64,000 bases of DNA from Planctomycetaceae bacterium (GTDB lineage Bacteria; Planctomycetota; Phycisphaerae; UBA1845; UTPLA1), in NCBI GenBank assembly GCA_006969385.1, contig CP030884.1:1612001-1676000 (forward strand). Reading direction: 5' to 3'. Position numbers and translations under genes: made by a program. Shown here one piece after another: positions 1 to 64,000 of the stretch. Each line of letters opens with the position of its first letter. The stretch's first letter is position 1. The notes under the pieces are model-generated. The model was not told the origin of the DNA. It saw only the letters and a list, made by a program, of their open reading frames with translations, and did no database searches.

Positions 1-370
1 CGCAGTGAAACAGAATCGGTCGGTCTTTTGTTTCGGCCAACGCGTCGGCGGCCATATCGAGCGTCGCTAAATCGCCGGTGCCGTCACCGCGCATCGGGAA
101 GCGATAGTGCCGCAGCTTCAAATCATCGACGGCGGATTGCAATGCGTCTTCGCGCGGGCGATCTTCCTCGCCCGTCAGCGAAACCACGGTCTTAATTTTT
201 TGCGTTTTCGCCAGGTTGCGAACCTGCGTGCCGGTCGGAAAGCCCGAGCGATACAGCGCGCCGTCTTCGATCACTGCAAAGCGCCGCGGGAAGTGGTTCA
301 GATGGTTGACCACGGCCAGCGTAATCGGCGGCGCCAACACGAGAATAACCAGCAGAGATTTTTTAAACAT
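1..370 (-). CDS. Dual-specificity/tyrosine phosphatase-like protein (partial, 3' end outside window)
   Basis: Read on the minus strand from ATG at 370, preceded by GGAG in the leader. About 123 residues are visible before the window edge. The protein opens with a hydrophobic stretch after MFKKS, so it is probably exported or membrane-anchored. It continues with a segment typical of the DSP/PTP fold: DGALYRSGFPT, then KTVVSLTGEEDRPREDAL, then HYRFPMRGDGTGDL. It runs off the edge exactly at ILFHC, the start of the HC(X)5R catalytic signature. The Cys is present but the Arg lies outside, so activity cannot be judged. The LOG-family gene lies upstream on the same strand, 177 bases away. Confidence 0.75.
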   Translation of the reverse strand, partial: MFKKSLLVILVLAPPITLAVVNHLNHFPRRFAVIEDGALYRSGFPTGTQVRNLAKTQKIKTVVSLTGEEDRPREDALQSAVDDLKLRHYRFPMRGDGTGDLATLDMAADALAETKDRPILFHC

Positions 371-547
371 ACGCTCCGTCTCGTATAGAAGGCGGCAAGG
401 TCAGTAATCGCACGCTGATGCCGCGCCCCGCCGGAATCCTGCTAGGCTGCGGACGTACCCCTAATTATAACGTGCTAACTCGACAAGTTTTGCGTGAGGC
501 GCATCGTGCCGCCGACGGCGCTGCTTGTTACTAGAACCAGAGACAAC

Positions 548-1606
548 CTAGGCCGTGGCCACCGAGTTCGCCGCCGGCTGGTCGACCTTGTTCAGATAGT
601 TGACGAGCAGCCGCAAACGACCGTGGGAGCGGCGGTTAAAGCGAAAGACCAGTCGTGGTTTATCTGGGTATTCGTCGCGTTCCTCGGGCAACGGCCCGCT
701 CACGTCGTAGGTGCCGTCTTTGAGAATGTCGGCAAAGTCGGCGCGGATCTTTTCGAGCGCACCGTCTGGCAGCGGCGAGTTCATCCGCAGCACCAACTGA
801 TCGCGCACGTAGCGATACGAATGAAACCGGCGATAGAACGTGATGACATCCTGCACGGCTTCTTCGATGTCATCCGTCACGATGAACAAGTTCATATCTT
901 CGGGACTGATGAGCCCGTTGTGCAACAACTCGGCCTTCACGTACGTGCGCCAATGCTGCCAATACGTGCCGCCCGGCGCATCGAGCAGCACGATCGGCAC
1001 CAACATCGCCTTACCCGTTTGCACGAGCGTCATCACCTCAAAGCCTTCGTCCTGCGTACCGAACCCACCGGGGAACAGCGCGACCGCCTTGGCTTCTTTG
1101 GTGAACATCAGCTTACGCGTGAAGAAGTACTTGAATTCGACCAGCTTCTGATCACCTTCGATGATGTCGTTGGTTTTCTGCTCGAACGGCAGGCGAATCG
1201 CCACACCGAAGCTGGCTTCTTTGCCCGCGCCGCCGTGGCCGGCTTTCATGATGCCGTCGCCCGCGCCCGTAATCACCATCCAGTTTTCAGCGCGCATGCG
1301 TTCGGCGAAGCGCACGGCCTGAATGTATTCGGCGTGATCCTCCGGCGTGCGTGCCGAGCCGAAGATCGAAATCTTGGGAATGTCTTCGTATGGCGCAAAA
1401 ATCTTGAACGCATAGCGCAGCTCGGCCAGCGCGCGTTCGACCAGTTTCACATCGCCGCGGCCGGTTTCATCTTTCGACATGCGGCAGATGGTGCGCAGCA
1501 TCCCCGCGTAAAGGTCGGTATCGCGACCACCGGCGTGGGTTTCGACAAATTCGAGTATGGCTCTTTCGCGCGCGGCGCGTTGTTCGTCAGTCAGCGTATT
1601 GGGCAT
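548..1606 (-). CDS. LOG-family (TIGR00730-like) Rossmann-fold protein
   Basis: 352 residues. The family includes cytokinin riboside 5'-monophosphate phosphoribohydrolases and related nucleotide-cleaving enzymes. The core carries the family signature PGGFGTQDE (about residues 179-187), preceded by ITGAGDGIMKAGHGGA and by FFTRKLMF, with the paired Arg/Lys of the family. It is longer than minimal LOG proteins of about 190 residues, with roughly 70 extra N-terminal and 100 extra C-terminal residues. That resembles the longer bacterial subgroup whose substrate is unsettled. The start at ATG 1606 (MPNTLTDEQ) is chosen because further upstream codons give low-complexity non-homologous residues. The frame stays open to 1762, so a longer start is not excluded. 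Confidence 0.85.
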   Translation of the reverse strand: MPNTLTDEQRAARERAILEFVETHAGGRDTDLYAGMLRTICRMSKDETGRGDVKLVERALAELRYAFKIFAPYEDIPKISIFGSARTPEDHAEYIQAVRFAERMRAENWMVITGAGDGIMKAGHGGAGKEASFGVAIRLPFEQKTNDIIEGDQKLVEFKYFFTRKLMFTKEAKAVALFPGGFGTQDEGFEVMTLVQTGKAMLVPIVLLDAPGGTYWQHWRTYVKAELLHNGLISPEDMNLFIVTDDIEEAVQDVITFYRRFHSYRYVRDQLVLRMNSPLPDGALEKIRADFADILKDGTYDVSGPLPEERDEYPDKPRLVFRFNRRSHGRLRLLVNYLNKVDQPAANSVATA

Positions 1607-1816
1607 GCGGTTGGTTACCGTGTAAGGGGAAAAAGACCGTCGGATGAATTGGCGAATCGTGCAGCCACCAGAAAACAGGGCTGCGATGTCGGCCCATTCG
1701 ACGATAATGACGGGGTGGCACGTGTTTGCCCCGTTGGAAATACGGCCCTCGAGTATAGCCACAGCCGATTTATCCGCCAGCTATCCGTAAATCGGCTTAT
1801 CCGCAGCAGATTCATC

Positions 1817-2470
1817 ATGGCAACGAACGGCACCACGCCCAATCCCGCACACAGCCTGCTGACGCTGCCCAATCTGCTCACCAGCGTTAGGCTGATTCTG
1901 CTGCCGCCGTTTTGCTTCGCACTAATAACAGCCGCCCGCCCCGAAGGATCGACGCCCGCCTGGGTGCCGGTCGCCCTGTTCGCGTTGATGGCCATCTCCG
2001 ACATGTTCGACGGCCTCGCCGCCCGGCGGCTGCAATTGGTCTCACGGTTCGGTGCGTTGCTCGACGCTGTGGCCGATAAACTGACGCTTCTGGTTTCGCT
2101 CGTGCTGCTGACCACGCACGGCGTGCGGTCGATTGAGGGGGCTCAGTTGACCTTGCCGCTGTGGGTGCTGGGGGCGGCGTTGGCGAAGGATGTGTTCGTC
2201 ACCATCGGCTACGGCGTGTTGCGGCAGCGTGCAGACGACCGCCGCGTCGAGCCCGATCGCTTCGGCAAATGGTGCACGGCCATTCAGATGATTTTGATTC
2301 TGGCGATGTTGCTTTGGTACCTGCATCCGCCGGTTTTCGGGCAAATGGTTACAATACTCTCGTGGGCGTCCGCCGGGTTGGCGATTGCGGCCATGGCGAG
2401 CTACGGCATCCGCGGTTGGCGACGGCTGCAAACGGGCATAGCGCGTCAACAGCAGGAGCGCGATACATGA
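1817..2470 (+). CDS. CDP-alcohol phosphatidyltransferase (PgsA-like)
   Basis: 217 residues with four or more hydrophobic helices. The CDP-alcohol phosphatidyltransferase signature DGxxARx8Gx3Dx3D is seen in [18 protein letters not shown] followed by [10 protein letters not shown]. The reaction would be transfer of a phosphatidyl group from CDP-diacylglycerol to an alcohol at the inner membrane. The likely acceptor is glycerol 3-phosphate (phosphatidylglycerol synthesis), but other acceptors cannot be excluded from sequence. The start is ATG 1817; the frame is open far upstream but there it is antisense to the LOG gene. The TGA overlaps the ATG of ribBA as ATGA, so the two genes are translationally coupled. 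Confidence 0.85.
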
Positions 2471-3723
2471 GCGACGCAATATCGAGTCCTTTCAGCAGCA
2501 TCCCCGATGTCATTGCGGATATCAAAGCCGGCAAGCTCGTCATTTTGGTGGACGACGAAGATCGCGAGAACGAAGGCGACCTCGTTTGCGCCGCCGAACT
2601 CGTCACGCCCGCGATGATCAATTTCATGATTCGTCAGGCGGCCGGCAAGCTTTGTCTCGCGCTCGATGCGCCGACTTGCGAAAAGCTGCATCTCTATCCG
2701 CAAACCACTGAGAACACCGCGCCGCACGGTACGGCGTTTACCGTTTCGATCGACGCGACCAGTAAGTTCGGCGTCGGCACCGGCGTGTCGGCGGCCGATC
2801 GTTGTCGCACCATTCGTCGCTGTTTGGAAGACGATGCGGCACCGGCGGATTTCGATCGACCGGGTCATATCAGCCCGCTGAAGGCACGCACTGGCGGAGT
2901 GTTGGTGCGGGCGGGTCATACCGAAGCCAGCGTCGACCTGTCGCGCATGGCGGGTTTAAAGCCCGGCGGATTGATCATCGAAATACTGCGGCCCGATGGT
3001 GACGTCGCGCGCCTGCCCGATCTGATTGCATTCGCCAAGGAACACGACCTCAAGATTTGCACCATCGAAGCGCTGATCGAATACCGCTTGCAACGCGAGC
3101 GCTCGGTGATGCGCATCGAGTCGATCCCGTTGGTGAATAGCTACGGCGCGTGGACACTGCATGCGTTTCAATCCTCGCTCGACCCGGAGCCGCATGTGGC
3201 GCTCACGATGGGCGCGATCGGCCAACTCGACGAACAGGGCGAGCCCGTCGAAGTCGATCATCCCGTCTCGGTGCGCGTGCACTCGCAATGTTTAACCGGC
3301 GATGTGTTCGGCTCGGCCCGTTGCGATTGCGGCGAACAACTCGACGCTGCGATGGACGCCATCGGCAAAAGCCGTGAAGGTGTCGTGCTGTATCTTCGAC
3401 AAGAGGGCCGCGGCATCGGGCTGGCCAATAAACTGCACGCCTATCGCCTGCAGGATGAAGGCCTCGATACGGTCGAAGCCAATGAAAAGCTCGGCTTCCC
3501 CGCCGACAAACGCGATTACGGTGTGGGGGCACAAATCCTGCGCGACCTCGGCCTACGGCAAATTCGAATTTTGACGAACAACCCTAAGAAAGTGAGCCGG
3601 CTCGAGGTTTATGGATTGGAAGTGGTCGACCAAGTGCCGATTCAAGTCGCGGCCAATCCCCATAATCGTCGATACTTACAAACGAAGCGCGAAAAGATGG
3701 GGCACACGCTCAAAGACGATTGA
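2467..3723 (+). CDS. ribBA: Bifunctional 3,4-dihydroxy-2-butanone-4-phosphate synthase / GTP cyclohydrolase II
   Basis: 418 residues; cytosolic, catalysing the two entry steps of riboflavin synthesis. The N-terminal RibB half has [16 protein letters not shown] (metal and substrate acidic residues), [11 protein letters not shown] and [10 protein letters not shown]. The C-terminal RibA half has [19 protein letters not shown], the Cx10CxC zinc site, then [27 protein letters not shown] and LTNNPKK. All expected catalytic elements of both halves appear present. The start overlaps the phosphatidyltransferase stop by ATGA. I see no FMN riboswitch between them, and there is no room for one. Confidence 0.95.
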
Positions 3724-3806
3724 CGCGTCGCTCGCTTGCGCATGTTGTTCAGGGCCTGGTGGCGACTCTTTCACCCGTTCGGAGTTCATCTAAGCAATTC
3801 GAATCG

Positions 3807-4499
3807 ATGGCCGTTTCACCGATCCATCCCGCCGATCGTCAACCCGATCCGCCGCGACCCGACGCCGCAAAGCAATGGTCGGCGCTGTCGCACTTCGATG
3901 CGCTCTTCGCGCCGACGATTGCGAGCTGGCCCAGCACCAAGTCGGAACTCATGTGGTTGGCACCCGGCACGCGCGCTCCGCTCACGGCGGCGAAGGTCGT
4001 CGCCTGGGCCAAGCCCGGTGGTTATCGATTGTTGTATTGGGCGGGCGGGCCGACCCCGGCGGGCTATGCCGAGATCAACCCGATGAATGGCATGCGCGGG
4101 CAATGGTGGATCGGTCACTTTGTGATCGACCCCAACCTACGCGGCCGCGGTCTTGGTCGGCGCTTTTTTCACGAGTTGGTGCGCGTCGCGTTTGAATCGT
4201 TGGCCGCCGAACAAATGTTACTCGTCGTGTTTCCCGAAAACGAAGCTGCCATTCGCTGTTACGAACGCGGCGGCATGACCGTCGAAGGTCGCGAGCAAAA
4301 ACGCTTCGCCAACACGCGGCAACGTCACACGTTTCTGCGCATGGCGCTGCGGCGCGTTCGCTATCAAAAGACGCGCCAATACGCCGCGCTCCGCGGTCAC
4401 TCGCCGTTGATATTGGAAAACGCCCGCGCGGCGGCGGAGCTATCGAGCCGGTTTGAATTGCCGCCCAAACTGTCGCTGCGAATCGCGCCGGGTTCGTAG
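3807..4499 (+). CDS. GNAT family N-acetyltransferase
   Basis: 230 residues. The acetyl-CoA-binding motif A is clear: FVIDPNLRGRGLGRRFFHEL (R/Q-x-x-G-x-G/A type), followed by VVFPENEAAIRCYERGGM, the usual motif B with NxxAxxxYxxxGF-like spacing. The substrate is unknown. ATG 3807 is preferred; an in-frame TTG at 3720 overlaps the ribBA stop and would add 29 residues. Gene order suggests it is read with ribBA. Its last 103 bases overlap the 3' end of the convergent 909-codon gene, so both C-termini are encoded by the same DNA on opposite strands. Confidence 0.8.
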   Translation: MAVSPIHPADRQPDPPRPDAAKQWSALSHFDALFAPTIASWPSTKSELMWLAPGTRAPLTAAKVVAWAKPGGYRLLYWAGGPTPAGYAEINPMNGMRGQWWIGHFVIDPNLRGRGLGRRFFHELVRVAFESLAAEQMLLVVFPENEAAIRCYERGGMTVEGREQKRFANTRQRHTFLRMALRRVRYQKTRQYAALRGHSPLILENARAAAELSSRFELPPKLSLRIAPGS

Positions 4500-7126
4500 G
4501 GCACCCGCAACACTTCATTGTGCCGCAAGGCACCACCGATTTCTTCCAACGACAATCGCACCGGTCGACCGTTGAGCTGCGCCGCTGACGGATAGACATA
4601 CTCGCGCACCGCCGTTTCACCCACGCCCAACGATCGAATCGAGCGACTCATGCGCGGCAACTCGGGCGCTATTAAATAAGACCGCAGATCGATCGGTCCG
4701 TCGGAGCGATTCGTCACGCGCTGGAAGAACCGCACCGACTCACCCTCGACATGGCCGAAGACGCTGACCTCCAAACCCGGCGCGACGACATTCAACGGCG
4801 TCCACATGCGACCGGGGCCGCGCTTGCCGAGCTTGATGGTGGCAAATAACCGTTTGGTGCCGATGGTTTCATTGACCGGTGGCTTGATGAACACGGTCGT
4901 TTCCGAGATTTCGTTCGGTTGCAAGCGCAAGTCGATGCGGCGCGGCGTGATGCGCCAGCCGCGCGGCGCATCGATCACAAGTTCACCTTCGAGATCTTCG
5001 GCAAAGGTGTTTTGCAAGCGCAGCGTGCGCTGGTGTTCTTCAATCGCGACGGTAATCGCGTCGTCGTCGAGTTCGAACGAATCCTGCAAGCGCAACGCCG
5101 CCGGTTGCACGCCGATCAGCAATTGCGGCATCGGCCCGACAGCGACGCGCATCCAGCCGTTCGTTTCGGTCGTCGGCAGCGCATGCCCCCACGCATCGAT
5201 GTGTCGCGCACCGTCGGGCAAGTCGAGTTCGATCTGCCGTAGCGATTCGTCGCTCGACCACAACGCCAGCGTTGCGCGGCTGCCGTCGGCGTTTGAAAAC
5301 AACCACGTTTCCAAATTCGGGTCGAGCGTGAGGCGTTCGATGCGATCTTGCCCGCTCACGGCTTGCGCTAAGGCGTGAAAGATCACCGCCTCCTCGCGCG
5401 GTCGAATCACGCGTTGACCATCGATTTCGTCGTAAGTCCACGGCGGCGCGATAAACACGCGCTCAAAGCCGGCCGCACGGGCCTGTAACAACCGTCGCGC
5501 AAAGCGCGCCAATCGTCCGACGCGCTGATAGCGATCTTCGTCGGCAAGTTCCAGCGTGGCCCACCGCCGCGCTTGCAAGGTGGCGTCGTCCATATAATCG
5601 GCCGGATCAACGTGCGGCGGTATGAAGACGGTTTGTATGTCCGCGAGTTCGGCGGCCTTGCCCGCGGTTTGCAATGCATCTTGCGGCGCAACCACTTGCG
5701 GGGTTCCGACCAGCGGCGCGAGATAACTGCGCAGCTTCATCAACGCGTCGGTTAACGTTTTATCTTTGAGCATCGGCGCCGACGCATCGGTGCCAAGCTG
5801 CCAATGATCGACGTATCCACCGTAACGGCTGGTGGTGATATTGAGGTACGGTTCCCACTGCTTTACCCAATCATCTTTGCCAGCTAACAGGGCGTCGGGC
5901 CGCGGCGGGTGTTGCACATCGGGTAACAGGGCTCCGGGTGTTTCGGCCAGCATGGCCACTACGCTGATACCTAGATCGACGGCCCGCTTGATCAGGTTTC
6001 GTGTCGTGTGATCGCCGAATACCACGTTCGCATCGTTCGTTTCGTGCGACCAGACCGGCACCTTCACCAACGCTGGATTCAATCGTTCGATGATGTCGAT
6101 AAGCCCGGGCTGATGCATGTCTTCGGTATGTAACACCACTCCGAACGGGCCAGCGCCGTTGTTATCCATCGTCGATGGTTGGCTAAGTACCACAAAGCGT
6201 CGCACATGATTGGCGATGGTCTTGCCGCGCAGGCTCATCGTGAGGCGTGCGTCGTAGATGCCGGCCGCCAGCACATCGAATGCGATCACACGCGCATCAC
6301 TGATCAACGACTGGCCCGCTAGCCCTTGTTCAAAGACCGACCGTCCGGCCGCATCGACCACGCTCAATTCGATATCGAGATCGACGCCGTCGACGTCGAA
6401 CAACTGCACGTGGCACGTAACCGTTTCATCATGGCGGTAAAGATGATCGACACGATTCAACATCAAGCTTACGCGTGGTCGGCGCATGATAGTAATGTCA
6501 TCGAACCAGGCGCGACCGTCCACATCGGTGTAATGAATCGGAACTATGTCGGCAGTAGGTTGATTCACAACGGCGGGTTGTTCGATCCGACAACTCAGGC
6601 CGATCCAACGCGCGTGCGGGTTGCCACCCGGCAGGTCGACGTGAACGCGCGTCCATGCGCCGTGGGTACGAACCGCAGAACTGCGGCGCTCGGTGGCATC
6701 AATTTTCATAAGATTGTGGTCATAATAGAACGCCGTGACGATGGCGCCGGCATGCTTGAGCTGTTCGGTCTTCACCCACGCCGTGATGCGATACTCGCTG
6801 TCCGCGTCCGCGACAATATCTTTTGCACGGTAATACGCGCCGACGTTACCGGTTTGAATCGCCATGCCGAAACTCGGCACGGCCGACCGCCCAACGTCCA
6901 TGTCGAATGCGGGTTCGAGGAAACCCGGGAAGCCCGGCTCATCGATGCGCAGCCAGTTCATCGGCAGCGATTCAAAGTTGCCGAACTTGCGCTCATCGAA
7001 ATCGAATGACTTCACGATGCGCGGATTGGTCGTGCGCATTGCTTGGGTTTGCTGTCCGAACGACGAGTGCGCGCAGGCAATCAGGTAACCGAGTGTGACG
7101 ACAAACTGAAAGCATTTAAGGCGCAT
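4397..7126 (-). CDS. Large secreted protein with carbohydrate-active-enzyme-like architecture
   Basis: 909 residues. It has a signal peptide (MRLKCFQFVVTLGYLIACAH, cleavage near SFG-QQ). Residues about 45-215 look like an all-beta carbohydrate-binding-type module (PSFGMAIQTGNVGAYYRAKD, aromatic-rich strands). About residues 330-640 have alternating strand/helix stretches reminiscent of a TIM barrel (GPFGVVLHTEDM, ALVKVPVWSHETND, FERVFIAPPWTYDEIDGQ). The C-terminal part has Ig-like beta modules (GELVIDAPRGWRITPRRID, and ISETTVFIKPPVNETIGTKR). I cannot assign a glycoside hydrolase family or identify a catalytic pair with confidence. It stands alone on this strand. Confidence 0.75.
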   Translation of the reverse strand: MRLKCFQFVVTLGYLIACAHSSFGQQTQAMRTTNPRIVKSFDFDERKFGNFESLPMNWLRIDEPGFPGFLEPAFDMDVGRSAVPSFGMAIQTGNVGAYYRAKDIVADADSEYRITAWVKTEQLKHAGAIVTAFYYDHNLMKIDATERRSSAVRTHGAWTRVHVDLPGGNPHARWIGLSCRIEQPAVVNQPTADIVPIHYTDVDGRAWFDDITIMRRPRVSLMLNRVDHLYRHDETVTCHVQLFDVDGVDLDIELSVVDAAGRSVFEQGLAGQSLISDARVIAFDVLAAGIYDARLTMSLRGKTIANHVRRFVVLSQPSTMDNNGAGPFGVVLHTEDMHQPGLIDIIERLNPALVKVPVWSHETNDANVVFGDHTTRNLIKRAVDLGISVVAMLAETPGALLPDVQHPPRPDALLAGKDDWVKQWEPYLNITTSRYGGYVDHWQLGTDASAPMLKDKTLTDALMKLRSYLAPLVGTPQVVAPQDALQTAGKAAELADIQTVFIPPHVDPADYMDDATLQARRWATLELADEDRYQRVGRLARFARRLLQARAAGFERVFIAPPWTYDEIDGQRVIRPREEAVIFHALAQAVSGQDRIERLTLDPNLETWLFSNADGSRATLALWSSDESLRQIELDLPDGARHIDAWGHALPTTETNGWMRVAVGPMPQLLIGVQPAALRLQDSFELDDDAITVAIEEHQRTLRLQNTFAEDLEGELVIDAPRGWRITPRRIDLRLQPNEISETTVFIKPPVNETIGTKRLFATIKLGKRGPGRMWTPLNVVAPGLEVSVFGHVEGESVRFFQRVTNRSDGPIDLRSYLIAPELPRMSRSIRSLGVGETAVREYVYPSAAQLNGRPVRLSLEEIGGALRHNEVLRVPYEPGAIRSDSLGGNSNRLDSSAAARAFSNINGE

Positions 7127-7355
7127 GAAGAACCACCGAGGAAGCGCGAATGGGCACGAAGTATCTCGAAGGTCTTATCGGGTGGTGGCGTCGGCGAATC
7201 GACTGTAGAGCAGGGCGGTGAGGCGATGTCCGATAAACACGGGCTTCGGTCGGTCTCATCGTGCACCGTTCGGTGCCGCGCCGGTGTGTGCCGATAACCC
7301 TCAAAACAGCGACAAACCGCCGCCGCCTCGCGCGGCCATAGAGGAGGTCACAGAT

Positions 7356-7655
7356 ATGCGCAACCCCAAGCAAACCCTGAAACGGATGAAGCTGGCCCTG
7401 CTCGGTACGATGCTCGGCAGCACCATGTTGATCGGCAACTGTCTCAGCCTCGACGTGGACAGCGACATCTTCACCGTCTTCCGCGAGGCGTACGTGCCGG
7501 GGCTGGTAGCAGGCCTCTCAACGGCGGTTTCCAACCCCGATCAGCAGGAAGCTGGGCTCCGCCAGACGGTGGTCGCATTCATCGAAGGACTGGGCGCCGT
7601 GTTACAGCCTGAAGACTCCACGACGCCGATTCGGAGCAGCTCACTCGATAACTGA
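7356..7655 (+). CDS. Small exported protein of unknown function
   Basis: 99 residues. The start is set by a very good ribosome-binding site, GAGGAGGT, seven bases before ATG 7356. The N-terminus MRNPKQTLKRMKLALLG plus the hydrophobic stretch to MLIGNC is a signal peptide. Cys32 in IGNC might be a lipidation site, but the box is not canonical. The mature part is short and mostly helical (FREAYVPGLVAGLSTAV, QTVVAFIEGLGAVLQPE). I recognise no family. Confidence 0.7.
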   Translation: MRNPKQTLKRMKLALLGTMLGSTMLIGNCLSLDVDSDIFTVFREAYVPGLVAGLSTAVSNPDQQEAGLRQTVVAFIEGLGAVLQPEDSTTPIRSSSLDN

Positions 7656-7892
7656 CGATTTGTTACATAAAACGTTACAAACAGGGCTCGGCCCACCTAC
7701 CACTTTTTTAAGTCTTGATTTAGCAATAATTTATGACCGCACATTAGCCTGCCGAATGCGTAGAAAATTGGTGCGATTTGCAAGTTGCAGCCCTCTTGGG
7801 GGAATTTCCCTTGAGAGAAGCTGAACTTTTTGACGTTCCGTCAAGTATAAAGTGGTAGTCGAGGCGATTAGCTCGACGGAAGGTGGTAAGTC

Positions 7893-8726
7893 ATGCGACG
7901 AATTACAACCGAAAAAACCGAACGGCAGGACATGCTCGATTGGATGGTCCCGCCGCCCTACGTCAACGATCGAGAGCTACATCAATCCGAGACCGAGAAT
8001 GTGCTATTTTCCGACTGGCCCGGCGCGGCCATCGGTAGTGGTCGGTTAACCGTGAAGGAAGAGAATTTGCTCTTCCGCCAATTGCATTTCTCGGCATACA
8101 AGCTCAGCGAATTGTATCAGGCTTCTGAAAAGCGGCTGACGGACTATCGCAAGCGCGAGTATTCCAAATGGACGCAGCGCTATCACTTGGTCCGCGCCCG
8201 CATCATCGAAGCCAATCAGGGGTTGGTGTTCGATCTCATCGGTCGTTCGCGCTTCACGTCATTGGATCGCGAGGAGATGACCAGCGAAGGCATGATGGCG
8301 TTACTCCGCGCGGCCGATTCGTTTAACCCGTGGAAGGGTTATCGATTCAGCACGTATGCTTGTAATGCGATTATCCGATCGTTCTCCCGCGCGGCTCTGC
8401 AGGACTCCAAGCGGCGCGATAAGGAGATCGCCAATTATGAAGAAGACTTCGACCGCGTGGATAACACCGAAGCGCGGCGCTCTGATCAGCACGGTCTCTA
8501 CATCGAACGGCTGAGCCGCATCATGGATACCGAGAAAGCCGAACTGACGGACATCGAAAAGACGGTGTTGTCGAAGCGCTTTCCGAAAGACGAAGACCGC
8601 AATCGACAAACGCTCGAAGACATCGGTCGCAAGCTCCAAATCAGCAAGGAACGCGTGCGACAGATACAGATTTCCGCGATCGGTAAATTGCGCGAGGCAT
8701 TGCAGGCCGACCCGGTTTTGCAGTAA
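7893..8726 (+). CDS. RNA polymerase sigma-70 family factor
   Basis: 277 residues. Region 2 is seen at about residues 105-165: ANQGLVFDLIGRSRFTSL, EEMTSEGMMALLRAADSF, then FNPWKGYRFSTYACNAIIR, which is the -10 recognition helix. Region 4 is at about 215-270 (LTDIEKTVLSKRF, TLEDIGRKLQISKERVRQIQ), a complete helix-turn-helix for -35 contact. Region 3 appears replaced by a charged linker, and the N-terminal 90 residues are not a recognisable region 1. It is therefore a non-essential-type group 2/3 factor rather than the main housekeeping sigma. A GGAAGG ribosome-binding site precedes ATG 7893. No anti-sigma gene is adjacent. Confidence 0.92.
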   Translation: MRRITTEKTERQDMLDWMVPPPYVNDRELHQSETENVLFSDWPGAAIGSGRLTVKEENLLFRQLHFSAYKLSELYQASEKRLTDYRKREYSKWTQRYHLVRARIIEANQGLVFDLIGRSRFTSLDREEMTSEGMMALLRAADSFNPWKGYRFSTYACNAIIRSFSRAALQDSKRRDKEIANYEEDFDRVDNTEARRSDQHGLYIERLSRIMDTEKAELTDIEKTVLSKRFPKDEDRNRQTLEDIGRKLQISKERVRQIQISAIGKLREALQADPVLQ

Positions 8727-8816
8727 CGCGCATCGATCGCACAGGTTTAGACGAAGCGATGGTGAAGTGTGCAGCCGGCATGCCGCCATCGCTTCCGTAC
8801 GTTTTACGGCATTCGA

Positions 8817-9437
8817 TTATGCGGCACCGCTATGAATCGCAGCCCCCGCCGGCTGGCGGTCGATGATCTCGGCCTCCGCCTCCAACATCATTTGCCAGCG
8901 GCCATCCACATCGAGGCGTCGATCCGGTAACTTGCGCGCGAGATCGATAAAGATGCGATAGTGCCCGTTTTCCGACGCCCATAAATCGGCATAGAGTGCG
9001 CGCAGCTCTTGGTCGGTGGCCACGCGCCCCAAAGCTTCAAAGCGTTCGCACGAACGCGCTTCGATCAACGCGCTAACCATCAGGCGATCCATCAACTCAT
9101 CGTTGCCGGTTCCGCTGCGCACCAGGCCGCGCAGATCGCTGGCGTAACTGCTGCGATGGTATTTGGTGAGACGACCGCCGCGTCGGGCCAGCATGCGGGT
9201 GACGGTGGCGAGATGATCGACGTCGTCGCGAGCGATGGCCGTCATTTTTTCGACCCAGTATTCGGGCGGATTGGGCTCGGGCCAGCGGTTGAGCAGTTCG
9301 AGGGCGTTGGCGGCGGCCTTTTTCTCGAGGTGGGCATGATCGTTCAGCAAGACCAACGGCTCGGCCAAGGCGGCAACGGCCCAGCTATCGGGTGTGCGGC
9401 TAAGTAGCGGTAAATCGGCCTGCGCGATTTCGGACAT
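8817..9437 (-). CDS. miaE: tRNA-(ms2io6A)-hydroxylase
   Basis: 206 residues; a carboxylate-bridged di-iron monooxygenase that hydroxylates the isopentenyl group of ms2i6A at position 37 of certain tRNAs. The helical-bundle iron ligands are visible as LLNDHAHLEKKAAANAL, ARDDVDHLATV, ALIEARSCERFEAL and WASENGHYRIF. The PEYWVEKM segment is also family-like. The start ATG 9437 (MSEIAQADLPLLSRTPD) matches the usual N-terminus; in-frame ATGs at 9446 and 9473 are alternatives. It is convergent with the sigma factor gene. Confidence 0.9.
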   Translation of the reverse strand: MSEIAQADLPLLSRTPDSWAVAALAEPLVLLNDHAHLEKKAAANALELLNRWPEPNPPEYWVEKMTAIARDDVDHLATVTRMLARRGGRLTKYHRSSYASDLRGLVRSGTGNDELMDRLMVSALIEARSCERFEALGRVATDQELRALYADLWASENGHYRIFIDLARKLPDRRLDVDGRWQMMLEAEAEIIDRQPAGAAIHSGAA

Positions 9438-9692
9438 AGCGAGCATCGTCCGAAGCCGTACCTGCAACGTCAAGCCCGCCCGCCACTTGGCACTTTGGGT
9501 TGATTATTCGCCCCCTGATATGCGGCCCGAAATGTTTGGGTTACAGGTCCGTTACAGCTACGCAGGGCGAATTCGGGGTATAGTTTGCGAACGAAATGAC
9601 TGATACGGAAAGCTGATTCATCGAGGTCGATCCTCGGGCGGCTTCAAGATTTCAGCAACACGACAATGGGTAATCATCGAAGGAGTTTTTGC

Positions 9693-10999
9693 ATGTTTGA
9701 GAAATGGTTGCGCGTCACGCTCGTGGTCGCACTTAGTTTGACGGTTGCCGGTTTGGCGGTCGTCAACGCCGACGAGCCGAAGAAAGATGAAATGACTGAA
9801 GTCAAAGCCGACGAGAAGAAGGCCGATGACAAAAAGGCTGACGAGAAGAAAGCCGAAGCCGAAAAGAAGCCGGTAACGGCGGCGGAAAAGATGGAAGCCG
9901 CCCGCAAGGCCGCCATCAAGTCGCGCGATCGCATTCGCAGCACCAATCAGAACAAGAGCGCCGGCAAGGGCGTGCGTCGCGGCCCGCAGATCCCGAGCCG
10001 ACCGTTACGCTCCAGCCCGGTCAAACGCCGGCCATCAAGTTCGATACGCCGATTTACGATTTCGGTAAGGTCAAGGGCGGCACCGATGTCGTGCACGACT
10101 TTTTCTTCACCAACGTCGGCAACGGCCCGCTCGAAATTTTGCAGGTCAAGCCGGGTTGCGGTTGCACCAAAGCCGGCGAGCACGATCGTATCGTGAAGCC
10201 GGGCGAAACGGGCAAGATTCCGATTCGCATGAACACGAAAAAGGGTGGCGGCAAAGTCACCAAGCCCGTCACTGTGTACACCAACATTCCCGGCGCGCAG
10301 TCGCAAGTGCGCTTGCAGATCACCGGCGAATTGTGGCAGCCGTTTGACACGTCGCCGCGCAACGCCGCCTTCGGTCGTCTCACGCCGGACAAGGTCGAAG
10401 AAGGCATGGTTCGCAAGCTCACGTTGACGAACAACCTCGACGACAAGATGACGCCCGGCAAGGTCACGTCCACCAGCGAGAACTTCACGGCTGAAATCAA
10501 GCCCATCGTTGAAGGTAAGCAGTACGAAATCACCGTCACGTTGGTGCCGCCGCTTTCCAAGGGCAACAACACCGGCATCATCAAAATCGAATCGGGCATT
10601 GAAGGTCAGGAAGATGTCGAGATTCGCGCCTATGCGTTCCTCACATCGCCCATCGACGTGTCGCCCGCCGAGTTGGTATTGACGGATACCCGCCCGTCGG
10701 AGCTGACGCGCAAGTTCTACATCAACAACAACGGCAAGGACGAGTTGGAAATCACCAACCTCAAGAGCAGCAACGAAAAGTTGAAGTTGGAAATCAGCGA
10801 CCTGCGCGGAAACAAGAAGATCTACCAGTTGGTCGTTACGATTCCACAGGATTACGTCGCACCCGCACAGGGCGATACGATCAGCTTCAACACCAACAAC
10901 GAAAGCATGAAGGAAGTGAAGATTCCCGTGAAGACACGGGCGGTCAATCGCTCTGCACCGCGGGCCACGTTCACGCCGCCGGCTGCCAAAGAAGAGTAG
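9693..10999 (+). CDS. DUF1573 exported protein, interrupted by an apparent -1 frameshift
   Basis: A perfect AAGGAG site precedes ATG 9693, which encodes a signal peptide (MFEKWLRVTLVVALSLTVAG) and a Lys/Asp/Glu/Ala-rich linker. The DUF1573 part (FDTPIYDFGKVKGGT, VKPGCGCTKAGEH, later beta-sandwich repeats ending PPAAKEE) is in the next frame and stops at 10999. The two frames must join between the frame-2 stop at 9875 and about 9990, most naturally in the GC run near 9978-9990 where ADPEPTVTLQPGQT takes over from GKGVRRGP. A single missing base would explain it. The original frame terminates at 10196. It is either a sequencing error, a recent pseudogene or recoding; no classical slippery heptamer is evident at the join. 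Confidence 0.75.
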
Positions 11000-11034
11000 C
11001 CGCACAGGTTCCTTAAGCCGAGTTTGCTTATTCG

Positions 11035-11068
11035 ACCGCCGATTCGCATGCGAATCGGCGGTTTCTTT
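11035..11068 (+). terminator. Rho-independent terminator after the DUF1573 gene
   Basis: A perfect 28-base palindrome, built on ACCGCCGATTCGC and its complement, is followed by TTTCTTT. It lies 35 bases after the DUF1573 stop and touches the stop of the convergent ATP-grasp gene, so it may serve both strands. Confidence 0.75.
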
Positions 11069-11798
11069 ATGCGCGGCTCGTTGCATGCAGCAGCACATCG
11101 AGTACCGCGTGCGGATCGCAGCCATAAATGCCCGAACTCCATGCCGCATTGGCTTCTACGATTGCCCAGCTACCATCGGAAAGCTGGCCAACGTCAATCA
11201 CGAATGCGGCTGGGCAATCAATACGCGTATCGCGCGACACGGTTTCTGCCAGCGCCGTCGCGGCGGCACGTTCTTTATCGGATGCGGCATAGTCATTATC
11301 GCTGGCCGGTTGTCCGGTGCGCCAATATGGCGAGATGGTTCGCACATTTCCGTTCAGCACGAAGCAGCGGAATTCCACTTTCCAATTCGCCGGTTCCGAC
11401 AGAATCACCGGCGCATGGTCCTCGAGAAATTCGGGTAACAACGCACCATTGGTATACACCTGCGCGGCGAACGATTTATCGTTGGGCGGCTTAATGAACG
11501 TGGGCTCGGTCAAACGCCGCGCGGCGCCGACGGTCGAGAATTCGATGTGACGTCGCACATACTCGTGCGGCAATGTCGCCAGCCAATCCTCGGGCACGGT
11601 AACGAGCGATAGATTCAACGATTCCGCGACGGTCGGTGCGTAAAGCGATTCGATATACAAGACGATCGGGTCTTCGCAATCGAGTTCGGGAATGCGCAGA
11701 CCTTTGACCCGTTCGACGTTCCAGCCGCGCTGTATGGCGGCGCGCCAGAGCGCTTGATTGTCTTCCGTGTGCCGAGATGAGAGAAGAAGCGTCGCCAT
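11067..11798 (-). CDS. ATP-grasp domain protein (DUF4343-like)
   Basis: 243 residues. The C-terminal half has features of an ATP-grasp fold: FIKPPNDKSFAAQVY (lysine strand), PVILSEPANWKVEFRCFVLN (hinge and metal region), CPAAFVIDVGQLSDGSWAIV followed by EANAAWSSGIYGCDP (catalytic Glu/Asn strand). The family joins a carboxylate to an amine or similar acceptor at the cost of ATP; the substrate is unknown. The start is ATG 11798 (MATLLLSSRHTEDN); upstream in-frame codons add a Cys-rich stretch that looks non-coding. It is a single gene, with no partner apparent. Confidence 0.72.
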   Translation of the reverse strand: MATLLLSSRHTEDNQALWRAAIQRGWNVERVKGLRIPELDCEDPIVLYIESLYAPTVAESLNLSLVTVPEDWLATLPHEYVRRHIEFSTVGAARRLTEPTFIKPPNDKSFAAQVYTNGALLPEFLEDHAPVILSEPANWKVEFRCFVLNGNVRTISPYWRTGQPASDNDYAASDKERAAATALAETVSRDTRIDCPAAFVIDVGQLSDGSWAIVEANAAWSSGIYGCDPHAVLDVLLHATSRA

Positions 11799-11892
11799 AC
11801 AAATACATGCATCCGCCCGACATGTTACGTCCGACGGATGCATGGCTAAAGCAACCCTGTGCGCGGGCGTTCAAAACTTGCGATGCGCGGTC

Positions 11893-12015
11893 TTACGTCA
11901 GCCCACCCGAAGCAATCGCGACGATGATGTCAGCGAGAATATTAATCGGCGCGACAATCAGCGCTTCCAGAAAGCTATTGACCAACGCAAACAAAAGATC
12001 CGAAAGAAAAGTCAT
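11893..12015 (-). CDS. 40-residue hydrophobic micro-protein
   Basis: Minus-strand ATG 12015 lies six bases after a full GAGGAG ribosome-binding site and opens a 40-codon frame ending in TAA at 11893. The protein begins MTFLSDLLFALVNSF and continues into LIVAPINILADIIVAIAS, so most of it would form one membrane helix or amphipathic hairpin. It lies 33 bases after the outer-membrane barrel gene on the same strand, so co-transcription is likely. No family recognised. An ATG immediately after the ribosome-binding site (12021) is too close to be used. Confidence 0.55.
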   Translation of the reverse strand: MTFLSDLLFALVNSFLEALIVAPINILADIIVAIASGGLT

Positions 12016-12048
12016 CACCATCTCCTCATGGTCGAAGTATCGTTGGGG

Positions 12049-12987
12049 CTAATACCGAATCGAGAAGCCCGCGCCGGCAAACAAATCATCCGCCTCTTCA
12101 TTGAGACCGTGACCCACGCGGATATCGAATTGCAAATCTTTGGTTACCACGTACGTGAAGCCGCCGTTGATGAAGTGCGCATCCGAGTCGGCATTGCCAG
12201 TCGGGTAAAACCCGAAATACTCGAGATATGCACCGACATCGTCAGTGATGCTGTACGCAAAGGTTAACGACGCCGAGGTTTCAAAGAAACGACCATCCGC
12301 GTCGGTGGGTACCGCGAAATTGAGATTACCCGCCAGCGAGGAGCGCTCGTCCAAGTCGTACGCCCACAACAACCCGAGAAACGGATCGACATCGCCCGTA
12401 CTCAATCCCTGATTGCCCGTCGGCACATCGATCTTGGCGATGATACCGAAATCCGGCTGCCAGCCATCCTGATCCAACAGGTGAAATTTAAACCCCAGCC
12501 CCAAATCGTTGACACCCGTAACGCGATTGGTCACGTTGACGGTGCGACCGTTATCGTTGCGTTCGCTGAAGAGTTCTTCATTGAACGACCAGCCGGCCCA
12601 TTCGACACGCAGTTCCACATCTTCGACGATACCGACGCGTAACAAGATTTCGGGAAAGGTGTGGTCTTTTGCACGCCGGTCGCCTTCGCGGTCGTACGTA
12701 AAGGTGTAACCGCTTTCCAGTTGCAGATGACCGGCAGGAATCGTGAGCGTGCTCTCGGTAAAATCCGGCCGATCGGTCACCAGCGGCTCATCCATCGGAT
12801 CGGGTTCGGAGCCGTTTGGCTGCTCCAACGACAACGGGGCGGGTTGCGTCGTCGCCGGGTCGTCAAATGCCAATGAAAGCGCGGGGCAAAAGCCTATGGC
12901 CCATATGGCGGCACCATAAATCGCCGGCCGCGCGCAAGGAAGTCTACGACGTATTCGATTACGGTCGCGTGTGTTTGAAATCGACAT
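12049..12987 (-). CDS. Outer-membrane beta-barrel protein (transporter/meta-pathway porin-like)
   Basis: 312 residues. The N-terminus is long and basic before the hydrophobic core (PAIYGAAIWAIGFCPALSLA), giving a signal peptide, then a Pro/Asp-rich linker. The rest is alternating short beta strands. The segment LVTDRPDFTESTLTIPAGHL followed by QLESGYTFTYD is typical of the PF13557-like putative outer-membrane transporter group. The last strand ends in FAGAGFSIRY, with a terminal aromatic suited to BAM recognition. Substrate unknown. The micro-ORF at 11893-12015 follows closely. The 290 bases upstream (12988-13277) hold no gene that I can support. Confidence 0.75.
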   Translation of the reverse strand: MSISNTRDRNRIRRRLPCARPAIYGAAIWAIGFCPALSLAFDDPATTQPAPLSLEQPNGSEPDPMDEPLVTDRPDFTESTLTIPAGHLQLESGYTFTYDREGDRRAKDHTFPEILLRVGIVEDVELRVEWAGWSFNEELFSERNDNGRTVNVTNRVTGVNDLGLGFKFHLLDQDGWQPDFGIIAKIDVPTGNQGLSTGDVDPFLGLLWAYDLDERSSLAGNLNFAVPTDADGRFFETSASLTFAYSITDDVGAYLEYFGFYPTGNADSDAHFINGGFTYVVTKDLQFDIRVGHGLNEEADDLFAGAGFSIRY

Positions 12988-13277
12988 GACGGCGAATAAT
13001 ATATTAGGCTTACAATATTAGCAAGTGCTAAATCAAAAATTATTCGGTGCCAAGATTGCCAAATATCGCCGCGAGGTGAAAGCATCGCTCGGTGCCGCAA
13101 TCGGCATCCGCGCGTGCTCGCGGCGCGGCTAATGCACGGTCAACATGCGATTTGGTGTGGGTTAAGTATTTGCCCCTGTCTCGCATGGAGAGGATCGAGT
13201 CTGAGCCTCGGCGCAAAAAGACGGCATGCATGTTCCTAACGCATTCATTAAAGACATCGCTTTTGCGCCATCACGGC

Positions 13278-14081
13278 CTAGCGTCGTCGCCGTCGAAGCG
13301 CACCTACACCCACCAAGCCCAGCAACAGCGCCGTCGCCGGTTCGGGGATCGCCACCGCCTCGATCACCATCAGCGGCCAGCGGGATTGAAACGGATCGGG
13401 ATTGTCGAAGATGTTGTCTTCCGAGTTGAACGTGTACCCGATCGTGCCATCCGCCGGCGTCAGTCGCAGCGTCACATCATTGCCGCCCGATTCGACATCG
13501 TTCAAAAACGAGGCGTCAAGACCGAGCGAGTATAAACGACGACCGGTTTGGTAAAGGCTGGAGAAAACACCCAACGATTGATCGACGTTGCCATCGAGCA
13601 ATGTTTGGCCGCGCGCCCAATCCAACTCGTTGCCCGTTGCGGTACTGGGCGCGTTGGCCGTACCGAATCCTTCCGACCAATCGTCGTTGCCGATCCAGGT
13701 CACTTCAAAATTCCCTGCACCGCGCGTGAGGTTGGGCGAGTTCGGAAACGCCTGTTCGCGCAGCGACAGTTGAATCGATTGAATCACCCAATTGCCGACG
13801 CCATAGTCGCTATCGAATTGCGCGATCGCCGCCGTCGTGTCGTAACGTAGCCAGCTATCGGCAGCGCCGAGCATATCGCCGTTCTCGTTGGTCGCCATCG
13901 AACCCGACACGTGCAACGCGCCGGCCGTTCCGTGCGTATCGTTGGGGGCGAGCTGCCGCGTGTACGTATCTTCCGTCGAAATCAACACCGACACGCTACT
14001 GGCGGGCCCGGCGAAGGAAGTCGCCGTCAAGGTGAGAGAAAACAGCAAAGCAAGAGCGAACGAGATTCGGTGGCGGAGCAT
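13278..14081 (-). CDS. PEP-CTERM sorting-domain exported protein
   Basis: 267 residues. ATG 14081 opens a signal peptide (MLRHRISFALALLFSLTLTA, cleavage near SFA-GP). The body is beta-rich (FEVTWIGNDDWSEGFGTANA, VTLRLTPADGTIGYTF), resembling DNRLRE-type or carbohydrate-binding sandwiches. The C-terminus AIPEPATALLLGLVGVGALR plus an Arg cluster is a textbook PEP-CTERM tail: PEP, hydrophobic helix, basic stop. The family is processed by an exosortase at the cell envelope and often linked to extracellular polysaccharide. No exosortase is visible here; the CAAX-protease-like gene at 18649 is the only related gene. Confidence 0.88.
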   Translation of the reverse strand: MLRHRISFALALLFSLTLTATSFAGPASSVSVLISTEDTYTRQLAPNDTHGTAGALHVSGSMATNENGDMLGAADSWLRYDTTAAIAQFDSDYGVGNWVIQSIQLSLREQAFPNSPNLTRGAGNFEVTWIGNDDWSEGFGTANAPSTATGNELDWARGQTLLDGNVDQSLGVFSSLYQTGRRLYSLGLDASFLNDVESGGNDVTLRLTPADGTIGYTFNSEDNIFDNPDPFQSRWPLMVIEAVAIPEPATALLLGLVGVGALRRRRR

Positions 14082-14388
14082 AACGAGCTTCTTTCGTAAA
14101 TGTTGTTTGCATGCGGCGCACTCGACGACACGGCGTGGCCGTTTCGCGATGGCCGGTAAGGCACGGGCTGAACATAGGCGATCGAACGGTGCCAATCGCC
14201 TGCATCGTCGGGTTCCCCGTGGTGTGAACTACCGTGGATTCTATCCGGCAAACCGACTGCAATTCAATAAGGGGTGCGGTGCAGGATGACGATCCTTGGT
14301 TCTGCTCGCGGGCAATTTCCGGACGGTGAGATTCGAGGATAAAAGTGCATCGAAACGCTGACGTGCATGGGGCTGGAGAATGGCAACT
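14082..14388. other. Intergenic stretch, no gene supported
   Basis: About 300 bases between the PEP-CTERM gene start and the tRNA-Leu promoter. It should contain the promoter of the PEP-CTERM gene on the minus strand. Open frames crossing it have no ribosome-binding site or family resemblance. Confidence 0.5.
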
Positions 14389-14416
14389 TTGCGAGGTCGC
14401 AAGCTTGTCGTATATT
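14389..14416 (+). promoter_or_regulatory. Probable sigma-70 promoter of tRNA-Leu
   Basis: TTGCGA at 14389-14394 and TATATT at 14411-14416 are separated by 16 bases. The -10 box ends 13 bases before the tRNA, which fits initiation just upstream of the mature 5' end. Confidence 0.5.
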
Positions 14417-14429
14417 AGCGGGTCTTAGA

Positions 14430-14513
14430 GCCGAAGTGGCGGAATTGGCAGACGCGTCGGATTCAAAATCCGATTCTCGCAAGGGAGTGAGGGTTCGAGT
14501 CCCTCCTTCGGCA
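14430..14513 (+). tRNA. tRNA-Leu (anticodon CAA)
   Basis: 84 bases. The acceptor stem GCCGAAG pairs with CTTCGGC, with discriminator A. The anticodon stem TCGGA/TCCGA holds loop TTCAAAA with CAA in positions 34-36. The long variable arm (TCTCGCAAGGGAGT) marks a class II tRNA. The T-loop is GTTCGAGTC. The 3' CCA is not encoded. Confidence 0.95.
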
Positions 14514-14592
14514 ATCCCACCCTCATATCCAATTGAATTTCCACCGGCAACGCTTGCGTTTGCACGATTTAAAGGTCGACCGCGATCGACGT

Positions 14593-14675
14593 TACACCGG
14601 TTACAAACCAGTGCCACAGCGCCGCGTGCCCCTGCCACAGCGCGGGTGCCCCTGCCCCTCTGGGGCTGGGGGACT
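14593..14675. repeat. Intergenic palindromic repeats (two families side by side)
   Basis: 14593-14621 has ACCGGTTACAAACCAGTGCC, a worn copy of the ACCGGTTTGCAACCGGT palindrome also found at 19503, 45076 and 57220. 14644-14675 has GGTGCCCCTGCCCCTCTGGG plus GCTGGGGGACT, whose reverse complement recurs at 27251 and 45812. Confidence 0.7.
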
Positions 14676-14688
14676 AACACCGCCCACA

Positions 14689-16014
14689 TCACGAGTGCGG
14701 TGCCAGATTCGTCGCCACATCCGTCGCATACGCTTTCAATGCCGGCACCACGCCGATTAACCCTCCAAGCGCCACCATCCCCGGCACGGCCCACGCCATC
14801 ACCGGGTGATAATTCCAAACACCAATCGCCACGCCCGTCTGATCGCGAATCACCTGCGCCGCGACAGAGAGGATCACGCCGTATAGTGCAAACCCGCCGA
14901 CGGCACCGAGCAATCCGATCAACGCCGATTCACCCACAATCGACGCGAACACAATCAGCCGCCGCGCGCCGAGCGCGCGCAAAATGGCAAACTCGCGTCG
15001 CCGTTCGTTGATGGTGTTGTAAATCGATGCCAATATCGCCGCCGCCGAGACCAGCACGACCAGATACGCGACCAACTCCAACACGCGCGCGATCCAACCA
15101 ATCTTGTTAAACAAATCCCCCATCACGGCGGCGATGGGCCAGGCCAATGTCGCTTCTTTGCCATTGCGATTGATCGTCGCATCGAGCCGCGCGCCGGCCA
15201 TCGGGTGCTTGAAGCGAAGCATCACCGCGCTGACTTCCTTGTGTTCGTCGGGAATCGGCACACCGGGCTTAGGCGTATAGGTGCGCCCCTCACCGCGCAA
15301 TACGTGGCCTTCCATGCGAAAGATGCCGTCGATCGGTATCCAAATCACGCGATCGTTGGCGCTGTTGGTCGGCTTGGTGATGCCGACGACCGTGTATTCG
15401 TCTTCGTGATGGTGGTGATCGTGTTCGTTATGCGTGACGCCGTGGCTCGGGTTGAAGTGCGACCCCACCCGCAGGCCGGTACGCTGCGCCACCAGCGAAC
15501 CGATGACGGCTTCTTTGCGCTGCGCATCGAACCCGCGACCGCCATCGTAGAATTCGAGTTGTTGCGTGCCGTCGAAGCGATACTTCGTAAACAGGTCGGT
15601 CGTCGTGCCGACGATGCGATAACCTTGATAGTTATCACCGACGGCATAGGGAATGGCGAGTTCGACTTGCGGGTCCAGCTTCAACCGTTGATACACGCTC
15701 CACGGCAAGTTGCCGGGCGAGGTTTCCAGATGAAACACGGCGTTTAGTACGAGTTGCAACTTGCTACCGCGCGCCCCGAGTACCGCATCGTAGCCGACGT
15801 CACCGCCGGTAAAGGCGCGATTGGCTTGTTCCTGTATCACAAACACGCTCATTACGAGGCCGACGGCCAGCGCCGTCGCCAGCACTGTGATCGATGTTGA
15901 AAACGCATGTCGCCGCAGGCTGCGCAGAATGATCGTGACGATCGCGCCGAGACCGAGGCGACCGCGTGCGGGTGGTGAGTGGGCGTCGGTGATAGTCGCG
16001 GGTTTGGCGCTCAT
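14689..16014 (-). CDS. ABC transporter permease, FtsX/LolE-like, with His-rich periplasmic loop
   Basis: 441 residues. There is one transmembrane helix near residues 38-62, a large extracytoplasmic domain (about 65-310), then three C-terminal helices containing the FtsX-type coupling region (NTINERRREFAILRALGARR). This is the MacB_PCD plus FtsX layout used for moving lipids, lipoproteins or peptides out of the inner membrane, not for solute uptake. Residues about 186-206 hold eight histidines with several acids (HNEHDHHHHEDE), suggesting a metal-binding loop. Its ATG overlaps the stop of the ATPase gene (ATGA at 16011-16014), so the two are coupled. The substrate cannot be told. Confidence 0.88.
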   Translation of the reverse strand: MSAKPATITDAHSPPARGRLGLGAIVTIILRSLRRHAFSTSITVLATALAVGLVMSVFVIQEQANRAFTGGDVGYDAVLGARGSKLQLVLNAVFHLETSPGNLPWSVYQRLKLDPQVELAIPYAVGDNYQGYRIVGTTTDLFTKYRFDGTQQLEFYDGGRGFDAQRKEAVIGSLVAQRTGLRVGSHFNPSHGVTHNEHDHHHHEDEYTVVGITKPTNSANDRVIWIPIDGIFRMEGHVLRGEGRTYTPKPGVPIPDEHKEVSAVMLRFKHPMAGARLDATINRNGKEATLAWPIAAVMGDLFNKIGWIARVLELVAYLVVLVSAAAILASIYNTINERRREFAILRALGARRLIVFASIVGESALIGLLGAVGGFALYGVILSVAAQVIRDQTGVAIGVWNYHPVMAWAVPGMVALGGLIGVVPALKAYATDVATNLAPHS

Positions 16015-16727
16015 AAGGCTGCCGCCCGCGTTGGCGATTGTGCGTCTCGCATATCGCTATCGAACGCCCGATTCAGTTCGTGAAAATCGACGACGTCATC
16101 GAATTGGTTCAGCACATCGGTCGCATGACTTACCAGTAGGAGCGCCGCACCGTTCTTGGTGCACAACTCACGGATGATGGCCAGCGCTTCGCCCGCGCGA
16201 CGCATATCGAGATTGCCCGTAGGTTCATCGGCAAGCACCAGCCGCGGATGATTCGCCAGCGCCCGCGCCACCGCCACGCGTTGTTGTTGTCCCACAGATA
16301 GCTGCTGCGGTCGATACTGCATGCGCTCGGATAGGCCCACGTCAACGAGCAGTTGCTTGGCAAACGCGCGATCCACACCGCGCCCGAATGACATGGCAAG
16401 CTCAACGTTTTGTAACGCCGTATAGCCTTGCAAAAGGTTAAACGTTTGGAAAATGTAACCGATGTTGGCGGCGCGCAGAGCGTCGCGCTGGGCTTCGCCC
16501 ATCCGTGCGATATCGGCACCGTCGAGCACGATCGAACCGTCATCGGGCTTGAGGATACCGGCGATTAGGTTGAGGAATGTGGTCTTGCCCGAACCGCTTT
16601 CACCGCGCAAGGCAAGGTGTTGTTGGGCACCCAGCGCGAATTGCTCAACGTCGACGACTGTCGCGCGCCCGCCGTCGGGCGTGCGATAGCTTTTGCGCAA
16701 GTTGTTGATGGTGAGCAGGGGCATCAC
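16011..16727 (-). CDS. ABC transporter ATP-binding protein, LolD/MacB type
   Basis: 238 residues; the cytosolic ATPase partner of the downstream permease. Walker A is GESGSGKTT (about residues 42-50), the Q-loop is in YIFQTFNLL, the ABC signature is LSVGQQQRVAVARAL (Val in place of the more usual Gly), Walker B is LVLADEPTGNLD, and the switch His is in LLLVSHATD. All ATPase elements are therefore present. It is the first gene of a two-gene operon, with ATGA coupling to the permease. Confidence 0.92.
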   Translation of the reverse strand: MMPLLTINNLRKSYRTPDGGRATVVDVEQFALGAQQHLALRGESGSGKTTFLNLIAGILKPDDGSIVLDGADIARMGEAQRDALRAANIGYIFQTFNLLQGYTALQNVELAMSFGRGVDRAFAKQLLVDVGLSERMQYRPQQLSVGQQQRVAVARALANHPRLVLADEPTGNLDMRRAGEALAIIRELCTKNGAALLLVSHATDVLNQFDDVVDFHELNRAFDSDMRDAQSPTRAAAL

Positions 16728-16788
16728 ATGATCATCTTACGACAACGCGTGCGATGATTCGAGCCGTGCAGTTGTCGTCGAGCATCAA

Positions 16789-16898
16789 TCGTAGGGTCCG
16801 CATTGCGGACCATCCATTCGAGACGATGGTCAATTTGGGTGCGTATTAATTGTTCGAGTATCAACTCAAGAATTGGTCCGCAATGCGGACCCTACGAA
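16789..16898. repeat. 110-base element bounded by inverted GTAGGGTCCGC hairpins (copy 1)
   Basis: The left arm GTAGGGTCCGCATTGCGGAC, then CAT, is itself a hairpin (GGTCCGC-ATT-GCGGACC). The right arm is the inverted copy, TTGGTCCGCAATGCGGACCC, then TACGA. The interior of about 60 bases is AT-richer and not coding. The same bounds recur at 45160-45298 and 45861-46000. Confidence 0.85.
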
Positions 16899-16934
16899 TA
16901 AGATTAATGATTTGGTACGCGATGCGGATCGGTG

Positions 16935-18317
16935 CTACTTCTTCACCGCCACCAAGCCCTTTTGCGTGCGAATATAGATCACGCCATCACAAATCGCAGG
17001 TGTGGCCATGCATACGTCGCCCGCGGTGCTTTCGGCGAGTTGCTCGAACTCGGGCCCGGCCTTGATCGTGAAGATCGAGCCTTCTTCGCTGGTGTAATAA
17101 AGCTTACCATCGCCCGCGACGGCCGAGGCGGTAAAGCCCGTGCGACCACCGGCGAGGCGCTGCTTGTACATCTGCTTGCCGGTCTTGGCTTCCCAGCAGG
17201 TCAGCACGCCATTATCTCGACAACTGTATAAATAATCGCCGTAAACGAGCGGCGTTTGCATGTACGCTCCGCCCGCCATTTCGGCCCACGCCATGTCTTC
17301 GTGAATCTTCGCGCCGCCATTGATCGGCGATAGGTCGCCCTTGGCATCGAGCTTCACGGCGTACATCGGTGCAAACATACCGTGCGCGTTGGTGATATAC
17401 GTCAACCCATGCGCGACGATGGGCGTGGGCACGGGGATATCGCCACCCACGCCGATCTTCCATAGCGACTTGCCGGTTTCAAACTCATACGCGCCGGCGT
17501 GTTTGTAGCCGTTAACGATGATGATGGGCTTGCCGTTGCAGTCTGCGACCGTCGGCGACGACCAGGTCGGCACTTCATCGCGCGGCGTGCGCCAAATTTC
17601 TTTGCCGGTCTTGATATCGAGGCACGCGAGAAAGCTGTCTTTTTGCACGTCGCAAACGATGATGACCTTGCCGTCGTGAATGACGGGCGAACTGCCAAAA
17701 CCCCACTGCGCCGACGGCACCATGTAGAAACCCGAATCGAGCGTGCCGAAGTTCTTCGACCACAGTTTTTTGCCGTCCATATCGAAACAGTGCAGGCCCT
17801 CGCTGCCGAAGAACGCCAGCACATGCTTACCATCCGTCGCGGGCGTACAGTTGGCGTGGCTGGCTTTGGTGTGGCGTTGAATGGCGGGCTTGCCGCTGTG
17901 GCAGGTTTTATCCCAACGCGTTTTGCCGTCGGCCGCGCTTAGGCACAGCAACTTCCACTCGTATTCGGTATCACCGTCGCTGGCGGGTTGAATTTGACCG
18001 TAGAGACCGACCTTAACGTCGTCAGTGCTGCCGTCGCGCCGCACGGCCGTGGTGAGAAAAATTTGATCGCCCCAAATCACCGGCGAAGAGAAGCCGAGGC
18101 CGGGCGTGTCAATTTTCCACGCGATGTTCTTGCCGGCGGCGACGTCGAAGTCGGCGGGCAGGGGGTTACCGTCGGAAATGCCGGAGGCTTGCGATCCGCG
18201 AAATTGGGGCCAATTGGGCGGCGAGTTGTCTTTCGTTGGTCCGGCGGCGAGGGCGGTATGAGTGAGTGACGTGATGACCGCGATAATTGCAAGTGCGAGC
18301 GTCGAGCGATTGGGCAT
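16935..18317 (-). CDS. Secreted PQQ-binding-like beta-propeller protein
   Basis: 460 residues. AGGAGG precedes ATG 18317, and a signal peptide follows (MPNRSTLALAIIAVITSLTH, cleavage near ALA-AG). After WPQFRGSQASGIS, the usual opening of planctomycete propellers of this class, there are seven or eight blades with repeated GK-x-W motifs (ADGKTRWDKTC, MDGKKLWSKNF, KTGKEIWRTPRDE, ETGKSLWKIG, KTGKQMYKQR). No catalytic residues of quinoprotein dehydrogenases are recognised. A structural or binding role in the periplasm is as likely as enzymatic activity. Monocistronic. Confidence 0.9.
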   Translation of the reverse strand: MPNRSTLALAIIAVITSLTHTALAAGPTKDNSPPNWPQFRGSQASGISDGNPLPADFDVAAGKNIAWKIDTPGLGFSSPVIWGDQIFLTTAVRRDGSTDDVKVGLYGQIQPASDGDTEYEWKLLCLSAADGKTRWDKTCHSGKPAIQRHTKASHANCTPATDGKHVLAFFGSEGLHCFDMDGKKLWSKNFGTLDSGFYMVPSAQWGFGSSPVIHDGKVIIVCDVQKDSFLACLDIKTGKEIWRTPRDEVPTWSSPTVADCNGKPIIIVNGYKHAGAYEFETGKSLWKIGVGGDIPVPTPIVAHGLTYITNAHGMFAPMYAVKLDAKGDLSPINGGAKIHEDMAWAEMAGGAYMQTPLVYGDYLYSCRDNGVLTCWEAKTGKQMYKQRLAGGRTGFTASAVAGDGKLYYTSEEGSIFTIKAGPEFEQLAESTAGDVCMATPAICDGVIYIRTQKGLVAVKK

Positions 18318-18648
18318 TAGGGGCTCCTCCTCTACGTAGCATACCGCAGGGCTGGGGCGATGCTCACGGATTGACGTTGTAACGATGTGGAATTGGTGGG
18401 TGCGGGTGCCCCATCCTTCCCGACAAGGGAAGGTTGGGGAATCGAAGACGCGTTACTTACCATTCAATCTCAGCGGCTTCTGAGCTTCGTGATCCCCCAC
18501 CCTTTGCTGCTGGAAAAAGATGGGGCGCCCGTTCTGCAAAGGACTGCGCACCCGATTGTTCTTGAATTCCGCCCATATCTGGTCGAACTCGTTGATTGCG
18601 GCACATCCCATTGCCGCCATGGGGTAATCCCCGCAGAATCGGATCCAC
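18318..18648. other. Intergenic stretch with a worn palindromic repeat
   Basis: 331 bases between divergent genes. At 18410-18440, CCATCCTTCCCGACAAGGGA followed by AGGTTGGGG is an imperfect palindrome resembling the one at 61609. A second G/C-poor part shows CCCCACCCTTTGCTGCTGGA. No gene is supported. Confidence 0.5.
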
Positions 18649-19440
18649 ATGACCACCGAACCCGAACAGCACGACCACCAATCTCACGAGCCCGGCACCG
18701 CACCGCGCGAACCGCAATGGGTCACGGCCGCCGTGGCTGCCGAGCCGCGCTTGCCCTTGATGGGCCCGATGATGGTCTATCTGTTCCTGATGTTGTTCAT
18801 GGACTTCGTCCCGCAGGCGACGCCGTGGAATCAGATCGCCATCGGTTTGCATGTGGCTGCCGCTGCTTGGTTCGCGTGGGTCTTGCGGAACCACTATCCG
18901 CGACTCGGGAATTTCGAATGGGGCATCGCCGTCCCGGCGGGCATCGCCTCGGCGGCTGTTTGGATATATGGGCAACAGGCATTCGATGCGCTGGGCTTGG
19001 GCGGTGCGTTGGGGCTTTCCGGTTCGGCGCCGTTTGTTGAGTTAAATCCCGTCGAAGCCACCGACATGTGGACGGTCTATTCCGGCGCGGGCTTCTGGGC
19101 CCATGTTGTGATGAAAATTTTCCGCGCCATGACCATCGTGGCCGTGGTGGAAGAACTCTTCTGGCGCGGCTTCATGCTGCGCGCGTTCATCAAGTGGGAT
19201 GATTACGATCAAGTGCCATTGGGCACGTTTACGCTGTTTTCCGTGGTGGGCACGGCGGTTTTGTCGGTGATTCAACACCCCGGTAATTGGGGTGTCAGCA
19301 TCGTCTTGTGGATCTTGTGGAACCTCATGTTCTGTTGGCGCAAGAGCCTCAAATGCATGATGGTGACCCACGGCGTCACGAATTTGGTGTTGTATATGTA
19401 CGTCGTATGGGTCGGCGGTGATGCGTGGCGGTTTTGGTGA
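18649..19440 (+). CDS. CPBP/CAAX-type intramembrane protease-related protein (exosortase-associated type)
   Basis: 263 residues, about six to eight hydrophobic helices after an acidic, His-containing cytosolic N-terminus (MTTEPEQHDHQSHEPGTA). The CPBP motifs are present: VVEELFWRGFMLR (EExxxR-type motif 1), SVIQHPGNWG (motif 2 with His) and MMVTHGVTNLVLY (motif 3 HxxxN). This matches the layout of the CAAX-protease-related family that accompanies PEP-CTERM/exosortase systems (TIGR03008 as I recall it). It may process or assist envelope-anchored proteins such as the PEP-CTERM protein at 13278. Monocistronic. Confidence 0.82.
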   Translation: MTTEPEQHDHQSHEPGTAPREPQWVTAAVAAEPRLPLMGPMMVYLFLMLFMDFVPQATPWNQIAIGLHVAAAAWFAWVLRNHYPRLGNFEWGIAVPAGIASAAVWIYGQQAFDALGLGGALGLSGSAPFVELNPVEATDMWTVYSGAGFWAHVVMKIFRAMTIVAVVEELFWRGFMLRAFIKWDDYDQVPLGTFTLFSVVGTAVLSVIQHPGNWGVSIVLWILWNLMFCWRKSLKCMMVTHGVTNLVLYMYVVWVGGDAWRFW

Positions 19441-19502
19441 TGCGTTGTTTTTTTGTGATGGCAGACCATGCAAGCCGCATGGCTCGCGTTGTAGCACGGC
19501 TT

Positions 19503-19531
19503 GCGCTGTGGCACCGGTTTGCAACCGGTGT
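19503..19531. repeat. Short palindromic repeat ACCGGTTTGCAACCGGT
   Basis: Intergenic hairpin CACCGGTTTGCAACCGGTG, preceded by GCGCTGTGG. Same family as 45076-45105, with related copies at 14593 and 57220. Confidence 0.75.
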
Positions 19532-19633
19532 TTCTGTCGATGCGTCGCCAACGTCCGCAAACCTTCGCGCCGACACCCGCTCGCGCGTAGAATCTGTCGA
19601 CCAGCCCCGCAGCCCTCGCCGAGGATACTCTTT

Positions 19634-20704
19634 ATGCGATCCATTTTTCGAGCATGCCTTTTTTCCGTTTGCGCCATCGGTTTCGGTACCGGCTGCGACC
19701 CGTATCTCGCGCACCTCGTCGAAGGCCAGCTCGCATCGCTCGAACGCACCGTGCCGATCGAAGAGGCGCTCAACGACCCCAATCTCACCGACGCGGAAAA
19801 AGCCAAGCTCGCCTTGGTGCCGTCGATTCGCCAGTTCGCCATCGACGAACTGGGACTGTCTCCGGGCGACGCCTACACGGTTTTTGAAGCGAACGGATCG
19901 ACGCCGGCGGCGTACGTAGTGGCAGGCAGTCGCAAGGATCGGCTGCAGCCGTACGTCTGGTTTTATCCGTTTGTCGGTTTCACGCCGGTGAAAGGCTACT
20001 TCGACGAGCAGTTGGCCGAGGCCGAAGCGGACTTATTGCGACAGCAAGGGTTCGACGTGTTGCTGGCCAACGCCGACGGCTTTTCGACGCTGGGCTTCTT
20101 CGCCGACCCCGTGCGGCAGTCGAACTTGGTGCTGAACGTCGCCGACTTTGCCGAGTTGCTGATCCACGAGATGACGCACACGACCTTTTTCGCCGCCGGC
20201 GACGCCGACTACAACGAGTCGGTCGCGACGTTTACCGGCCGCGAAGGGGCGTTGCGGTGGATGCGGGCCACCTACGGCGCAGATAGCGAGATCGTGGCGG
20301 CAGCGGTGGCGCGATTTGCGGATAAGGCGGTGTTGGACGCGTACGTGGTGGATTTGTCCGATCGCGCGCGGGCGTTTTACCGCAAAGCCGAGGACGCCGG
20401 TCAATCGATGGAGCAGATTCTGATCGACCGCGAGGGCCTGTTTGCGGCGTTGGCGGGGTTGTTTGATAACACTTATCGCACGCAATTAAACACCCCCGAA
20501 GCGTGGCAGTTTGCCGCCGACCAAACGCTGAACAACGCGATCATTCTGGCGGGCGTGCGCTATCAAAGTGGGCTGGCGCTCTACGCGGACGTGTTGGAGA
20601 TTCTGAACGGAGATTACCCGGCCATGATCCAAGTGTTTGCAGAGGCCGCTAACCAGCCCAACAGCCGAGAGTATTTGCAAAACTGGGTCGCCGAGCGAAG
20701 ATAG
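19634..20704 (+). CDS. Lipoprotein aminopeptidase (PF10023-like, zinc metallopeptidase)
   Basis: 356 residues. ATG 19634 gives a lipoprotein signal, MRSIFRACLFSVCAIGFGTGC, with Cys21 as the lipidated residue. The core carries HEMTH (His178, Glu179, His182) and, 12 residues on, NESVATFTG, whose Glu195 is the likely third zinc ligand. This spacing and wording match the putative aminopeptidase family PF10023. The RLQPYVWFYPFVGFTPVKGY segment is also characteristic. It is expected to face the periplasm. An in-frame upstream extension to 19418 overlaps the previous gene and a repeat and is not coding. Confidence 0.85.
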   Translation: MRSIFRACLFSVCAIGFGTGCDPYLAHLVEGQLASLERTVPIEEALNDPNLTDAEKAKLALVPSIRQFAIDELGLSPGDAYTVFEANGSTPAAYVVAGSRKDRLQPYVWFYPFVGFTPVKGYFDEQLAEAEADLLRQQGFDVLLANADGFSTLGFFADPVRQSNLVLNVADFAELLIHEMTHTTFFAAGDADYNESVATFTGREGALRWMRATYGADSEIVAAAVARFADKAVLDAYVVDLSDRARAFYRKAEDAGQSMEQILIDREGLFAALAGLFDNTYRTQLNTPEAWQFAADQTLNNAIILAGVRYQSGLALYADVLEILNGDYPAMIQVFAEAANQPNSREYLQNWVAERR

Positions 20705-20814
20705 CGGCCCTGCGTAGATTTCTGCTTACGGTTATCGAAGGCGTAACCGATCTGAGACGGGTCCAAAGTGGGCCGACAGTACTGATAGGTGGGAAAAGAA
20801 GCAGGAGCACGCTC

Positions 20815-21537
20815 GTGGCGTTAGAAGCAAAGCACATTATCGGGATGGGAATCGCCGGCTGCATGCTGGTGGGTACTGGCTGTTCCGGCGGTGACTCGGG
20901 GGTCAAAACGCTGGGCTATTACGCCGGCGGGAGCCCCGGTAAGGCGCGACCGTTGCCGCCGCGACCGACGAAGCGCTATACGCCGCGCTACCAAGCACCG
21001 GCCCCCAGGGCCACTGCACCGCAGAACGTGGTTCATCGCGTCGAGCCGCGTTGGACGCCGCCGGGCGGTTTCGTCGACCGCTGGGATTCGATCGTGATTC
21101 ACCATTCGGCCAGCGACACCTCCACGCCGCAGGGCATGGAAGATTGGCACGTCAACGGTCGTGGTTGGGATGCGCTGGGCTATCACTTTGTGATCGGCAA
21201 TGGCGTTAAGTACGGCGACGGCAAGGTTTACGTCGGCGAGCGCTGGACCAAGCAGATGCACGGTGCCCACTGTAAGACGCCGGGCAACCACTACAACGAC
21301 CACGGGATCGGCATTTGTCTGATTGGCGACTTCCGCAGCAGTCGGCCGACGGCGTCGCAGATGAGAGCGCTGTCGGAACTGACGCAGTTTTTGATGGGCC
21401 AATGCGGGATCAGCAAGGGGCGAATTTTGACGCACGGCGGAGTCACCGGAAAAACCGAGTGCCCGGGGCCGAATTTCAATCTCGCCCAATTGGTGCAAAC
21501 GCTGAACGGCGTGCGGCTTACCGCCGGTCATCGCTAG
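20815..21537 (+). CDS. N-acetylmuramoyl-L-alanine amidase, PGRP/T7-lysozyme type, lipoprotein
   Basis: 240 residues with a GTG start at 20815, preceded by AGGAG. A lipoprotein signal ends in LVGTGC (Cys23). A Pro/Arg-rich linker (residues about 40-80) spans toward the wall. The amidase_2 domain has IVIHHSASDT (zinc His97), GWDALGYHFVIGNG (Tyr123/His124 pair), THGGVTGKTECPG (zinc ligands His207 and Cys216) and GIGICLIGDF. These are the expected zinc ligands of active enzymes. The role would be peptidoglycan cleavage between muramic acid and the stem peptide. Followed by a terminator. Confidence 0.9.
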   Translation: MALEAKHIIGMGIAGCMLVGTGCSGGDSGVKTLGYYAGGSPGKARPLPPRPTKRYTPRYQAPAPRATAPQNVVHRVEPRWTPPGGFVDRWDSIVIHHSASDTSTPQGMEDWHVNGRGWDALGYHFVIGNGVKYGDGKVYVGERWTKQMHGAHCKTPGNHYNDHGIGICLIGDFRSSRPTASQMRALSELTQFLMGQCGISKGRILTHGGVTGKTECPGPNFNLAQLVQTLNGVRLTAGHR

Positions 21538-21576
21538 GCCCAACCGCCAAGAAAACACAGCTTCCTGTTATTAAAT

Positions 21577-21609
21577 AACCCGCCGAGCTTGCTCGGTGGG
21601 TTTTCTTTT
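21577..21609 (+). terminator. Rho-independent terminator after the amidase gene
   Basis: Stem CCCGCCGAGC/GCTCGGTGGG with a short TT loop, followed by TTTTCTTTT. It starts about 40 bases after the amidase stop. Confidence 0.85.
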
Positions 21610-21885
21610 GCAATGGCTTAACCAAACGAACACAATATGTTTGGTTTTGGTTCGCGTCCGAGTGCGCTCCAAAGGCCAATCTTGTCAAAAAGCCCTTTGG
21701 CGTCGACACTTTTCAGTGCGGTTGCTGTGACATGCTGGCGGGGAAATTCATTAAACCTTTGCATGAATCCAGTAGCCATCTTGTTGACTCACGGCTAACC
21801 TGCGCTAGTAGGGAATCAAGCGCTCGATTGCCGAATCGAGTAACTTTGTCGGTAACCTATCGCCACCAAACGTGGAGGTTTGCCA

Positions 21886-22314
21886 GTGGCAAGCGGTGAA
21901 GACAGCGGTCAACAAAAGAAACTCATCATCGCGGTCGTACTGTTCGCTGCCGCTGGTTTGGTCGGCTACTTTGCGTACGGTGGAAACGATTTAGCCAGCC
22001 AATCCTACAATCGCAACTTCGTTTGCGCGAAAACCGGCGAAGCATACGACTACACGATTAAAGAAGGCGACTACGAACCTTACTACTCTCCGCTGTCCGG
22101 CGCGAACACCGGCTACCTTGCGGAAAAGTGTTTCTGGATGAAAGACGCCGACGGTCAGTACGTCGCCAAGTCGCAACCGACGGTGGTTTTGTTGAAGAGT
22201 AAATTTGAGCCGGGCGCAACAACATATTGCCCGGACTGTGGTAGGGAAGTCGTCGGTCACAACCCGATGCCGGAAGAAGAATTGATGAATGCCGCAAAAG
22301 CGGCGGGTAGATAA
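21886..22314 (+). CDS. Single-span membrane protein of unknown function
   Basis: 142 residues. GTG 21886 is chosen because GGAGG lies seven bases upstream; TTG 21880 is in frame but too close. A short polar N-terminus (MASGEDSGQQKK) precedes one helix (LIIAVVLFAAAGLVGYFAYG), and the rest lies outside the cytoplasm. Cys pairs in NFVCAKTGEAYDY and TTYCPDCGREVVG recall a zinc-ribbon or disulfide-stabilised small domain. It lies 50 bases before the pseudopilin gene on the same strand, so the two may be co-transcribed. Confidence 0.75.
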   Translation: MASGEDSGQQKKLIIAVVLFAAAGLVGYFAYGGNDLASQSYNRNFVCAKTGEAYDYTIKEGDYEPYYSPLSGANTGYLAEKCFWMKDADGQYVAKSQPTVVLLKSKFEPGATTYCPDCGREVVGHNPMPEEELMNAAKAAGR

Positions 22315-22364
22315 CCTTCGCACACCAGCGAATCGATTTTCAGTTTCGTGGAGATGGTCGAGAG

Positions 22365-23372
22365 ATGAAACGCAATCGCACCCGCACTGGGTTTACGTTG
22401 ATCGAGCTTTTGGTGGTGATTTCGATCATCGCGCTGTTGATTTCGATTCTGTTGCCGGCGTTGGCCGGCGCGCGTCGCGTCGCACAGCGCGTGCGGTGTC
22501 TGGCATCGTTGGCAGACGTCGGTAAGCAGTTCGTGCAGTACGGAACGGATAACAATCAAGCCATCCCCGGTGCACCGACCAGTTCGGGGGCATACTTGCT
22601 GGGTGAATCGACGGCGTACGGTGCCGCCACGCAAATTTGGGACTTCCAAGGGCCGATCGCGCAAGCCGCCGGCCTCGGCTTTACGCTTCCCGATCGCAAC
22701 TCACCCGATTCCGAAGTTGCTAAGCGCTTCAACCAATTGCGCGGTTACTACCGTTGCGCATCGAATAAGTTTCTCTCGGTGCAGTTTGCGGGGCCCCAGG
22801 CCGGTGCTGGCCCGATGGTGAGCTATAACACCTGTCGTTACCAGTTGTTTGTTGGTGCCGATCGACCGGGAACGCCGGGCATCGAGAAAGTGCCGTCTAA
22901 CCATAGCGAGCAAATCCCGCGAAATTGGGGGCCGAGCACAAACAAGATCGGTGTGCCGTCTAACAAGATTGCCGTGGCCGATGGTTCGCGCTACGCGGAC
23001 AGCACCATTTCGCCCGATTATGATCTCTCGGTCGGGGCAGCTTTTGGTGGAGCTTTCTCTGATACCGGTGCTCATTCAACATTTTCAAATTCGTGGGATC
23101 GCTCCTGGGCCAACGGCAGCCGCCAAGGTGTGGACGCACGTTTCTACTCGTTCCGCCACGCCACCTCAGAGCCTGCTTCGGGTGCTCCCGGCGATGCGTT
23201 CAAGCTGAACGCTGTTTTCCACGACGGCCACGCCGAAACCTTGGGCGACCTGCAAGCATCCAACCCGAACTTGTGGCTGCCTCAGGGCACGGTCCTTAGC
23301 ACGGTCGATGTGTACGACGATACGCGGGCGGCATTCGGCCTCAACCAAAGCTTCGTGACGATCGGAAACTAA
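22365..23372 (+). CDS. Type II/IV pseudopilin-like protein with N-terminal methylation motif
   Basis: 335 residues. The prepilin peptidase site is TRTGFTLIELLVVISIIALL, with cleavage after Gly9 and Glu14 as the +5 residue. The long hydrophobic helix is followed by a globular domain ending near VFHDGHAETLGDL, similar to the H-x9-DG C-terminal motif of the large planctomycete pseudopilin families. It would be inserted in the inner membrane and processed by PilD. Genomes of this group carry many such paralogues not linked to secretion operons, so its function is unknown. Confidence 0.9.
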   Translation: MKRNRTRTGFTLIELLVVISIIALLISILLPALAGARRVAQRVRCLASLADVGKQFVQYGTDNNQAIPGAPTSSGAYLLGESTAYGAATQIWDFQGPIAQAAGLGFTLPDRNSPDSEVAKRFNQLRGYYRCASNKFLSVQFAGPQAGAGPMVSYNTCRYQLFVGADRPGTPGIEKVPSNHSEQIPRNWGPSTNKIGVPSNKIAVADGSRYADSTISPDYDLSVGAAFGGAFSDTGAHSTFSNSWDRSWANGSRQGVDARFYSFRHATSEPASGAPGDAFKLNAVFHDGHAETLGDLQASNPNLWLPQGTVLSTVDVYDDTRAAFGLNQSFVTIGN

Positions 23373-23443
23373 ACGACGGTCGCCGGGTCGGTGCGTCCAG
23401 AGCCCGATTTTGCCGTGCGGCGTGCAGAACGTATGCGAATTTC

Positions 23444-23481
23444 GACGGGGGAGGCTGGGCGACCGGCGGCCCCCGTTTTTC
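23444..23481 (+). terminator. Probable terminator after the pseudopilin gene
   Basis: ACGGGGG (23445-23451) pairs with CCCCCGT (23470-23476) and is followed by TTTTCTT. The stem is short with an 18-base loop that has additional internal pairing (CTGG/CCGG). Confidence 0.6.
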
Positions 23482-23539
23482 TTGACCCGCAGGCCAAGCC
23501 TGAGTACCTTTTTAAGGTCGAAGCGGCAGGCGACCGACG

Positions 23540-23638
23540 ATGTTCATGCTGATTGAGCCAACGATTGTTCTGGAAATGTTGATTGCGAAGATTCAATTTA
23601 TGAGCTTTTCCCTCACGCAGCGCGACATCCTTTCATGA
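23540..23638 (+). CDS. Possible 32-residue leader ORF overlapping thrS
   Basis: ATG 23540 opens 32 codons (MFMLIEPTIVLEMLIAKIQF and 12 more) whose TGA forms an ATGA overlap with the thrS start at 23635. thrS itself has no recognisable ribosome-binding site, so coupling from this frame would explain its translation. The leader has only two Thr codons, so it is not a classical attenuator peptide. The frame may be fortuitous. Confidence 0.35.
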   Translation: MFMLIEPTIVLEMLIAKIQFMSFSLTQRDILS

Positions 23639-25800
23639 TTCGCGTGACTTTGCCTGACAACTCTGTACGCGAATTGCCCGAAGGTGCCAGCGCCGCCGAT
23701 TTGGCCGCCGATATCGGCCCCGGTTTGGCTAAAGCTGCCATCGGCGCGTTTGCCGCCAATGGTGACGGCGAGGAGCGACCGCTCGATTTGGCCACGCCGC
23801 TTCCCGGTGATTGCAATCTGCGCTTGGTCACCAACCGCGATGACGAAGCGTTGACCATCCTGCGGCACAGCACCGCCCACGTGATGGCCGAGGCGATTTG
23901 CAACATCTGGCCCGAGACCAAGCTGGTGTATGGCCCCCCGGTCGAAGGCGGCTTCTATTACGATATCGATCTCGATTACAAACTCACGCCCGACGACTTC
24001 CCCAAGATCGAAGCCGAGATGCAGCGTATCGTGAAAGAAGCGCGACCGTTCACGCGTTATGAGATGGATCGCGCGGCGGGGATGGAAAAGCTCAAAAAGG
24101 AAGGCAATCCCTACAAGCTCGAAAACGCCGAGCGCGCTAAAGGCGATGTGCTTTCGTTTTATGTGACTGGTGCCGAGCCCGGCGCGTTTTGGGAAGACTT
24201 GTGCATGGGTACGCACATTCCCGATACCGGTCGCATCGGCGCGTTCAAGATTTTGAGCGTGTCCGGCGCGTTCCTGCACGGCGATGCCAAGAAGAAACAA
24301 TTGCAGCGCGTTAACGGTACGGCGTTCTTCAACAAGAAAGATTTGAAGGCGTATCTCACGCAACTCGAAGAAGCGCGCAAGCGCGACCATCGTAAGATCG
24401 GTACCGAGTTGGGCTTGTTCGCACTCGATCCGTTGGTCGGTACCGGCCTTGTTTTATGGAAGCCGCGCGGCGCGATCGTGCGCAACTTGCTCGAAAACTA
24501 TCTGCGCGAAGAACTCGTGCGGCACGGTTATTTGCCGGTCTATTCGCCCAACATTGGGCGGCTCGATTTGTATCGCACCAGTGGGCACTTCCCGTATTAC
24601 CAGGATTCGCAATATCCGCCCATGTACGATCGACCGGGCGCGGCAGCGCTGCAGGCAATCGTCGATGCGTACGAAGCGGGGGAGGATGTTACGGCGGCGT
24701 CCTTGAATGAAGCGTTGGAGCCGTTCACCGGTTGCTGCGGCGTGCAGATTGATGCGTCGGCCCTGAACGCGGAGAAAATCGAAGCCGCGAAAGAAATCTT
24801 GCGCGACGAAGAAGGTTATTTACTCAAGCCGATGAACTGCCCGCACCACATTCGGATCTATGCGAGTGAGCCGCGCAGTTATCGCGATTTGCCGGTGCGC
24901 TTGGCCGAATTCGGCACCGTCTATCGCTACGAGCAGTCGGGCGAAGTATCGGGGCTAACGCGGGTGCGCGGCTTCACGCAGGATGATGCCCACATCTTCT
25001 GCACGCCCGAACAGTTACAGGGCGAACTGGCCAGTTGTGTGCAACTCACGCGCTATGTGCTCGACGGCTTGGGTTTGAAAGATTACCGCGTGCGCATCGG
25101 CCTGCACGACCCGGACGATGGTAAGTACATCGATAATCCGCAGGCGTGGGCCGAAAGCGAAGCGGCCATTCGCGAGGCGGTGAAGCTCAGTGGGATGACG
25201 GCCACCGAAGAAAAAGGTGAAGCCGCGTTTTACGGGCCCAAGATCGACTTCGTGGTGAAAGACTGCATCGGTCGCGACTGGCAACTTGGCACAGTGCAGG
25301 CCGATTACATTCAGCCGATTAACTTTGATTTGAGTTACACCGGCTCGGACAACAAGGCGCATCGACCGGTGATGGTGCACCGCGCGCCGTTTGGCAGCAT
25401 GGAGCGTTTCATCGGAATTCTGATCGAGCACTTTGAGGGCAACTTCCCGTTGTGGTTGGCGCCGGTGCAGGTATTGGTTGCAACGATTTCGGAAAAAAGC
25501 GTCGACTACGGTCGCGAAGTGGCCGAGCAATTGCGTAAGATCGGCATGCGAGTCGAACTGGATGATTCGGCTGAACGCATCGGCCCTAAAAAACACTACG
25601 GGCGCTCGTTAAAGGTGCCGTATATCGTGGTGGTGGGTGAGAAAGAAGCAGAGAGCAAGGCGGTGAACGTCGATCCGCGCGATCGCGATGGATCGAAGAC
25701 GATTCCGCTGACCGAATTGATTGAGATGTTGAAGCAGGAAAATGACCCGCATGCGTTGCGGCGTCAGAATGAAAACGAACGGGCAGGCGCGTCCTCCTGA
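23635..25800 (+). CDS. thrS: Threonyl-tRNA synthetase
   Basis: 721 residues; attaches Thr to tRNA-Thr in the cytosol. Order: TGS domain (1-65), editing domain (66-240) with HSTAHVMAEA and the Cys/His editing site, class II catalytic core, and C-terminal anticodon-binding domain (about 615-705). Motif 2 is in GTVYRYEQSGEVSGLTRVRG and motif 3 in FGSMERFIGILIEHFEG. Zinc ligands are Cys402 (MNCPHH), His453 (DDAHIF) and the His of VMVHRA. It is about 80 residues longer than E. coli ThrRS, mainly from an insert at about 332-391 between YPPM and the DEEGYLLKPMNCPHH segment. First gene of the infC cluster. Confidence 0.96.
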   Translation: MIRVTLPDNSVRELPEGASAADLAADIGPGLAKAAIGAFAANGDGEERPLDLATPLPGDCNLRLVTNRDDEALTILRHSTAHVMAEAICNIWPETKLVYGPPVEGGFYYDIDLDYKLTPDDFPKIEAEMQRIVKEARPFTRYEMDRAAGMEKLKKEGNPYKLENAERAKGDVLSFYVTGAEPGAFWEDLCMGTHIPDTGRIGAFKILSVSGAFLHGDAKKKQLQRVNGTAFFNKKDLKAYLTQLEEARKRDHRKIGTELGLFALDPLVGTGLVLWKPRGAIVRNLLENYLREELVRHGYLPVYSPNIGRLDLYRTSGHFPYYQDSQYPPMYDRPGAAALQAIVDAYEAGEDVTAASLNEALEPFTGCCGVQIDASALNAEKIEAAKEILRDEEGYLLKPMNCPHHIRIYASEPRSYRDLPVRLAEFGTVYRYEQSGEVSGLTRVRGFTQDDAHIFCTPEQLQGELASCVQLTRYVLDGLGLKDYRVRIGLHDPDDGKYIDNPQAWAESEAAIREAVKLSGMTATEEKGEAAFYGPKIDFVVKDCIGRDWQLGTVQADYIQPINFDLSYTGSDNKAHRPVMVHRAPFGSMERFIGILIEHFEGNFPLWLAPVQVLVATISEKSVDYGREVAEQLRKIGMRVELDDSAERIGPKKHYGRSLKVPYIVVVGEKEAESKAVNVDPRDRDGSKTIPLTELIEMLKQENDPHALRRQNENERAGASS

Positions 25801-25852
25801 CCCGGCGTGGTAACAAGCGTATTGAATCAGGACAAACTCGAAAGGAAGGTGC

Positions 25853-26488
25853 TTGGCTAATTTAAGACTACGATGCAACGAGCAGATTCGAATCTCCCCG
25901 ATTCGTTTGATCGATCAGGATAAGAATATGATCGGGGTTATTTCGACGGATGAGGCGTTGCGCATGGCGCGCGATGCCGGCATGGATCTTGTGGAGATGT
26001 CGCCCAACGAGCGACCGCCGGTCTGTAAGATTATGGACTACGGCAAACACAAGTACGATCTGTCCAAAAAGCAGAAGCAGAAACATCACGAGCAAAAGAT
26101 CAAAGAAGTGCGCGTGCGGCCCAAGACCGACGAGCACGATCTGGAAATCAAACTCAAGAAAGCACGGCAATTCCTGGAGCACGGCGATCGGGTGCAGATC
26201 ACGATGTTGTTCCGCGGCCGCGAGCGCTTCCGGCAGGATTTGGCCCGCGAGCAGTTCGACGAGATCGTGAAGGAGTTGGCCGATATCTCCAAGGTCGATC
26301 GCTTCCCGCGCGCAATGGGTCGCCGCATGACGGTGTTGCTGGCCCCGCTGAAGGTGCCCAACCCGCAGCAGCAACAGAAGCAAAAAAAGCCGCCCAAGCC
26401 CCCGAAAGAGGCCCCTAAGCAGGCTGATGAGGGCCAGGCCGAGGCAGCGACCGAGCCCGAGACGGAGCAGCCGGCGGATTCGAATTAG
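25853..26488 (+). CDS. infC: Translation initiation factor IF-3, TTG start
   Basis: 211 residues. It binds the 30S subunit and checks start-codon pairing. The N-terminal domain has LRCNEQIRISPIRLIDQD and VEMSPNERPPVCKIMDYG. The C-terminal domain has VRPKTDEHDLEIKLKKARQF and the RGRERF segment. The start is TTG 25853, behind AAGGAAGG: no ATG lies between the ribosome-binding site and the essential NEQIR segment. A non-ATG start on infC mirrors the AUU of E. coli, which IF-3 itself senses for autoregulation. The last 40 residues are a Gln/Lys/Pro/Glu-rich tail (QQQQKQKKPPKPPKEAPKQ) absent from standard IF-3. Confidence 0.95.
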   Translation: MANLRLRCNEQIRISPIRLIDQDKNMIGVISTDEALRMARDAGMDLVEMSPNERPPVCKIMDYGKHKYDLSKKQKQKHHEQKIKEVRVRPKTDEHDLEIKLKKARQFLEHGDRVQITMLFRGRERFRQDLAREQFDEIVKELADISKVDRFPRAMGRRMTVLLAPLKVPNPQQQQKQKKPPKPPKEAPKQADEGQAEAATEPETEQPADSN

Positions 26489-26570
26489 GGTCGCTGACCA
26501 GCTTGTCAATTTTGCCCGCTTGAGATAAATTGAGGGGCTCGACCGCGCGCGATGCGCAGGAGCCTGATTT

Positions 26571-26768
26571 ATGCCCAAGATGAAAGCCCACAAGGGGCTC
26601 AAAAAACGCGTTAAGCTCTCCGCCAAAGGCAAAGTGCGCTACAACCGCAGCGGTGCGGGCCACTTGATGAGCCATAAAGATGGCAATCGCCGCCGCCGCA
26701 TGCGCGGCCTCGATGCGCTGGATAATCCGAAGCTGGCGGCCAAGATCCGCTGGTTCCTGAGCGCTTAG
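26571..26768 (+). CDS. rpmI: 50S ribosomal protein L35
   Basis: 65 residues, the usual length. MPKMKAHKGLKKRVKLSAKG and the LMSHKDGNRRRRMRGL segment are diagnostic. It lies 82 bases after infC and 96 before rplT; the latter gap contains a terminator-like hairpin. Confidence 0.97.
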   Translation: MPKMKAHKGLKKRVKLSAKGKVRYNRSGAGHLMSHKDGNRRRRMRGLDALDNPKLAAKIRWFLSA

Positions 26769-26779
26769 TTTTTCAAACG

Positions 26780-26826
26780 CAAGACGCACCGAGCCCCCGT
26801 CAAGAAGCTTGTGCGTCTTGTTTTTT
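26780..26826 (+). terminator. Terminator/attenuator-like hairpin between rpmI and rplT
   Basis: CAAGACGCAC (26780-26789) pairs perfectly with GTGCGTCTTG (26811-26820), followed at once by TTTTTT. This has the form of an intrinsic terminator lying inside the operon, so rplT would depend on read-through or on its own promoter. Confidence 0.75.
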
Positions 26827-26864
26827 GCAGATAGCACCACGCCCGAGCGTGGGGGATTAGAACG

Positions 26865-27233
26865 ATGCCACGAACACGAACGAATGTTGCCCATCATAAA
26901 CGCGTAAAGCGCGTTCTGAAGGCGGCCAAGGGTTACTACGGCGGACGCGGCAAGTTGCTCCGCACCGCCCGCGACACGGTCTTGCGTGCCGGTGTGTACG
27001 CCTATCGCGATCGCCGCCGCCGCAAGCAGGATTTTCGTCGCCTTTGGATCACCCGCATCACGGGTGCCTGCCGAGCGCGGGGCACGTCTTACAGCCAATT
27101 CATCAACGGCCTCAAGCTTGCGCAGATCGATCTCAACCGCAAGATGCTGAGCGAGATCGCTATTGCCGACCCGGCGGCGTTCGATCGCTTGGTGGAGATT
27201 GCCGGCGAGCAGCGCAAGGCGGCAGCGGCTTAG
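26865..27233 (+). CDS. rplT: 50S ribosomal protein L20
   Basis: 122 residues. PRTRTNVAHHKRVKRVLKAA, GYYGGRGKLLRTARDTVLRA and LWITRITGACRARG are all diagnostic. The protein binds 23S rRNA early in assembly, and in other bacteria it represses its own operon by binding the leader. Last gene of thrS-infC-rpmI-rplT. Confidence 0.97.
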   Translation: MPRTRTNVAHHKRVKRVLKAAKGYYGGRGKLLRTARDTVLRAGVYAYRDRRRRKQDFRRLWITRITGACRARGTSYSQFINGLKLAQIDLNRKMLSEIAIADPAAFDRLVEIAGEQRKAAAA

Positions 27234-27250
27234 TCTCTGGTGGGGGTGAT

Positions 27251-27279
27251 GTCCCCCAGCCCCAGAGGGGCAGGGGCAC
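27251..27279. repeat. Palindromic repeat GTCCCCCAGCCCCAGAGGGG
   Basis: Reads GTCCCCCAGCCCCAGAGGGG, then CAGGGGCAC; the reverse complement of the copy at 14644 and the same orientation as 45812. Confidence 0.75.
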
Positions 27280-27411
27280 GCGACGCGAGTAGTCTCAGTG
27301 TCGAGCAGGCAAGCGCTATCGCAAAATGATGCCCGCGGCTGGCAGCCGAGGGAGCCCGAAGGAAATGCTCGTTCGGCTTAAGCGGCAGGCAGAATTGAAT
27401 GATCAGATTTC

Positions 27412-27441
27412 AAGACGCCAAATAGATGGGCGTCTTTTTTT
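27412..27441 (+). terminator. Rho-independent terminator downstream of rplT
   Basis: AAGACGCC (27412-27419) pairs with GGCGTCTT and runs into TTTTTTT; it sits just before the HAD hydrolase gene. Confidence 0.85.
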
Positions 27442-27459
27442 GTGCGCGGAGGTTTAGTT

Positions 27460-28116
27460 GTGCCCATCGAAGCCGTGATATTCGATATGGATGGCGTGTT
27501 GGTCGATAGCTACCAGCCGCATTTGGAAAGCTGGCGCATGTTGGCCGAGGAGAACGGGCTGGCGATTACCGAGGCGCAGTTTGCGGAGACGTTCGGGCGT
27601 ACCAGTCGCGACATCATCGGTCGCTTGTTCGGCGTGACGGATGCGGCACGGGTGGCGGCGCTGGATGAGCGTAAGGAGGCGCTCTATCGCGATGCGGTGC
27701 GCGGCAACGTGCCGGAGATGGCGGGTGCTAAGGCGTTGGTCGCGGCGCTGCATGCGTGCGGCATCAAGCTGGCCATCGGTTCGTCCGGGCCGTGCGAGAA
27801 TATTGTGTTGGTGCGCGACGAGTTGGGTTTGGCCGAGATGATGCCGACGTATGTCTGCGGCGCTGATGTCGAACACGGCAAGCCCGCGCCCGACGTATTT
27901 CTATTGGCGGTGGAGAAGTTGGGTGTTGCGCCGGCGAATTGTGCGGTCATCGAAGACGCACCAGCGGGTATTGCGGCGGCCAATGCGGCGGGAATGTTAA
28001 GTATCGCCCTAACGAGCACGCACGATGCGGCGGGGTTGAAAGATGCGGATGTGGTAGTTGATGCGTTGGCGGATGTCGAAAGCGCGCTAGGTTATCGTTC
28101 CGACTCATCTGAATAA
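27460..28116 (+). CDS. HAD-superfamily hydrolase, beta-phosphoglucomutase-like
   Basis: 218 residues. GTG 27460 follows GGAGG by seven bases. Motif I is AVIFDMDGVLVDS (nucleophile Asp9, acid/base Asp11), motif II the Ser-Ser of LAIGSSGPCEN, motif III the Lys of VEHGKPAPDVFL, motif IV VIEDAPAGIAAANAAGM. The helical cap after SYQPHLESWRMLAEENG is the C1 type of phosphatases and beta-phosphoglucomutases. The substrate is probably a small sugar phosphate, not determined. Its 3' end overlaps the convergent gene by 25 bases. Confidence 0.9.
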   Translation: MPIEAVIFDMDGVLVDSYQPHLESWRMLAEENGLAITEAQFAETFGRTSRDIIGRLFGVTDAARVAALDERKEALYRDAVRGNVPEMAGAKALVAALHACGIKLAIGSSGPCENIVLVRDELGLAEMMPTYVCGADVEHGKPAPDVFLLAVEKLGVAPANCAVIEDAPAGIAAANAAGMLSIALTSTHDAAGLKDADVVVDALADVESALGYRSDSSE

Positions 28117-28529
28117 TCACCCGCCAGTTTATTCCGGGCGACCTCGCCGCCATCCGTAAACATAAACTGATTCCCGCCATCAAACGTCGCGAGTTTGCGG
28201 TCGCTATTGGCGGCTTGCACGTCGACGCGACCGTCGCGGCCTTCGAGTTGAAAGTAGCGCGACGCCAACCGCATCAGCGACAGCCGCATCTCGGTCGATT
28301 GCTTTTCCCATACGAATGAGTCGATCCGCATCAGGTTCCGCTTGCTGTCGAGCGAGTGGATCGCGCCGTTTTCGGTGGCGGCGCGGGCGGCTTCGCGCAC
28401 GGTGCGACGGTACTCGGGCGTCATGCGCGACGTCTGCCAGCCGAGGTCGATGGTCTTGGCGCGCGATAGCAACACGCCGCCGATGGCGAGAACCGCGAAT
28501 GCGGCCAAAAGCATCAGAAAGTTGCGCAT
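28092..28529 (-). CDS. Membrane-anchored protein of unknown function
   Basis: 145 residues. AAGGAGG lies before ATG 28529. The N-terminal helix MRNFLMLLAAFAVLAIGGVL is an anchor or signal peptide, with no Cys box. The rest is charged (RRTVREAARAATENGAI, WEKQSTEMRLSLMRLASRYF, QLEGRDGRVDVQAANSDRKL) with a mixed helix/strand look. No family recognised. It follows the kinase gene on the same strand, but a terminator separates them. Confidence 0.7.
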   Translation of the reverse strand: MRNFLMLLAAFAVLAIGGVLLSRAKTIDLGWQTSRMTPEYRRTVREAARAATENGAIHSLDSKRNLMRIDSFVWEKQSTEMRLSLMRLASRYFQLEGRDGRVDVQAANSDRKLATFDGGNQFMFTDGGEVARNKLAGDYSDESER

Positions 28530-28593
28530 AGCGACGCCTCCTTGCGTTGATGGCGTCGGCTGTCGGCGCGGGGCTGATAAGCAATAAATGGAA

Positions 28594-28630
28594 ACAGGCC
28601 GCCGACTCAGAAGCGAGTGGGCGGCCTGTC
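28594..28630 (-). terminator. Terminator of the kinase gene
   Basis: CAGGCCGCC pairs with GGCGGCCTG, the stem extended by ACTC/GAGT with one mismatch. It lies between the kinase stop and the next minus-strand gene. On the minus strand it is followed by TTTCCATTTATT. Confidence 0.65.
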
Positions 28631-28696
28631 TGATTTTTCAGGGTTGAACCGGCGGGCGTTATCGCCCGTCGCGCAATTCGATGACTGGGCTTCGTC

Positions 28697-29512
28697 TTAC
28701 GCCGTCTTCGACAATCGATCGAATGTCATCTCGAGGCGATCTTTCACCAGCTTCATATTCTGCGGTCGATCTTCGCGCTCGTGCTGGCAGCAGTCTTTGA
28801 TCAACCGCATCAATGCCGGGTCGAGATTCTCGGCCTCTTCGCGCCAGTTGGGGTTTATCGTGGTCGAACCGCCGGCGAGCTTGGTGTTCAGCGCCGTTTC
28901 GACCGTGCGGCCGAGGAAAATGCGGTGCATGGTCGCGCCGAAGCCGAAGACGTCGGTGCGTTGGTCCAATGCCTGCTTCTTCACTTGCTCCTTGGCGATG
29001 TAATCCTGCGTGCCCTGGATGCGTTCCTTCTTGGTGTACATCGGGCAGGCCTGACCGAAATCGATCACCGTCGGGCGACCGTTGCGGCGGCAGAGGATGT
29101 TGATCGGCTTCAGGTCGGCATGTACGTAGCCGCGTTGATGCAGTTGATACAACCCGTCGGCGACGTGCCAGAAGATCTTGGTCAGCATCGCAACGCTTTT
29201 GCCTTCGGCAAACTGGTCGAGTTCGATGCCGTCGATGTATTCGAGCACGTTGTAGGCTTCGACGGTACGCAGTTTGCGTTTGATAATGCCGTATTCGGTG
29301 GCTTTACGCAGCGCGGGATGATCGTTTTCGACGCCGATTTCGAACTCGCGTTTGAGTTGACGCACCTGAGATTGGAAGTTTTCAGCGCTGGCGCTGACGA
29401 ACTTTTTGCAATAAAGCTTGTTGTCGCGCACATCGCGCATGAGCGAAACCTTGGTACCGGCACCGGTACCCAGCTCGCGAATAAACATGAGTGATTCGAG
29501 TTGCTTGCTCAT
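28697..29512 (-). CDS. Serine/threonine protein kinase-like protein
   Basis: 271 residues, kinase domain only. The Gly-rich loop is ELGTGAGTKVSL and the ATP-binding Lys is in LYCKKFV (36/37). The catalytic loop is YVHADLKPINIL (Asp133, Lys135, Asn138), and the metal motif is VIDFGQA (Asp151). The activation segment reads GTQDYIAKEQ where most kinases have GTxxYxAPE, so the usual P+1 Pro-Glu is replaced. The TDVFGFGATMHRIFLGR segment corresponds to the DxxGxG helix. No sensor or transmembrane part, so it is cytosolic. Catalytic residues are intact; activity is likely. Confidence 0.88.
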   Translation of the reverse strand: MSKQLESLMFIRELGTGAGTKVSLMRDVRDNKLYCKKFVSASAENFQSQVRQLKREFEIGVENDHPALRKATEYGIIKRKLRTVEAYNVLEYIDGIELDQFAEGKSVAMLTKIFWHVADGLYQLHQRGYVHADLKPINILCRRNGRPTVIDFGQACPMYTKKERIQGTQDYIAKEQVKKQALDQRTDVFGFGATMHRIFLGRTVETALNTKLAGGSTTINPNWREEAENLDPALMRLIKDCCQHEREDRPQNMKLVKDRLEMTFDRLSKTA

Positions 29513-30181
29513 TGGGCGGCCTCACTTCCGCACACACGCCTTCAGTCATCACAGGCGACGTTTCGCGCCGATTGCTTTCTTGCGGCGGGCAAAATCCATG
29601 CCGCATGATGACTAGGAGAGATATCGGTCGTTGCCTGGCTCAACTTGCCATTCGATTGCATCGCCTTAACGACCGATACGGTTGCCGAATTGGCGGTCCG
29701 ATCGCGTCGGCGGGCAAGGCGTGCCTTTCGGCATAGAGAGCATGACGACCTAGGGTTAACACTATTGCGGTGAACCTGTGCGCAGCATCGTGCGATACGG
29801 GTTTGCAGGCCGCTCTAGCGTTGGTCGGCTGCGGTTGCAGCCACGATTTATGAAAAAGTGAGGGGAATAAGCCGGAGGCGCGTTACGCAAAGGGGTATGA
29901 ATTAAGATTGCGAGAAACTGAACGCTCTGCCTTCTACGGTTGGTCACCACCCACGGATACCACGTCGAATAATATGCCGCCCCAAGTGACCATTCCAGTC
30001 CGATTTTTGCCGAAATCCCGCGCCGGTTCCCCGATTCTGGGTGGTCGACACTGGGCAAAATCTCACAAACCCGAGGGCCGGGGCGGTTTACCGCAGATTT
30101 GGCACGATGGCACGGAACGTGGAAGGTAATCGGGCAACCTCGCCGAGAGCCACCATTCGGTGGTGATTGGAGCTTCCCGAT
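29513..30181. other. 669-base intergenic region, no gene supported
   Basis: It holds the kinase promoter region and sequence without a convincing coding frame, tRNA or repeat. Open frames in it lack good ribosome-binding sites and family resemblance. Confidence 0.45.
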
Positions 30182-30358
30182 ATGTTCGCCGAAACCCCGC
30201 GCCGATCCCGCTCGCGCAGCACTTGGGATTCGTTGAAAATTCGTGTCCGCCGTTTGTTCTGGCGGGCCGCCCCCAATTGGACGCGTTCCCAACAGGAGCG
30301 CCGCGCGGCGGAAGATGAAGCGGCCGCCTGGCCGTCGCCCTGTTACGAGATCGAATAG
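30182..30358 (+). CDS. Possible 58-residue basic protein
   Basis: ATG 30182 with GGAG nine bases upstream. The product is MFAETPRRSRSRSTWDSLK, then a basic amphipathic stretch (IRVRRLFWRAAPNWTRSQQE) and an acidic end. The frame is followed after 63 bases by a good terminator, which suggests the strand is transcribed. No family recognised; could be chance. Confidence 0.35.
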   Translation: MFAETPRRSRSRSTWDSLKIRVRRLFWRAAPNWTRSQQERRAAEDEAAAWPSPCYEIE

Positions 30359-30421
30359 CGCGACGGCCTTTCGTTGCGATGTTGCAGACTATAGGCAGGT
30401 CGATACCCGACCTGCGCGCAG

Positions 30422-30456
30422 CCGACCCGCACTCCCCCGGCGGGTCGGTTGTTTTA
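30422..30456 (+). terminator. Rho-independent terminator
   Basis: CCGACCCGC (30422-30430) pairs with GCGGGTCGG (30440-30448), followed by TTGTTTTATT. It lies between the small ORF and the convergent GNAT gene, whose stop it overlaps. Confidence 0.75.
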
Positions 30457-30945
30457 TTGAATGACAAAGCGAAGTTCTTCGCAGCCCACCCATCGATCGG
30501 TTTCAGGTGCGTATCGAGTCGATTGCAAGGTGAAGCCGTTTTTCTCAAGCACGCGAATGGAGCCCGCATTACTCGCGGCCGTGGTGGCGATGAGCGGTCG
30601 GATCGACACTTCGGTTAGATATAGGGCTAAGGCGCGCGTTGCGATACCGCGGCCCCAGTATTGCGCCCCAAGCCCATAGCCGACGTGCCATTGGTCATCG
30701 ACGATTCGCGCGCCGACGGTGCCGCAAACTTCGCCGTCATAAAGAATCGTGCGTTGAATGATATCGGTCGCTTCGCCGCTCGTGATGCGGTCCCAAATGC
30801 GATGAAAGGCTTCTTTACTGCGCGGCTTCATCATTGCGACGCTGCGCCAAACAGGGTCACTTTCAAATGCGTGGAGAATGGGCGAGTCTTCGGCGCAGAC
30901 GGGTCGCAGGGAGATGTTGGGTTGGGGTTTTTCGTTTGATGACAT
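30454..30945 (-). CDS. GNAT family N-acetyltransferase, RimJ/RimL-like
   Basis: 163 residues. SLRPVCAEDSPILHAFESDP is the usual N-terminus; the acetyl-CoA loop is YGLGAQYWGRGIATRALALY (Q/R-x-x-G-x-G/A form); then ATTAASNAGSIRVLEKNGFT, the N-x-x-S-x-R-V-L-E-K-x-G-F motif of enzymes acetylating N-termini or small amines. Substrate unknown. Single gene. Confidence 0.88.
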   Translation of the reverse strand: MSSNEKPQPNISLRPVCAEDSPILHAFESDPVWRSVAMMKPRSKEAFHRIWDRITSGEATDIIQRTILYDGEVCGTVGARIVDDQWHVGYGLGAQYWGRGIATRALALYLTEVSIRPLIATTAASNAGSIRVLEKNGFTLQSTRYAPETDRWVGCEELRFVIQ

Positions 30946-31524
30946 GGCTTTGATGGTTAGGCAGATGAGCGATTAGAGACAGATATCCGCAGATGTAGTG
31001 GTTGAGAGTCTAAACGCGTCACAGTTGAAATAGCCTTTTCTTTTCGTTCAATTCTCGCGACGTCGATCCGCTTGGTTGCTCGAGCCAACCGGCTTAATTT
31101 CTGTCAGTAAGTCTAATTCGAAGTCTTCTTCTTATTATTTTGGCCCACAGTTCGACAAATTTGTATCTCGATCCCGTTAGGGATCATGGGAAAATAGCCC
31201 ACCGTTTCAACGGTGGGTAGGCATTTCGTCTAAAAGACGTCGTCCCGGTAGGGACAGAATGAGGTGAATGCCGATCCCGCCGTCCGTCCCGGACGGCAAG
31301 CATAGGGCGTGCAATACGACTACCCACCCTTGAAAGGGGTGGGCTATTGTCAATCTGTCCCTACGGGACGGGATCAACCGCTTTCATAACGGCGGGGGAA
31401 AATCCGGGGCATGCAAAACTCAGGTGTACTGATTCGGAGAATATGTTGATTGATGCGGAGTGCACAATCGATAACGTGGAAGCTGTCGCGCCGCGCGACA
31501 TCTACTAGGCGGCTGCCCTAACGC
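30946..31524. other. 579-base intergenic region containing a composite palindromic repeat
   Basis: No gene is supported. Its notable content is the composite repeat at 31170-31376, described separately; the remainder is AT-richer than its surroundings. Confidence 0.6.
31170..31376. repeat. Composite palindromic repeat (copy 1)
   Basis: Nested palindromes in order: GATCCCGTTAGGGATC; TAGCCCACCGTTTCAACGGT followed by GGGTA; GTCCCGGTAGGGAC; CCGTCCGTCCCGGACGG; then TACCCACCCTTGAAAGGGGT with GGGCTATT and GTCCCTACGGGAC as inverted partners of the left side. The whole can fold as one long inverted repeat with side hairpins. Related copies are at 54245-54452 and 63798-63890. Confidence 0.85.
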
Positions 31525-32289
31525 CTAATGTCCCGTGGGCTTACTTCGCCCAAACCAAAACTTCCCGATCGTTCCCAAGATCCAATACCCCGCCTTGATT
31601 GATCCTTTGATCGTGCCGCCGATTTTACTTTGACCGATGCGGCGCTTGTAGTGCACGCTGACTTGTTCGATGCGCAGGCCCTCTTGCAACGCGCGAATTT
31701 GCAATTCGACGGTCCAGCCGAACGCGCGGTCGCGCATGGCGATTCGGTCGAGGCTGGATTTGCGGATGGCGCGAAACGGGCCGAGGTCGCGATAGCGGAA
31801 TCCCCAGCGCAACCGAATCAGGTTCACGGCCAGCCAATTGCCGAAACGCTGTTGGGTCGACAACGCGCCGGCCTCGACGGTTGGGGCATCGCGCGTGGCG
31901 ATCACGAGATCGGCGCGATCATTGAGGATCGGCAACACGAGGTCGGGGATGCGGCCGAGATCGTCACTGGCGTCGGCGTCGAGAAAGAGTACGACTTCAA
32001 TGTTTGGGGCGATGTGTTGCATGGCGGCCCAACAGGCGGCTCCATAGCCGCGCTGGGGCTCTGAGACGACGGCCGCACCGTGGGCGCGGGCGACGGCGGC
32101 GGTTTCGTCGGTAGAGCCGTTGTCACCGATGATGACCTGACCGAGGCCGTAGCCCATGAGATCGGGCAGCAGCACGCTCAGCGATTCGGCCTCGTTGAGG
32201 GCGGGCATGACGACGGCGACGGCCTGAAGACTGGGTTTGGCCGACGGAACCGCCGAGTCGGAATGCTTTTGTTGGGTGAGGTTGGTCAA
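31525..32289 (-). CDS. Glycosyltransferase family 2 (DPM/DPG-synthase-like)
   Basis: 254 residues. The GT-A fold begins AVAVVMPALNEAESLSVLLP, then GDNGSTDETAAVARAHGA, then the metal-binding LFLDADASDDLGRI. RDLGPFRAIRKSSLDRI and FGWTVELQIRALQEGLRIEQ followed by VSVHYKRRIGQSKI are typical of the polyprenyl-phosphate glycosyltransferase-like subgroup. No C-terminal membrane helices are present, so it acts at the cytosolic face. The acceptor is unknown. Monocistronic. Confidence 0.88.
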   Translation of the reverse strand: MTNLTQQKHSDSAVPSAKPSLQAVAVVMPALNEAESLSVLLPDLMGYGLGQVIIGDNGSTDETAAVARAHGAAVVSEPQRGYGAACWAAMQHIAPNIEVVLFLDADASDDLGRIPDLVLPILNDRADLVIATRDAPTVEAGALSTQQRFGNWLAVNLIRLRWGFRYRDLGPFRAIRKSSLDRIAMRDRAFGWTVELQIRALQEGLRIEQVSVHYKRRIGQSKIGGTIKGSIKAGYWILGTIGKFWFGRSKPTGH

Positions 32290-32502
32290 TGTAACCTACT
32301 GAATAACAGGCAGTTAGGTTGGATGTTGGAGTCGTATGGTTGGGGTCGTCAGGGCGCCACCGTCTCAAGTTTCGGCGAAAGAATCGCTGATTCGTATCGC
32401 TGATAATGATATACTGTTACTTCATCGCAAGAAGAATTTCTCGAATTCTACTTCCAAACTCGTGGCCGACGCGAGCAACGACGTTCAGAAAGGTGCCACT
32501 TT

Positions 32503-33630
32503 ATGCTACGTAGTATGACGACACGATTCACGACACATTGCCTCAGTGCCGCGCTGGTGACCGCGTTTGTGGTGGGCGGCATGGCCCAAACGACGTTCGC
32601 CGACAGCGGCGTTGATATGAGCCCGATCCCAGCCGACCCGAAGGAGGAACGCGTTCAGTTGCGTTCTGTGACCCGATGGGGTGGTGAAGGGTTCAAGCTC
32701 AAACGGAGCCAGCACTATTCGATCATCTACGACACAAGCGAAGAAGATGTGGCCGTCTTCCAACGCGGCATCGAGCGCACTTACCGCTGGTGCATGCGAT
32801 ACTGCAAGGGTCTCGGCATTCCGACGCATAAGCCGGCCAAGAAGCTCGTTACGCATTTTTTCGACGACGTCAATGACTATATCCTCTACGGCTATATTTG
32901 CGGAAGCCCCGGCTTGACTTGGCAGACGCTGGGGTTCTACACGGACCGCACGAATTACACTTACTTTTATAACTTCCGCAACATGCCCGCCTACAAGGCG
33001 TTCCGCGAACGTGCCGAGCGACAAATCAAGTTGTTGGCCGAGCGCTTAAAGGGAAGCATTTCCGCGGAAGAGCGGGCCGCGATTCGCGAGCAGATCAAGC
33101 AACTGCGAATCACCACCAACTTTACGGTCACCGACGGCGGTGCCACAACGGAAGAAACGTTGCAGCACGAAGTTGCCCACCAAGTGTTGTTTAACATCGG
33201 CTTTCACAATCAGCGGGCGGGTTTGCAAAAAGGTGCCAATCCCCGTTGGTTGGCCGAAGGTATCGCCCAGCTATTCGAGCCCGTGGGTAACGGCAAAGAA
33301 TCGGGTTTCGGCGTGGTCAATCGGAAGTCGCGCGACATCTTCCTCATCCTGGCGCGGCGCGAGCAGTTATTCCCAATGAAAGTATTTGTTTCGGGTTGGG
33401 GGCCGTTCGGTAACCCGGGCATTGCTTATCCGCAAGCTTGGGCGCTGGTTCACTACCTCACGCGTATGAAGCGCGACGAGTTGGTGGGCTATCTCAACGA
33501 TTTGAACGCGCGACCGCCGGAGTTTGAATCGACGCCGGAGCAGGAAATCGCGCTGTTCGAAAAGCACTTCGGCCAGCTCAACGAAGCTTGGGAAGAAGAT
33601 TGGAAGGATTGGATCGAAGACGTGCACTAG
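32503..33630 (+). CDS. Exported DUF1570 metallopeptidase-like protein
   Basis: 375 residues. The start is ATG 32503, behind AAAGGTG. A signal peptide runs to about residue 33 (LSAALVTAFVVGGMAQTTFA). The DUF1570-type core contains QHEVAHQVLFNIG (His222, Glu223, His226 of HExxH) and PRWLAEGIAQLFEP, whose Glu252 fits a gluzincin third ligand. An amphipathic helix (about 168-205, ERAERQIKLLAERLKG and on) interrupts the domain. This group is common in planctomycetes and is presumed to be periplasmic peptidases; activity is inferred only from the zinc motif. Confidence 0.85.
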   Translation: MLRSMTTRFTTHCLSAALVTAFVVGGMAQTTFADSGVDMSPIPADPKEERVQLRSVTRWGGEGFKLKRSQHYSIIYDTSEEDVAVFQRGIERTYRWCMRYCKGLGIPTHKPAKKLVTHFFDDVNDYILYGYICGSPGLTWQTLGFYTDRTNYTYFYNFRNMPAYKAFRERAERQIKLLAERLKGSISAEERAAIREQIKQLRITTNFTVTDGGATTEETLQHEVAHQVLFNIGFHNQRAGLQKGANPRWLAEGIAQLFEPVGNGKESGFGVVNRKSRDIFLILARREQLFPMKVFVSGWGPFGNPGIAYPQAWALVHYLTRMKRDELVGYLNDLNARPPEFESTPEQEIALFEKHFGQLNEAWEEDWKDWIEDVH

Positions 33631-33665
33631 TCTTTGCTAACCAGCACCGGATTCTTTAAACATCG

Positions 33666-33705
33666 AACTGCCGGTCGGGCGAATGCTCGACGGGCAGTTT
33701 TTTTA
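33666..33705 (+). terminator. Rho-independent terminator after the DUF1570 gene
   Basis: AACTGCCGGTCG pairs with CGACGGGCAGTT, followed by TTTTTT. It overlaps the stop of the convergent larE gene. Confidence 0.85.
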
Positions 33706-34539
33706 TGCCTGTCGTACGCCGAAGGCGATGACTTCGTTCAGGCTGCCGCTGCGGAAGCCGCGCAGATCGACTGTCACGAATTGATAGCCGAACTCTCTTA
33801 GTGCGGCATCGACCTTCGCCATCGTCGCGGCTTCCGTTAATTCAGCGATACGGTCGCGCGGGACTTCGATGCGGGCGAGGTTGTCGTGATGGCGCACACG
33901 GCATTCGCGAAAGCCCAAACCGTGCAGAAAGCTTTCGGCGCGCTCGATTTGTTTGAGTTTTTCCGGCGTAATGGATTCGCCGTATTGCACGCGGCTGGAT
34001 AGACAGGGGGCGGCGGGTTTGTCGTGCGTGGGAAGGCCGGCGACTTTTGAGAGCGCGCGAATGTCGGCTTTGGTGAGACCGGCATCCGCCAGCGGCGAGG
34101 CGATGCCGTGGTCGCTCGCGGCTTTGAGGCCGGGGCGGTAGTCGCTCAGATCGTCGGCGTTGGTGCCGTTGAAGGCGATGTCGAGGCTATGTTCACGCAG
34201 GATGTCGGCCATGCAGGTGTAGAGGGCCGTTTTGCAATAAAAGCAGCGGTTGGTCGGATTGGCGAGATAGTTGCTGTCGTCGAACTCACCGGGATCGACG
34301 AGGTGGTGACGCACGCCGATGTGTGCGGCCAGCGCGATCGCGTCTTGCCGCTCGCGCTCGGCAAGGCTGAATGAATCACCGATCACCGCCAGCACGTTTT
34401 CGCGACCAAGGGCTTCGGCGGCTGCGTAGAGCAAATAGGTCGAGTCGACGCCACCGCTAAAGGCGATCGCAACGCGCCGGTATCGCGAGAATTGCCGTTC
34501 GAGTTGGTTCTTTTTTTTCGCTAACGCACTCGGAATCAT
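33703..34539 (-). CDS. larE: LarE-type sulfur transferase, three-cysteine form
   Basis: 278 residues. PP-loop AFSGGVDSTYLLYAAAEALG (ATP pyrophosphatase), NRCFYCKTALYTC, FNGTNADDLSDYRPGLKAAS and AAPCLSSRVQYGESIT are the LarE signatures. LarE adds sulfur to the pyridinium dinucleotide precursor of the nickel-pincer cofactor. Cys99 and Cys102 (CxxC) plus Cys179 are all present. In the LarE branch with three cysteines these hold a [4Fe-4S] cluster that carries the sulfur, unlike the single-Cys sacrificial enzyme. No larA, larB or larC lies in this window. In-frame ATG start at 34539; neighbours unrelated. Confidence 0.9.
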   Translation of the reverse strand: MIPSALAKKKNQLERQFSRYRRVAIAFSGGVDSTYLLYAAAEALGRENVLAVIGDSFSLAERERQDAIALAAHIGVRHHLVDPGEFDDSNYLANPTNRCFYCKTALYTCMADILREHSLDIAFNGTNADDLSDYRPGLKAASDHGIASPLADAGLTKADIRALSKVAGLPTHDKPAAPCLSSRVQYGESITPEKLKQIERAESFLHGLGFRECRVRHHDNLARIEVPRDRIAELTEAATMAKVDAALREFGYQFVTVDLRGFRSGSLNEVIAFGVRQA

Positions 34540-34615
34540 CGTGGCTTTATTTTAGGGGGGTAGGCGGCACTAAGAAATCTCGTTCACAGCTGACTTGGAT
34601 ACAACTATCGTTTCG

Positions 34616-34684
34616 CGGGGAGCATCGGCGTCCCGTCGGTATGAAAAGCTTACGCGTACTGCCGGGACGGCGATGCTCCCCACG
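34616..34684. repeat. Inverted repeat GGGGAGCATCGGCGTCCCG
   Basis: The left arm GGGGAGCATCGGCGTCCCG and the right arm CGGGACGGCGATGCTCCCC flank about 28 bases. Related to 47443-47511 and to the fragment at 63982-64000. Confidence 0.8.
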
Positions 34685-34725
34685 GTCGAAGTCGATTAAC
34701 ACCATTTCCCGGCATCGTTTGCGCA

Positions 34726-34757
34726 TAAAAAAACCGCCGATACGCGCTCGGCGGTTT
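34726..34757 (-). terminator. Rho-independent terminator of accA
   Basis: On the minus strand AAACCGCCGAGCGCGTATCG, then GCGG followed by TTTTTTT. The stem AACCGCCG/CGGCGGTT lies 24 bases after the accA stop. Confidence 0.85.
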
Positions 34758-34780
34758 GGTGAGTTCCGTTGCGGCAAACC

Positions 34781-35878
34781 TTACGCCTTGGCGGCGGTCG
34801 CCTTTTGCTTGGCAGTGGTCTTGCGCTTCTTGGTCGCACGCGTCGCCGTTCCGGTGGCTTTGGCCTTTGCAGTTTCGGGCTGGGTGAAAAAGCTGCCGAG
34901 CTGGCGAATACGGTCGTAGCGGCGTTCGAGTGTCTTTTCGATCTTGCCGCGCGACAATTGGTTCAGGTTCTCTTCGATATACGCCTGCATCGATGCGGCA
35001 GCCTTGGCGGGGTCGCGATGGGCACCACCGAGGGGTTCCGCGATGATGTCGTCGATCAGGTTGAGCTTTTTGAGTTGTTTGGACGTGAACTTAAGGGCGT
35101 TGGCAGCCGTGCGCGCGTGTTCGGCCGATTTCCAGAGAATGGCAGCACAACCTTCCGGCGAGATCACCGAGTAATAGGCGTGTTCCATGACCGCCACGCG
35201 ATCACCGACGCCGATGCCCAAGGCACCGCCAGATCCGCCTTCACCGATGACGACACAAACGATCGGCGTTTTGAGCCGGGCCATTTCCATTAGGTTGACG
35301 GCAATGGCGGTCGAAATGCCGCGCTCTTCCGCACCGATACCGGGGTAGGCACCGGCGGTATCGATCAGGGCGACGACCGGCAGGCCGAATTTCTCAGCCA
35401 GCTTCATCTTTGCCAGCGCCTTGCGATAACCTTCGGGGTGGGCCATGCCGAAGCAGTTTTCGAGCCGCTCCTTGGTGTCTTTGCCTTTGTTATGGCCGAC
35501 AAAAAGGGCCTTATGCCGACCGATCCGACCGAAACCGGTGATGATGGCGCGGTCGTCGCGATAGTTGCGATCACCATGCAGTTCGGTGAAGTCGCGCACC
35601 ATCATGTTGATGTAATCAGGAACGAGCGGGCGCTTGGGATGGCGGGCCATCTGGACCGTCTCCCAGGCGTCGAGATTGGTATAAAGCTTGTCGCGCATCG
35701 TTGCCAATTCGGCCCGCACGACTTTGATCGTGTCGGAATGATCGCGACCGCTCAGGGGTTGGGTGGATTCCAGCTCTTCGAGCTGCTTTTCCAGCTTGGC
35801 CAAGGGTCGTTCAAATTCGAGATACGTTATGGTTTCGCCGTTTGTGTTTTTGTTACCGGCGGAGAAGCTTGTCGTCAT
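34781..35878 (-). CDS. accA: Acetyl-CoA carboxylase carboxyltransferase subunit alpha
   Basis: 365 residues. The carboxyltransferase alpha subunit transfers CO2 from carboxybiotin to acetyl-CoA, giving malonyl-CoA for fatty acid synthesis. YLEFERPLAKLEKQLEELES, ARHPKRPLVPDYI, FTELHGDRNYRDDRAIITG, DTAGAYPGIGAEERG and VIGEGGSGGALGIGVGD are family-diagnostic. AAGGAA precedes ATG 35878. The last 30 residues after FFTQPE are Lys/Ala/Thr-rich (AKAKATGTATRATKKRKTTA and on), a basic, disordered tail like histone H1, not present in E. coli AccA. No other acc gene is adjacent. Confidence 0.95.
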   Translation of the reverse strand: MTTSFSAGNKNTNGETITYLEFERPLAKLEKQLEELESTQPLSGRDHSDTIKVVRAELATMRDKLYTNLDAWETVQMARHPKRPLVPDYINMMVRDFTELHGDRNYRDDRAIITGFGRIGRHKALFVGHNKGKDTKERLENCFGMAHPEGYRKALAKMKLAEKFGLPVVALIDTAGAYPGIGAEERGISTAIAVNLMEMARLKTPIVCVVIGEGGSGGALGIGVGDRVAVMEHAYYSVISPEGCAAILWKSAEHARTAANALKFTSKQLKKLNLIDDIIAEPLGGAHRDPAKAAASMQAYIEENLNQLSRGKIEKTLERRYDRIRQLGSFFTQPETAKAKATGTATRATKKRKTTAKQKATAAKA

Positions 35879-36324
35879 ACGGTTTGGTTCCTTGGCGTCG
35901 TTGCGAGCGTCGGTCTGCAAGGCGTTTCTGATGTTTGCAACCGTTCATTGCCGCCGTCGGGTCCTGACAGTCTCGTTAAACGAGCCGCGCCGCAGGATCA
36001 TTCCCACATTTGGCAATGCGATGGCAACCGTTTCTTCACAGTTGCGAGGTAAAGCTCTCGTGCAACGTGCCTGACTGAAAGAGGTCTTCCAACTTGCTAC
36101 CCAGACGAACTGAGACCGCGCCATGCTTTGCTCAGCCCGCCTTCCGAATGCACTAACCGAAACAAAATAGCCCTACCTACCTAGATCGACAAGTGAAATT
36201 TGACGCAACAGTCGGGCGTACCTAGACTTAGGGTTACCCGGGCGGGGCGAAAAATGCTGCTAACTTCAACGCGGGACGAAGGTTACGGCTGTTGGTGGTC
36301 GGTCTCGCCATTATGGGAACTGCG
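35879..36324. other. 446-base intergenic region between divergent accA and purL
   Basis: It must contain both promoters. I see no gene, palindromic repeat or recognisable riboswitch; a purine riboswitch is not evident. Confidence 0.45.
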
Positions 36325-39300
36325 ATGGCAATTTGGCGCTTTTGTGTCTCTCCGAAGCAGGGCGAGGACGATCCGTCCGGGCGCGGGGCGCTGGCCACGT
36401 TACGCGATTTCGGCATTGAACCCGCCGAATCGGTGGCCAGCTCACGATTATATCTCATCGAAATCGACGAAGGCGAATCTGCGGCACGCCGAATTGCGGA
36501 TGAACTGCTTTGCGATCCGCTGATCGAGACGTGTGAAATCACGACGCAGGCTTCATCCGCGCCGACGGATGGCGCGACGATATTAGAGGTTTATTACAAA
36601 CCCGGCGTCATGGACACGGTCGCGCACTCAACGGAGTTGGCGCTGCGCGACATGGGCCTCGCGCCGAAGAGCGTGCGCACGGGTCGGCGCTTTCGGGTTG
36701 CACCGAGAATTGCTGCAGACGATCTTCCGCGCATGCAGCGGCTGTTGGCTAACGACTGCGTGCAGGATGTGCATGTGGGCGAGCGACCCATCGGGCCGGC
36801 ACCGACACCACCGAGTTATCCGTTTGCCTTAAGGACTGTCGAGCTGTGCGGGTTGAATGACGCGGCGTTGATGCGGCTCAGCCGTGAAGGTCATTTGTTC
36901 TTGTCATTGGCCGAGATGAAACAGATGCAGGTGCACTTCCAGAAGTTGGGTCGCGAGCCGACGGACTTGGAACTGGAAACACTGGCGCAGACCTGGTCGG
37001 AACATTGCGTACACAAGACGCTGAAGTCGGCGTACATGTATCGCGGCGCGCCGATGCCGGGGAGCGCCGAATCGCAATCGGATGCGCCGGTTGAAATGCG
37101 CTTCAAAAACCTGCTCGCCGATACGATCGCGCGGGCGACGAAGGAGTTGATTGAAGAAGGTCGCGGGCCGGAATGTTTGTCGGTCTTCGTCGATAACGCG
37201 GGCATCATCGGGTTCGATGAAACCTACGGCGTCGCCTTCAAGGTTGAGACGCACAACCATCCGTCAGCGATCGAGCCATATGGCGGCGCGGCCACGGGCG
37301 TGGGCGGCGTGATTCGCGATATTCTCGGTTGCGGGCTGGGGGCGTTGCCGTTTGCTAACACCGATGTGTTTTGTGTGGCACCGCCCGATTGGCCGGTAGG
37401 TGAATTGCCGAAGGGCGTGATTCATCCCAAGTCGGTGTTGAAGGGCATCGTGGCCGGCGTACGCGACTACGGTAATTGCATGGGCATACCGACGGTCAAT
37501 GGGGCCGTGTATTTCGATCCGCGCTATTTGGGGAACCCACTCGTGTATTGCGGTTGCGTGGGGCTGATTCCGCGCGATCGGATTGAGAAGGCACCGCAGC
37601 CGGGCGATGTTGTGGTGGTGTTGGGTGGTCGGACCGGCCGCGACGGGATTCATGGGGCGACGTTTAGTAGTGCGGAACTGACGGATACCCACGAAGACGA
37701 ATTCAGCCACGCGGTGCAGATAGGCAACCCGGTGGAAGAGAAGAAAGTACGCGACCTGGTATTGCGGGCACGCGACTACGCCGGGGCCACCGGGGATGAG
37801 GCACTGCGCTGTTTGTTTAGCGCAATTACCGATTGTGGCGCGGGTGGGCTGTCGTCGGCCATTGGTGAGATGGGCGAGCATACAGGTGTCGAAGTTGATC
37901 TTGAGAAAGTGCCGTTGAAGTACGCCGGTTTGCGCTACGACGAGATTTGGATTTCCGAAGCGCAGGAGCGCATGGTGTTGTCGGTGCCGCCGGACGATGT
38001 CGATACGCTCTTGGCGCTAGCGCGTGCGGAAGAGGTCGAGGCAACCGCGATCGGCACGTTTACCGACACGGGGCGGTTGGTAGTGCGCTACGAAGGTACG
38101 GTGGTCGGTGATCTGGCGATGTCGTTTTTGCATGACGGTCTTCCGAAGATCGAGCGCGTGGCGGAATGGCAGCCGGTCGGCGGTTCGAATGATGATGCGA
38201 ATGAACATGACGAGCCGGTGAACTTCTCGCACGAGTCGGATGTGATGGCCAAGCGCGAACGCGGTGAGCCGGTGCAGCCGACGGTTGAAGCCGACTTATC
38301 GCGGCGGGTCGAAGCTTTGATGCACGATCTGAATGTTAGCTCTAAGCATTGGGTGATTCGGCAATACGATCACGAGGTGCGCTCGGGCACCGTCATCAAG
38401 CCGTTGGTGGGCACAGGCGAAGGGCCATCGGATGCGGCAGTGATGCGACCGCGGTTGGATAGTCGTCGCGGGGTGGTCATAGGTTGCGGCATGGTGCCGG
38501 AATTGGGTGATGTCGATCCGTATTGGATGGCGATTGCTTCGATTGACGAGGCGGTGCGCAATAGTGTGTGCGTGGGTGGCAACCCGCGCAACATGGCGAT
38601 TCTCGATAACTTCTGTTGGCCGAGTTCGGAAGATCCGCATGCGTTAGGGGCTTTGGTGCGAACCTGTCAGGCATGTTACGACGCGGCCAAGGCGTATGGC
38701 TTACCCTTTGTCAGCGGGAAGGACTCACTCAACAACGTGTTTGCAATGAACGCCGAAGATGCCGAACGCGTGCAAGCGACTGTCGCTGCGCGTTACGGTC
38801 AGCATGCCGATGTTGTGCGGCAACAGTTCGCGCGACAGGTGAATAAGCTGGGCATTCCCTACACGCTACTGATCTCGGCGATCTCGGTTGTTGATAATAT
38901 TGACAAGTGTATTCATTCGGCTGTGCCATTGGACGATGGTGCGTCGACGTTGGTGTTGTACGTCGGGCTGGACTATCCATCGTGGCGAGATGTTGATTTA
39001 TCACAGTTGGCTGAGTTGCATCAGACGGTTCACGCAATCATCGACGATGGTACGGTTATTGCTGCGCATGATGTGAGCGACGGCGGGCCGCTGACAGCAT
39101 TGGTAGAGATGGCCGTCGGGTCAAAGTGCGAACTCGAACTGCTGCACGATTCGCTTGCAGAGGATCCGCCCGCCCAGCAGCCGCATTTTGGATACATGCT
39201 CGCGCTGGAGCCGACGGTTGCCGCCGCGCCCGATCCGATTGCGTTGTTGGTGCAGTTCACGGCGCGGTATCCGCACGCTCGGGCAGATGTCGTGGCGCGC

Positions 39301-39435
39301 ATGCGCGCCACCCACGATGGGCGGGGTGCGATCATCCGCCAAACCGCTCATGCGGTGGCGTCGCAGTCGGAAGCCGGGATGGAGATGCCGGTCGGGGCGG
39401 CGGGCCGTGCTTGGCGCAGTCCTTTGGACTGGTAA
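36325..39435 (+). CDS. purL: Phosphoribosylformylglycinamidine synthase PurL with N-terminal PurS-like region
   Basis: 1036 residues. The fourth purine-synthesis step: FGAR to FGAM with ATP and ammonia. The N-terminal 165 residues contain two PurS-like alpha/beta segments (MAIWRFCVSPKQGEDDPS, then ILEVYYKPGVMDTVAHSTEL with LRDMGLAPKSVRTGRRF). The catalytic part has TWSEHCVHKT (about residue 223), FKVETHNHPSAIEPYGGAAT with GVGGVIRD, ITDCGAGGLSSAIGEMGE, VSGKDSLNN and HDVSDGGPL. No glutaminase domain is fused, so a separate PurQ is needed; none is here. ATG 36325 preferred, with GGGAA upstream; ATG 36313 is in frame. Confidence 0.93.
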   Translation: MAIWRFCVSPKQGEDDPSGRGALATLRDFGIEPAESVASSRLYLIEIDEGESAARRIADELLCDPLIETCEITTQASSAPTDGATILEVYYKPGVMDTVAHSTELALRDMGLAPKSVRTGRRFRVAPRIAADDLPRMQRLLANDCVQDVHVGERPIGPAPTPPSYPFALRTVELCGLNDAALMRLSREGHLFLSLAEMKQMQVHFQKLGREPTDLELETLAQTWSEHCVHKTLKSAYMYRGAPMPGSAESQSDAPVEMRFKNLLADTIARATKELIEEGRGPECLSVFVDNAGIIGFDETYGVAFKVETHNHPSAIEPYGGAATGVGGVIRDILGCGLGALPFANTDVFCVAPPDWPVGELPKGVIHPKSVLKGIVAGVRDYGNCMGIPTVNGAVYFDPRYLGNPLVYCGCVGLIPRDRIEKAPQPGDVVVVLGGRTGRDGIHGATFSSAELTDTHEDEFSHAVQIGNPVEEKKVRDLVLRARDYAGATGDEALRCLFSAITDCGAGGLSSAIGEMGEHTGVEVDLEKVPLKYAGLRYDEIWISEAQERMVLSVPPDDVDTLLALARAEEVEATAIGTFTDTGRLVVRYEGTVVGDLAMSFLHDGLPKIERVAEWQPVGGSNDDANEHDEPVNFSHESDVMAKRERGEPVQPTVEADLSRRVEALMHDLNVSSKHWVIRQYDHEVRSGTVIKPLVGTGEGPSDAAVMRPRLDSRRGVVIGCGMVPELGDVDPYWMAIASIDEAVRNSVCVGGNPRNMAILDNFCWPSSEDPHALGALVRTCQACYDAAKAYGLPFVSGKDSLNNVFAMNAEDAERVQATVAARYGQHADVVRQQFARQVNKLGIPYTLLISAISVVDNIDKCIHSAVPLDDGASTLVLYVGLDYPSWRDVDLSQLAELHQTVHAIIDDGTVIAAHDVSDGGPLTALVEMAVGSKCELELLHDSLAEDPPAQQPHFGYMLALEPTVAAAPDPIALLVQFTARYPHARADVVARMRATHDGRGAIIRQTAHAVASQSEAGMEMPVGAAGRAWRSPLDW

Positions 39436-39546
39436 CCATTGCTTGCGGGGCGGTACCGTTCTTTAGGAAATCGGCATTATCGAGTATCCTTTCTGCGGAG
39501 CGTGCGAGAGCGCTGTGTTGAATTTACGCGTGGAGCAGAGCGAATC

Positions 39547-40728
39547 ATGAGCGGCAATTTGTTTGGCAAGAAAGACCGCAACGGCGTGCGGGTCGTACTG
39601 ACGGGCCAGGTGGGCGTAGAGAAGAAGCCCTTTCTGGAAAAGGTGCGCAGTATCGCGGCCGAGCGCGGTCACGATCTCACGCTCTGCAACGTGGGCGAGA
39701 TGATGTATCGAGAAGCGCCCGACGTGGTGTCGGGTCGCATTCTCGACTTGCCGCGCACGCGCTTGAACTCACTGCGCCGCGCCGTCTTTAAAGATGTGCT
39801 CAACACGGCGGAGAAGGCCGACAACGTGATCGTCAACACGCACGCGACGTTCCGTTGGAAGCACGGGCTATTTGAAGCGTTCGATTTCGATCATATGAAG
39901 GCGTTCGATGCCGACTTGTATATTACTTTGGTGGATAACGTCGACAGCATTCACCAGCGTCTGCTGCGCGATCACGACGTACCGCATTCGTTGAAAGACA
40001 TCATGGTATGGCGCGAGGAAGAGATACTCGCGACAGAGATTTTGGCGCACGCGCTGGGTGGCCACGGTTGTTATTACGTCTTGGCACGCGGCGAAGATGC
40101 GGCGACGGCGGGCTCGTTGGTGAGCCTGATGTTCGAGTCGGACAAGAAAAAGATTTACCCCAGCTTTCCGATGTCGCACGTGATGGACATGCCCGACGTG
40201 CTGGCCGAGATTGACGCGTTCCGGTTGGCGCTGGCCGAAAACTTCATTTGCTTCGACCCCGGCGATCTGGATGAGAAGCGCTTGCTCTTTGAAGCGGGTG
40301 AAGCAACGAAGAAGGGCGAAGATCAGATCACGCTCGATGTGAACGGCGAACCGCTCACGTTCGACGTGCGGGAAGTGACGAGCGTGGCGCGCGATATCGA
40401 CGGCCAAATTTATGCGCGCGACTTCAAGCTGATCGACCAATCCGACATGATCGTGAGCTACGTACCGGAGCTGCCGGGCGGTATTCCGGGGCTGTCGAGC
40501 GGTGTGGAGCGCGAGCTGCAACACGCCTTCGAGGGTACCAAGGAAGTGTACGTTATCTGGCGACCGGCCAAGGAGCCGTCGCCGTTTATTACCGAGACGG
40601 CTACACGCGTATTCAAGAGTGTGGAAGAGTTATTCAAACACTTCCAAGCGAAGAAGTACTTGGGCGATTATCAACTCAGCCTACCGGCCACGGGCGGCGC
40701 GCCGCGCGAACGCGGACGGTTCGGTTGA
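39547..40728 (+). CDS. Two-domain adenylate-kinase-like / nucleoside deoxyribosyltransferase-like protein
   Basis: 393 residues. The N-terminal part looks like a P-loop nucleotide kinase: RVVLTGQVGVEKKPFLEKVR, then a helical lid and IVNTHATFRWKHGLFEAFD. The loop GQVGVEKKPF keeps a Lys where GxxGxGK[ST] is expected but lacks the Gly and Ser/Thr. The C-terminal part (about 240-380) has SDMIVSYVPELPGGIPGLSS, GVERELQHAFEGTKEVYVIW and PSPFITETATRVFKSVEELF, resembling nucleoside 2-deoxyribosyltransferase-type Rossmann folds. Function unknown; a nucleotide-related role is inferred. Located 111 bases after purL on the same strand. Confidence 0.6.
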   Translation: MSGNLFGKKDRNGVRVVLTGQVGVEKKPFLEKVRSIAAERGHDLTLCNVGEMMYREAPDVVSGRILDLPRTRLNSLRRAVFKDVLNTAEKADNVIVNTHATFRWKHGLFEAFDFDHMKAFDADLYITLVDNVDSIHQRLLRDHDVPHSLKDIMVWREEEILATEILAHALGGHGCYYVLARGEDAATAGSLVSLMFESDKKKIYPSFPMSHVMDMPDVLAEIDAFRLALAENFICFDPGDLDEKRLLFEAGEATKKGEDQITLDVNGEPLTFDVREVTSVARDIDGQIYARDFKLIDQSDMIVSYVPELPGGIPGLSSGVERELQHAFEGTKEVYVIWRPAKEPSPFITETATRVFKSVEELFKHFQAKKYLGDYQLSLPATGGAPRERGRFG

Positions 40729-40776
40729 TCTCGGCTGGTCAGAACACCGATTCAGAAATAGAATAAGAGTCTTGCG

Positions 40777-40850
40777 CGGGGCGTAGCTCAGCCTGGTAGA
40801 GCGCCTGTTTTGGGTACAGGAAGTCGTCAGTTCGAATCTGGCCGCCCCGA
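40777..40850 (+). tRNA. tRNA-Pro (anticodon TGG)
   Basis: 74 bases. Acceptor CGGGGCG/CGCCCCG with discriminator A; D arm GCTC AGCCTGGTA GAGC; anticodon stem CCTGT/ACAGG with loop TTTGGGT (TGG); T arm GTCAG TTCGAAT CTGGC. CCA not encoded. Confidence 0.96.
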
Positions 40851-40871
40851 TTTTGATCGACACGAAAAATG

Positions 40872-40908
40872 GCCCGCGTTGCTCGATGAGCAACGCGGGC
40901 TTTCTTGT
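40872..40908 (+). terminator. Rho-independent terminator after tRNA-Pro
   Basis: GCCCGCGTTGCTC and GAGCAACGCGGGC form a perfect 13-base-pair stem with loop GAT, followed by TTTCTTGT. Confidence 0.9.
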
Positions 40909-41323
40909 CTGTTGCGATTTAGAGCGTACCGAATTCAGATGTAGCGGATTTGAGATCTTGTCGACGACTGGAAGCACGATTTGATCCTTCGGATCTGTGC
41001 GTTCACGGCTATGTTTTTCCGTCGTCTTCTACGCCAAAGGCGTTGTTTCAATAGCCTGGGGTTGACGCGAAGCGGCTACCCCAGGGAAAGGGTTGAACAA
41101 ACATCATTGAACTCTGAAGGAGTTCCGTCTCCGTACGGCATGCCGCAACGCCTTTGGCGTTGGAAGCCTTGAACTGGCAACGCAACCCAGGGTAGCTGCT
41201 GCGCATCAACCCTGGGCTACTGGCGCAACGCCTTTGGCGTTGGTTTCCGCGCATCGCGTCTCAACGCTACGTCTGCATTACGCTTGCTATATTTGGAACG
41301 CGACAGCGCGTTTGTTTCCCGGC
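40909..41323. other. 415-base intergenic region rich in repeats
   Basis: No gene supported. Most of it is the repeat cluster at 41031-41246. Confidence 0.6.
41031..41246. repeat. Cluster of AACGCCTTTGGCGTT palindromes and CCCAGGG inverted repeats
   Basis: ACGCCAAAGGCGT, CAACGCCTTTGGCGTTGG and a second CAACGCCTTTGGCGTTGG occur within 210 bases. Between them, CAGCCTGGGGTTGACGC-like and CCCTGGGCTAC segments form longer inverted pairs (AACCCAGGGTAGCTGCTGCG against CGAAGCGGCTACCCCAGGG). Confidence 0.75.
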
Positions 41324-44098
41324 TTACGACGGTGCATTCCCGCGCACGCCGCTGCCTTTGACGGTTAGCGTGACTTTCTCGCCGTCGCGTAGCACGACCA
41401 CTTCGATCTTTTCGCCGGGCTTGAACGGTCGTAGGGCTTCCATGTACGTGTGAATGTCGGTGACTTTGCGGCCCCCGATGGAATAGATGCGGTCGGTGCC
41501 GCGCATGCCGGCGCGGGCGGCGGCACCGCCTTCGATGACGCCGCTGATTTCGTAGCCTTCACCGTCAGAACCGCCGTAGGTCGGACGGATTTGCAGACTG
41601 ACGACGGGGCGCTCGGGCCGTTCTTCGTCGTCGGACTCGTCGCGCGGTTCGCGCGCGGGCTGCGGTCGGTCGCGGTGCGCTTGGGCGCGATCGCCCGGCG
41701 CGCGGTCGTGGGCGGGTCGGTCGCGATCGGCGCGTGCGTGGCTGCGGCGGGAGCGCTGCGTATCACCATCGATCTTCAAATCGAACGTGACGGTCGCGGC
41801 ATCGTCGGTATCGCCCTTTGCCATAACAACGCGCGAGGTGATGACGATGGTTTCACCTTCGGCCAATTCGAACTCATCCTCGGCAAAGCCGCGCAGGCAC
41901 TTGGCCATGTCTTCGATGAGAAGGTGGCTGCTTTTGTCGGGCAATTCGAGCGTGATGGTGGCGTTGCGATCTCCGGAAAGGCCTTCGATCTTGCAGCGTA
42001 CTTTGCCGCTTTGGTGTTGTTCCTGATGGGCGGTTAGCACCTTGCGCACTTTTTTGGTGAGCTTGGCGATCGCGCTGGGCTCCGACGGTTCGGCAGCGGC
42101 GACGGTTCGTTCTTGCGATTGGTCTTCGTCGCCGAAGTTGACGGTGATGTTGCGCACGATCGTGAGTTCGGCTTTGTCGCCTTCGTTGATGCGCCGCACG
42201 GCGCTGATTAAGTCTTCGATGCTCGCAACTTCCTTGCCATCGAATGCGATCACGCGATCACCGGCTAGCAGGCCGGCGCGTTGGGCGGGGGTATCGGGCA
42301 TGACGTCGGCCAGCAAGACACCCCCTTGATCGTCGGTCGCTATGCGTACGCCCAGCGTGACGCGGCGTCGATCGGATGGTGCTGTTTGTTCGCGTGAAAA
42401 ACGCTGATCGCGGCGACCTTCGCGGCGCGGGCCACGCAAGGGTCGTTGATCTTCGTTACGAGTCTCGCGTTCGGCCTCGCGTTGCTCGCGTAGTGCTTCG
42501 GTGCGCTCCCGCCGTTGCTCGCGGCGGGCCACGCGTTCTTCGCGGCGCGAACGGTCGTCGCTGCTGTCTTCGTCCTGGCGCGAGATGCGTGTACGACGCG
42601 TGTCGGGCACGAACTCGGGCATTTCCGGGTCGGCATCGATCTCACGAATGATGTCGGTCGCTAAGCGTGCGATGCGCATCGAGCCTTCTTCGTTGATCAG
42701 CGGCGTATCGTCTTGCGGGCGGTGGTATTGCGGATGAATGCCGGTGAAGAAAAACATCACGGGCACGTCTTTGCGATAAAAGTGTGTATGGTCGGATGGG
42801 CCCTGACCGCCGCCACCGTCTTGAATGTCGATGTCGTATTTGGCAGCCAACTCGCGGGCCAAGTCTTCAAAGTTGCCGGTGCGCATGCCGCCGATATCGA
42901 GCTTGTCGTCTTTCAGGCGACCGACCATATCAAAGTTGAGCATGGCGGCGGCTTTGTCGAGATCGATGGTGGGGTTCTCGGCGTAGTAGCGCGAGCCGAG
43001 CAAGCCGATTTCTTCGGCGGTAAAAGCGATCAACACCAAGGTGCGATTGGGACGGTTGCCGTCGCGCGTGAAGATCTTGGCGAAATTCATCAACATGGCG
43101 ATGCCGGAAGCATTGTCATCGGCACCGTTGCTAATGTCGGTTTCAGGATTGAAGTTCGGCTTGCCCTTGTTGCGAATGCCGAGGTGATCGTAGTGACCAC
43201 CCATGACGATGTACTCATCGCGTTGCGGCCCATTGCCGGGAATGATACCAACGACATTCTTGACAGGCGTGAGCACGGGCTTTAGTTCGGCGCGACCTTT
43301 GATGCTGACGCCTTCGAGTATGGCGCGATACGGCTGCTTGGTTTCGTCGATGCGGCGTTGGAGTGATTCGATATCGTCTTCACCGGCAGCGTTGAGCATG
43401 CGTGTGGCCAACGGCGGCGTGATGTGGAACATCGGAATGCCGTAGTCGCGACCGCGACCCGCCGTGGTGAAATCGTAAAGCGATTCCTCGCCGTTTTTGT
43501 TGACGATGATTAAGGCGACGGCGCCGCGCTCTTTGGCTTTCATCGCTTTGGCGACAAAGGCTTGGTCGCCGCGGGGGAAACTCTCGAAATCCGGGGCGCG
43601 GCGCAGGATGAGCACGACCTTGCCTTCGACATCGAGACCGGCGTAATCGTCATAATTCAAATCTTCGTTGACGATGCCGTAGCCGGCGAAGACGACCTCG
43701 CCTTCGAAGCTTTCATCTGATGACCAAGGCAGCGGCACGAATTCTTCCTCGGCTAGCGCCGGCACGCGGATGGTGCGGCCCTTGGTTCCGATGGTGAGGC
43801 GCGTATTGGGGCCGAGTTCTTGCGAGAGTGGCAATTCGAAATTTTGAAAGAACGTGTCGTCATCGCCGCCGGGTAAGACACCCATCGACGACCAGACTTC
43901 GGCGATGTAGTCGGCGGCTTTGTCGATGCCTTCCTGACCGGTGCCGCGGCCTTCGAATTCGTCGCTGGCGAGCGTACCGATCCAGCTTAGGTATTGCTGC
44001 TCGTTGAATAGATTGCTTTGGTCTTCAGCCGCCGCCGGCAGGGCGGTGATGATCGGCAGTAATAGCAGCGGCAACGCGCGGAACATGGAACGTCTCAT
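41324..44098 (-). CDS. Secreted M28-family zinc peptidase with PA and two PDZ domains
   Basis: 924 residues. Signal peptide MRRSMFRALPLLLLPIITAL. PA-type insert (about 130-265). The M28 catalytic domain (about 280-490) has zinc ligands in MGGHYDHLG (His302), NGADDNASG (Asp327), FTAEEIGLLGS (Glu362/363), LNFDMVG (Asp390) and GIHPQYHRPQDD (His459). An Arg/Glu-rich linker (505-575) leads to PDZ 1 (about 580-660, LLADVMPDTPAQRAGLLAGD), then a second Arg/His/Asp-rich linker and PDZ 2 (about 835-915, GVIEGGAAARAGMRGTDRI). Expected in periplasm or outside the cell; an aminopeptidase role is likely. AGAGGA precedes the ATG. Confidence 0.93.
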   Translation of the reverse strand: MRRSMFRALPLLLLPIITALPAAAEDQSNLFNEQQYLSWIGTLASDEFEGRGTGQEGIDKAADYIAEVWSSMGVLPGGDDDTFFQNFELPLSQELGPNTRLTIGTKGRTIRVPALAEEEFVPLPWSSDESFEGEVVFAGYGIVNEDLNYDDYAGLDVEGKVVLILRRAPDFESFPRGDQAFVAKAMKAKERGAVALIIVNKNGEESLYDFTTAGRGRDYGIPMFHITPPLATRMLNAAGEDDIESLQRRIDETKQPYRAILEGVSIKGRAELKPVLTPVKNVVGIIPGNGPQRDEYIVMGGHYDHLGIRNKGKPNFNPETDISNGADDNASGIAMLMNFAKIFTRDGNRPNRTLVLIAFTAEEIGLLGSRYYAENPTIDLDKAAAMLNFDMVGRLKDDKLDIGGMRTGNFEDLARELAAKYDIDIQDGGGGQGPSDHTHFYRKDVPVMFFFTGIHPQYHRPQDDTPLINEEGSMRIARLATDIIREIDADPEMPEFVPDTRRTRISRQDEDSSDDRSRREERVARREQRRERTEALREQREAERETRNEDQRPLRGPRREGRRDQRFSREQTAPSDRRRVTLGVRIATDDQGGVLLADVMPDTPAQRAGLLAGDRVIAFDGKEVASIEDLISAVRRINEGDKAELTIVRNITVNFGDEDQSQERTVAAAEPSEPSAIAKLTKKVRKVLTAHQEQHQSGKVRCKIEGLSGDRNATITLELPDKSSHLLIEDMAKCLRGFAEDEFELAEGETIVITSRVVMAKGDTDDAATVTFDLKIDGDTQRSRRSHARADRDRPAHDRAPGDRAQAHRDRPQPAREPRDESDDEERPERPVVSLQIRPTYGGSDGEGYEISGVIEGGAAARAGMRGTDRIYSIGGRKVTDIHTYMEALRPFKPGEKIEVVVLRDGEKVTLTVKGSGVRGNAPS

Positions 44099-44360
44099 AA
44101 CGGGTCCTCTTATGGATCAGTTGCACAAGGCGATCTTGGGTTGGCCTTGGGGAGCTTAGTCGCAACCTAATAGCGCCGACGCGGCGCGGCAGGTGCGACC
44201 CTACCGGGCGATCGGTCGTTAGTTGCTGGTATCGCTCAGGTTAAGTCTTCGACCGGCGCGGCAGGGGGCGTGAGACGATAATCGGCACGCGCACGGATTC
44301 CGCCGTTCGGTCTGGGAACGCAGTTCATATTATGACAGAAACGCGGGGGTGGGCTCAATA

Positions 44361-44942
44361 TCACTCGTTGACCGGTCGCATGACGCCGTCGGCGGGTGGT
44401 GGCGGGCTGGGGCGGGGTGCGGGGTTGGCCTGAATCGGGGCGCTGCTGGTGGCGGGCGGTGTTTCGATGTTCTCGATGGTCGGTTCGCCAGACGCGGCGG
44501 TCGTCGTGACACCGGCGCGGGCGCGCAGTTCTTCGGCGTTTTGGATGAGGGCCTGTTTGGTGGCGGGCTGGAACTTTTCGAGTTGAAACGTGCCAAAGTC
44601 GCGATCGTCGCGATAGGTGATGGGGGAGAAGCACTCGGTAAAGAGATCGATGCCGGGGTATTGATACCAAGGGGCCTTGATGCGGCGGTTGGTTTGCAGC
44701 GTTTGGTAGCCTTGCTTGCGAATGATGATGTCGTAATCACCGTACCAGGTGAAGTCGACCTTGACCGGCGTGCGACCGATTTCCTGATCGTTGAGGATGA
44801 CAAGGGCGTTGTCGGGTTCGCTGTTGATGGAGATGGTGCGTTCGACGCAGCCGAGTAGCGGTGCGCTGATGGTGATGCACAGCGCGAGGCAGGCGGCGCG
44901 CGAAATTGATTTAGACATTTTTCGATTTTGCAAGTGCGTCAT
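44361..44942 (-). CDS. PEGA-domain lipoprotein
   Basis: 193 residues. A lipoprotein signal ends in APLLGC. It is followed directly by a PEGA module (RTISINSEPDNALVILNDQE, IGRTPVKVDFTWYGDYDI, KQGYQTLQTNRRIKAPW), the surface-layer-type beta domain that binds or anchors other envelope components. The tail is Pro/Ala/Thr-rich and disordered (ASSAPIQANPAPRPSPPPPA). GGAG lies seven bases before ATG 44942; ATG 44918 is an alternative. It precedes the M28 peptidase on the same strand with a 262-base gap, so co-transcription is uncertain. Confidence 0.8.
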   Translation of the reverse strand: MTHLQNRKMSKSISRAACLALCITISAPLLGCVERTISINSEPDNALVILNDQEIGRTPVKVDFTWYGDYDIIIRKQGYQTLQTNRRIKAPWYQYPGIDLFTECFSPITYRDDRDFGTFQLEKFQPATKQALIQNAEELRARAGVTTTAASGEPTIENIETPPATSSAPIQANPAPRPSPPPPADGVMRPVNE

Positions 44943-45075
44943 CCTAACGCTCCGACGTGAAGGTCCGTGATCGATCGAGGCTGGGATGTTTGCGGCTCAC
45001 CTCGAACGTTTCGCTAGTTTAGCTGAAAGTTTGATTTCGACCAATTGATGAGGTGGTGATACCTGACATCGGGTC

Positions 45076-45105
45076 TGCGCTGTGGCACCGGTTTGTAACC
45101 GGTGA
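45076..45105. repeat. Short palindromic repeat ACCGGTTTGTAACCGGT
   Basis: GCGCTGTGGCACCGGTTTGT followed by AACCGGTG, nearly identical to 19503-19531 including the flank GCGCTGTGG. Confidence 0.75.
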
Positions 45106-45159
45106 TTCGCTTGGGGCACATTTCTGAAGACACGATCCGACGACTTGTGCGTGCAGTTG

Positions 45160-45298
45160 TAGGGTCCGCACCGCGGACCATATCGCAACGCAGGCCATCC
45201 CGGTAAAGCAGTCTGCGTTTTGCTCTCATTTTCAATGAAATGCCGTGCTGGTGGTATTGCGTCTTCGCGTCAAATGGTCCGCGGTGCGGACCCTACAA
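45160..45298. repeat. GTAGGGTCCGC-bounded element (copy 2)
   Basis: Left arm GTAGGGTCCGCACCGCGGAC plus CAT, right arm ATGGTCCGCGGTGCGGACCC plus TAC. Note the compensated change relative to copy 1: CAT/TGC in the loop region became CAC/CGC in both arms. The interior of about 93 bases is unrelated to copy 1. Confidence 0.85.
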
Positions 45299-45330
45299 CA
45301 GAATGCGACACCCAAAGTGGGACGGTTCCG

Positions 45331-45744
45331 CTACTCCAACGAATCAAAATACGCCTGCAGAATTTGCCGGGCGGCGTGAGCGTCGAGTCGGGCTTTGCGC
45401 TTTTTGCGCGACAGGCCGATCTCGTCAAGGTCGTGGTGGGCGGCTTGAGTCGAGAGGCGCTCGTCCTGCCAGATCACGCGGCAGGTCGAGAGGCGTTCGA
45501 GTTCGTCGGCGAAGTCGCGCGTGAGCGTCGCCTGTTGCCCTTCGGTGCCGTCCATGTTGAGCGGCAGGCCGATCACAACGGTCGTTGCGGCGTGTTCGTG
45601 GCACAGGTCGGCCACGGCGCGGGCGTCGCGGGTGACGTCGTTGCGGCCGGTGATGGTGGTGAGGGCAAAGGCAATACGCGTCTCGTCGTCACCATGGGCG
45701 ATGCCGATGCGCTTGCGACCGTAATCGATGCCGAGGATTCGCAC
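45331..45744 (-). CDS. ruvX: Holliday junction resolvase-like RuvX (YqgF)
   Basis: 137 residues with a GTG start at 45744, matching the family length of about 138. RNase H-like fold: LGIDYGRKRIGIAHGD (Asp7), VVIGLPLNMDGTEGQQ, VIWQDERLSTQAA (Glu95) and KARLDAHAARQILQ (Asp121). These acids are the proposed metal-binding active site. The family acts on 16S rRNA 5'-end processing and/or branched DNA. The frame is open upstream to 45858, but that part reads through a palindromic repeat and is not homologous. No clear ribosome-binding site before the GTG. Confidence 0.9.
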   Translation of the reverse strand: MRILGIDYGRKRIGIAHGDDETRIAFALTTITGRNDVTRDARAVADLCHEHAATTVVIGLPLNMDGTEGQQATLTRDFADELERLSTCRVIWQDERLSTQAAHHDLDEIGLSRKKRKARLDAHAARQILQAYFDSLE

Positions 45745-45811
45745 GGTTGGGATTATGGGGGAATGGTGTGGGGTTGTCGTTGAACGGGCGCGAATAGTGA
45801 TGGGGTTTTGA

Positions 45812-45840
45812 GTCCCCCAGCCCCAGAGGGGCAGGGGCAC
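45812..45840. repeat. Palindromic repeat GTCCCCCAGCCCCAGAGGGG
   Basis: Identical over 29 bases to 27251-27279 and the inverse of 14644-14675. Confidence 0.8.
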
Positions 45841-45860
45841 CCAATTCGCTCTTACCAAAT

Positions 45861-46000
45861 CGTAGGGTCCGCATTGCGGACCATCTCGTTACCTAGACGA
45901 CGCAATCGACGGTAGCCGAGTCGTTGCTGCCGAATGCCAGTGAATTCGTATGGCGGATTGAGATTTTCGCGCCGAATGGTCCGCAATGCGGACCCTACAA
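45861..46000. repeat. GTAGGGTCCGC-bounded element (copy 3)
   Basis: CGTAGGGTCCGCATTGCGGA then CCAT on the left, ATGGTCCGCAATGCGGACCC then TAC on the right, 140 bases overall. Only 560 bases from copy 2, with ruvX between them. Confidence 0.85.
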
Positions 46001-46019
46001 AGTGGTGCAAGGACCGTGA

Positions 46020-47315
46020 TTAGTCGACGGGCGTCATCGTGCCGACGACCTGAGTTGAGCGGGGTTGGTTGGCGGTCGTGGTTTGGCCGTTGGCGGTGAC
46101 GGTGGGAGTTGTAGGGTTTGACGTCCGCGACGGTGATTGATCGGAAGCGTTTTTGGTTGGCGTCGGTGCGTTGTCGGTGCTGACCTTCGCATCCGCGACG
46201 GAGTTGGCCGTGACGTTCATCGATTCATCGGTGCTCGGGTCATCGGCAGTGGTTGTTTCATCGATATCGGCGGGTGGCAGGCGGTTGCCGTTGGCGTCCA
46301 CATCGACGGTCGTGGGGCCGGTGGCGCCGATGGCGACGAGGCGTTCGCGCGATTGCGCGGCCCAGGTGCTTTCGGGCCAGCTATCGATGATGTAGCGATA
46401 GTAATATGCGGCCGAATCGAGGCGACGGGTGCGCTCGTAAAAGCTTGCCACCGTGAACTCTTTGTGGGCAAGGCTGTCCTGAATACGCTGCAGCGTTTGG
46501 GGCACGCGGTAGGCCTCTGCTTCGGTGGCGTACTGGGTTTGAAAATCGCGAAAATAGACATCCGCCTCTAAGAGGTCGGCGTCGTCAAATTCCACGCCGG
46601 GGAAACGGGCGAGGGCCGATTGACCGCTACGAAGTAGCGAAATCTTGCGATAGCGACCGCGCGGGAACTCGCGCATGAGGCGGGCATAGGTAAGCTCAGC
46701 CTCTTCGAATTCGCCGTTTTGATAGTGATAATCGCCCTTGAGTCGCAGGGCCTGTTCGGCAACGGGCTTACCATTGGCCCATTCGTCGGTGATCTTGCTC
46801 AGGATTTGCAGGGCTTCCTCTTCGGCGGTTAGCCAGATGGTTCCCTTTAGCAGGCGCTGCTTGCGGTCTTTGAACAGCAGCATTTCGGCGATGATGAGTT
46901 GCCGACGCAAGGCGCGTTCGGAGATATCGCTGCCGGGCCAGGCTTCGATGACTTCTTCCAGCCATTCATGGGCCTGAATCAGGTCGCCGCTCTTAGGGTT
47001 GGCGTCTTCGGCGGCGATTTCGGTTTCGGCGGCATAGAACAGGGCTTCGTCGCGCAGGCTCGATTCGGGGTAGGTGTCGAACCAATTATCGAACGCATCA
47101 CGGGCATCGCCGTATTCGTTTTTGGCGAGCAGCGCGCGGGCGATGGCCAGATCGCCGGCGTCGGTGCCGGGCACGGGCGGGGGGATTTCCACCCACGTGC
47201 CGGTGGCAACATCGTATTCGAGCCGCTCGCTGTAGGAGTTTTCATCCTGCGCCAGCGCGGGAACGGTCGCAATGAGAACGATGGCGAGGGTCAATCCGGA
47301 GAATCGGTGCGGCAT
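46020..47315 (-). CDS. BamD-like (YfiO) tetratricopeptide outer-membrane assembly lipoprotein-type protein
   Basis: 431 residues. Start ATG 47315 with GAAAGG upstream, then signal peptide (MPHRFSGLTLAIVLIATVPA, cleavage near ALA-QD); no lipobox Cys is present, unlike E. coli BamD. TPR-type helix pairs follow (residues about 55-310): ARALLAKNEYGDARDAFDNW with FDTYPESSLRDEALFYAAET; GDYHYQNGEFEEAELTYARL with MREFPRGRYRKISLLRSGQS; FTVASFYERTRRLDSAAYYY. The FPxGxY and ASFYxRxxxxxSAxxYY wording is BamD-like. The final 110 residues are a Thr/Asn/Asp-rich disordered tail, making it far longer than the usual 245. Confidence 0.75.
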   Translation of the reverse strand: MPHRFSGLTLAIVLIATVPALAQDENSYSERLEYDVATGTWVEIPPPVPGTDAGDLAIARALLAKNEYGDARDAFDNWFDTYPESSLRDEALFYAAETEIAAEDANPKSGDLIQAHEWLEEVIEAWPGSDISERALRRQLIIAEMLLFKDRKQRLLKGTIWLTAEEEALQILSKITDEWANGKPVAEQALRLKGDYHYQNGEFEEAELTYARLMREFPRGRYRKISLLRSGQSALARFPGVEFDDADLLEADVYFRDFQTQYATEAEAYRVPQTLQRIQDSLAHKEFTVASFYERTRRLDSAAYYYRYIIDSWPESTWAAQSRERLVAIGATGPTTVDVDANGNRLPPADIDETTTADDPSTDESMNVTANSVADAKVSTDNAPTPTKNASDQSPSRTSNPTTPTVTANGQTTTANQPRSTQVVGTMTPVD

Positions 47316-47664
47316 CCTTGCAGCCTTTCGAGATGGGGCGAGCGAGGCAATGCCGTGGGGCAGCGCCTCGAATGGTCGCGAATTGTAAATGCCGCTGACG
47401 GGGATGCAATCTGCGGGCGAATGCGAGGTGGTGGTATCGATTGGGGGAGCATCGTTGTTCCGGCAGCGCTTATTCGCATTTCCCACCGGCGAGACGCCGA
47501 TGCTCCCCGGGGCAGAAATCAAACGGCACCTGTGCCGGGGTGAAAGGGGCTCGATTGCTCGCGGCTTGCCCGGCTTTATAATCCACACGCAAAGGACGAC
47601 CGGTAACGCCCAAGCGCCGATGTTGCGGTGCGTGCGTCGGGTCGGTGACAGATTGGTCAACGGA
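47316..47664. other. 349-base divergent intergenic region with an inverted repeat
   Basis: Lies between the BamD-like and LptE-like genes and must hold both promoters. It contains the repeat at 47443-47511. No further gene is supported. Confidence 0.55.
47443..47511. repeat. Inverted repeat GGGGGAGCATCG...CGATGCTCCCC
   Basis: GGGGGAGCATCGTTGTTCCG and GAGACGCCGATGCTCCCCGG flank TTATTCGCATTTCCCACCGG. Same family as 34616-34684. Confidence 0.75.
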
Positions 47665-48201
47665 ATGCAGAAAATCTACCGCGCACGGACGATCGGCTGG
47701 CTGATGGCGGGTGTCTTGGTCGGCAGCGGCGGCTGCGGCTACAGCACCGATCGGTCGGCGCATTTTCAGACGGAAAACTCCGACAAGCGCCCGATACGCA
47801 CGGTGGCGGTGCCGATCTTTCAATCGCGCGAATTTCGCCGAGATTTAGAGTTGCAATTGACGGAGGCGTTAAAGAAGCGGCTCGAGCTGGAAACGCCCTA
47901 CAAGCTGGCCAACGAGTCGCGGGCCGATACCGCGATTTACGGCGAAGTGGTGGAGGTCCGTCAGGGCACGATCGGTCGCGATTTTCGGCTGGTACGACCG
48001 CGTGAGACGGCCATGACGATGGTGGTGAACTGGCACTGGAAAGATTTGCGCACGGGTGAAATTTTGGTGAATCGCCCAAGTTTCGTGCACACAGTGGATT
48101 ACATCCCTCCTTTGGGCGAAGATTTTTATCACGCCAGCCAGCGGGTTTCGGACCGTATGGCCGAACGCATCTTAGAAGAGATGTATGCTGATAATTGGTA
48201 A
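47665..48201 (+). CDS. LptE-like LPS-assembly lipoprotein
   Basis: 178 residues. Start ATG 47665. A signal peptide with lipobox-type Cys ends LVGSGGCGYS. The DUF/LptE pattern is visible in RPIRTVAVPIFQSREFRRDL with ELQLTEALKKRLELE, then YKLANESRADTAIYGEVVEV and LGEDFYHASQRVSDRMAERI. LptE plugs the LptD barrel that delivers lipopolysaccharide to the outer leaflet. Placed divergently from the BamD-like gene and upstream of ftsH, a setting consistent with envelope biogenesis. Confidence 0.78.
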   Translation: MQKIYRARTIGWLMAGVLVGSGGCGYSTDRSAHFQTENSDKRPIRTVAVPIFQSREFRRDLELQLTEALKKRLELETPYKLANESRADTAIYGEVVEVRQGTIGRDFRLVRPRETAMTMVVNWHWKDLRTGEILVNRPSFVHTVDYIPPLGEDFYHASQRVSDRMAERILEEMYADNW

Positions 48202-48307
48202 TGGCTTTGCCATTGCTATAATCCGATGAATTTAAAGGCTGTCGGCCCGCCTCGTGTATGTGGCGCGCGGGTGGACGGCCCTGTTTTTGTTAGGCGAGCG
48301 ATACTGC

Positions 48308-50347
48308 ATGTCGGAAAATAAATCCAGGCAAGAAAACCAGGATGACGGTGGGTCGAACCAGAATCGGCCCCAACCGCCACGACCGGGCAAGCCGCGCATG
48401 TCGCGCCCGTTGATGGGCTATCTCGGCATGGGGCTGGTGATTTTGATGGTCCTGATGATCGTCACCCAGTCGATGCCTCCGACCAAAGAAATCAGCATCG
48501 ACGAGTTCTGGAAGCAGGCTCAGTCGCAGAACCTTGCTGAAGTCACGATCAGTGAAGAAGCGATTCGCGGCAAGTTCAAAGCGGGTGTGCAGGGCGGTTC
48601 GGCTCAGCAGCAAACGCGCGACTTCATGGTGAAATACAACACCGTCGGCGAATTTAACAAAGTCGAAACGCAGCTGCGCGAGATTTCGCCGAATACCAAG
48701 ATCAAGTATCAGGCCAGTCGCCAGCCGTTCATCAACATGTTGTTGAGCCTGGTGCCGTGGTTGCTCATCTTTGCGTTCGTTTGGTTCGTGCTGTTTCGGC
48801 AATTGCGCTCGTCTGCGGGTGGTGCCGGCATGCTGGGCAACTTCGGTCGCTCCAAGCATCGCGTGAGCAGCAAAGAAACGACCAACGTGACGTTCGCCGA
48901 TGTCGCGGGCGTGCAGGAAGCCAAGCAGGAAGTTACCGAAATCATCGAGTTCCTGAAGAACCCCAAGAAGTTTCAACGGTTGGGCGGTCGTGTGCCGCGC
49001 GGCGTGTTGCTCGTGGGCGAGCCGGGCTGCGGTAAGACGCTGTTGGCCAAGGCGATGGCGGGCGAGGCCGATGTGCCATTCTTCAGCATTAGTGGTGCCG
49101 ATTTCGTAGAAATGTTCGTCGGTGTGGGTGCCTCGCGTGTGCGCGATTTGTTCAAGTCGGCCAAGGAAAACTCGCCATGCATCATCTTTCTCGATGAAAT
49201 CGATGCCGTCGGTCGACGCCGCGGCGCGGCCTATGGTGGTGGCGGTCACGATGAGCGCGAGCAAACGCTGAACGCGATTCTCGTCGAGATGGACGGTTTT
49301 GATACGTCGGACCAAGTGATCGTGATCGCGGCGACCAACCGTGAGGATATTCTTGATCCGGCGTTGACGCGTCCGGGTCGTTTCGACCGTTCGGTGTTTG
49401 TGCCGTTGCCCGATTTGAAGGGGCGGCTCGAAATCCTGAAGGTGCACGCGCGCAAGATCAAGATTTCGCCCGAAGTCGATCTCAGCCGTTTGGCACGCGG
49501 CACGCCGATGTTCAGCGGTGCCGAATTGGCGGCTATCATCAACGAAGCGGCGATCATCGCGACCATGGAACAAAAAGACATGGTCGATATGGATGATCTG
49601 GAAGAGGCCCGCGACAAGATTCGCTACGGACGCTCCAACAAGAGCCGCGTCGTCGAAGAAAAAGAACGCATCGCCACCGCCTATCACGAAGCGGGCCATG
49701 CGGTGTTACAAGTCGAGCTGGAAGACGCCGATCCGCTGCATAAGGTCACCATCATTCCGCGCGGCCAAGCCATGGGCGCGACGATGTCGTTGCCCGAGAA
49801 AGATCGCTACGGTTACGCCCGCAAGTGGTTGCAAGCCACCATGCGCGTGATGTGTGGCGGTCGCATCGCGGAAGAGCGCCACAACGGCGACATCAGTAGC
49901 GGCGCGGCAATGGATATCGAGCAGGTCACGCGCTTGGCGCGGGCAATGATTCTCGAATGGGGCATGAGCGAGAAGCTCGGCTTCGTGAAGTATTCGGCGC
50001 TGGATCGCAACGAGTTTGGCTTTGGCGATAAGCCATACTCCGATGAAACCGGCCACGTGATCGATAGCGAAGTGCGGCGCATGGCTGACGAGGCTTACCA
50101 GGATGCCGTTCGCATTTTGAACGACAACTGGCAGAAGGTGGATGCCGTCGCGCAGGCGTTGTTGAAGTACGAAACGCTCGACGCTGAAGAAGTCGCCAAG
50201 CTTTGCCGCGGTGAGTCGCTCGACAAGCCCACGCTTTCCGGCATGTTGGCAGACGAAGAGCCGCCGCCGGTCAGCAAGCCCGCAACGCCGCCCTCGAACG
50301 ATCCGAAACCGGATTTCCCGGGCGGGTCCTTGCCGCAACCCGGTTAA
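48308..50347 (+). CDS. ftsH: ATP-dependent zinc metalloprotease FtsH
   Basis: 679 residues; membrane-bound hexameric AAA protease. Cytosolic N-terminus rich in Gln/Asn, two transmembrane helices (about residues 36-55 and 145-165), and a periplasmic domain between them. AAA domain: Walker [13 protein letters not shown], Walker [12 protein letters not shown], pore loop [14 protein letters not shown], arginine finger region [16 protein letters not shown]. Protease: [13 protein letters not shown] (HEAGH) and [16 protein letters not shown] with the third zinc ligand. The tail is Pro-rich. ATG 48308 preferred (MSENKSRQ); an in-frame codon at 48254 adds 18 residues. Confidence 0.96.
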
Positions 50348-50380
50348 GCGGTCGCAATAGACAGCGCGTTCTCAGAATTT

Positions 50381-50414
50381 AAAGGTCGGCGTCCAACGCC
50401 GACCTTTTTTTATT
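50381..50414 (+). terminator. Rho-independent terminator after ftsH
   Basis: AAAGGTCGGCGT/ACGCCGACCTTT stem with loop CCA, followed by TTTTATT. Confidence 0.92.
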
Positions 50415-50575
50415 GGGTGTAGGCGGTTGTCGATTTATTGGACAGTTGCTTAGGGCGGCCGTTAGACGCGCAGAGCGAAGCCGCTGACAATAGACGGCGT
50501 GTGGATTGTACACTGTGGATTGCGATACATGCGTTGGTTGAGGAGTCGCCGACGGCGACGCCGAGGAGTTTGGCC

Positions 50576-51037
50576 ATGGCCGATTCAGAGATCGTAATGG
50601 TTGGCCCGGGTGAAATCCCGTTGGTGACCAACCTGTATAACGAGATATTCCGGCCGCCGCAGGATAAGGCGTTCTTCGAGCGCCGACTGTTGGGCCGGTA
50701 CAACAAGCTGTTGCTGGTGGCGAACATCGAGCGTCAGCCAGTGGGCTTTGCGTTGGGGTTCGAACTCAAGCCGAGCGTGTTTTTCGGTTGGTTGTTGGGC
50801 GTGCTGCCAAGCCAGCGGCGGCAGGGCGTGGCGTCGCAATTGTTGGAGGCGATGACGACGTGGGCGGCCGAACACGAATATCACGGCCTGCGCATGGAGT
50901 GTCACAACGCGCATCGACCGATTCTGCATCTCGCGATCGAATCGGGGTTCAATATCGTCGGCGTCCGGTGGGATCCGGATCGGCAGGATAATCTGGTATT
51001 ACTGGAGCGCGATTTAAGCACAATTCTCGAAGAATAG
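50576..51037 (+). CDS. GNAT family N-acetyltransferase
   Basis: 153 residues. GAGGAG sits seven bases before ATG 50576. Acetyl-CoA motif: LLGVLPSQRRQGVASQLLEA, followed by MTTWAAEHEYHGLRMECHNA and HLAIESGFNIVGVRWDPDR. The N-terminal LVTNLYNEIFRPPQDKAFFE helix would form the acceptor side. Substrate unknown. Separated from ftsH by a terminator, and 93 bases before the alpha/beta hydrolase gene. Confidence 0.85.
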   Translation: MADSEIVMVGPGEIPLVTNLYNEIFRPPQDKAFFERRLLGRYNKLLLVANIERQPVGFALGFELKPSVFFGWLLGVLPSQRRQGVASQLLEAMTTWAAEHEYHGLRMECHNAHRPILHLAIESGFNIVGVRWDPDRQDNLVLLERDLSTILEE

Positions 51038-51130
51038 GGACGGTCGCGTTTTTTGCTATTCAAAACAGGCCTGAGGTCATAACATGGCGATGAACGATTC
51101 GGGTGATTCGTCCGCAATGTATCGCCGTGG

Positions 51131-52288
51131 ATGCTCTCGCACATGAGCCTGTTTCTCGCATCTGGTTTGCTCGACGCCATCGTTCGCAATTGGGCGTTGA
51201 TATCGATCTTCGCCACCTTGCTGGTGTTGGTCGTCGTGCCGCTGTTGATTCTCAACAAATACGTCAAGATTTGCCTCAACATTTTGCGCGATACCGAGCC
51301 GCCGTTGTTGATGCGGCAGTTCGGTTTTTCGCCAATGGATGGTGAAGATAAGGATTTCTTCGCGCCCGATGGCGTGCGGCTGCGGGCCACGTTGTACGAA
51401 GCAGACCCGGATGCCGGCCCGCCGAAGGGCCTGATTCTCTTTGCGCCGGAATTCAAAAGCTCGCGCGGCACGGCGGCGCGCTATTGTCGCCCATTATGGC
51501 AAGCGGGATACGATATTCTGTCGTTCGATTTTCGCGGGCAGGGTGATGCCGCCAGCGAAGAGGGCTATCAACCTCGTCAATGGGCAAGCGATCGCGAAGT
51601 CGGCGACTTGATGGCGGCGATTGCGTTGGCCGAGAATTATCTGCGCAAGCGCGGGCGACCGATCGAGATCGGCTTGTTCGGCATCTCGCGCGGGGCGTGT
51701 GCGTGTTTGTTAGCCGCGGAGAAGAGCAGCAGCGTGAAGGCCGTGATTACCGACGGCGCGTTTTCGTCGGACTGCACGTTGGAACACTTCCTCAAGCGCT
51801 GGGCCAACATCTTCGCGCGCGTGCGCATCATTGCCGACAGCCATCCGCCCGAGTTTTGGCGCTTCCTGCGCTGGTGGGTCTTCTTAAAGGCCGAGCGCAA
51901 ATTTCAATGTAAGTTTCCGTCGGTGCGCAAGGCGTTAATGCGCATGACGCCGCGACCGATTCTGTTTATCCACGGCGGTCGCGATAGTTATATTCCCGTA
52001 GATCAGTCGCGTTTGTTGTACGCGCAGAGCGCGCAGCCGCGCTATCTTTGGATTGTGCCGGGAGCCAAGCACAACCAGTCGGTGGTGGTAGAGCCGGATG
52101 CCTACGCCCTGCACACGGTCGATTTCTTTAATCGTTACTTAAATGGCGAGACCGACCGCAACAATCTTTACAGCGGCGATTTACTCGGCGAAATCGCACG
52201 CAGCGAGCGCGCGTTCCATCATATCTCGGCCGGTCAGGAAGATGCCGACGCCGATGTGGATGAGGCCGTCGAATCGCTGGTTTCGTAA
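51131..52288 (+). CDS. Membrane-anchored alpha/beta hydrolase
   Basis: 385 residues. N-terminal helix (WALISIFATLLVLVVVPLLI) anchors a hydrolase domain. Elements: ILFAPEFKSSRGTAARYC (oxyanion side), ILSFDFRGQGDAASEEGYQP, nucleophile elbow FGISRGACACLLAAE, acid in FIHGGRDSYIPVDQSR, and catalytic His in PGAKHNQSVVVEPDAY. A complete Ser-Asp-His triad is therefore likely. The substrate is probably an acyl ester or thioester but is not determined. The next gene, 148 bases on, is a GH3-type acyl-adenylating enzyme, so the two may act in one pathway. Confidence 0.85.
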   Translation: MLSHMSLFLASGLLDAIVRNWALISIFATLLVLVVVPLLILNKYVKICLNILRDTEPPLLMRQFGFSPMDGEDKDFFAPDGVRLRATLYEADPDAGPPKGLILFAPEFKSSRGTAARYCRPLWQAGYDILSFDFRGQGDAASEEGYQPRQWASDREVGDLMAAIALAENYLRKRGRPIEIGLFGISRGACACLLAAEKSSSVKAVITDGAFSSDCTLEHFLKRWANIFARVRIIADSHPPEFWRFLRWWVFLKAERKFQCKFPSVRKALMRMTPRPILFIHGGRDSYIPVDQSRLLYAQSAQPRYLWIVPGAKHNQSVVVEPDAYALHTVDFFNRYLNGETDRNNLYSGDLLGEIARSERAFHHISAGQEDADADVDEAVESLVS

Positions 52289-52436
52289 GTGCGAGGCGGC
52301 ACAGTCGCCATCGAGTCCCATCTGATTTAACATCCCTCACGTGTGTCGGGCGAACTTCGCACCGGCTGTTTCGTACGATCCTGCAGACGCTCCATCCTCA
52401 CGTATCGCGACAACATTGAACGGAGTCGGTAGCGCG

Positions 52437-54110
52437 ATGAGAGTTAGCGATCGAATTTTGGGTGCATTGGCGGCAGCCCACGCCAGTGGCGTGCGGCGCT
52501 CGTTTCTGCGCTCGGCGCGGCGGGCCACGATTACGCAGGCGAACTTTCTCAAGCGCCTATTGCTCGATCGTCGCCAAACACGCTTCGGTCGCGAGCACGG
52601 TTTCCTTGCGATCTCCGATTATGCCGCGTTCGTCCGGCAGGTTCCGATTCGAGATTACGACGGCCATGCGCCCTACATCGACGCAGTGCGGCGCGGTGAA
52701 GTAGACGCGCTGTTTCCGAGCGGTCAGCGCATCCTGATGTTTGCGATGACCAGCGGCACGACGGCGCAGCCTAAGTACATTCCGATTACGCCGACCGTGT
52801 TGGCGGCCAGCCGCGAAGCGTGGAACGTATGGGGAGTGCAGGCGATTCTGGATCATCCGGGATCGATCGTGCGACCGATCGTGCAAGTAACGAGCCCGAT
52901 GGACGATCATTACACGCCGGCGGACGTACCATGCGGCGCGATCACGGGGCTGTTGGCAGAGAACCAGAAGAAGTTGGTACGACGGTTTTATACCTCGCCG
53001 CCGTGTGTGGCGCAGATTCGCGATCCACTGAGTAAGTATTACACGATCATGCGGTTGGCCGTGCCGCGCGATGTGGCGTGGTTGGTAACGGCAAATCCGC
53101 AGACGCTATTAATATTGGCGCGCGTGGCCAACGAGCAGCGCGACGTATTGATTCGCGACATACACGATGGAACGCTAGGGGCGCAGTTTGAGGTGTCTGA
53201 GCGCGTGCGGGCGCAGTTGCAACCGCGCTTGCAACCCGATCCGGTGAAGGCGAAGTTTCTCGAAGCGTGCAACGCGCGACACGGCGGATTGTTTCCGAAG
53301 GACTATTGGAATTTGGGCTTTCGGGCGCATTGGCTGGGCGGCACGATGGGGTTGTTCGAGTCGCAGTTTGCCGAGCATTACGGGGCGGTACCGGCGCGCG
53401 ATATCGGTTTGATCGCCAGCGAAGGGCGCATGTCGATTCCGATTGAAGACGGTACGGCCAGTGGCGTGTTGGCGATTCGCAATCAGTTTTTCGAGTTCAT
53501 CCCCGAAGCCGAATACGGAAGTCAGCGGCCTACGACGCTGCGCAGCCATGAGGTCGAGGTGGGCGAGGTGTATTACCTGCTGTTGACCAACGGCAGCGGG
53601 TTGTATCGCTACGACGTGGGCGACCGCGTGCGTGTGACGGGATGGTTGGGTCAGGCGCCGATGATCGAGTTTCTCAGTCGCGGCGCGCACGCGTGCAGTT
53701 TGGCGGGCGAGAAACTCACGGAAGACCAGGTGGTGTTGGCGATGCGCAAGGCGGTCGCCGGACTGCCAACGGTCGATACGTTTGTCTTAGCGCCGCGCTT
53801 TGCGGGCACGCCGCATTATCGACTGTACGTGGATGAATCGGTGGCTGAGCGCTTGCCGAATATCGCGTCGATGTTGGATGCGGCGCTGTGCGACGTTAGC
53901 TCTGAGTATGCCAGCAAACGCAAGACGATGCGGCTGAATGCGATCGAGTTGATGTCGTTGCCAGCGGGTTTCCTGTCGCAAAGAGATCGGTCGCTGCGTG
54001 CCAAACGCGCCCATACGGCCGAGCAGTTTAAGCATCAGTATCTATTGCCGCGGCCGGGGCTGGACGATGATTTGGGTTCGTCTGCGACGGCGTTCTCAGC
54101 GGCGGGGTAG
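52437..54110 (+). CDS. GH3-superfamily acyl-adenylate enzyme
   Basis: 557 residues. The GH3 superfamily activates carboxylates with ATP and transfers them to an amine; the plant members conjugate jasmonate or auxin to amino acids. N-terminal IRDYDGHAPYIDAVRRGEVD, ATP motif MTSGTTAQPKYIPIT (residues 104-118), FVFIPE-type strand QFFEFIPEAEYG, then VEVGEVYYLLLTNGSGLYRY with DVGDRVRVTG, and MIEFLSRGAHACSLAGEKLT are all GH3-like. The C-terminal subdomain is shorter than in plants. Substrates in this organism are unknown. Start ATG 52437 with CGGAG upstream. Confidence 0.88.
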   Translation: MRVSDRILGALAAAHASGVRRSFLRSARRATITQANFLKRLLLDRRQTRFGREHGFLAISDYAAFVRQVPIRDYDGHAPYIDAVRRGEVDALFPSGQRILMFAMTSGTTAQPKYIPITPTVLAASREAWNVWGVQAILDHPGSIVRPIVQVTSPMDDHYTPADVPCGAITGLLAENQKKLVRRFYTSPPCVAQIRDPLSKYYTIMRLAVPRDVAWLVTANPQTLLILARVANEQRDVLIRDIHDGTLGAQFEVSERVRAQLQPRLQPDPVKAKFLEACNARHGGLFPKDYWNLGFRAHWLGGTMGLFESQFAEHYGAVPARDIGLIASEGRMSIPIEDGTASGVLAIRNQFFEFIPEAEYGSQRPTTLRSHEVEVGEVYYLLLTNGSGLYRYDVGDRVRVTGWLGQAPMIEFLSRGAHACSLAGEKLTEDQVVLAMRKAVAGLPTVDTFVLAPRFAGTPHYRLYVDESVAERLPNIASMLDAALCDVSSEYASKRKTMRLNAIELMSLPAGFLSQRDRSLRAKRAHTAEQFKHQYLLPRPGLDDDLGSSATAFSAAG

Positions 54111-54244
54111 GTTACAGAGTTCAATTTACTACGGTGTAGATTGGGTGAGCTGTGTTGAATCGCCCTTTTGTCGGATTCACGGCCGGCTCGATGCTGAAAG
54201 TTTTTTTGCGTTACCTTGGTACTCTGTTTGACGAAATCGCAATT

Positions 54245-54452
54245 CGATCCCGTTAGGGATCAAATGAAAATAGCCCAGCGTTTAAAGGCTGGGTAGTTAA
54301 CATGTAATTCAATAAATCAACGTCCCGACAGGGACTGAATGAACTGGCTCCTATTCCCGCCATCCGTCCCGGACGGCTAAAAGAACGCGAGCACATGAGT
54401 ACCCACCCTTGAAAGGGATGGGCTATTATCAATCTGTCCCTGTCGGGACGAA
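54245..54452. repeat. Composite palindromic repeat (copy 2)
   Basis: GATCCCGTTAGGGATC, TAGCCCAGCGTTTAAAGGCT then GGGTA, GTCCCGACAGGGAC, CCGTCCCGGACGG, TACCCACCCTTGAAAGGGAT then GGGCTATT, and GTCCCTGTCGGGAC in the same order as 31170-31376. Hairpin stems differ from copy 1 by paired changes (CCCACCG/CGGTGGG against CCCAGCG/GGCTGGG). Confidence 0.85.
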
Positions 54453-54654
54453 ATTAATCACCTTGGCGGCAGTGCAAATTGATTGAGTCCGCATGTAGTT
54501 AAATGCAGCACTGTCCGGCAGAAAGAATCGATCGCCCGCAACACGAATTATTACGTCTGGCCGCATTGACCGATTTGATCCGAAGTAAAGGTGCGAATTT
54601 GGTGCAAACGATCTTATGATCTCGACTGGCACACCTGAGTTTCGCGTGCCCCAT

Positions 54655-54697
54655 AGAAAAAGGCCCGTCTCCAAGGGGAGACAGGCCTTCTTTATTA
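54655..54697 (-). terminator. Rho-independent terminator of the secreted propeller gene
   Basis: Minus strand: AAGGCCTGTCTCCCCTTGGA, then GACGGGCC followed by TTTTTCTAT. It starts about 38 bases after the stop at 54735. Confidence 0.85.
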
Positions 54698-54734
54698 TCG
54701 AGTCTTCCACTCGCTGCGAAATGAATGGGCAGGC

Positions 54735-56021
54735 TTACGGGATTTGGATGTAAGCCAGCGTGGTGTCGGTATTGCGGCCCATCTTGAACGCGACCAAGTT
54801 GTTGGTGGCGTGGGCGTCGGAGGCACGCAGGTTGTCGTCGAGGCCGGAAGGATCGGGCAGCAGCGTGAACGCGCCGCCGGTGCTGACCTGCAACCACGAA
54901 CTGGTGCCGATGCTGTCGCCACCGCAAAGGAAGTAGAAGTCGCCGTCGGGCGTGATCGTGCAGTTAAAGGCCCAACCGAAGCGACCGAGGTTGTCGGTGC
55001 CGTTGGTCACCTGCTCGTCACCGGCCAGCGTGGGCGTGACATTCGGAAGCGTGCCGATGGCGGAGCGCTGATCGCCACCAATCGAGTCGTTGGCGTCACG
55101 ATCGACGAAGTAGATGAAAGCACCCGACTGGGCGAGGCAAAGCTGGGCGTCGGCAGGGTTCTCGCCGAGGTCGGTAACGGTGCCGTCAGACGTATCGAGT
55201 ACCTTCGCGAGCGTGCCCTCACCGTTAACGAACGCGTGATAGAGAATCAGGCCGTTCTTGAATTGAATCTGTGTGTCTTCGATACCGCCTTCGGCCGAGA
55301 CGTCGAATTCCATCGGAGCGGTATTCGGGTTTTCGATGTCATACACGTAGAAGGTATCACCATCGACGACGGCGACGTGCGGATTGGAAGCATCCACATC
55401 GAGTTGGTCGGGCTGGCTAGGTGGGTTGACGTCAAACGAGATGATGTTGGCGTTGGCGCCGGAGACATCAATGACTTTGACGATCTTGCCGTCGTCCACT
55501 TCACCGTCATCGCTCATGGTGCCGACGTAGGTGCCATCGCCGCGAATCTGGCCCGAGCTGGTCACGCCAATCGGAATGTTTTGCAGGCGGATGTCGGTGA
55601 GCGGAATGTTCTCGGTGGTGTCGTTTTCGGTGTCGAAAATCGTGATCGAGAAGTCAGTACCGACCAAAATGATCTTCTTGCCGAGCACAACAAACGACGA
55701 GGCGCGGAAGTTGTCGCTGTTGGCGATGCCGCGGCCGGTTGTGTCGCCGAGTTCGATGTAATCGACACCCGAGAAGGCGCCGGTGCCGTAGGCGATGATG
55801 CCGTCGCCGGCGGCCACGCGACCGTCGTGGCGGACGTCGATATCGGTGACGACGGCACTGAGGTTGGCACCGCCCATGTTATCGTTGTCATTGTCGTTCA
55901 TGTTGCCGTTATCGTTCATGTTGCCCATGTCGGGGGTCATGGGGCATTCCATCCCCATGAGCAGGGCACTACAAAAGATGGCGGATAACGTCAGCGCGTA
56001 GGGAACCTTACTTCGAATCAT
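54735..56021 (-). CDS. Secreted beta-propeller-like protein with Asn/Asp/Met repeat linker
   Basis: 428 residues. AGAGGAG precedes ATG 56021. Signal peptide VPYALTLSAIFCSALLMGME; a Cys follows but not in a proper lipobox. Next comes the low-complexity linker NMNDNGNMNDNDNDNMGG, then a body of repeated short beta strands (AAGDGIIAYGTGAFSGVDYI, ASSFVVLGKKIILVGTDFSI, PHVAVVDGDTFYVYDIEN, LAQSGAFIYFVDRDANDS) that fits a six- or seven-bladed propeller. No catalytic motif recognised. Confidence 0.72.
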   Translation of the reverse strand: MIRSKVPYALTLSAIFCSALLMGMECPMTPDMGNMNDNGNMNDNDNDNMGGANLSAVVTDIDVRHDGRVAAGDGIIAYGTGAFSGVDYIELGDTTGRGIANSDNFRASSFVVLGKKIILVGTDFSITIFDTENDTTENIPLTDIRLQNIPIGVTSSGQIRGDGTYVGTMSDDGEVDDGKIVKVIDVSGANANIISFDVNPPSQPDQLDVDASNPHVAVVDGDTFYVYDIENPNTAPMEFDVSAEGGIEDTQIQFKNGLILYHAFVNGEGTLAKVLDTSDGTVTDLGENPADAQLCLAQSGAFIYFVDRDANDSIGGDQRSAIGTLPNVTPTLAGDEQVTNGTDNLGRFGWAFNCTITPDGDFYFLCGGDSIGTSSWLQVSTGGAFTLLPDPSGLDDNLRASDAHATNNLVAFKMGRNTDTTLAYIQIP

Positions 56022-56185
56022 TCAAAATTCTCCTCTGGGAAAAAGTGTTTCTATGCGAGGCCAAAAAGCCGTTTGTGGTATACGCGACAAAACGCCGCGC
56101 TTCGGACAACGAACACGGGAAAGAAATATAGACAGATAGGTGGACTTGTCCAGTAAGTGGCGGCTGTGAATAGGGTTGCGGCAAA

Positions 56186-57151
56186 TTATGCCGGATCGAG
56201 CCGCAACGCGACGGTTTCGGATTCGTGGTCGACGCGTTCGATCGAGAGCCGAAACCAGCGATTCTGAGGCGTGAGCAGCAATTTGGAGCGACCTACTTTT
56301 AGGCCGCGAATTTTTTGAATCCGACGTTTGCCGTCGTATAGGTCGATGTCTGCCTCGAGTTCATCGCTGGTGTCTTGTAGTTCGATGATCAGGTCGTCGA
56401 TGGCTTTGACGCGATCGCGGTAACGGTCGTTGTCGCGACTGAGGACGTAACTATTGGGCCGCGCGGTTTTGGGCTTAGTGGGTTGTTCTCGGTTGGTTGC
56501 GATTTGCTGATCGGGCGCTTGGGGCGGAGATGCTGATCGCGTGGGCCATTTGCGCTTTGGGCGTTTTGCTTGTTTGGAGGAATTCTGCCGAATGGACGCC
56601 GGTTGATTGGCTTGGGCGATATTACGTTCGGCGGTCGGACCCGAATTGGATATCTGCGGCACCGGGGGTTGGGCCGTCGTTTGCGTTGGTGGTTTGGGCG
56701 GCACTTTGATCGCCAAGATTGCCGAGCCCTTGGTTTGCCAGTCGCGTTTGACGGCGGAAAGTTTCGTGCCGTGCTTTGCGTCTAATTCGTTGATGTAAGC
56801 CAGTCCCTCGGGATGGTCGGGCTGGATCATCAAGCAGCGCATGCAGGATTTCCAAGCGTCGATCACGCGGCCTTCCGCTTCGGCGAGGCGGGCGCTGTTG
56901 ATCCAAAAGTTCGCAGCCGTGGGGCCGAGCCGCTTGAGTGAGCGGGTGTAATCGCGATCGTCTGGGTTGCTTTGGGCGGCTTGCGCGTAATAGGCGTAAG
57001 CGATGTGCGCCTCGCCACGTTTCTCCGCCTCTTTGCCCTGACGATAGGCCTTGGCACCGGCGCAACCGTTGCCGTACACGATCATAATCAAAGCGGAGCA
57101 GATGCATGCAATCGAAACGCCGACCGATCTTTGGTTGCTCCTGCGTTTCAT
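56186..57151 (-). CDS. Lipoprotein with TPR-like N-terminal half, unknown function
   Basis: 321 residues. Signal peptide with Cys30 (IVYGNGC) as probable lipid site. Helix-pair repeats follow: KEAEKRGEAHIAYAYYAQAA with QSNPDDRDYTRSLKRLGP; FWINSARLAEAEGRVIDAWK with SCMRCLMIQPDHPEGLAYIN. A Pro/Gln/Lys-rich spacer (155-230) links to a C-terminal beta/helix part (DRVKAIDDLIIELQDTSDEL, KKxRGLKVGRSKLLL-like strands). No confident family. It may tether other proteins in the periplasm. Confidence 0.65.
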   Translation of the reverse strand: MKRRSNQRSVGVSIACICSALIMIVYGNGCAGAKAYRQGKEAEKRGEAHIAYAYYAQAAQSNPDDRDYTRSLKRLGPTAANFWINSARLAEAEGRVIDAWKSCMRCLMIQPDHPEGLAYINELDAKHGTKLSAVKRDWQTKGSAILAIKVPPKPPTQTTAQPPVPQISNSGPTAERNIAQANQPASIRQNSSKQAKRPKRKWPTRSASPPQAPDQQIATNREQPTKPKTARPNSYVLSRDNDRYRDRVKAIDDLIIELQDTSDELEADIDLYDGKRRIQKIRGLKVGRSKLLLTPQNRWFRLSIERVDHESETVALRLDPA

Positions 57152-57219
57152 GACATGCTGCCTCGGCTCGAGATTGACTGCATTACGAATAACTGGTGCT
57201 GGTACGATTTGATAGCATA

Positions 57220-57247
57220 CACCGGCTAATAGCCGGTGCCACCGCGC
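57220..57247. repeat. Short palindromic repeat ACACCGGCTAATAGCCGGTG
   Basis: Perfect hairpin CACCGGCT-AAT-AGCCGGTG followed by CCACCGCGCAAGCC; resembles the 19503/45076 family with different stem bases. Confidence 0.65.
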
Positions 57248-57274
57248 AAGCCTCGCTCGCGACGACGAACCGGT

Positions 57275-58093
57275 TCAATGAAGACCGACAGTCGAAGGTG
57301 GAGCGGATGCTGCCGTCGCGGTTTTGCGCGGCGGACGACTGTTGCTATTAACTGTACGAAACATTGGGCGGTCAAGTGGGTGCGGCGTTTTGCTGAAGAT
57401 GCGTGGTGCGATGACGTGTTGCACAAAGTCCGAGCGGGTGGCCGCCGTGTGACCACCATCCCAGCCGAATTGCAAATACGATGCGCGCCAGGGCAGGTTA
57501 ACGACACGCGAATAAGCTAGTGCGACGCGGTGGTCGCGGCTCGCCGGCATCGCAAAGCCAGACTTACCCGCCGGCGGACCGCCACCGCCGTCAGCGTTGG
57601 TGACGATCGCGCGCAGAATGCCGTCGTGGGGGCTGGTCGTTGCGTAGAGACGACCGCCGACACGTTCCATAACGGGCGTTAGGTTGCGCGTGGATGAAGC
57701 GGAAGACGAAAAGAGCACGACGTGATCGACGCGAATGCCCTCGGGGAGTTTTTCGAGCGCGTTAAGAACGACGGCGGTACCGGCGGACAGGCCCATGGCG
57801 TAAATGGGCATGTCGGGGCCGTTGCGGCGCGTCTTTTCGATTCTGTCGGCTAAGCCGCTCGCAACGATGCCGCTGCGAGCGGTGATGAGATGATCGGTGG
57901 AGGGGCCTAGGAAGGAACTCCATGAGTAGTTAACGAAGCGGCCTTTAAAGCCAGCTTGGCGCAGGCCCGATTCGACTTGGCCCGCGCTGGAGTACCAGCC
58001 GGCACCTTCGCAATAAAAGACGGTGGGCTTGGCGATTTGTTCGGCGCACCCAGTGCCTAGCGCGAGCGCTAAGAGCGTCGCGCCGGCAAACAT
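57275..58093 (-). CDS. Lipoprotein with alpha/beta-hydrolase-like fold
   Basis: 272 residues. ATG 58093 gives a lipoprotein signal MFAGATLLALALGTGC; an upstream in-frame TTG at 58156 would lengthen the n-region. PTVFYCEGAGWYSSAG opens the fold, IYAMGLSAGTAVVLNALEKL is a nucleophile elbow (GxSxG), VDHVVLFSSSASSTRN follows, and HDGILRAIVTNADGG may carry the acid. A His near DGGHTAATRSDF could complete the triad. Substrate unknown. It is 71 bases downstream of the ferredoxin gene on the same strand. Confidence 0.7.
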   Translation of the reverse strand: MFAGATLLALALGTGCAEQIAKPTVFYCEGAGWYSSAGQVESGLRQAGFKGRFVNYSWSSFLGPSTDHLITARSGIVASGLADRIEKTRRNGPDMPIYAMGLSAGTAVVLNALEKLPEGIRVDHVVLFSSSASSTRNLTPVMERVGGRLYATTSPHDGILRAIVTNADGGGGPPAGKSGFAMPASRDHRVALAYSRVVNLPWRASYLQFGWDGGHTAATRSDFVQHVIAPRIFSKTPHPLDRPMFRTVNSNSRPPRKTATAASAPPSTVGLH

Positions 58094-58164
58094 GCATCGT
58101 TGCGTGCCGGGGGAAGGTCGCGGCAAAGGAGACTTCTCACGCCGTGTACACGGCAATGCGGAGC

Positions 58165-58518
58165 TTAAACGCCACCGGGTTCGGGGATGTCCAGCCCTTT
58201 GTCTTTTTCAGCTTGTTGAATCTCTTCAAGCGATTTGGCACCCGGAAGGGCGTCTTTCTTTTCGGTGATGTTGGTGCCGGTGCTGAAAAGCTCGGCGTTC
58301 TTGGCCGTCCATTCGGCGTAAGCTTCCGGAAGTTCTTCTTCCGTGTAGATCGCGTGAATGGGGCATTCGGGGACGCAGAGGCCACAGTCGATGCAGGTAT
58401 CGGGATCGATGACGAGCATGGCCGGATCTTCGGTTTCCCAGAAGCACTCGACCGGGCAGACGGTGGCACAGTCGGTATAGCGGCAATCAACGCAGCGTTC
58501 GGTAACGACGTGGGTCAT
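58165..58518 (-). CDS. fdxA: 7Fe ferredoxin (Azotobacter FdI / FdxA type)
   Basis: 117 residues. Cysteines at 9, 12, 17, 21, 25, 42, 45, 48 and 52 fall exactly as in Azotobacter vinelandii ferredoxin I: HVVTERCVDCRYTDCATVCP, VECFWE, then DTCIDCGLCVPECPIHAIYT. By that precedent Cys9, 17, 21 and 52 hold a [3Fe-4S] cluster and Cys25, 42, 45 and 48 a [4Fe-4S] cluster. A helical tail (KSLEEIQQAEKDKG) extends beyond. Small cytosolic electron carrier; partner unknown. AGAGAGGA ribosome-binding site upstream. Confidence 0.93.
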   Translation of the reverse strand: MTHVVTERCVDCRYTDCATVCPVECFWETEDPAMLVIDPDTCIDCGLCVPECPIHAIYTEEELPEAYAEWTAKNAELFSTGTNITEKKDALPGAKSLEEIQQAEKDKGLDIPEPGGV

Positions 58519-58714
58519 TGCAATCCTCTCTTGTCGAAACAGCGAGGCGGACGGTGCCAGCCTTCGGTGTCGGGATCAAATCTCAACTCGCGTTTATGTC
58601 ACAGTTTAGGCGGGTCGTCAACTTGTCCGGGAGGTGCCTTGCGGATTTTGCCGATTTGTCGGACGCTCAGGCGTTGAACGAGAGATGGGTCTGATAATGC
58701 TGAGGTTATCCTAA

Positions 58715-59590
58715 ATGGAACTTTACCCTGACAACTTCCTTGGCCTCGACGCCGAGTTTGCAGATTACGCAACAGCCAAGTACGCCGTGCTGCCCGTGCC
58801 CTACGACGCAACGACTAGCTTTTTGGGCGGCACGCGGCGCGGTCCGCGGGCGATAATTTCAGCCAGCCAGGAAGTCGAGTGGTTCGACGACGAGTATTCA
58901 CGCGAATTTCACAAGGTTGGGATTGCCACGCTTGACCCCATGGGGCCCAACGCTGCGGGACCCGAAGCGATGCATGAGGATATTTACAAGGTCGCGCGTA
59001 AGGTGGTGCGGGACAAGAAGATCCTAATCGGTCTCGGTGGAGAGCATTCGATTACGAGTGGGTTGGTGCGGGCGGTAAAGGCGAAGCACAAGCGGCTGAG
59101 CGTATTACAGATCGATGCGCACGCCGACTTGAGAGATAGCTACGAGGGTACCCCCTACAGCCATGCGTCGGTGATGCGGCGGGTGTTGGACATGGGTGTA
59201 CCGGTGGTGCCCGTTGGGATTCGCAACTACTCTTTGGGCGAGCATCGATTCATGAAGAGAGCCGGTTTTCGACCCATTAGTGCCCGTGAAACGCGGGAGA
59301 ACCCGATCTGGATGGAGGATGCCGTCGGTTCTTTGAGCGACAACGTGTATGTCACGATCGATATCGATGGGTTCGATCCTGCCTATGCGCCGGGTACGGG
59401 AACGCCGGAACCGGGCGGGTTGGACTGGTATCAGGTGACGGATTTATTGAAGGCGGTTGCAAACGAGAGGCGGATTGTCGGATTTGATGTGGTGGAAGTG
59501 ATCGATATTCCAGGGAGTGTGGTCACGCAGTTCCTGGCTGCGAAATTGGTTTACAAGCTCATCGCGCACATGGAAGCAGCTGGGAGTTAA
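58715..59590 (+). CDS. speB: Agmatinase / ureohydrolase
   Basis: 291 residues. Binuclear manganese site: LIGLGGEHSITSG (His), LQIDAHADLRDSYEG (Asp-x-His-x-Asp-x4-Asp) and VTIDIDGFDPAYAPGTGTPE (Asp-x-Asp). The GGLDWYQVTDLL segment is agmatinase-like. The reaction would be agmatine to putrescine plus urea in the cytosol; arginase or guanidinobutyrase specificity cannot be excluded, though the TPEPGGL wording favours agmatinase. Monocistronic, divergent from the ferredoxin gene. Confidence 0.9.
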   Translation: MELYPDNFLGLDAEFADYATAKYAVLPVPYDATTSFLGGTRRGPRAIISASQEVEWFDDEYSREFHKVGIATLDPMGPNAAGPEAMHEDIYKVARKVVRDKKILIGLGGEHSITSGLVRAVKAKHKRLSVLQIDAHADLRDSYEGTPYSHASVMRRVLDMGVPVVPVGIRNYSLGEHRFMKRAGFRPISARETRENPIWMEDAVGSLSDNVYVTIDIDGFDPAYAPGTGTPEPGGLDWYQVTDLLKAVANERRIVGFDVVEVIDIPGSVVTQFLAAKLVYKLIAHMEAAGS

Positions 59591-60062
59591 CGCACAGTTT
59601 TACGTCTTGCAAATGAGTTACTTCCAAATCGGACTTGCGACGATCATTTAGACAAACGAATAAATATGAGGTAACTGCTGGAAGGCTAGGCGGCGTGGGC
59701 AAGCTGTGGAGCATAGGTAAGATGAGAAGTCTTGGAAGTCGCGAATTCTTTAATGCAATTTAAGTCGCGCGCCCTAGCCAGTATTGCGTTTATGCCATAT
59801 AACCCGGATGTACGTACTGGGAAAACGCCACGGCCTGTGGTTTTTTCTTCGCAAATTGGATCGTTAACTCGTAACCACTGTAGGTTGCAAATTGGATAAG
59901 ACGGCTGCGCTATCGAAAAAACGAGTACGCTTCAGGACAATGTCACAGGGCCGCGTGATCGCGAGCCCTTTTTTTGTTGCGTATCCCACCTGCCATCGAT
60001 AGGGCGCATAGCATTTAGAGATTAGCGCCAGCCTGTTAGACAGCAACAGGGGGTAAACCAAC
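59591..60062. other. 472-base intergenic region, no gene supported
   Basis: Between agmatinase and the regulator gene. No clear repeat, tRNA or terminator; AT-richer than the genes on either side and likely to include the regulator's promoter. Confidence 0.45.
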
Positions 60063-60782
60063 ATGGCAATTGACAAAACACGAAATGTATTTGTGGTCGA
60101 TCCTGATAAGTCGACTCGGACTTGGCTCACCAACCTTCTCAAGTCGATCAACATCAAGCCGAAGTTTTTCAACAACGGCGACGACTTGCTAAAAGCATTG
60201 AAGCCGAAGACCTCGGGATGCGTGATTTGCGAGGTGCGCCTTGCGGGTATGAGCGGCCCGAAGCTGATTGAAGAGCTACACGCGCAGCGCTACCCGGTCG
60301 TGTGCTTGGTTTTAACCAGTCACGGTGACGTGCCGACGACGGTCGAGGCGATGAAGGCTGGTGCCGAAAACGTTTTCGATAAGAAGCCGGCAGCGCAGCC
60401 GTTCCTCGACGCCGTGAACGATGCGGTCGATAAGAGCAAGACCGAGGTGTCGAAGGTCGGTCGCCGCATCGAAGCCGTAAAAATGTTGGAGCGGTTGACC
60501 GATCGCGAAAAAGAAGTGCTGATGTACCTCGTCAACGGTTACCACAACCGCGGCATCGCGAAGTTGCTGAAGATTCGCGAGCGCACGATCGAAGCGCACC
60601 GTGCGGGTATTATGCGAAAGCTGGAAGCGCGATCGATCGTGGATGTCATTCGCATGGCGTTCTTGTCCGGCATGGGTGACGAAGTACCGCCGCCGCCGCC
60701 GCGACTGGTTGAAAAGCCGCGCCGCGCCATGAAGAAGTACACCAAGAAAAAGAAGCGACGCGGTCGACCGGCGTTGCGCTAA
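60063..60782 (+). CDS. FixJ-like response regulator with Glu at the phospho-acceptor position and AT-hook-like tail
   Basis: 239 residues. Receiver domain (8-125): VFVVDPDKS has the acidic pair (Asp13), VLTSHGD the conserved Thr85, FDKKPAA the Lys108. Yet the acceptor strand reads GCVICEVRLAGMSG with Glu57 where FixJ-type proteins have Asp. A LuxR/FixJ helix-turn-helix follows (about 148-205: LTDREKEVLMYLVNGYHNRG with IAKLLKIRERTIEAHRAGIM). A Pro-rich hinge leads to KKYTKKKKRRGRPALR, which contains the RGRP core of AT-hooks. No histidine kinase is adjacent. It probably binds DNA in a constitutively active-like state. Confidence 0.9.
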   Translation: MAIDKTRNVFVVDPDKSTRTWLTNLLKSINIKPKFFNNGDDLLKALKPKTSGCVICEVRLAGMSGPKLIEELHAQRYPVVCLVLTSHGDVPTTVEAMKAGAENVFDKKPAAQPFLDAVNDAVDKSKTEVSKVGRRIEAVKMLERLTDREKEVLMYLVNGYHNRGIAKLLKIRERTIEAHRAGIMRKLEARSIVDVIRMAFLSGMGDEVPPPPPRLVEKPRRAMKKYTKKKKRRGRPALR

Positions 60783-60805
60783 ACGTCCGTCCACCATCTG
60801 GAATC

Positions 60806-60841
60806 AAAAAAGCACCGCCGGTTTGGCGGTGCTTTTTTTTG
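60806..60841 (+). terminator. Rho-independent terminator after the regulator gene
   Basis: AAGCACCGCC/GGCGGTGCTT stem with loop GGTTT and a T-run of eight. A-runs on the other side suggest it also ends the convergent hslV transcript. Confidence 0.92.
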
Positions 60842-60868
60842 TCGACCGATTAAAGCGACTGGCGCGGG

Positions 60869-61414
60869 TTATTGATCGAGGTCGTACACCGTGATGTTGA
60901 CGTTGGCGTAAACGTTGATTTCGCCGGCGATCTGCAGGCCCTGGGCGACGATATCGCGCGCGGGTAGATCGGTATGGCGCAGTAGCGCGCGGGTGGCGGC
61001 GAGGGCGGGCGTGCCGCCGCTACCGATCGCGATGATGTCGTCGGTCGGTTCGATGACATCGCCGTTGCCGCCGATGATGAGGCTGGATTCGGCATCGGCG
61101 ACGGCCAATAGGCTTTCGAGTCGGCGCAGCGCGCGATCGGTGCGCCAGTCCTTGGCGAGTTCGATGGCGGCGCGCGTCGTGTTGCCTTTGTATTCCTCCA
61201 GCTTGCTTTCGAAGCGTTCCAACAAAGCAAACGCGTCGGCCGCCGAACCCGCAAAGCCCGCTAGCACGCGATTCTTATACAGCCTGCGAATCTTGATCGC
61301 GTCGGCCTTGATGATGGAATCTCCGAGCGTGACTTGACCGTCGCCGCCCATGGCGACTTGGCCGTTGCGGCGAACGGAGAGGATGGTGGTGGATCGGATT
61401 CGTTGAGCGGGCAC
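60869..61414 (-). CDS. hslV: ATP-dependent protease peptidase subunit HslV
   Basis: 181 residues. N-terminal Thr-type peptidase: ...[20 protein letters not shown] places Thr9 or Thr10 after a short pro-segment (MPAQRIRS), longer than the single Met of E. coli. Other signatures: [60 protein letters not shown] and [17 protein letters not shown]. Partner HslU is not within this window. HslV forms a double hexameric core and degrades unfolded cytosolic proteins delivered by HslU. Confidence 0.93.
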
Positions 61415-61743
61415 GGGTGACTCCTGCGGATGGTGGTCAACTAATTGCTTGAATCATTCATTCCTTAACTAAGTCAATCGGCAGCAAGTATCGTTGTGGC
61501 ACCGCCGTCTCGGCGGTGAAAACAGGCGAGACGCCTGTGCCACAGCTAATGGTTCTTTTTGCGTGTCCACTTAGCATGTCGTTAGTCGTTCGAGCGTCTT
61601 TAGAAGAAGCAACCCTCCCCTAACCCCTCCTTGCAAGGGAGGCGGACTATAAAACGCCCATTGTTTGGGAGGGTAACTCAGCAACTGCTCGTAATGTTGT
61701 TGATGTTCCGCCGCCGCACTGCGCCTGTTCGACGGCCGCGTCG
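61415..61743. other. 329-base intergenic region with palindromic repeats
   Basis: 61495-61546: GTGGCACCGCCGTCTCGGCG then GTGAAAACAGGCGAGACGCC then TGTGCCAC, two nested inverted repeats. 61609-61645: CCCTCCCCTAACCCCTCCTT then GCAAGGGAGG. No gene supported. Confidence 0.65.
61495..61546. repeat. Nested inverted repeat GTGGCACCGCC...GTGCCAC
   Basis: GTGGCA at the left end pairs with TGTGCCAC at the right; CACCGCCG/CGGCGGTG and GGCGAGACGCCT form inner hairpins. Confidence 0.7.
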
Positions 61744-62538
61744 TTAGTCGAATATGTTCCACCACTTGCCATCGTTGGGTTGTTCGTGACCGGCGGGTGT
61801 TTGGCCCGCCTTGGCGAATGGCGCGTTGGTCTTGGCGAGCCACGCTTGCCAAGCGTCCGCGTCGTAGCGATAGGTTTCACCGGTAAGGCGAATCAGCGAA
61901 TCTTCGGCGGCGCGCTTCTCGGCAAAATCGTCGCGGCGCATGGCCTCGATGAGAGCGGTTAAGACGGCGCGATCAGGTACGAACCCCATCGTGTCGAGCA
62001 GCAGAACGCGCGTTTGGTGGTCGCGTTCGTCTTCTAAGGCACTGCAGGTTAATTGTGCCAAGTTGATATCGTCGGTGGTGGTACCGGTCTGTACGTAACG
62101 AAGTAGCAATCGCGCGGCGCCGCGACGCAAAACGGGGCCGGCGGGACGCATGTCGCTGTTGGAGGCCGTTTGTACGCGCGGTGCTTTCGGATTGTTCAAC
62201 AAATCGGCGATGATGCGTCGTGCTGTTGCAGCGTCGTGTTTATCGAGGGCGCGCAGCGCCGCGTGACGCACCATGTCGTCCACGTCTTCGCGCGCCATGG
62301 TGCGATAGATATCGATGGCCCACGGGGCTGCGCCGTCTTTGGATTCGGATAAGCGCTGCACGCCCATGCGGCGCTCATCGGGCGCATCAGACGCGAGGGC
62401 GACATCGATCGGGTCGCGCTCGTCATCTTTTTCAAACATCGAACCGCGCGAGCCGCTGCAACCGGTTACGAGAATGGCGGCGATGATGAAGAGAAGCAAT
62501 GCGATTCGAGACGCAGTATGCGGTCTATGCATCGTCAT
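61744..62538 (-). CDS. HEAT-repeat lipoprotein
   Basis: 264 residues. ATG 62538 gives a lipoprotein signal ending LVTGCSGSRG. HEAT-type helix pairs follow: DAPDERRMGVQRLSESKDGA, VDDMVRHAALRALDKHDAAT, VLRRGAARLLLRYVQTGTTT, and VLTALIEAMRRDDFAEKRAA with EDSLIRLTGETYRYD. The repeats suggest a protein-binding solenoid in the periplasm. It lies 160 bases after murI on the same strand. The frame is open upstream, reading through the GAGGGAGAGGG repeat, which is not coding. Confidence 0.8.
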   Translation of the reverse strand: MTMHRPHTASRIALLLFIIAAILVTGCSGSRGSMFEKDDERDPIDVALASDAPDERRMGVQRLSESKDGAAPWAIDIYRTMAREDVDDMVRHAALRALDKHDAATARRIIADLLNNPKAPRVQTASNSDMRPAGPVLRRGAARLLLRYVQTGTTTDDINLAQLTCSALEDERDHQTRVLLLDTMGFVPDRAVLTALIEAMRRDDFAEKRAAEDSLIRLTGETYRYDADAWQAWLAKTNAPFAKAGQTPAGHEQPNDGKWWNIFD

Positions 62539-62590
62539 CGTGCTGCATCCACGTCTTGCTTTTGAGTTTGTAGTTATTCTGCTATGCCGG

Positions 62591-62633
62591 AGACCCTCAC
62601 CCCTGCCCTCTTCCTGCGAGGGAGAGGGAGTAT
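62591..62633. repeat. Palindromic repeat CCCTCACCCCTGCCCTCTTC
   Basis: CCCTCACCCCTGCCCTCTTC then CTGCGAGGGAGAGGGAG, an imperfect palindrome of the type translated as TPSPSQEEGRGEG on the minus strand. Resembles 61609-61645 and more distantly 18410-18440. Confidence 0.65.
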
Positions 62634-62698
62634 ATGTCGCGCCGTTATTTGACGTGGTCGGTGTAATGGGTTGGGTCATCATCGTGTCGTGCATGCGT

Positions 62699-63535
62699 TT
62701 AACTAACGGGTCGTGCTTCGTCGGCATGGAATCGCTCGGGGGCGACCCAAGTTACATCGACGATCGATTGTTGCAAAAAGCGTTGGCCCAGCTCGCGAAA
62801 ACGCTGCGGGTTATCGCTGACATAGCAGGTGAGCTTACCGCGCCGGTCCTCGGTTCGCAGCCCGTTGGTCGCGGCCAGATCGGCGTATACCTGTTGGGCG
62901 GTTTGCTCGGCGCTGTCGATCAGTTCGACGGTCGGGCCGCAGGCGGCGGCGATGGCCTCACGCAAAATCGGGTAATGCGTGCAACCCAACACCATCGCTT
63001 GCGGGCCTAGCGCGACAAGCGGTTGCAAATAATCCTGCACGACGGCACGCACGATGGGGTCGTCGGCGGAGCGGCCTTCTTCGGCAAGCGGTACGAAGAG
63101 CGGGCAGGGTTTCTGAATCACGCGGACTTGCGGATTGAGGCTGCGCATGGCCGTACGATAGGCGTCCGAATTGATGGTGGATTCGGTCGCAATGACGGCG
63201 ATGGTGCCGTTGCCGGCACGCTCGACGGCGGCGCGGGCGCCGGGCATGACGACGCCGACTGTGGGCACGGAAATGTGGGGTCGTAAAGATGGTAGCGCGG
63301 CGGCGCTGGCGGTATTGCAGGCAAAGACGATGAGTTTGGGGTCGAAGCGAAGCAGGAAGTCGCAAATCTCGCGCGCGAAGCGCGTGACGGTCTCTTTGCT
63401 TTTGCTGCCATATGGCACGCGCGCGGTGTCGCCGAAGTAGACGAGATCGTCGGCGGGCAGGCGCTGTTGAATGGCGCGCACGACGGTGAGGCCGCCTAAA
63501 CCGGAATCGAATATGGCAATGCAGCGGCGATCCAA
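62699..63535 (-). CDS. murI: Glutamate racemase
   Basis: 278 residues; makes D-glutamate for peptidoglycan in the cytosol. IAIFDSGLGGLTVVRAI carries the first active-site region, VYFGDTARVPYGSKS the substrate loop, LIVFACNTASAAAL the first catalytic Cys and AMVLGCTHYPILREAI the second. Both cysteines are present. The start is TTG 63535, with AGAGG about ten bases before it; no ATG lies near the expected N-terminus. Presence of murI and of amidase supports a peptidoglycan wall in this organism. Confidence 0.94.
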   Translation of the reverse strand: MDRRCIAIFDSGLGGLTVVRAIQQRLPADDLVYFGDTARVPYGSKSKETVTRFAREICDFLLRFDPKLIVFACNTASAAALPSLRPHISVPTVGVVMPGARAAVERAGNGTIAVIATESTINSDAYRTAMRSLNPQVRVIQKPCPLFVPLAEEGRSADDPIVRAVVQDYLQPLVALGPQAMVLGCTHYPILREAIAAACGPTVELIDSAEQTAQQVYADLAATNGLRTEDRRGKLTCYVSDNPQRFRELGQRFLQQSIVDVTWVAPERFHADEARPVS

Positions 63536-63797
63536 TGCAGGGATACCTCTGTGGTAGTTTCCTTTAACGCGGCACTCGTTTCGACGGGGTCACGCGTTCG
63601 GCACAGTCAGTGTAACGTGGGTGGTTGCGGGTTACGAATTAGGGGGAGCTATTGAGGGCCGAAGAAATTGAATTTGTGCTCTTCTAGACAGTTACAGTTC
63701 CCAAATCACCTATTGCAACCTTCCACTTAAATGAAGCTCACTGTAATGCGGCGGCCTTTTCCACTTCGATTTGAATTGAGTCCAAGGAGTTTCCCAT

Positions 63798-63890
63798 CGT
63801 CCTTACAGGACGAGGTAACCGGTGGGCTGTTACGACCACACCGTTGAAACGGTGGGCTATTTTCCATCGGTCCCTGCCGGGACCGGAATA
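63798..63890. repeat. Composite palindromic repeat (copy 3, shortened)
   Basis: GTCCTTACAGGAC, ACCGGTGGGCTGTTACGACC, ACACCGTTGAAACGGTGGGC then TATT, GGTCCCTGCCGGGACC. It keeps the CCCACC-type hairpin plus GGCTATT plus GTCCC/GGGAC unit of the copies at 31170 and 54245. Confidence 0.75.
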
Positions 63891-63981
63891 CCGACATAAG
63901 TTCCGCGTTTTTTTTCACGCTTCTCGGAACGATTGACTTCAACCTTGTCGATTGACTACCGGTGTCGTTTGATTTCTGCCA

Positions 63982-64000
63982 CGGGGAGCAATGGCATCTC
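63982..64000. repeat. Partial GGGGAGCA repeat cut by window end
   Basis: ACGGGGAGCAATGGCATCTC begins like the left arm at 34616 and 47443; the other arm would lie beyond the window. Confidence 0.4.

Follow-up and report, generated by a model that had tools for sequence, protein, structure and literature searches.

The window analysed here, a stretch of 64,000 nucleotides from the single 5.48 Mb contig of a planctomycete genome (G000), encodes an orphan regulator of FixJ/NarL type which, with a probability that we put at roughly 0.8, acts as a pseudo-receiver protein, binding DNA without phosphorylation and answering to its own abundance, to a partner or to a ligand. An earlier note on this DNA had proposed a regulator independent of phosphorylation, and the proposal now appears better supported than it was then: both the acceptor aspartate and the Mg2+-binding aspartate are gone, the loss is seen in a paralog as well as in the syntenic ortholog, and the regulator is an orphan. 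The features on which the argument rests are the following.

59948-59975, plus strand: terminator-like hairpin, GGGCCGCG-TGAT-CGCGAGCCC, then seven T; 87 bases upstream of the regulator start and about 360 after speB
60063-60782, plus strand: regulator open reading frame of 239 residues, orphan FixJ/NarL type with a degenerate (pseudo-) receiver
60087-60413, plus strand: receiver domain, residues 9-117 (Response_reg, Pfam PF00072; 62.9 bits, E = 3.8e-17)
60102-60104, plus strand: codon of Pro14, replacing the second Asp of the pocket
60231-60233, plus strand: codon of Glu57, replacing the phospho-accepting Asp
60492-60659, plus strand: GerE/LuxR-type helix-turn-helix, residues 144-199 (Pfam PF00196; 65.4 bits, E = 3.4e-18)
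60672-60779, plus strand: Pro-rich hinge and basic tail, residues 204-239 (MGDEVPPPPPRLVEKPRRAMKKYTKKKKRRGRPALR), net charge +11, RGRP at 233-236
60806-60838, no strand assigned: terminator-like hairpin between the regulator and the convergent hslV, a 14-nt perfect inverted repeat flanked by A/T on both sides (terminator scan)

Receiver pocket and gene neighbourhood

The reading frame had been given correctly in its coordinates, start codon, length and sequence, and it was rightly called a FixJ-type regulator: the product has an N-terminal receiver followed by a GerE/LuxR helix-turn-helix, both above the Pfam cut-offs. By sequence, the nearest solved structures are StyR of Pseudomonas (1yio, E = 1e-31) and FixJ of Bradyrhizobium (5xso, E = 8e-31), which are also the two best by fold; the AlphaFold2 model, with a mean pLDDT of 89.8 and two confident domains, matches full-length FixJ with TM scores of 0.76/0.88. 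Modelling of the receiver, suggested in the earlier note, predicts a normal and intact fold. The protein does not belong to the FixJ equivalog of nitrogen-fixation regulators, scoring 152.3 bits against NCBIfam NF006900, for which the curated cut-off is 255. An antisense reading frame of 161 residues overlapping the regulator (60312-60797, minus strand) was rejected as a gene on the basis of its substitution pattern, with dN/dS above 4.

The receiver retains Asp13, Asp15, Thr85 and one Lys of the pocket. The assignments of Asp13, Glu57 and Thr85 in the earlier note were right, while two changes were absent from it: Pro14 replaces Asp14, a second loss besides that of the acceptor, and Ala61 stands where Pro is usual, four residues after the acceptor. 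Its Lys108 stands by phmmer comparison with FixJ, in which the KP pair corresponds to Lys108-Pro109, but not by ungapped alignment, in which the conserved residue is Lys107 and Lys108 falls at a near-invariant Pro position (Pro in 127 of 133 homologs); the identity of the conserved lysine, 107 or 108, appears ambiguous from these alignments. In true receivers the second Asp of the acidic pair binds Mg2+ directly (PMC12632262). FixJ and StyR, unlike the regulator, are true receivers of this kind, with an Asp acceptor and the acidic pair, whereas Glu57 and Pro14 place our protein outside the phospho-accepting group; it is recognised as a receiver and has no acceptor Asp, which is how aspartate-less or pseudo-receivers are defined (PMC12632262, PMC4395418). 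Because the acceptor and the Mg2+-holding Asp are both absent, the regulator would be phosphorylated neither by a histidine kinase nor by small phosphodonors.

No sensor kinase gene adjoins the regulator, and the earlier statement that none lies nearby is borne out: although the genome encodes 36 HATPase_c domains, the nearest is 47 kb away. In the sister species (G001) and the third congener (G002), the contig of the regulator gene carries no HATPase_c, and for a Glu-type gene of another genome, G283, the distance on the contig is 71 kb. In contrast, a HATPase_c domain ends no more than about 50 bases from the start of the matches to Asp-type FixJ homologs in G000 (2816437), G001 (C217) and G283 (C2:177018). 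The contrast between orphan Glu-type genes and kinase-adjoining Asp-type genes is small but consistent.

Regarding the flanking DNA, the upstream hairpin is conserved together with its T run in the sister species, and partial conservation of the surrounding block starts at about 59770. The hairpin could either end a small transcript or act as a leader attenuator. Searched against Rfam to E = 1, the same upstream region gave no match, and it folded no better than shuffled sequences; a sigma-70-like promoter was looked for and none was found. A direct repeat, GCAAATTGGAT (59851 and 59887), was considered as an operator and rejected, being unconserved in the sister species.

Homologs, synteny and selection

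How exceptional is this pocket? Our homolog set comprises 133 distinct Planctomycetota proteins from sampled genomes, related genomes being counted separately, and has Asp at the acceptor position in 124 cases, Glu in eight and Gly in one. Asp14, present in 122 of the 132 homologs with a residue at that position, is absent in all nine proteins that lack Asp57 and is kept in 122 of the 123 that have both Asp57 and a residue at position 14 (Fisher p = 4e-13, a value that is too small since relatedness is uncorrected). On a tree of 71 rows, built without the columns of Asp57 and Asp14, the non-Asp label requires a minimum of four changes and is carried by the genus of the window with its paralog, by a clade of family f23 (SH-aLRT 99) and by two single genes. 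The exact number of origins is uncertain, for the starred branches of the tree alone force no more than one, and the paralog (L002) and L083 form long branches. The losses of the acceptor and of the Mg2+ ligand go together and probably arose several times, a recurrence which argues that Glu at this position marks lost phospho-chemistry, not a simple 'on' mutation.

Some of the individual homologs can be described separately. The paralog (L002:1462-2118, or G000:C1:993512-994174) is another orphan FixJ-like regulator of Glu type encoded by G000, with the motifs DSD and CECRLAG, and no strong ortholog of it was found in G001 or G002. Class-level relatives in family f23 (L114, L119 and L132) form a separate Glu-type FixJ-like clade, in which the pocket is DGD or DHD and the acceptor strand carries LEVR; the loss of phospho-chemistry here is possibly convergent. 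In a FixJ-like protein of G013 (L083:447-1157), Gly occupies the acceptor position as well as that of the second pocket Asp, and the conserved Thr and Lys are both replaced by Ala; this receiver is fully degenerate.

Within the genus, the ortholog of G002 is syntenic, lying between the arginase-family gene speB and hslV (speB-RR-hslV) as in the window; this arrangement was not found within 1.5 kb of hslV in the 13 other genomes of the family that have hslV. The G002 protein is 41% identical to ours and has a DAD pocket, an acceptor strand reading ILEVRLPGMTG, and a recognition helix that nearly matches that of the window (RERTxEAHRAGIMRKL). Because this syntenic ortholog keeps Glu and lacks Asp14, the two changes would most simply be ancestral in the genus. 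It ends in ...MRSFA, without the basic tail, and all the other Glu-type homologs found are also tail-less; therefore, the coupling of Glu57 and RGRP, which the earlier note had treated as one combination, is refuted as a conserved trait. The tail would have been either gained in the lineage of G000 and G001 or lost in G002.

The sister species, which shares its contig with the Phycisphaerae MAG Co_bin.211 (JAUIHO010000053.1), was also the single locus retrieved when a named genome collection was searched for further relatives. Its regulator is identical to that of G000 in 238 of 239 residues, while 67 codons differ, 66 of them synonymously and one (L22I) nonsynonymously, giving dN 0.0037, dS 0.56 and dN/dS 0.0065, the lowest among the shared neighbouring genes except for a small ferredoxin (dN = 0). 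The Glu57 codon itself is GAG in the window and GAA in the sister species. Synonymous and nonsynonymous changes number 36 and 1 in the receiver, 17 and 0 in the helix-turn-helix, and 7 and 0 in the tail (P = 7e-5 if neutral). Hence, all three parts are constrained, and purifying selection acts on the tail in both species that carry it. As a side observation on tempo, the regulator is 99.6% identical to that of one congener and 41% to that of the other (L040 and L012), when the corresponding values are 96/73% for speB and 98/82% for hslV; this suggests a burst of fast divergence followed by strong constraint, close to freezing.

The basic tail

The C-terminal RGRP in a basic context after a Pro-rich hinge, noticed earlier, is present: a run of five Pro precedes an end that reads KKKKRRGRPALR, and Lys or Arg account for 12 of the last 20 residues. 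AlphaFold2 confidence is low here (pLDDT about 61-67), and the tail is presumably disordered. Among the homologs found, it occurs in the two sister species only, and a pattern search of the G000 genome returned no other in-frame terminal RRGRP tail; DNA that could encode RGRP is not enriched in this genome, the degenerate pattern giving 28 hits against 25 in the reversed control.

AT-hooks are described as a GRP core set among basic residues (PMC11354804), and KKKKRRGRPALR agrees with this loose definition of an (R)GRP core with basic flanks, being strongly basic before the core and having a single Arg after it. At E values up to 10, Pfam AT_hook does not match the tail, although HMMER filters may drop such short matches, and among the papers listed in a literature search none evidently dealt with an AT-hook in a bacterial response regulator. 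Could the tail then be simply a nonspecific polycation with general affinity for DNA or RNA, or for a partner, in which RGRP is incidental? We regard this as only a little short of an even bet. The density of Lys and Arg, the missing Pfam match, the ALR that follows RGRP where a basic run might stand, and the absence of the tail elsewhere all agree with it; against it, RGRP is unchanged between the sister species even though the last 20 residues have just four synonymous changes (P = 0.004), and the C-terminal RGRP of mycobacterial WhiB7 binds the minor groove of A-tracts (PMC10245118). Minor-groove binding by the tail is plausible, and the choice between it and a plain polycation role is about even. 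A more specific proposal is that a kinase-free FixJ-type regulator gained an AT-hook, so that the helix-turn-helix reads the major groove while the RGRP tail clamps the adjacent AT-rich minor groove, tail affinity replacing phosphorylation-driven dimerisation in this lineage; in this full form it seems unlikely to us. The tail could also serve contacts with RNA, membrane or protein, or turnover, in place of DNA binding.

Proposed control without phosphorylation

In our preferred reading of a pseudo-receiver regulator, the receiver would most likely be a fixed or otherwise controlled module for dimerisation or docking, the helix-turn-helix would bind the promoters of a putative regulon without phosphorylation, and output would depend on how much protein is present, on the binding of a partner or on some other input. 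In the species of the window and its sister, the +11 tail with RGRP, probably disordered, would add DNA affinity and may possibly grip AT-rich minor groove next to the site bound by the helix-turn-helix. Some room for a conventional conformational switch is left by the kept Thr85 and Lys and by the normal fold predicted for the receiver.

A narrower version of this explanation, which was the mechanism favoured in the earlier note, holds that Glu57 mimics the phosphorylated residue, pairing with Thr85 and Lys107 or Lys108 and thereby holding an active dimer that is constitutively on. It agrees with the retention of Thr85 and Lys, with the prevalence of Glu among the substitutes (eight of nine) and with the partial activation of many response regulators by Asp-to-Glu changes (PMC12632262). 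However, such a change alone is often insufficient, and the natural Glu of ChxR can be replaced by Asp or Ala without abolishing DNA binding (PMC4395418); in our protein, moreover, the Mg2+ ligand is also gone and the Lys-Pro motif is altered. We consider this version possible, with the odds leaning against it. That the regulator is still controlled by phosphorylation, through a distant kinase and either Glu57 or a residue near it, is very improbable: the kept Asp13, Asp15, Thr85 and Lys and the many HATPase_c domains of the genome would allow it, but the protein has neither the acceptor nor the residue that binds Mg2+ directly, and these losses are coupled across homologs. Docking alone, without phosphotransfer, could still give a distant kinase control of the protein. 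Least probable of all is a receiver decaying after kinase loss and merely carrying the DNA-binding domain, for although the gene is an orphan with a degenerate pocket and has diverged from G002 far more than speB and hslV, the very strong constraint on the receiver between the sister species and its intact predicted fold largely refute such decay.

The pseudo-receiver reading has well-known counterparts. Among aspartate-less receivers Glu is the commonest substitute (26%), the first acidic residue is mostly kept, the second usually lost and Lys mostly kept (PMC4395418, PMC12632262). The pocket of our regulator is typical of this pseudo-receiver class (PsR, or atypical response regulators), with Glu at the acceptor, the first acidic residue kept, the second lost, and Thr and Lys kept, in an orphan protein; unlike the class, it bears a basic RGRP tail. 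Extremely conserved orphan atypical FixJ/NarL regulators are likewise known: according to the available part of one study (PMC4125116), BldM and WhiI of Streptomyces have the same architecture, WhiI also misses one of the Asp pair and BldM is also extremely conserved across species, whereas BldM keeps the conserved pocket and WhiI is without the Lys; that part of the source mentions no RGRP tail for either. ChxR of Chlamydia trachomatis has a natural Glu at the acceptor and works without phosphorylation (PMC3960148, PMC4395418). It differs in having an OmpR/PhoB winged helix, not a FixJ/NarL domain. We know of no comparable basic tail in ChxR. For the tail, the nearest likeness is WhiB7 of Mycobacterium, a bacterial transcription factor whose C-terminal AT-hook, with RGRP, binds AT-rich DNA (PMC10245118), although this is an Fe-S WhiB-like protein without a receiver or such a helix-turn-helix. 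Our regulator is comparable to ChxR, BldM and WhiI as an orphan aspartate-less or pseudo-receiver protein that is probably independent of phosphorylation; the selected RGRP tail sets it apart, as does the existence of a syntenic ortholog without that tail.

In evolutionary terms, some relatives in the family of this regulator have the acceptor Asp and others lack it, and a single genus contains both tailed and tail-less orthologs. If the tail does substitute for phosphorylation, this would be a simple route by which a two-component regulator becomes a constitutive DNA-binding protein.
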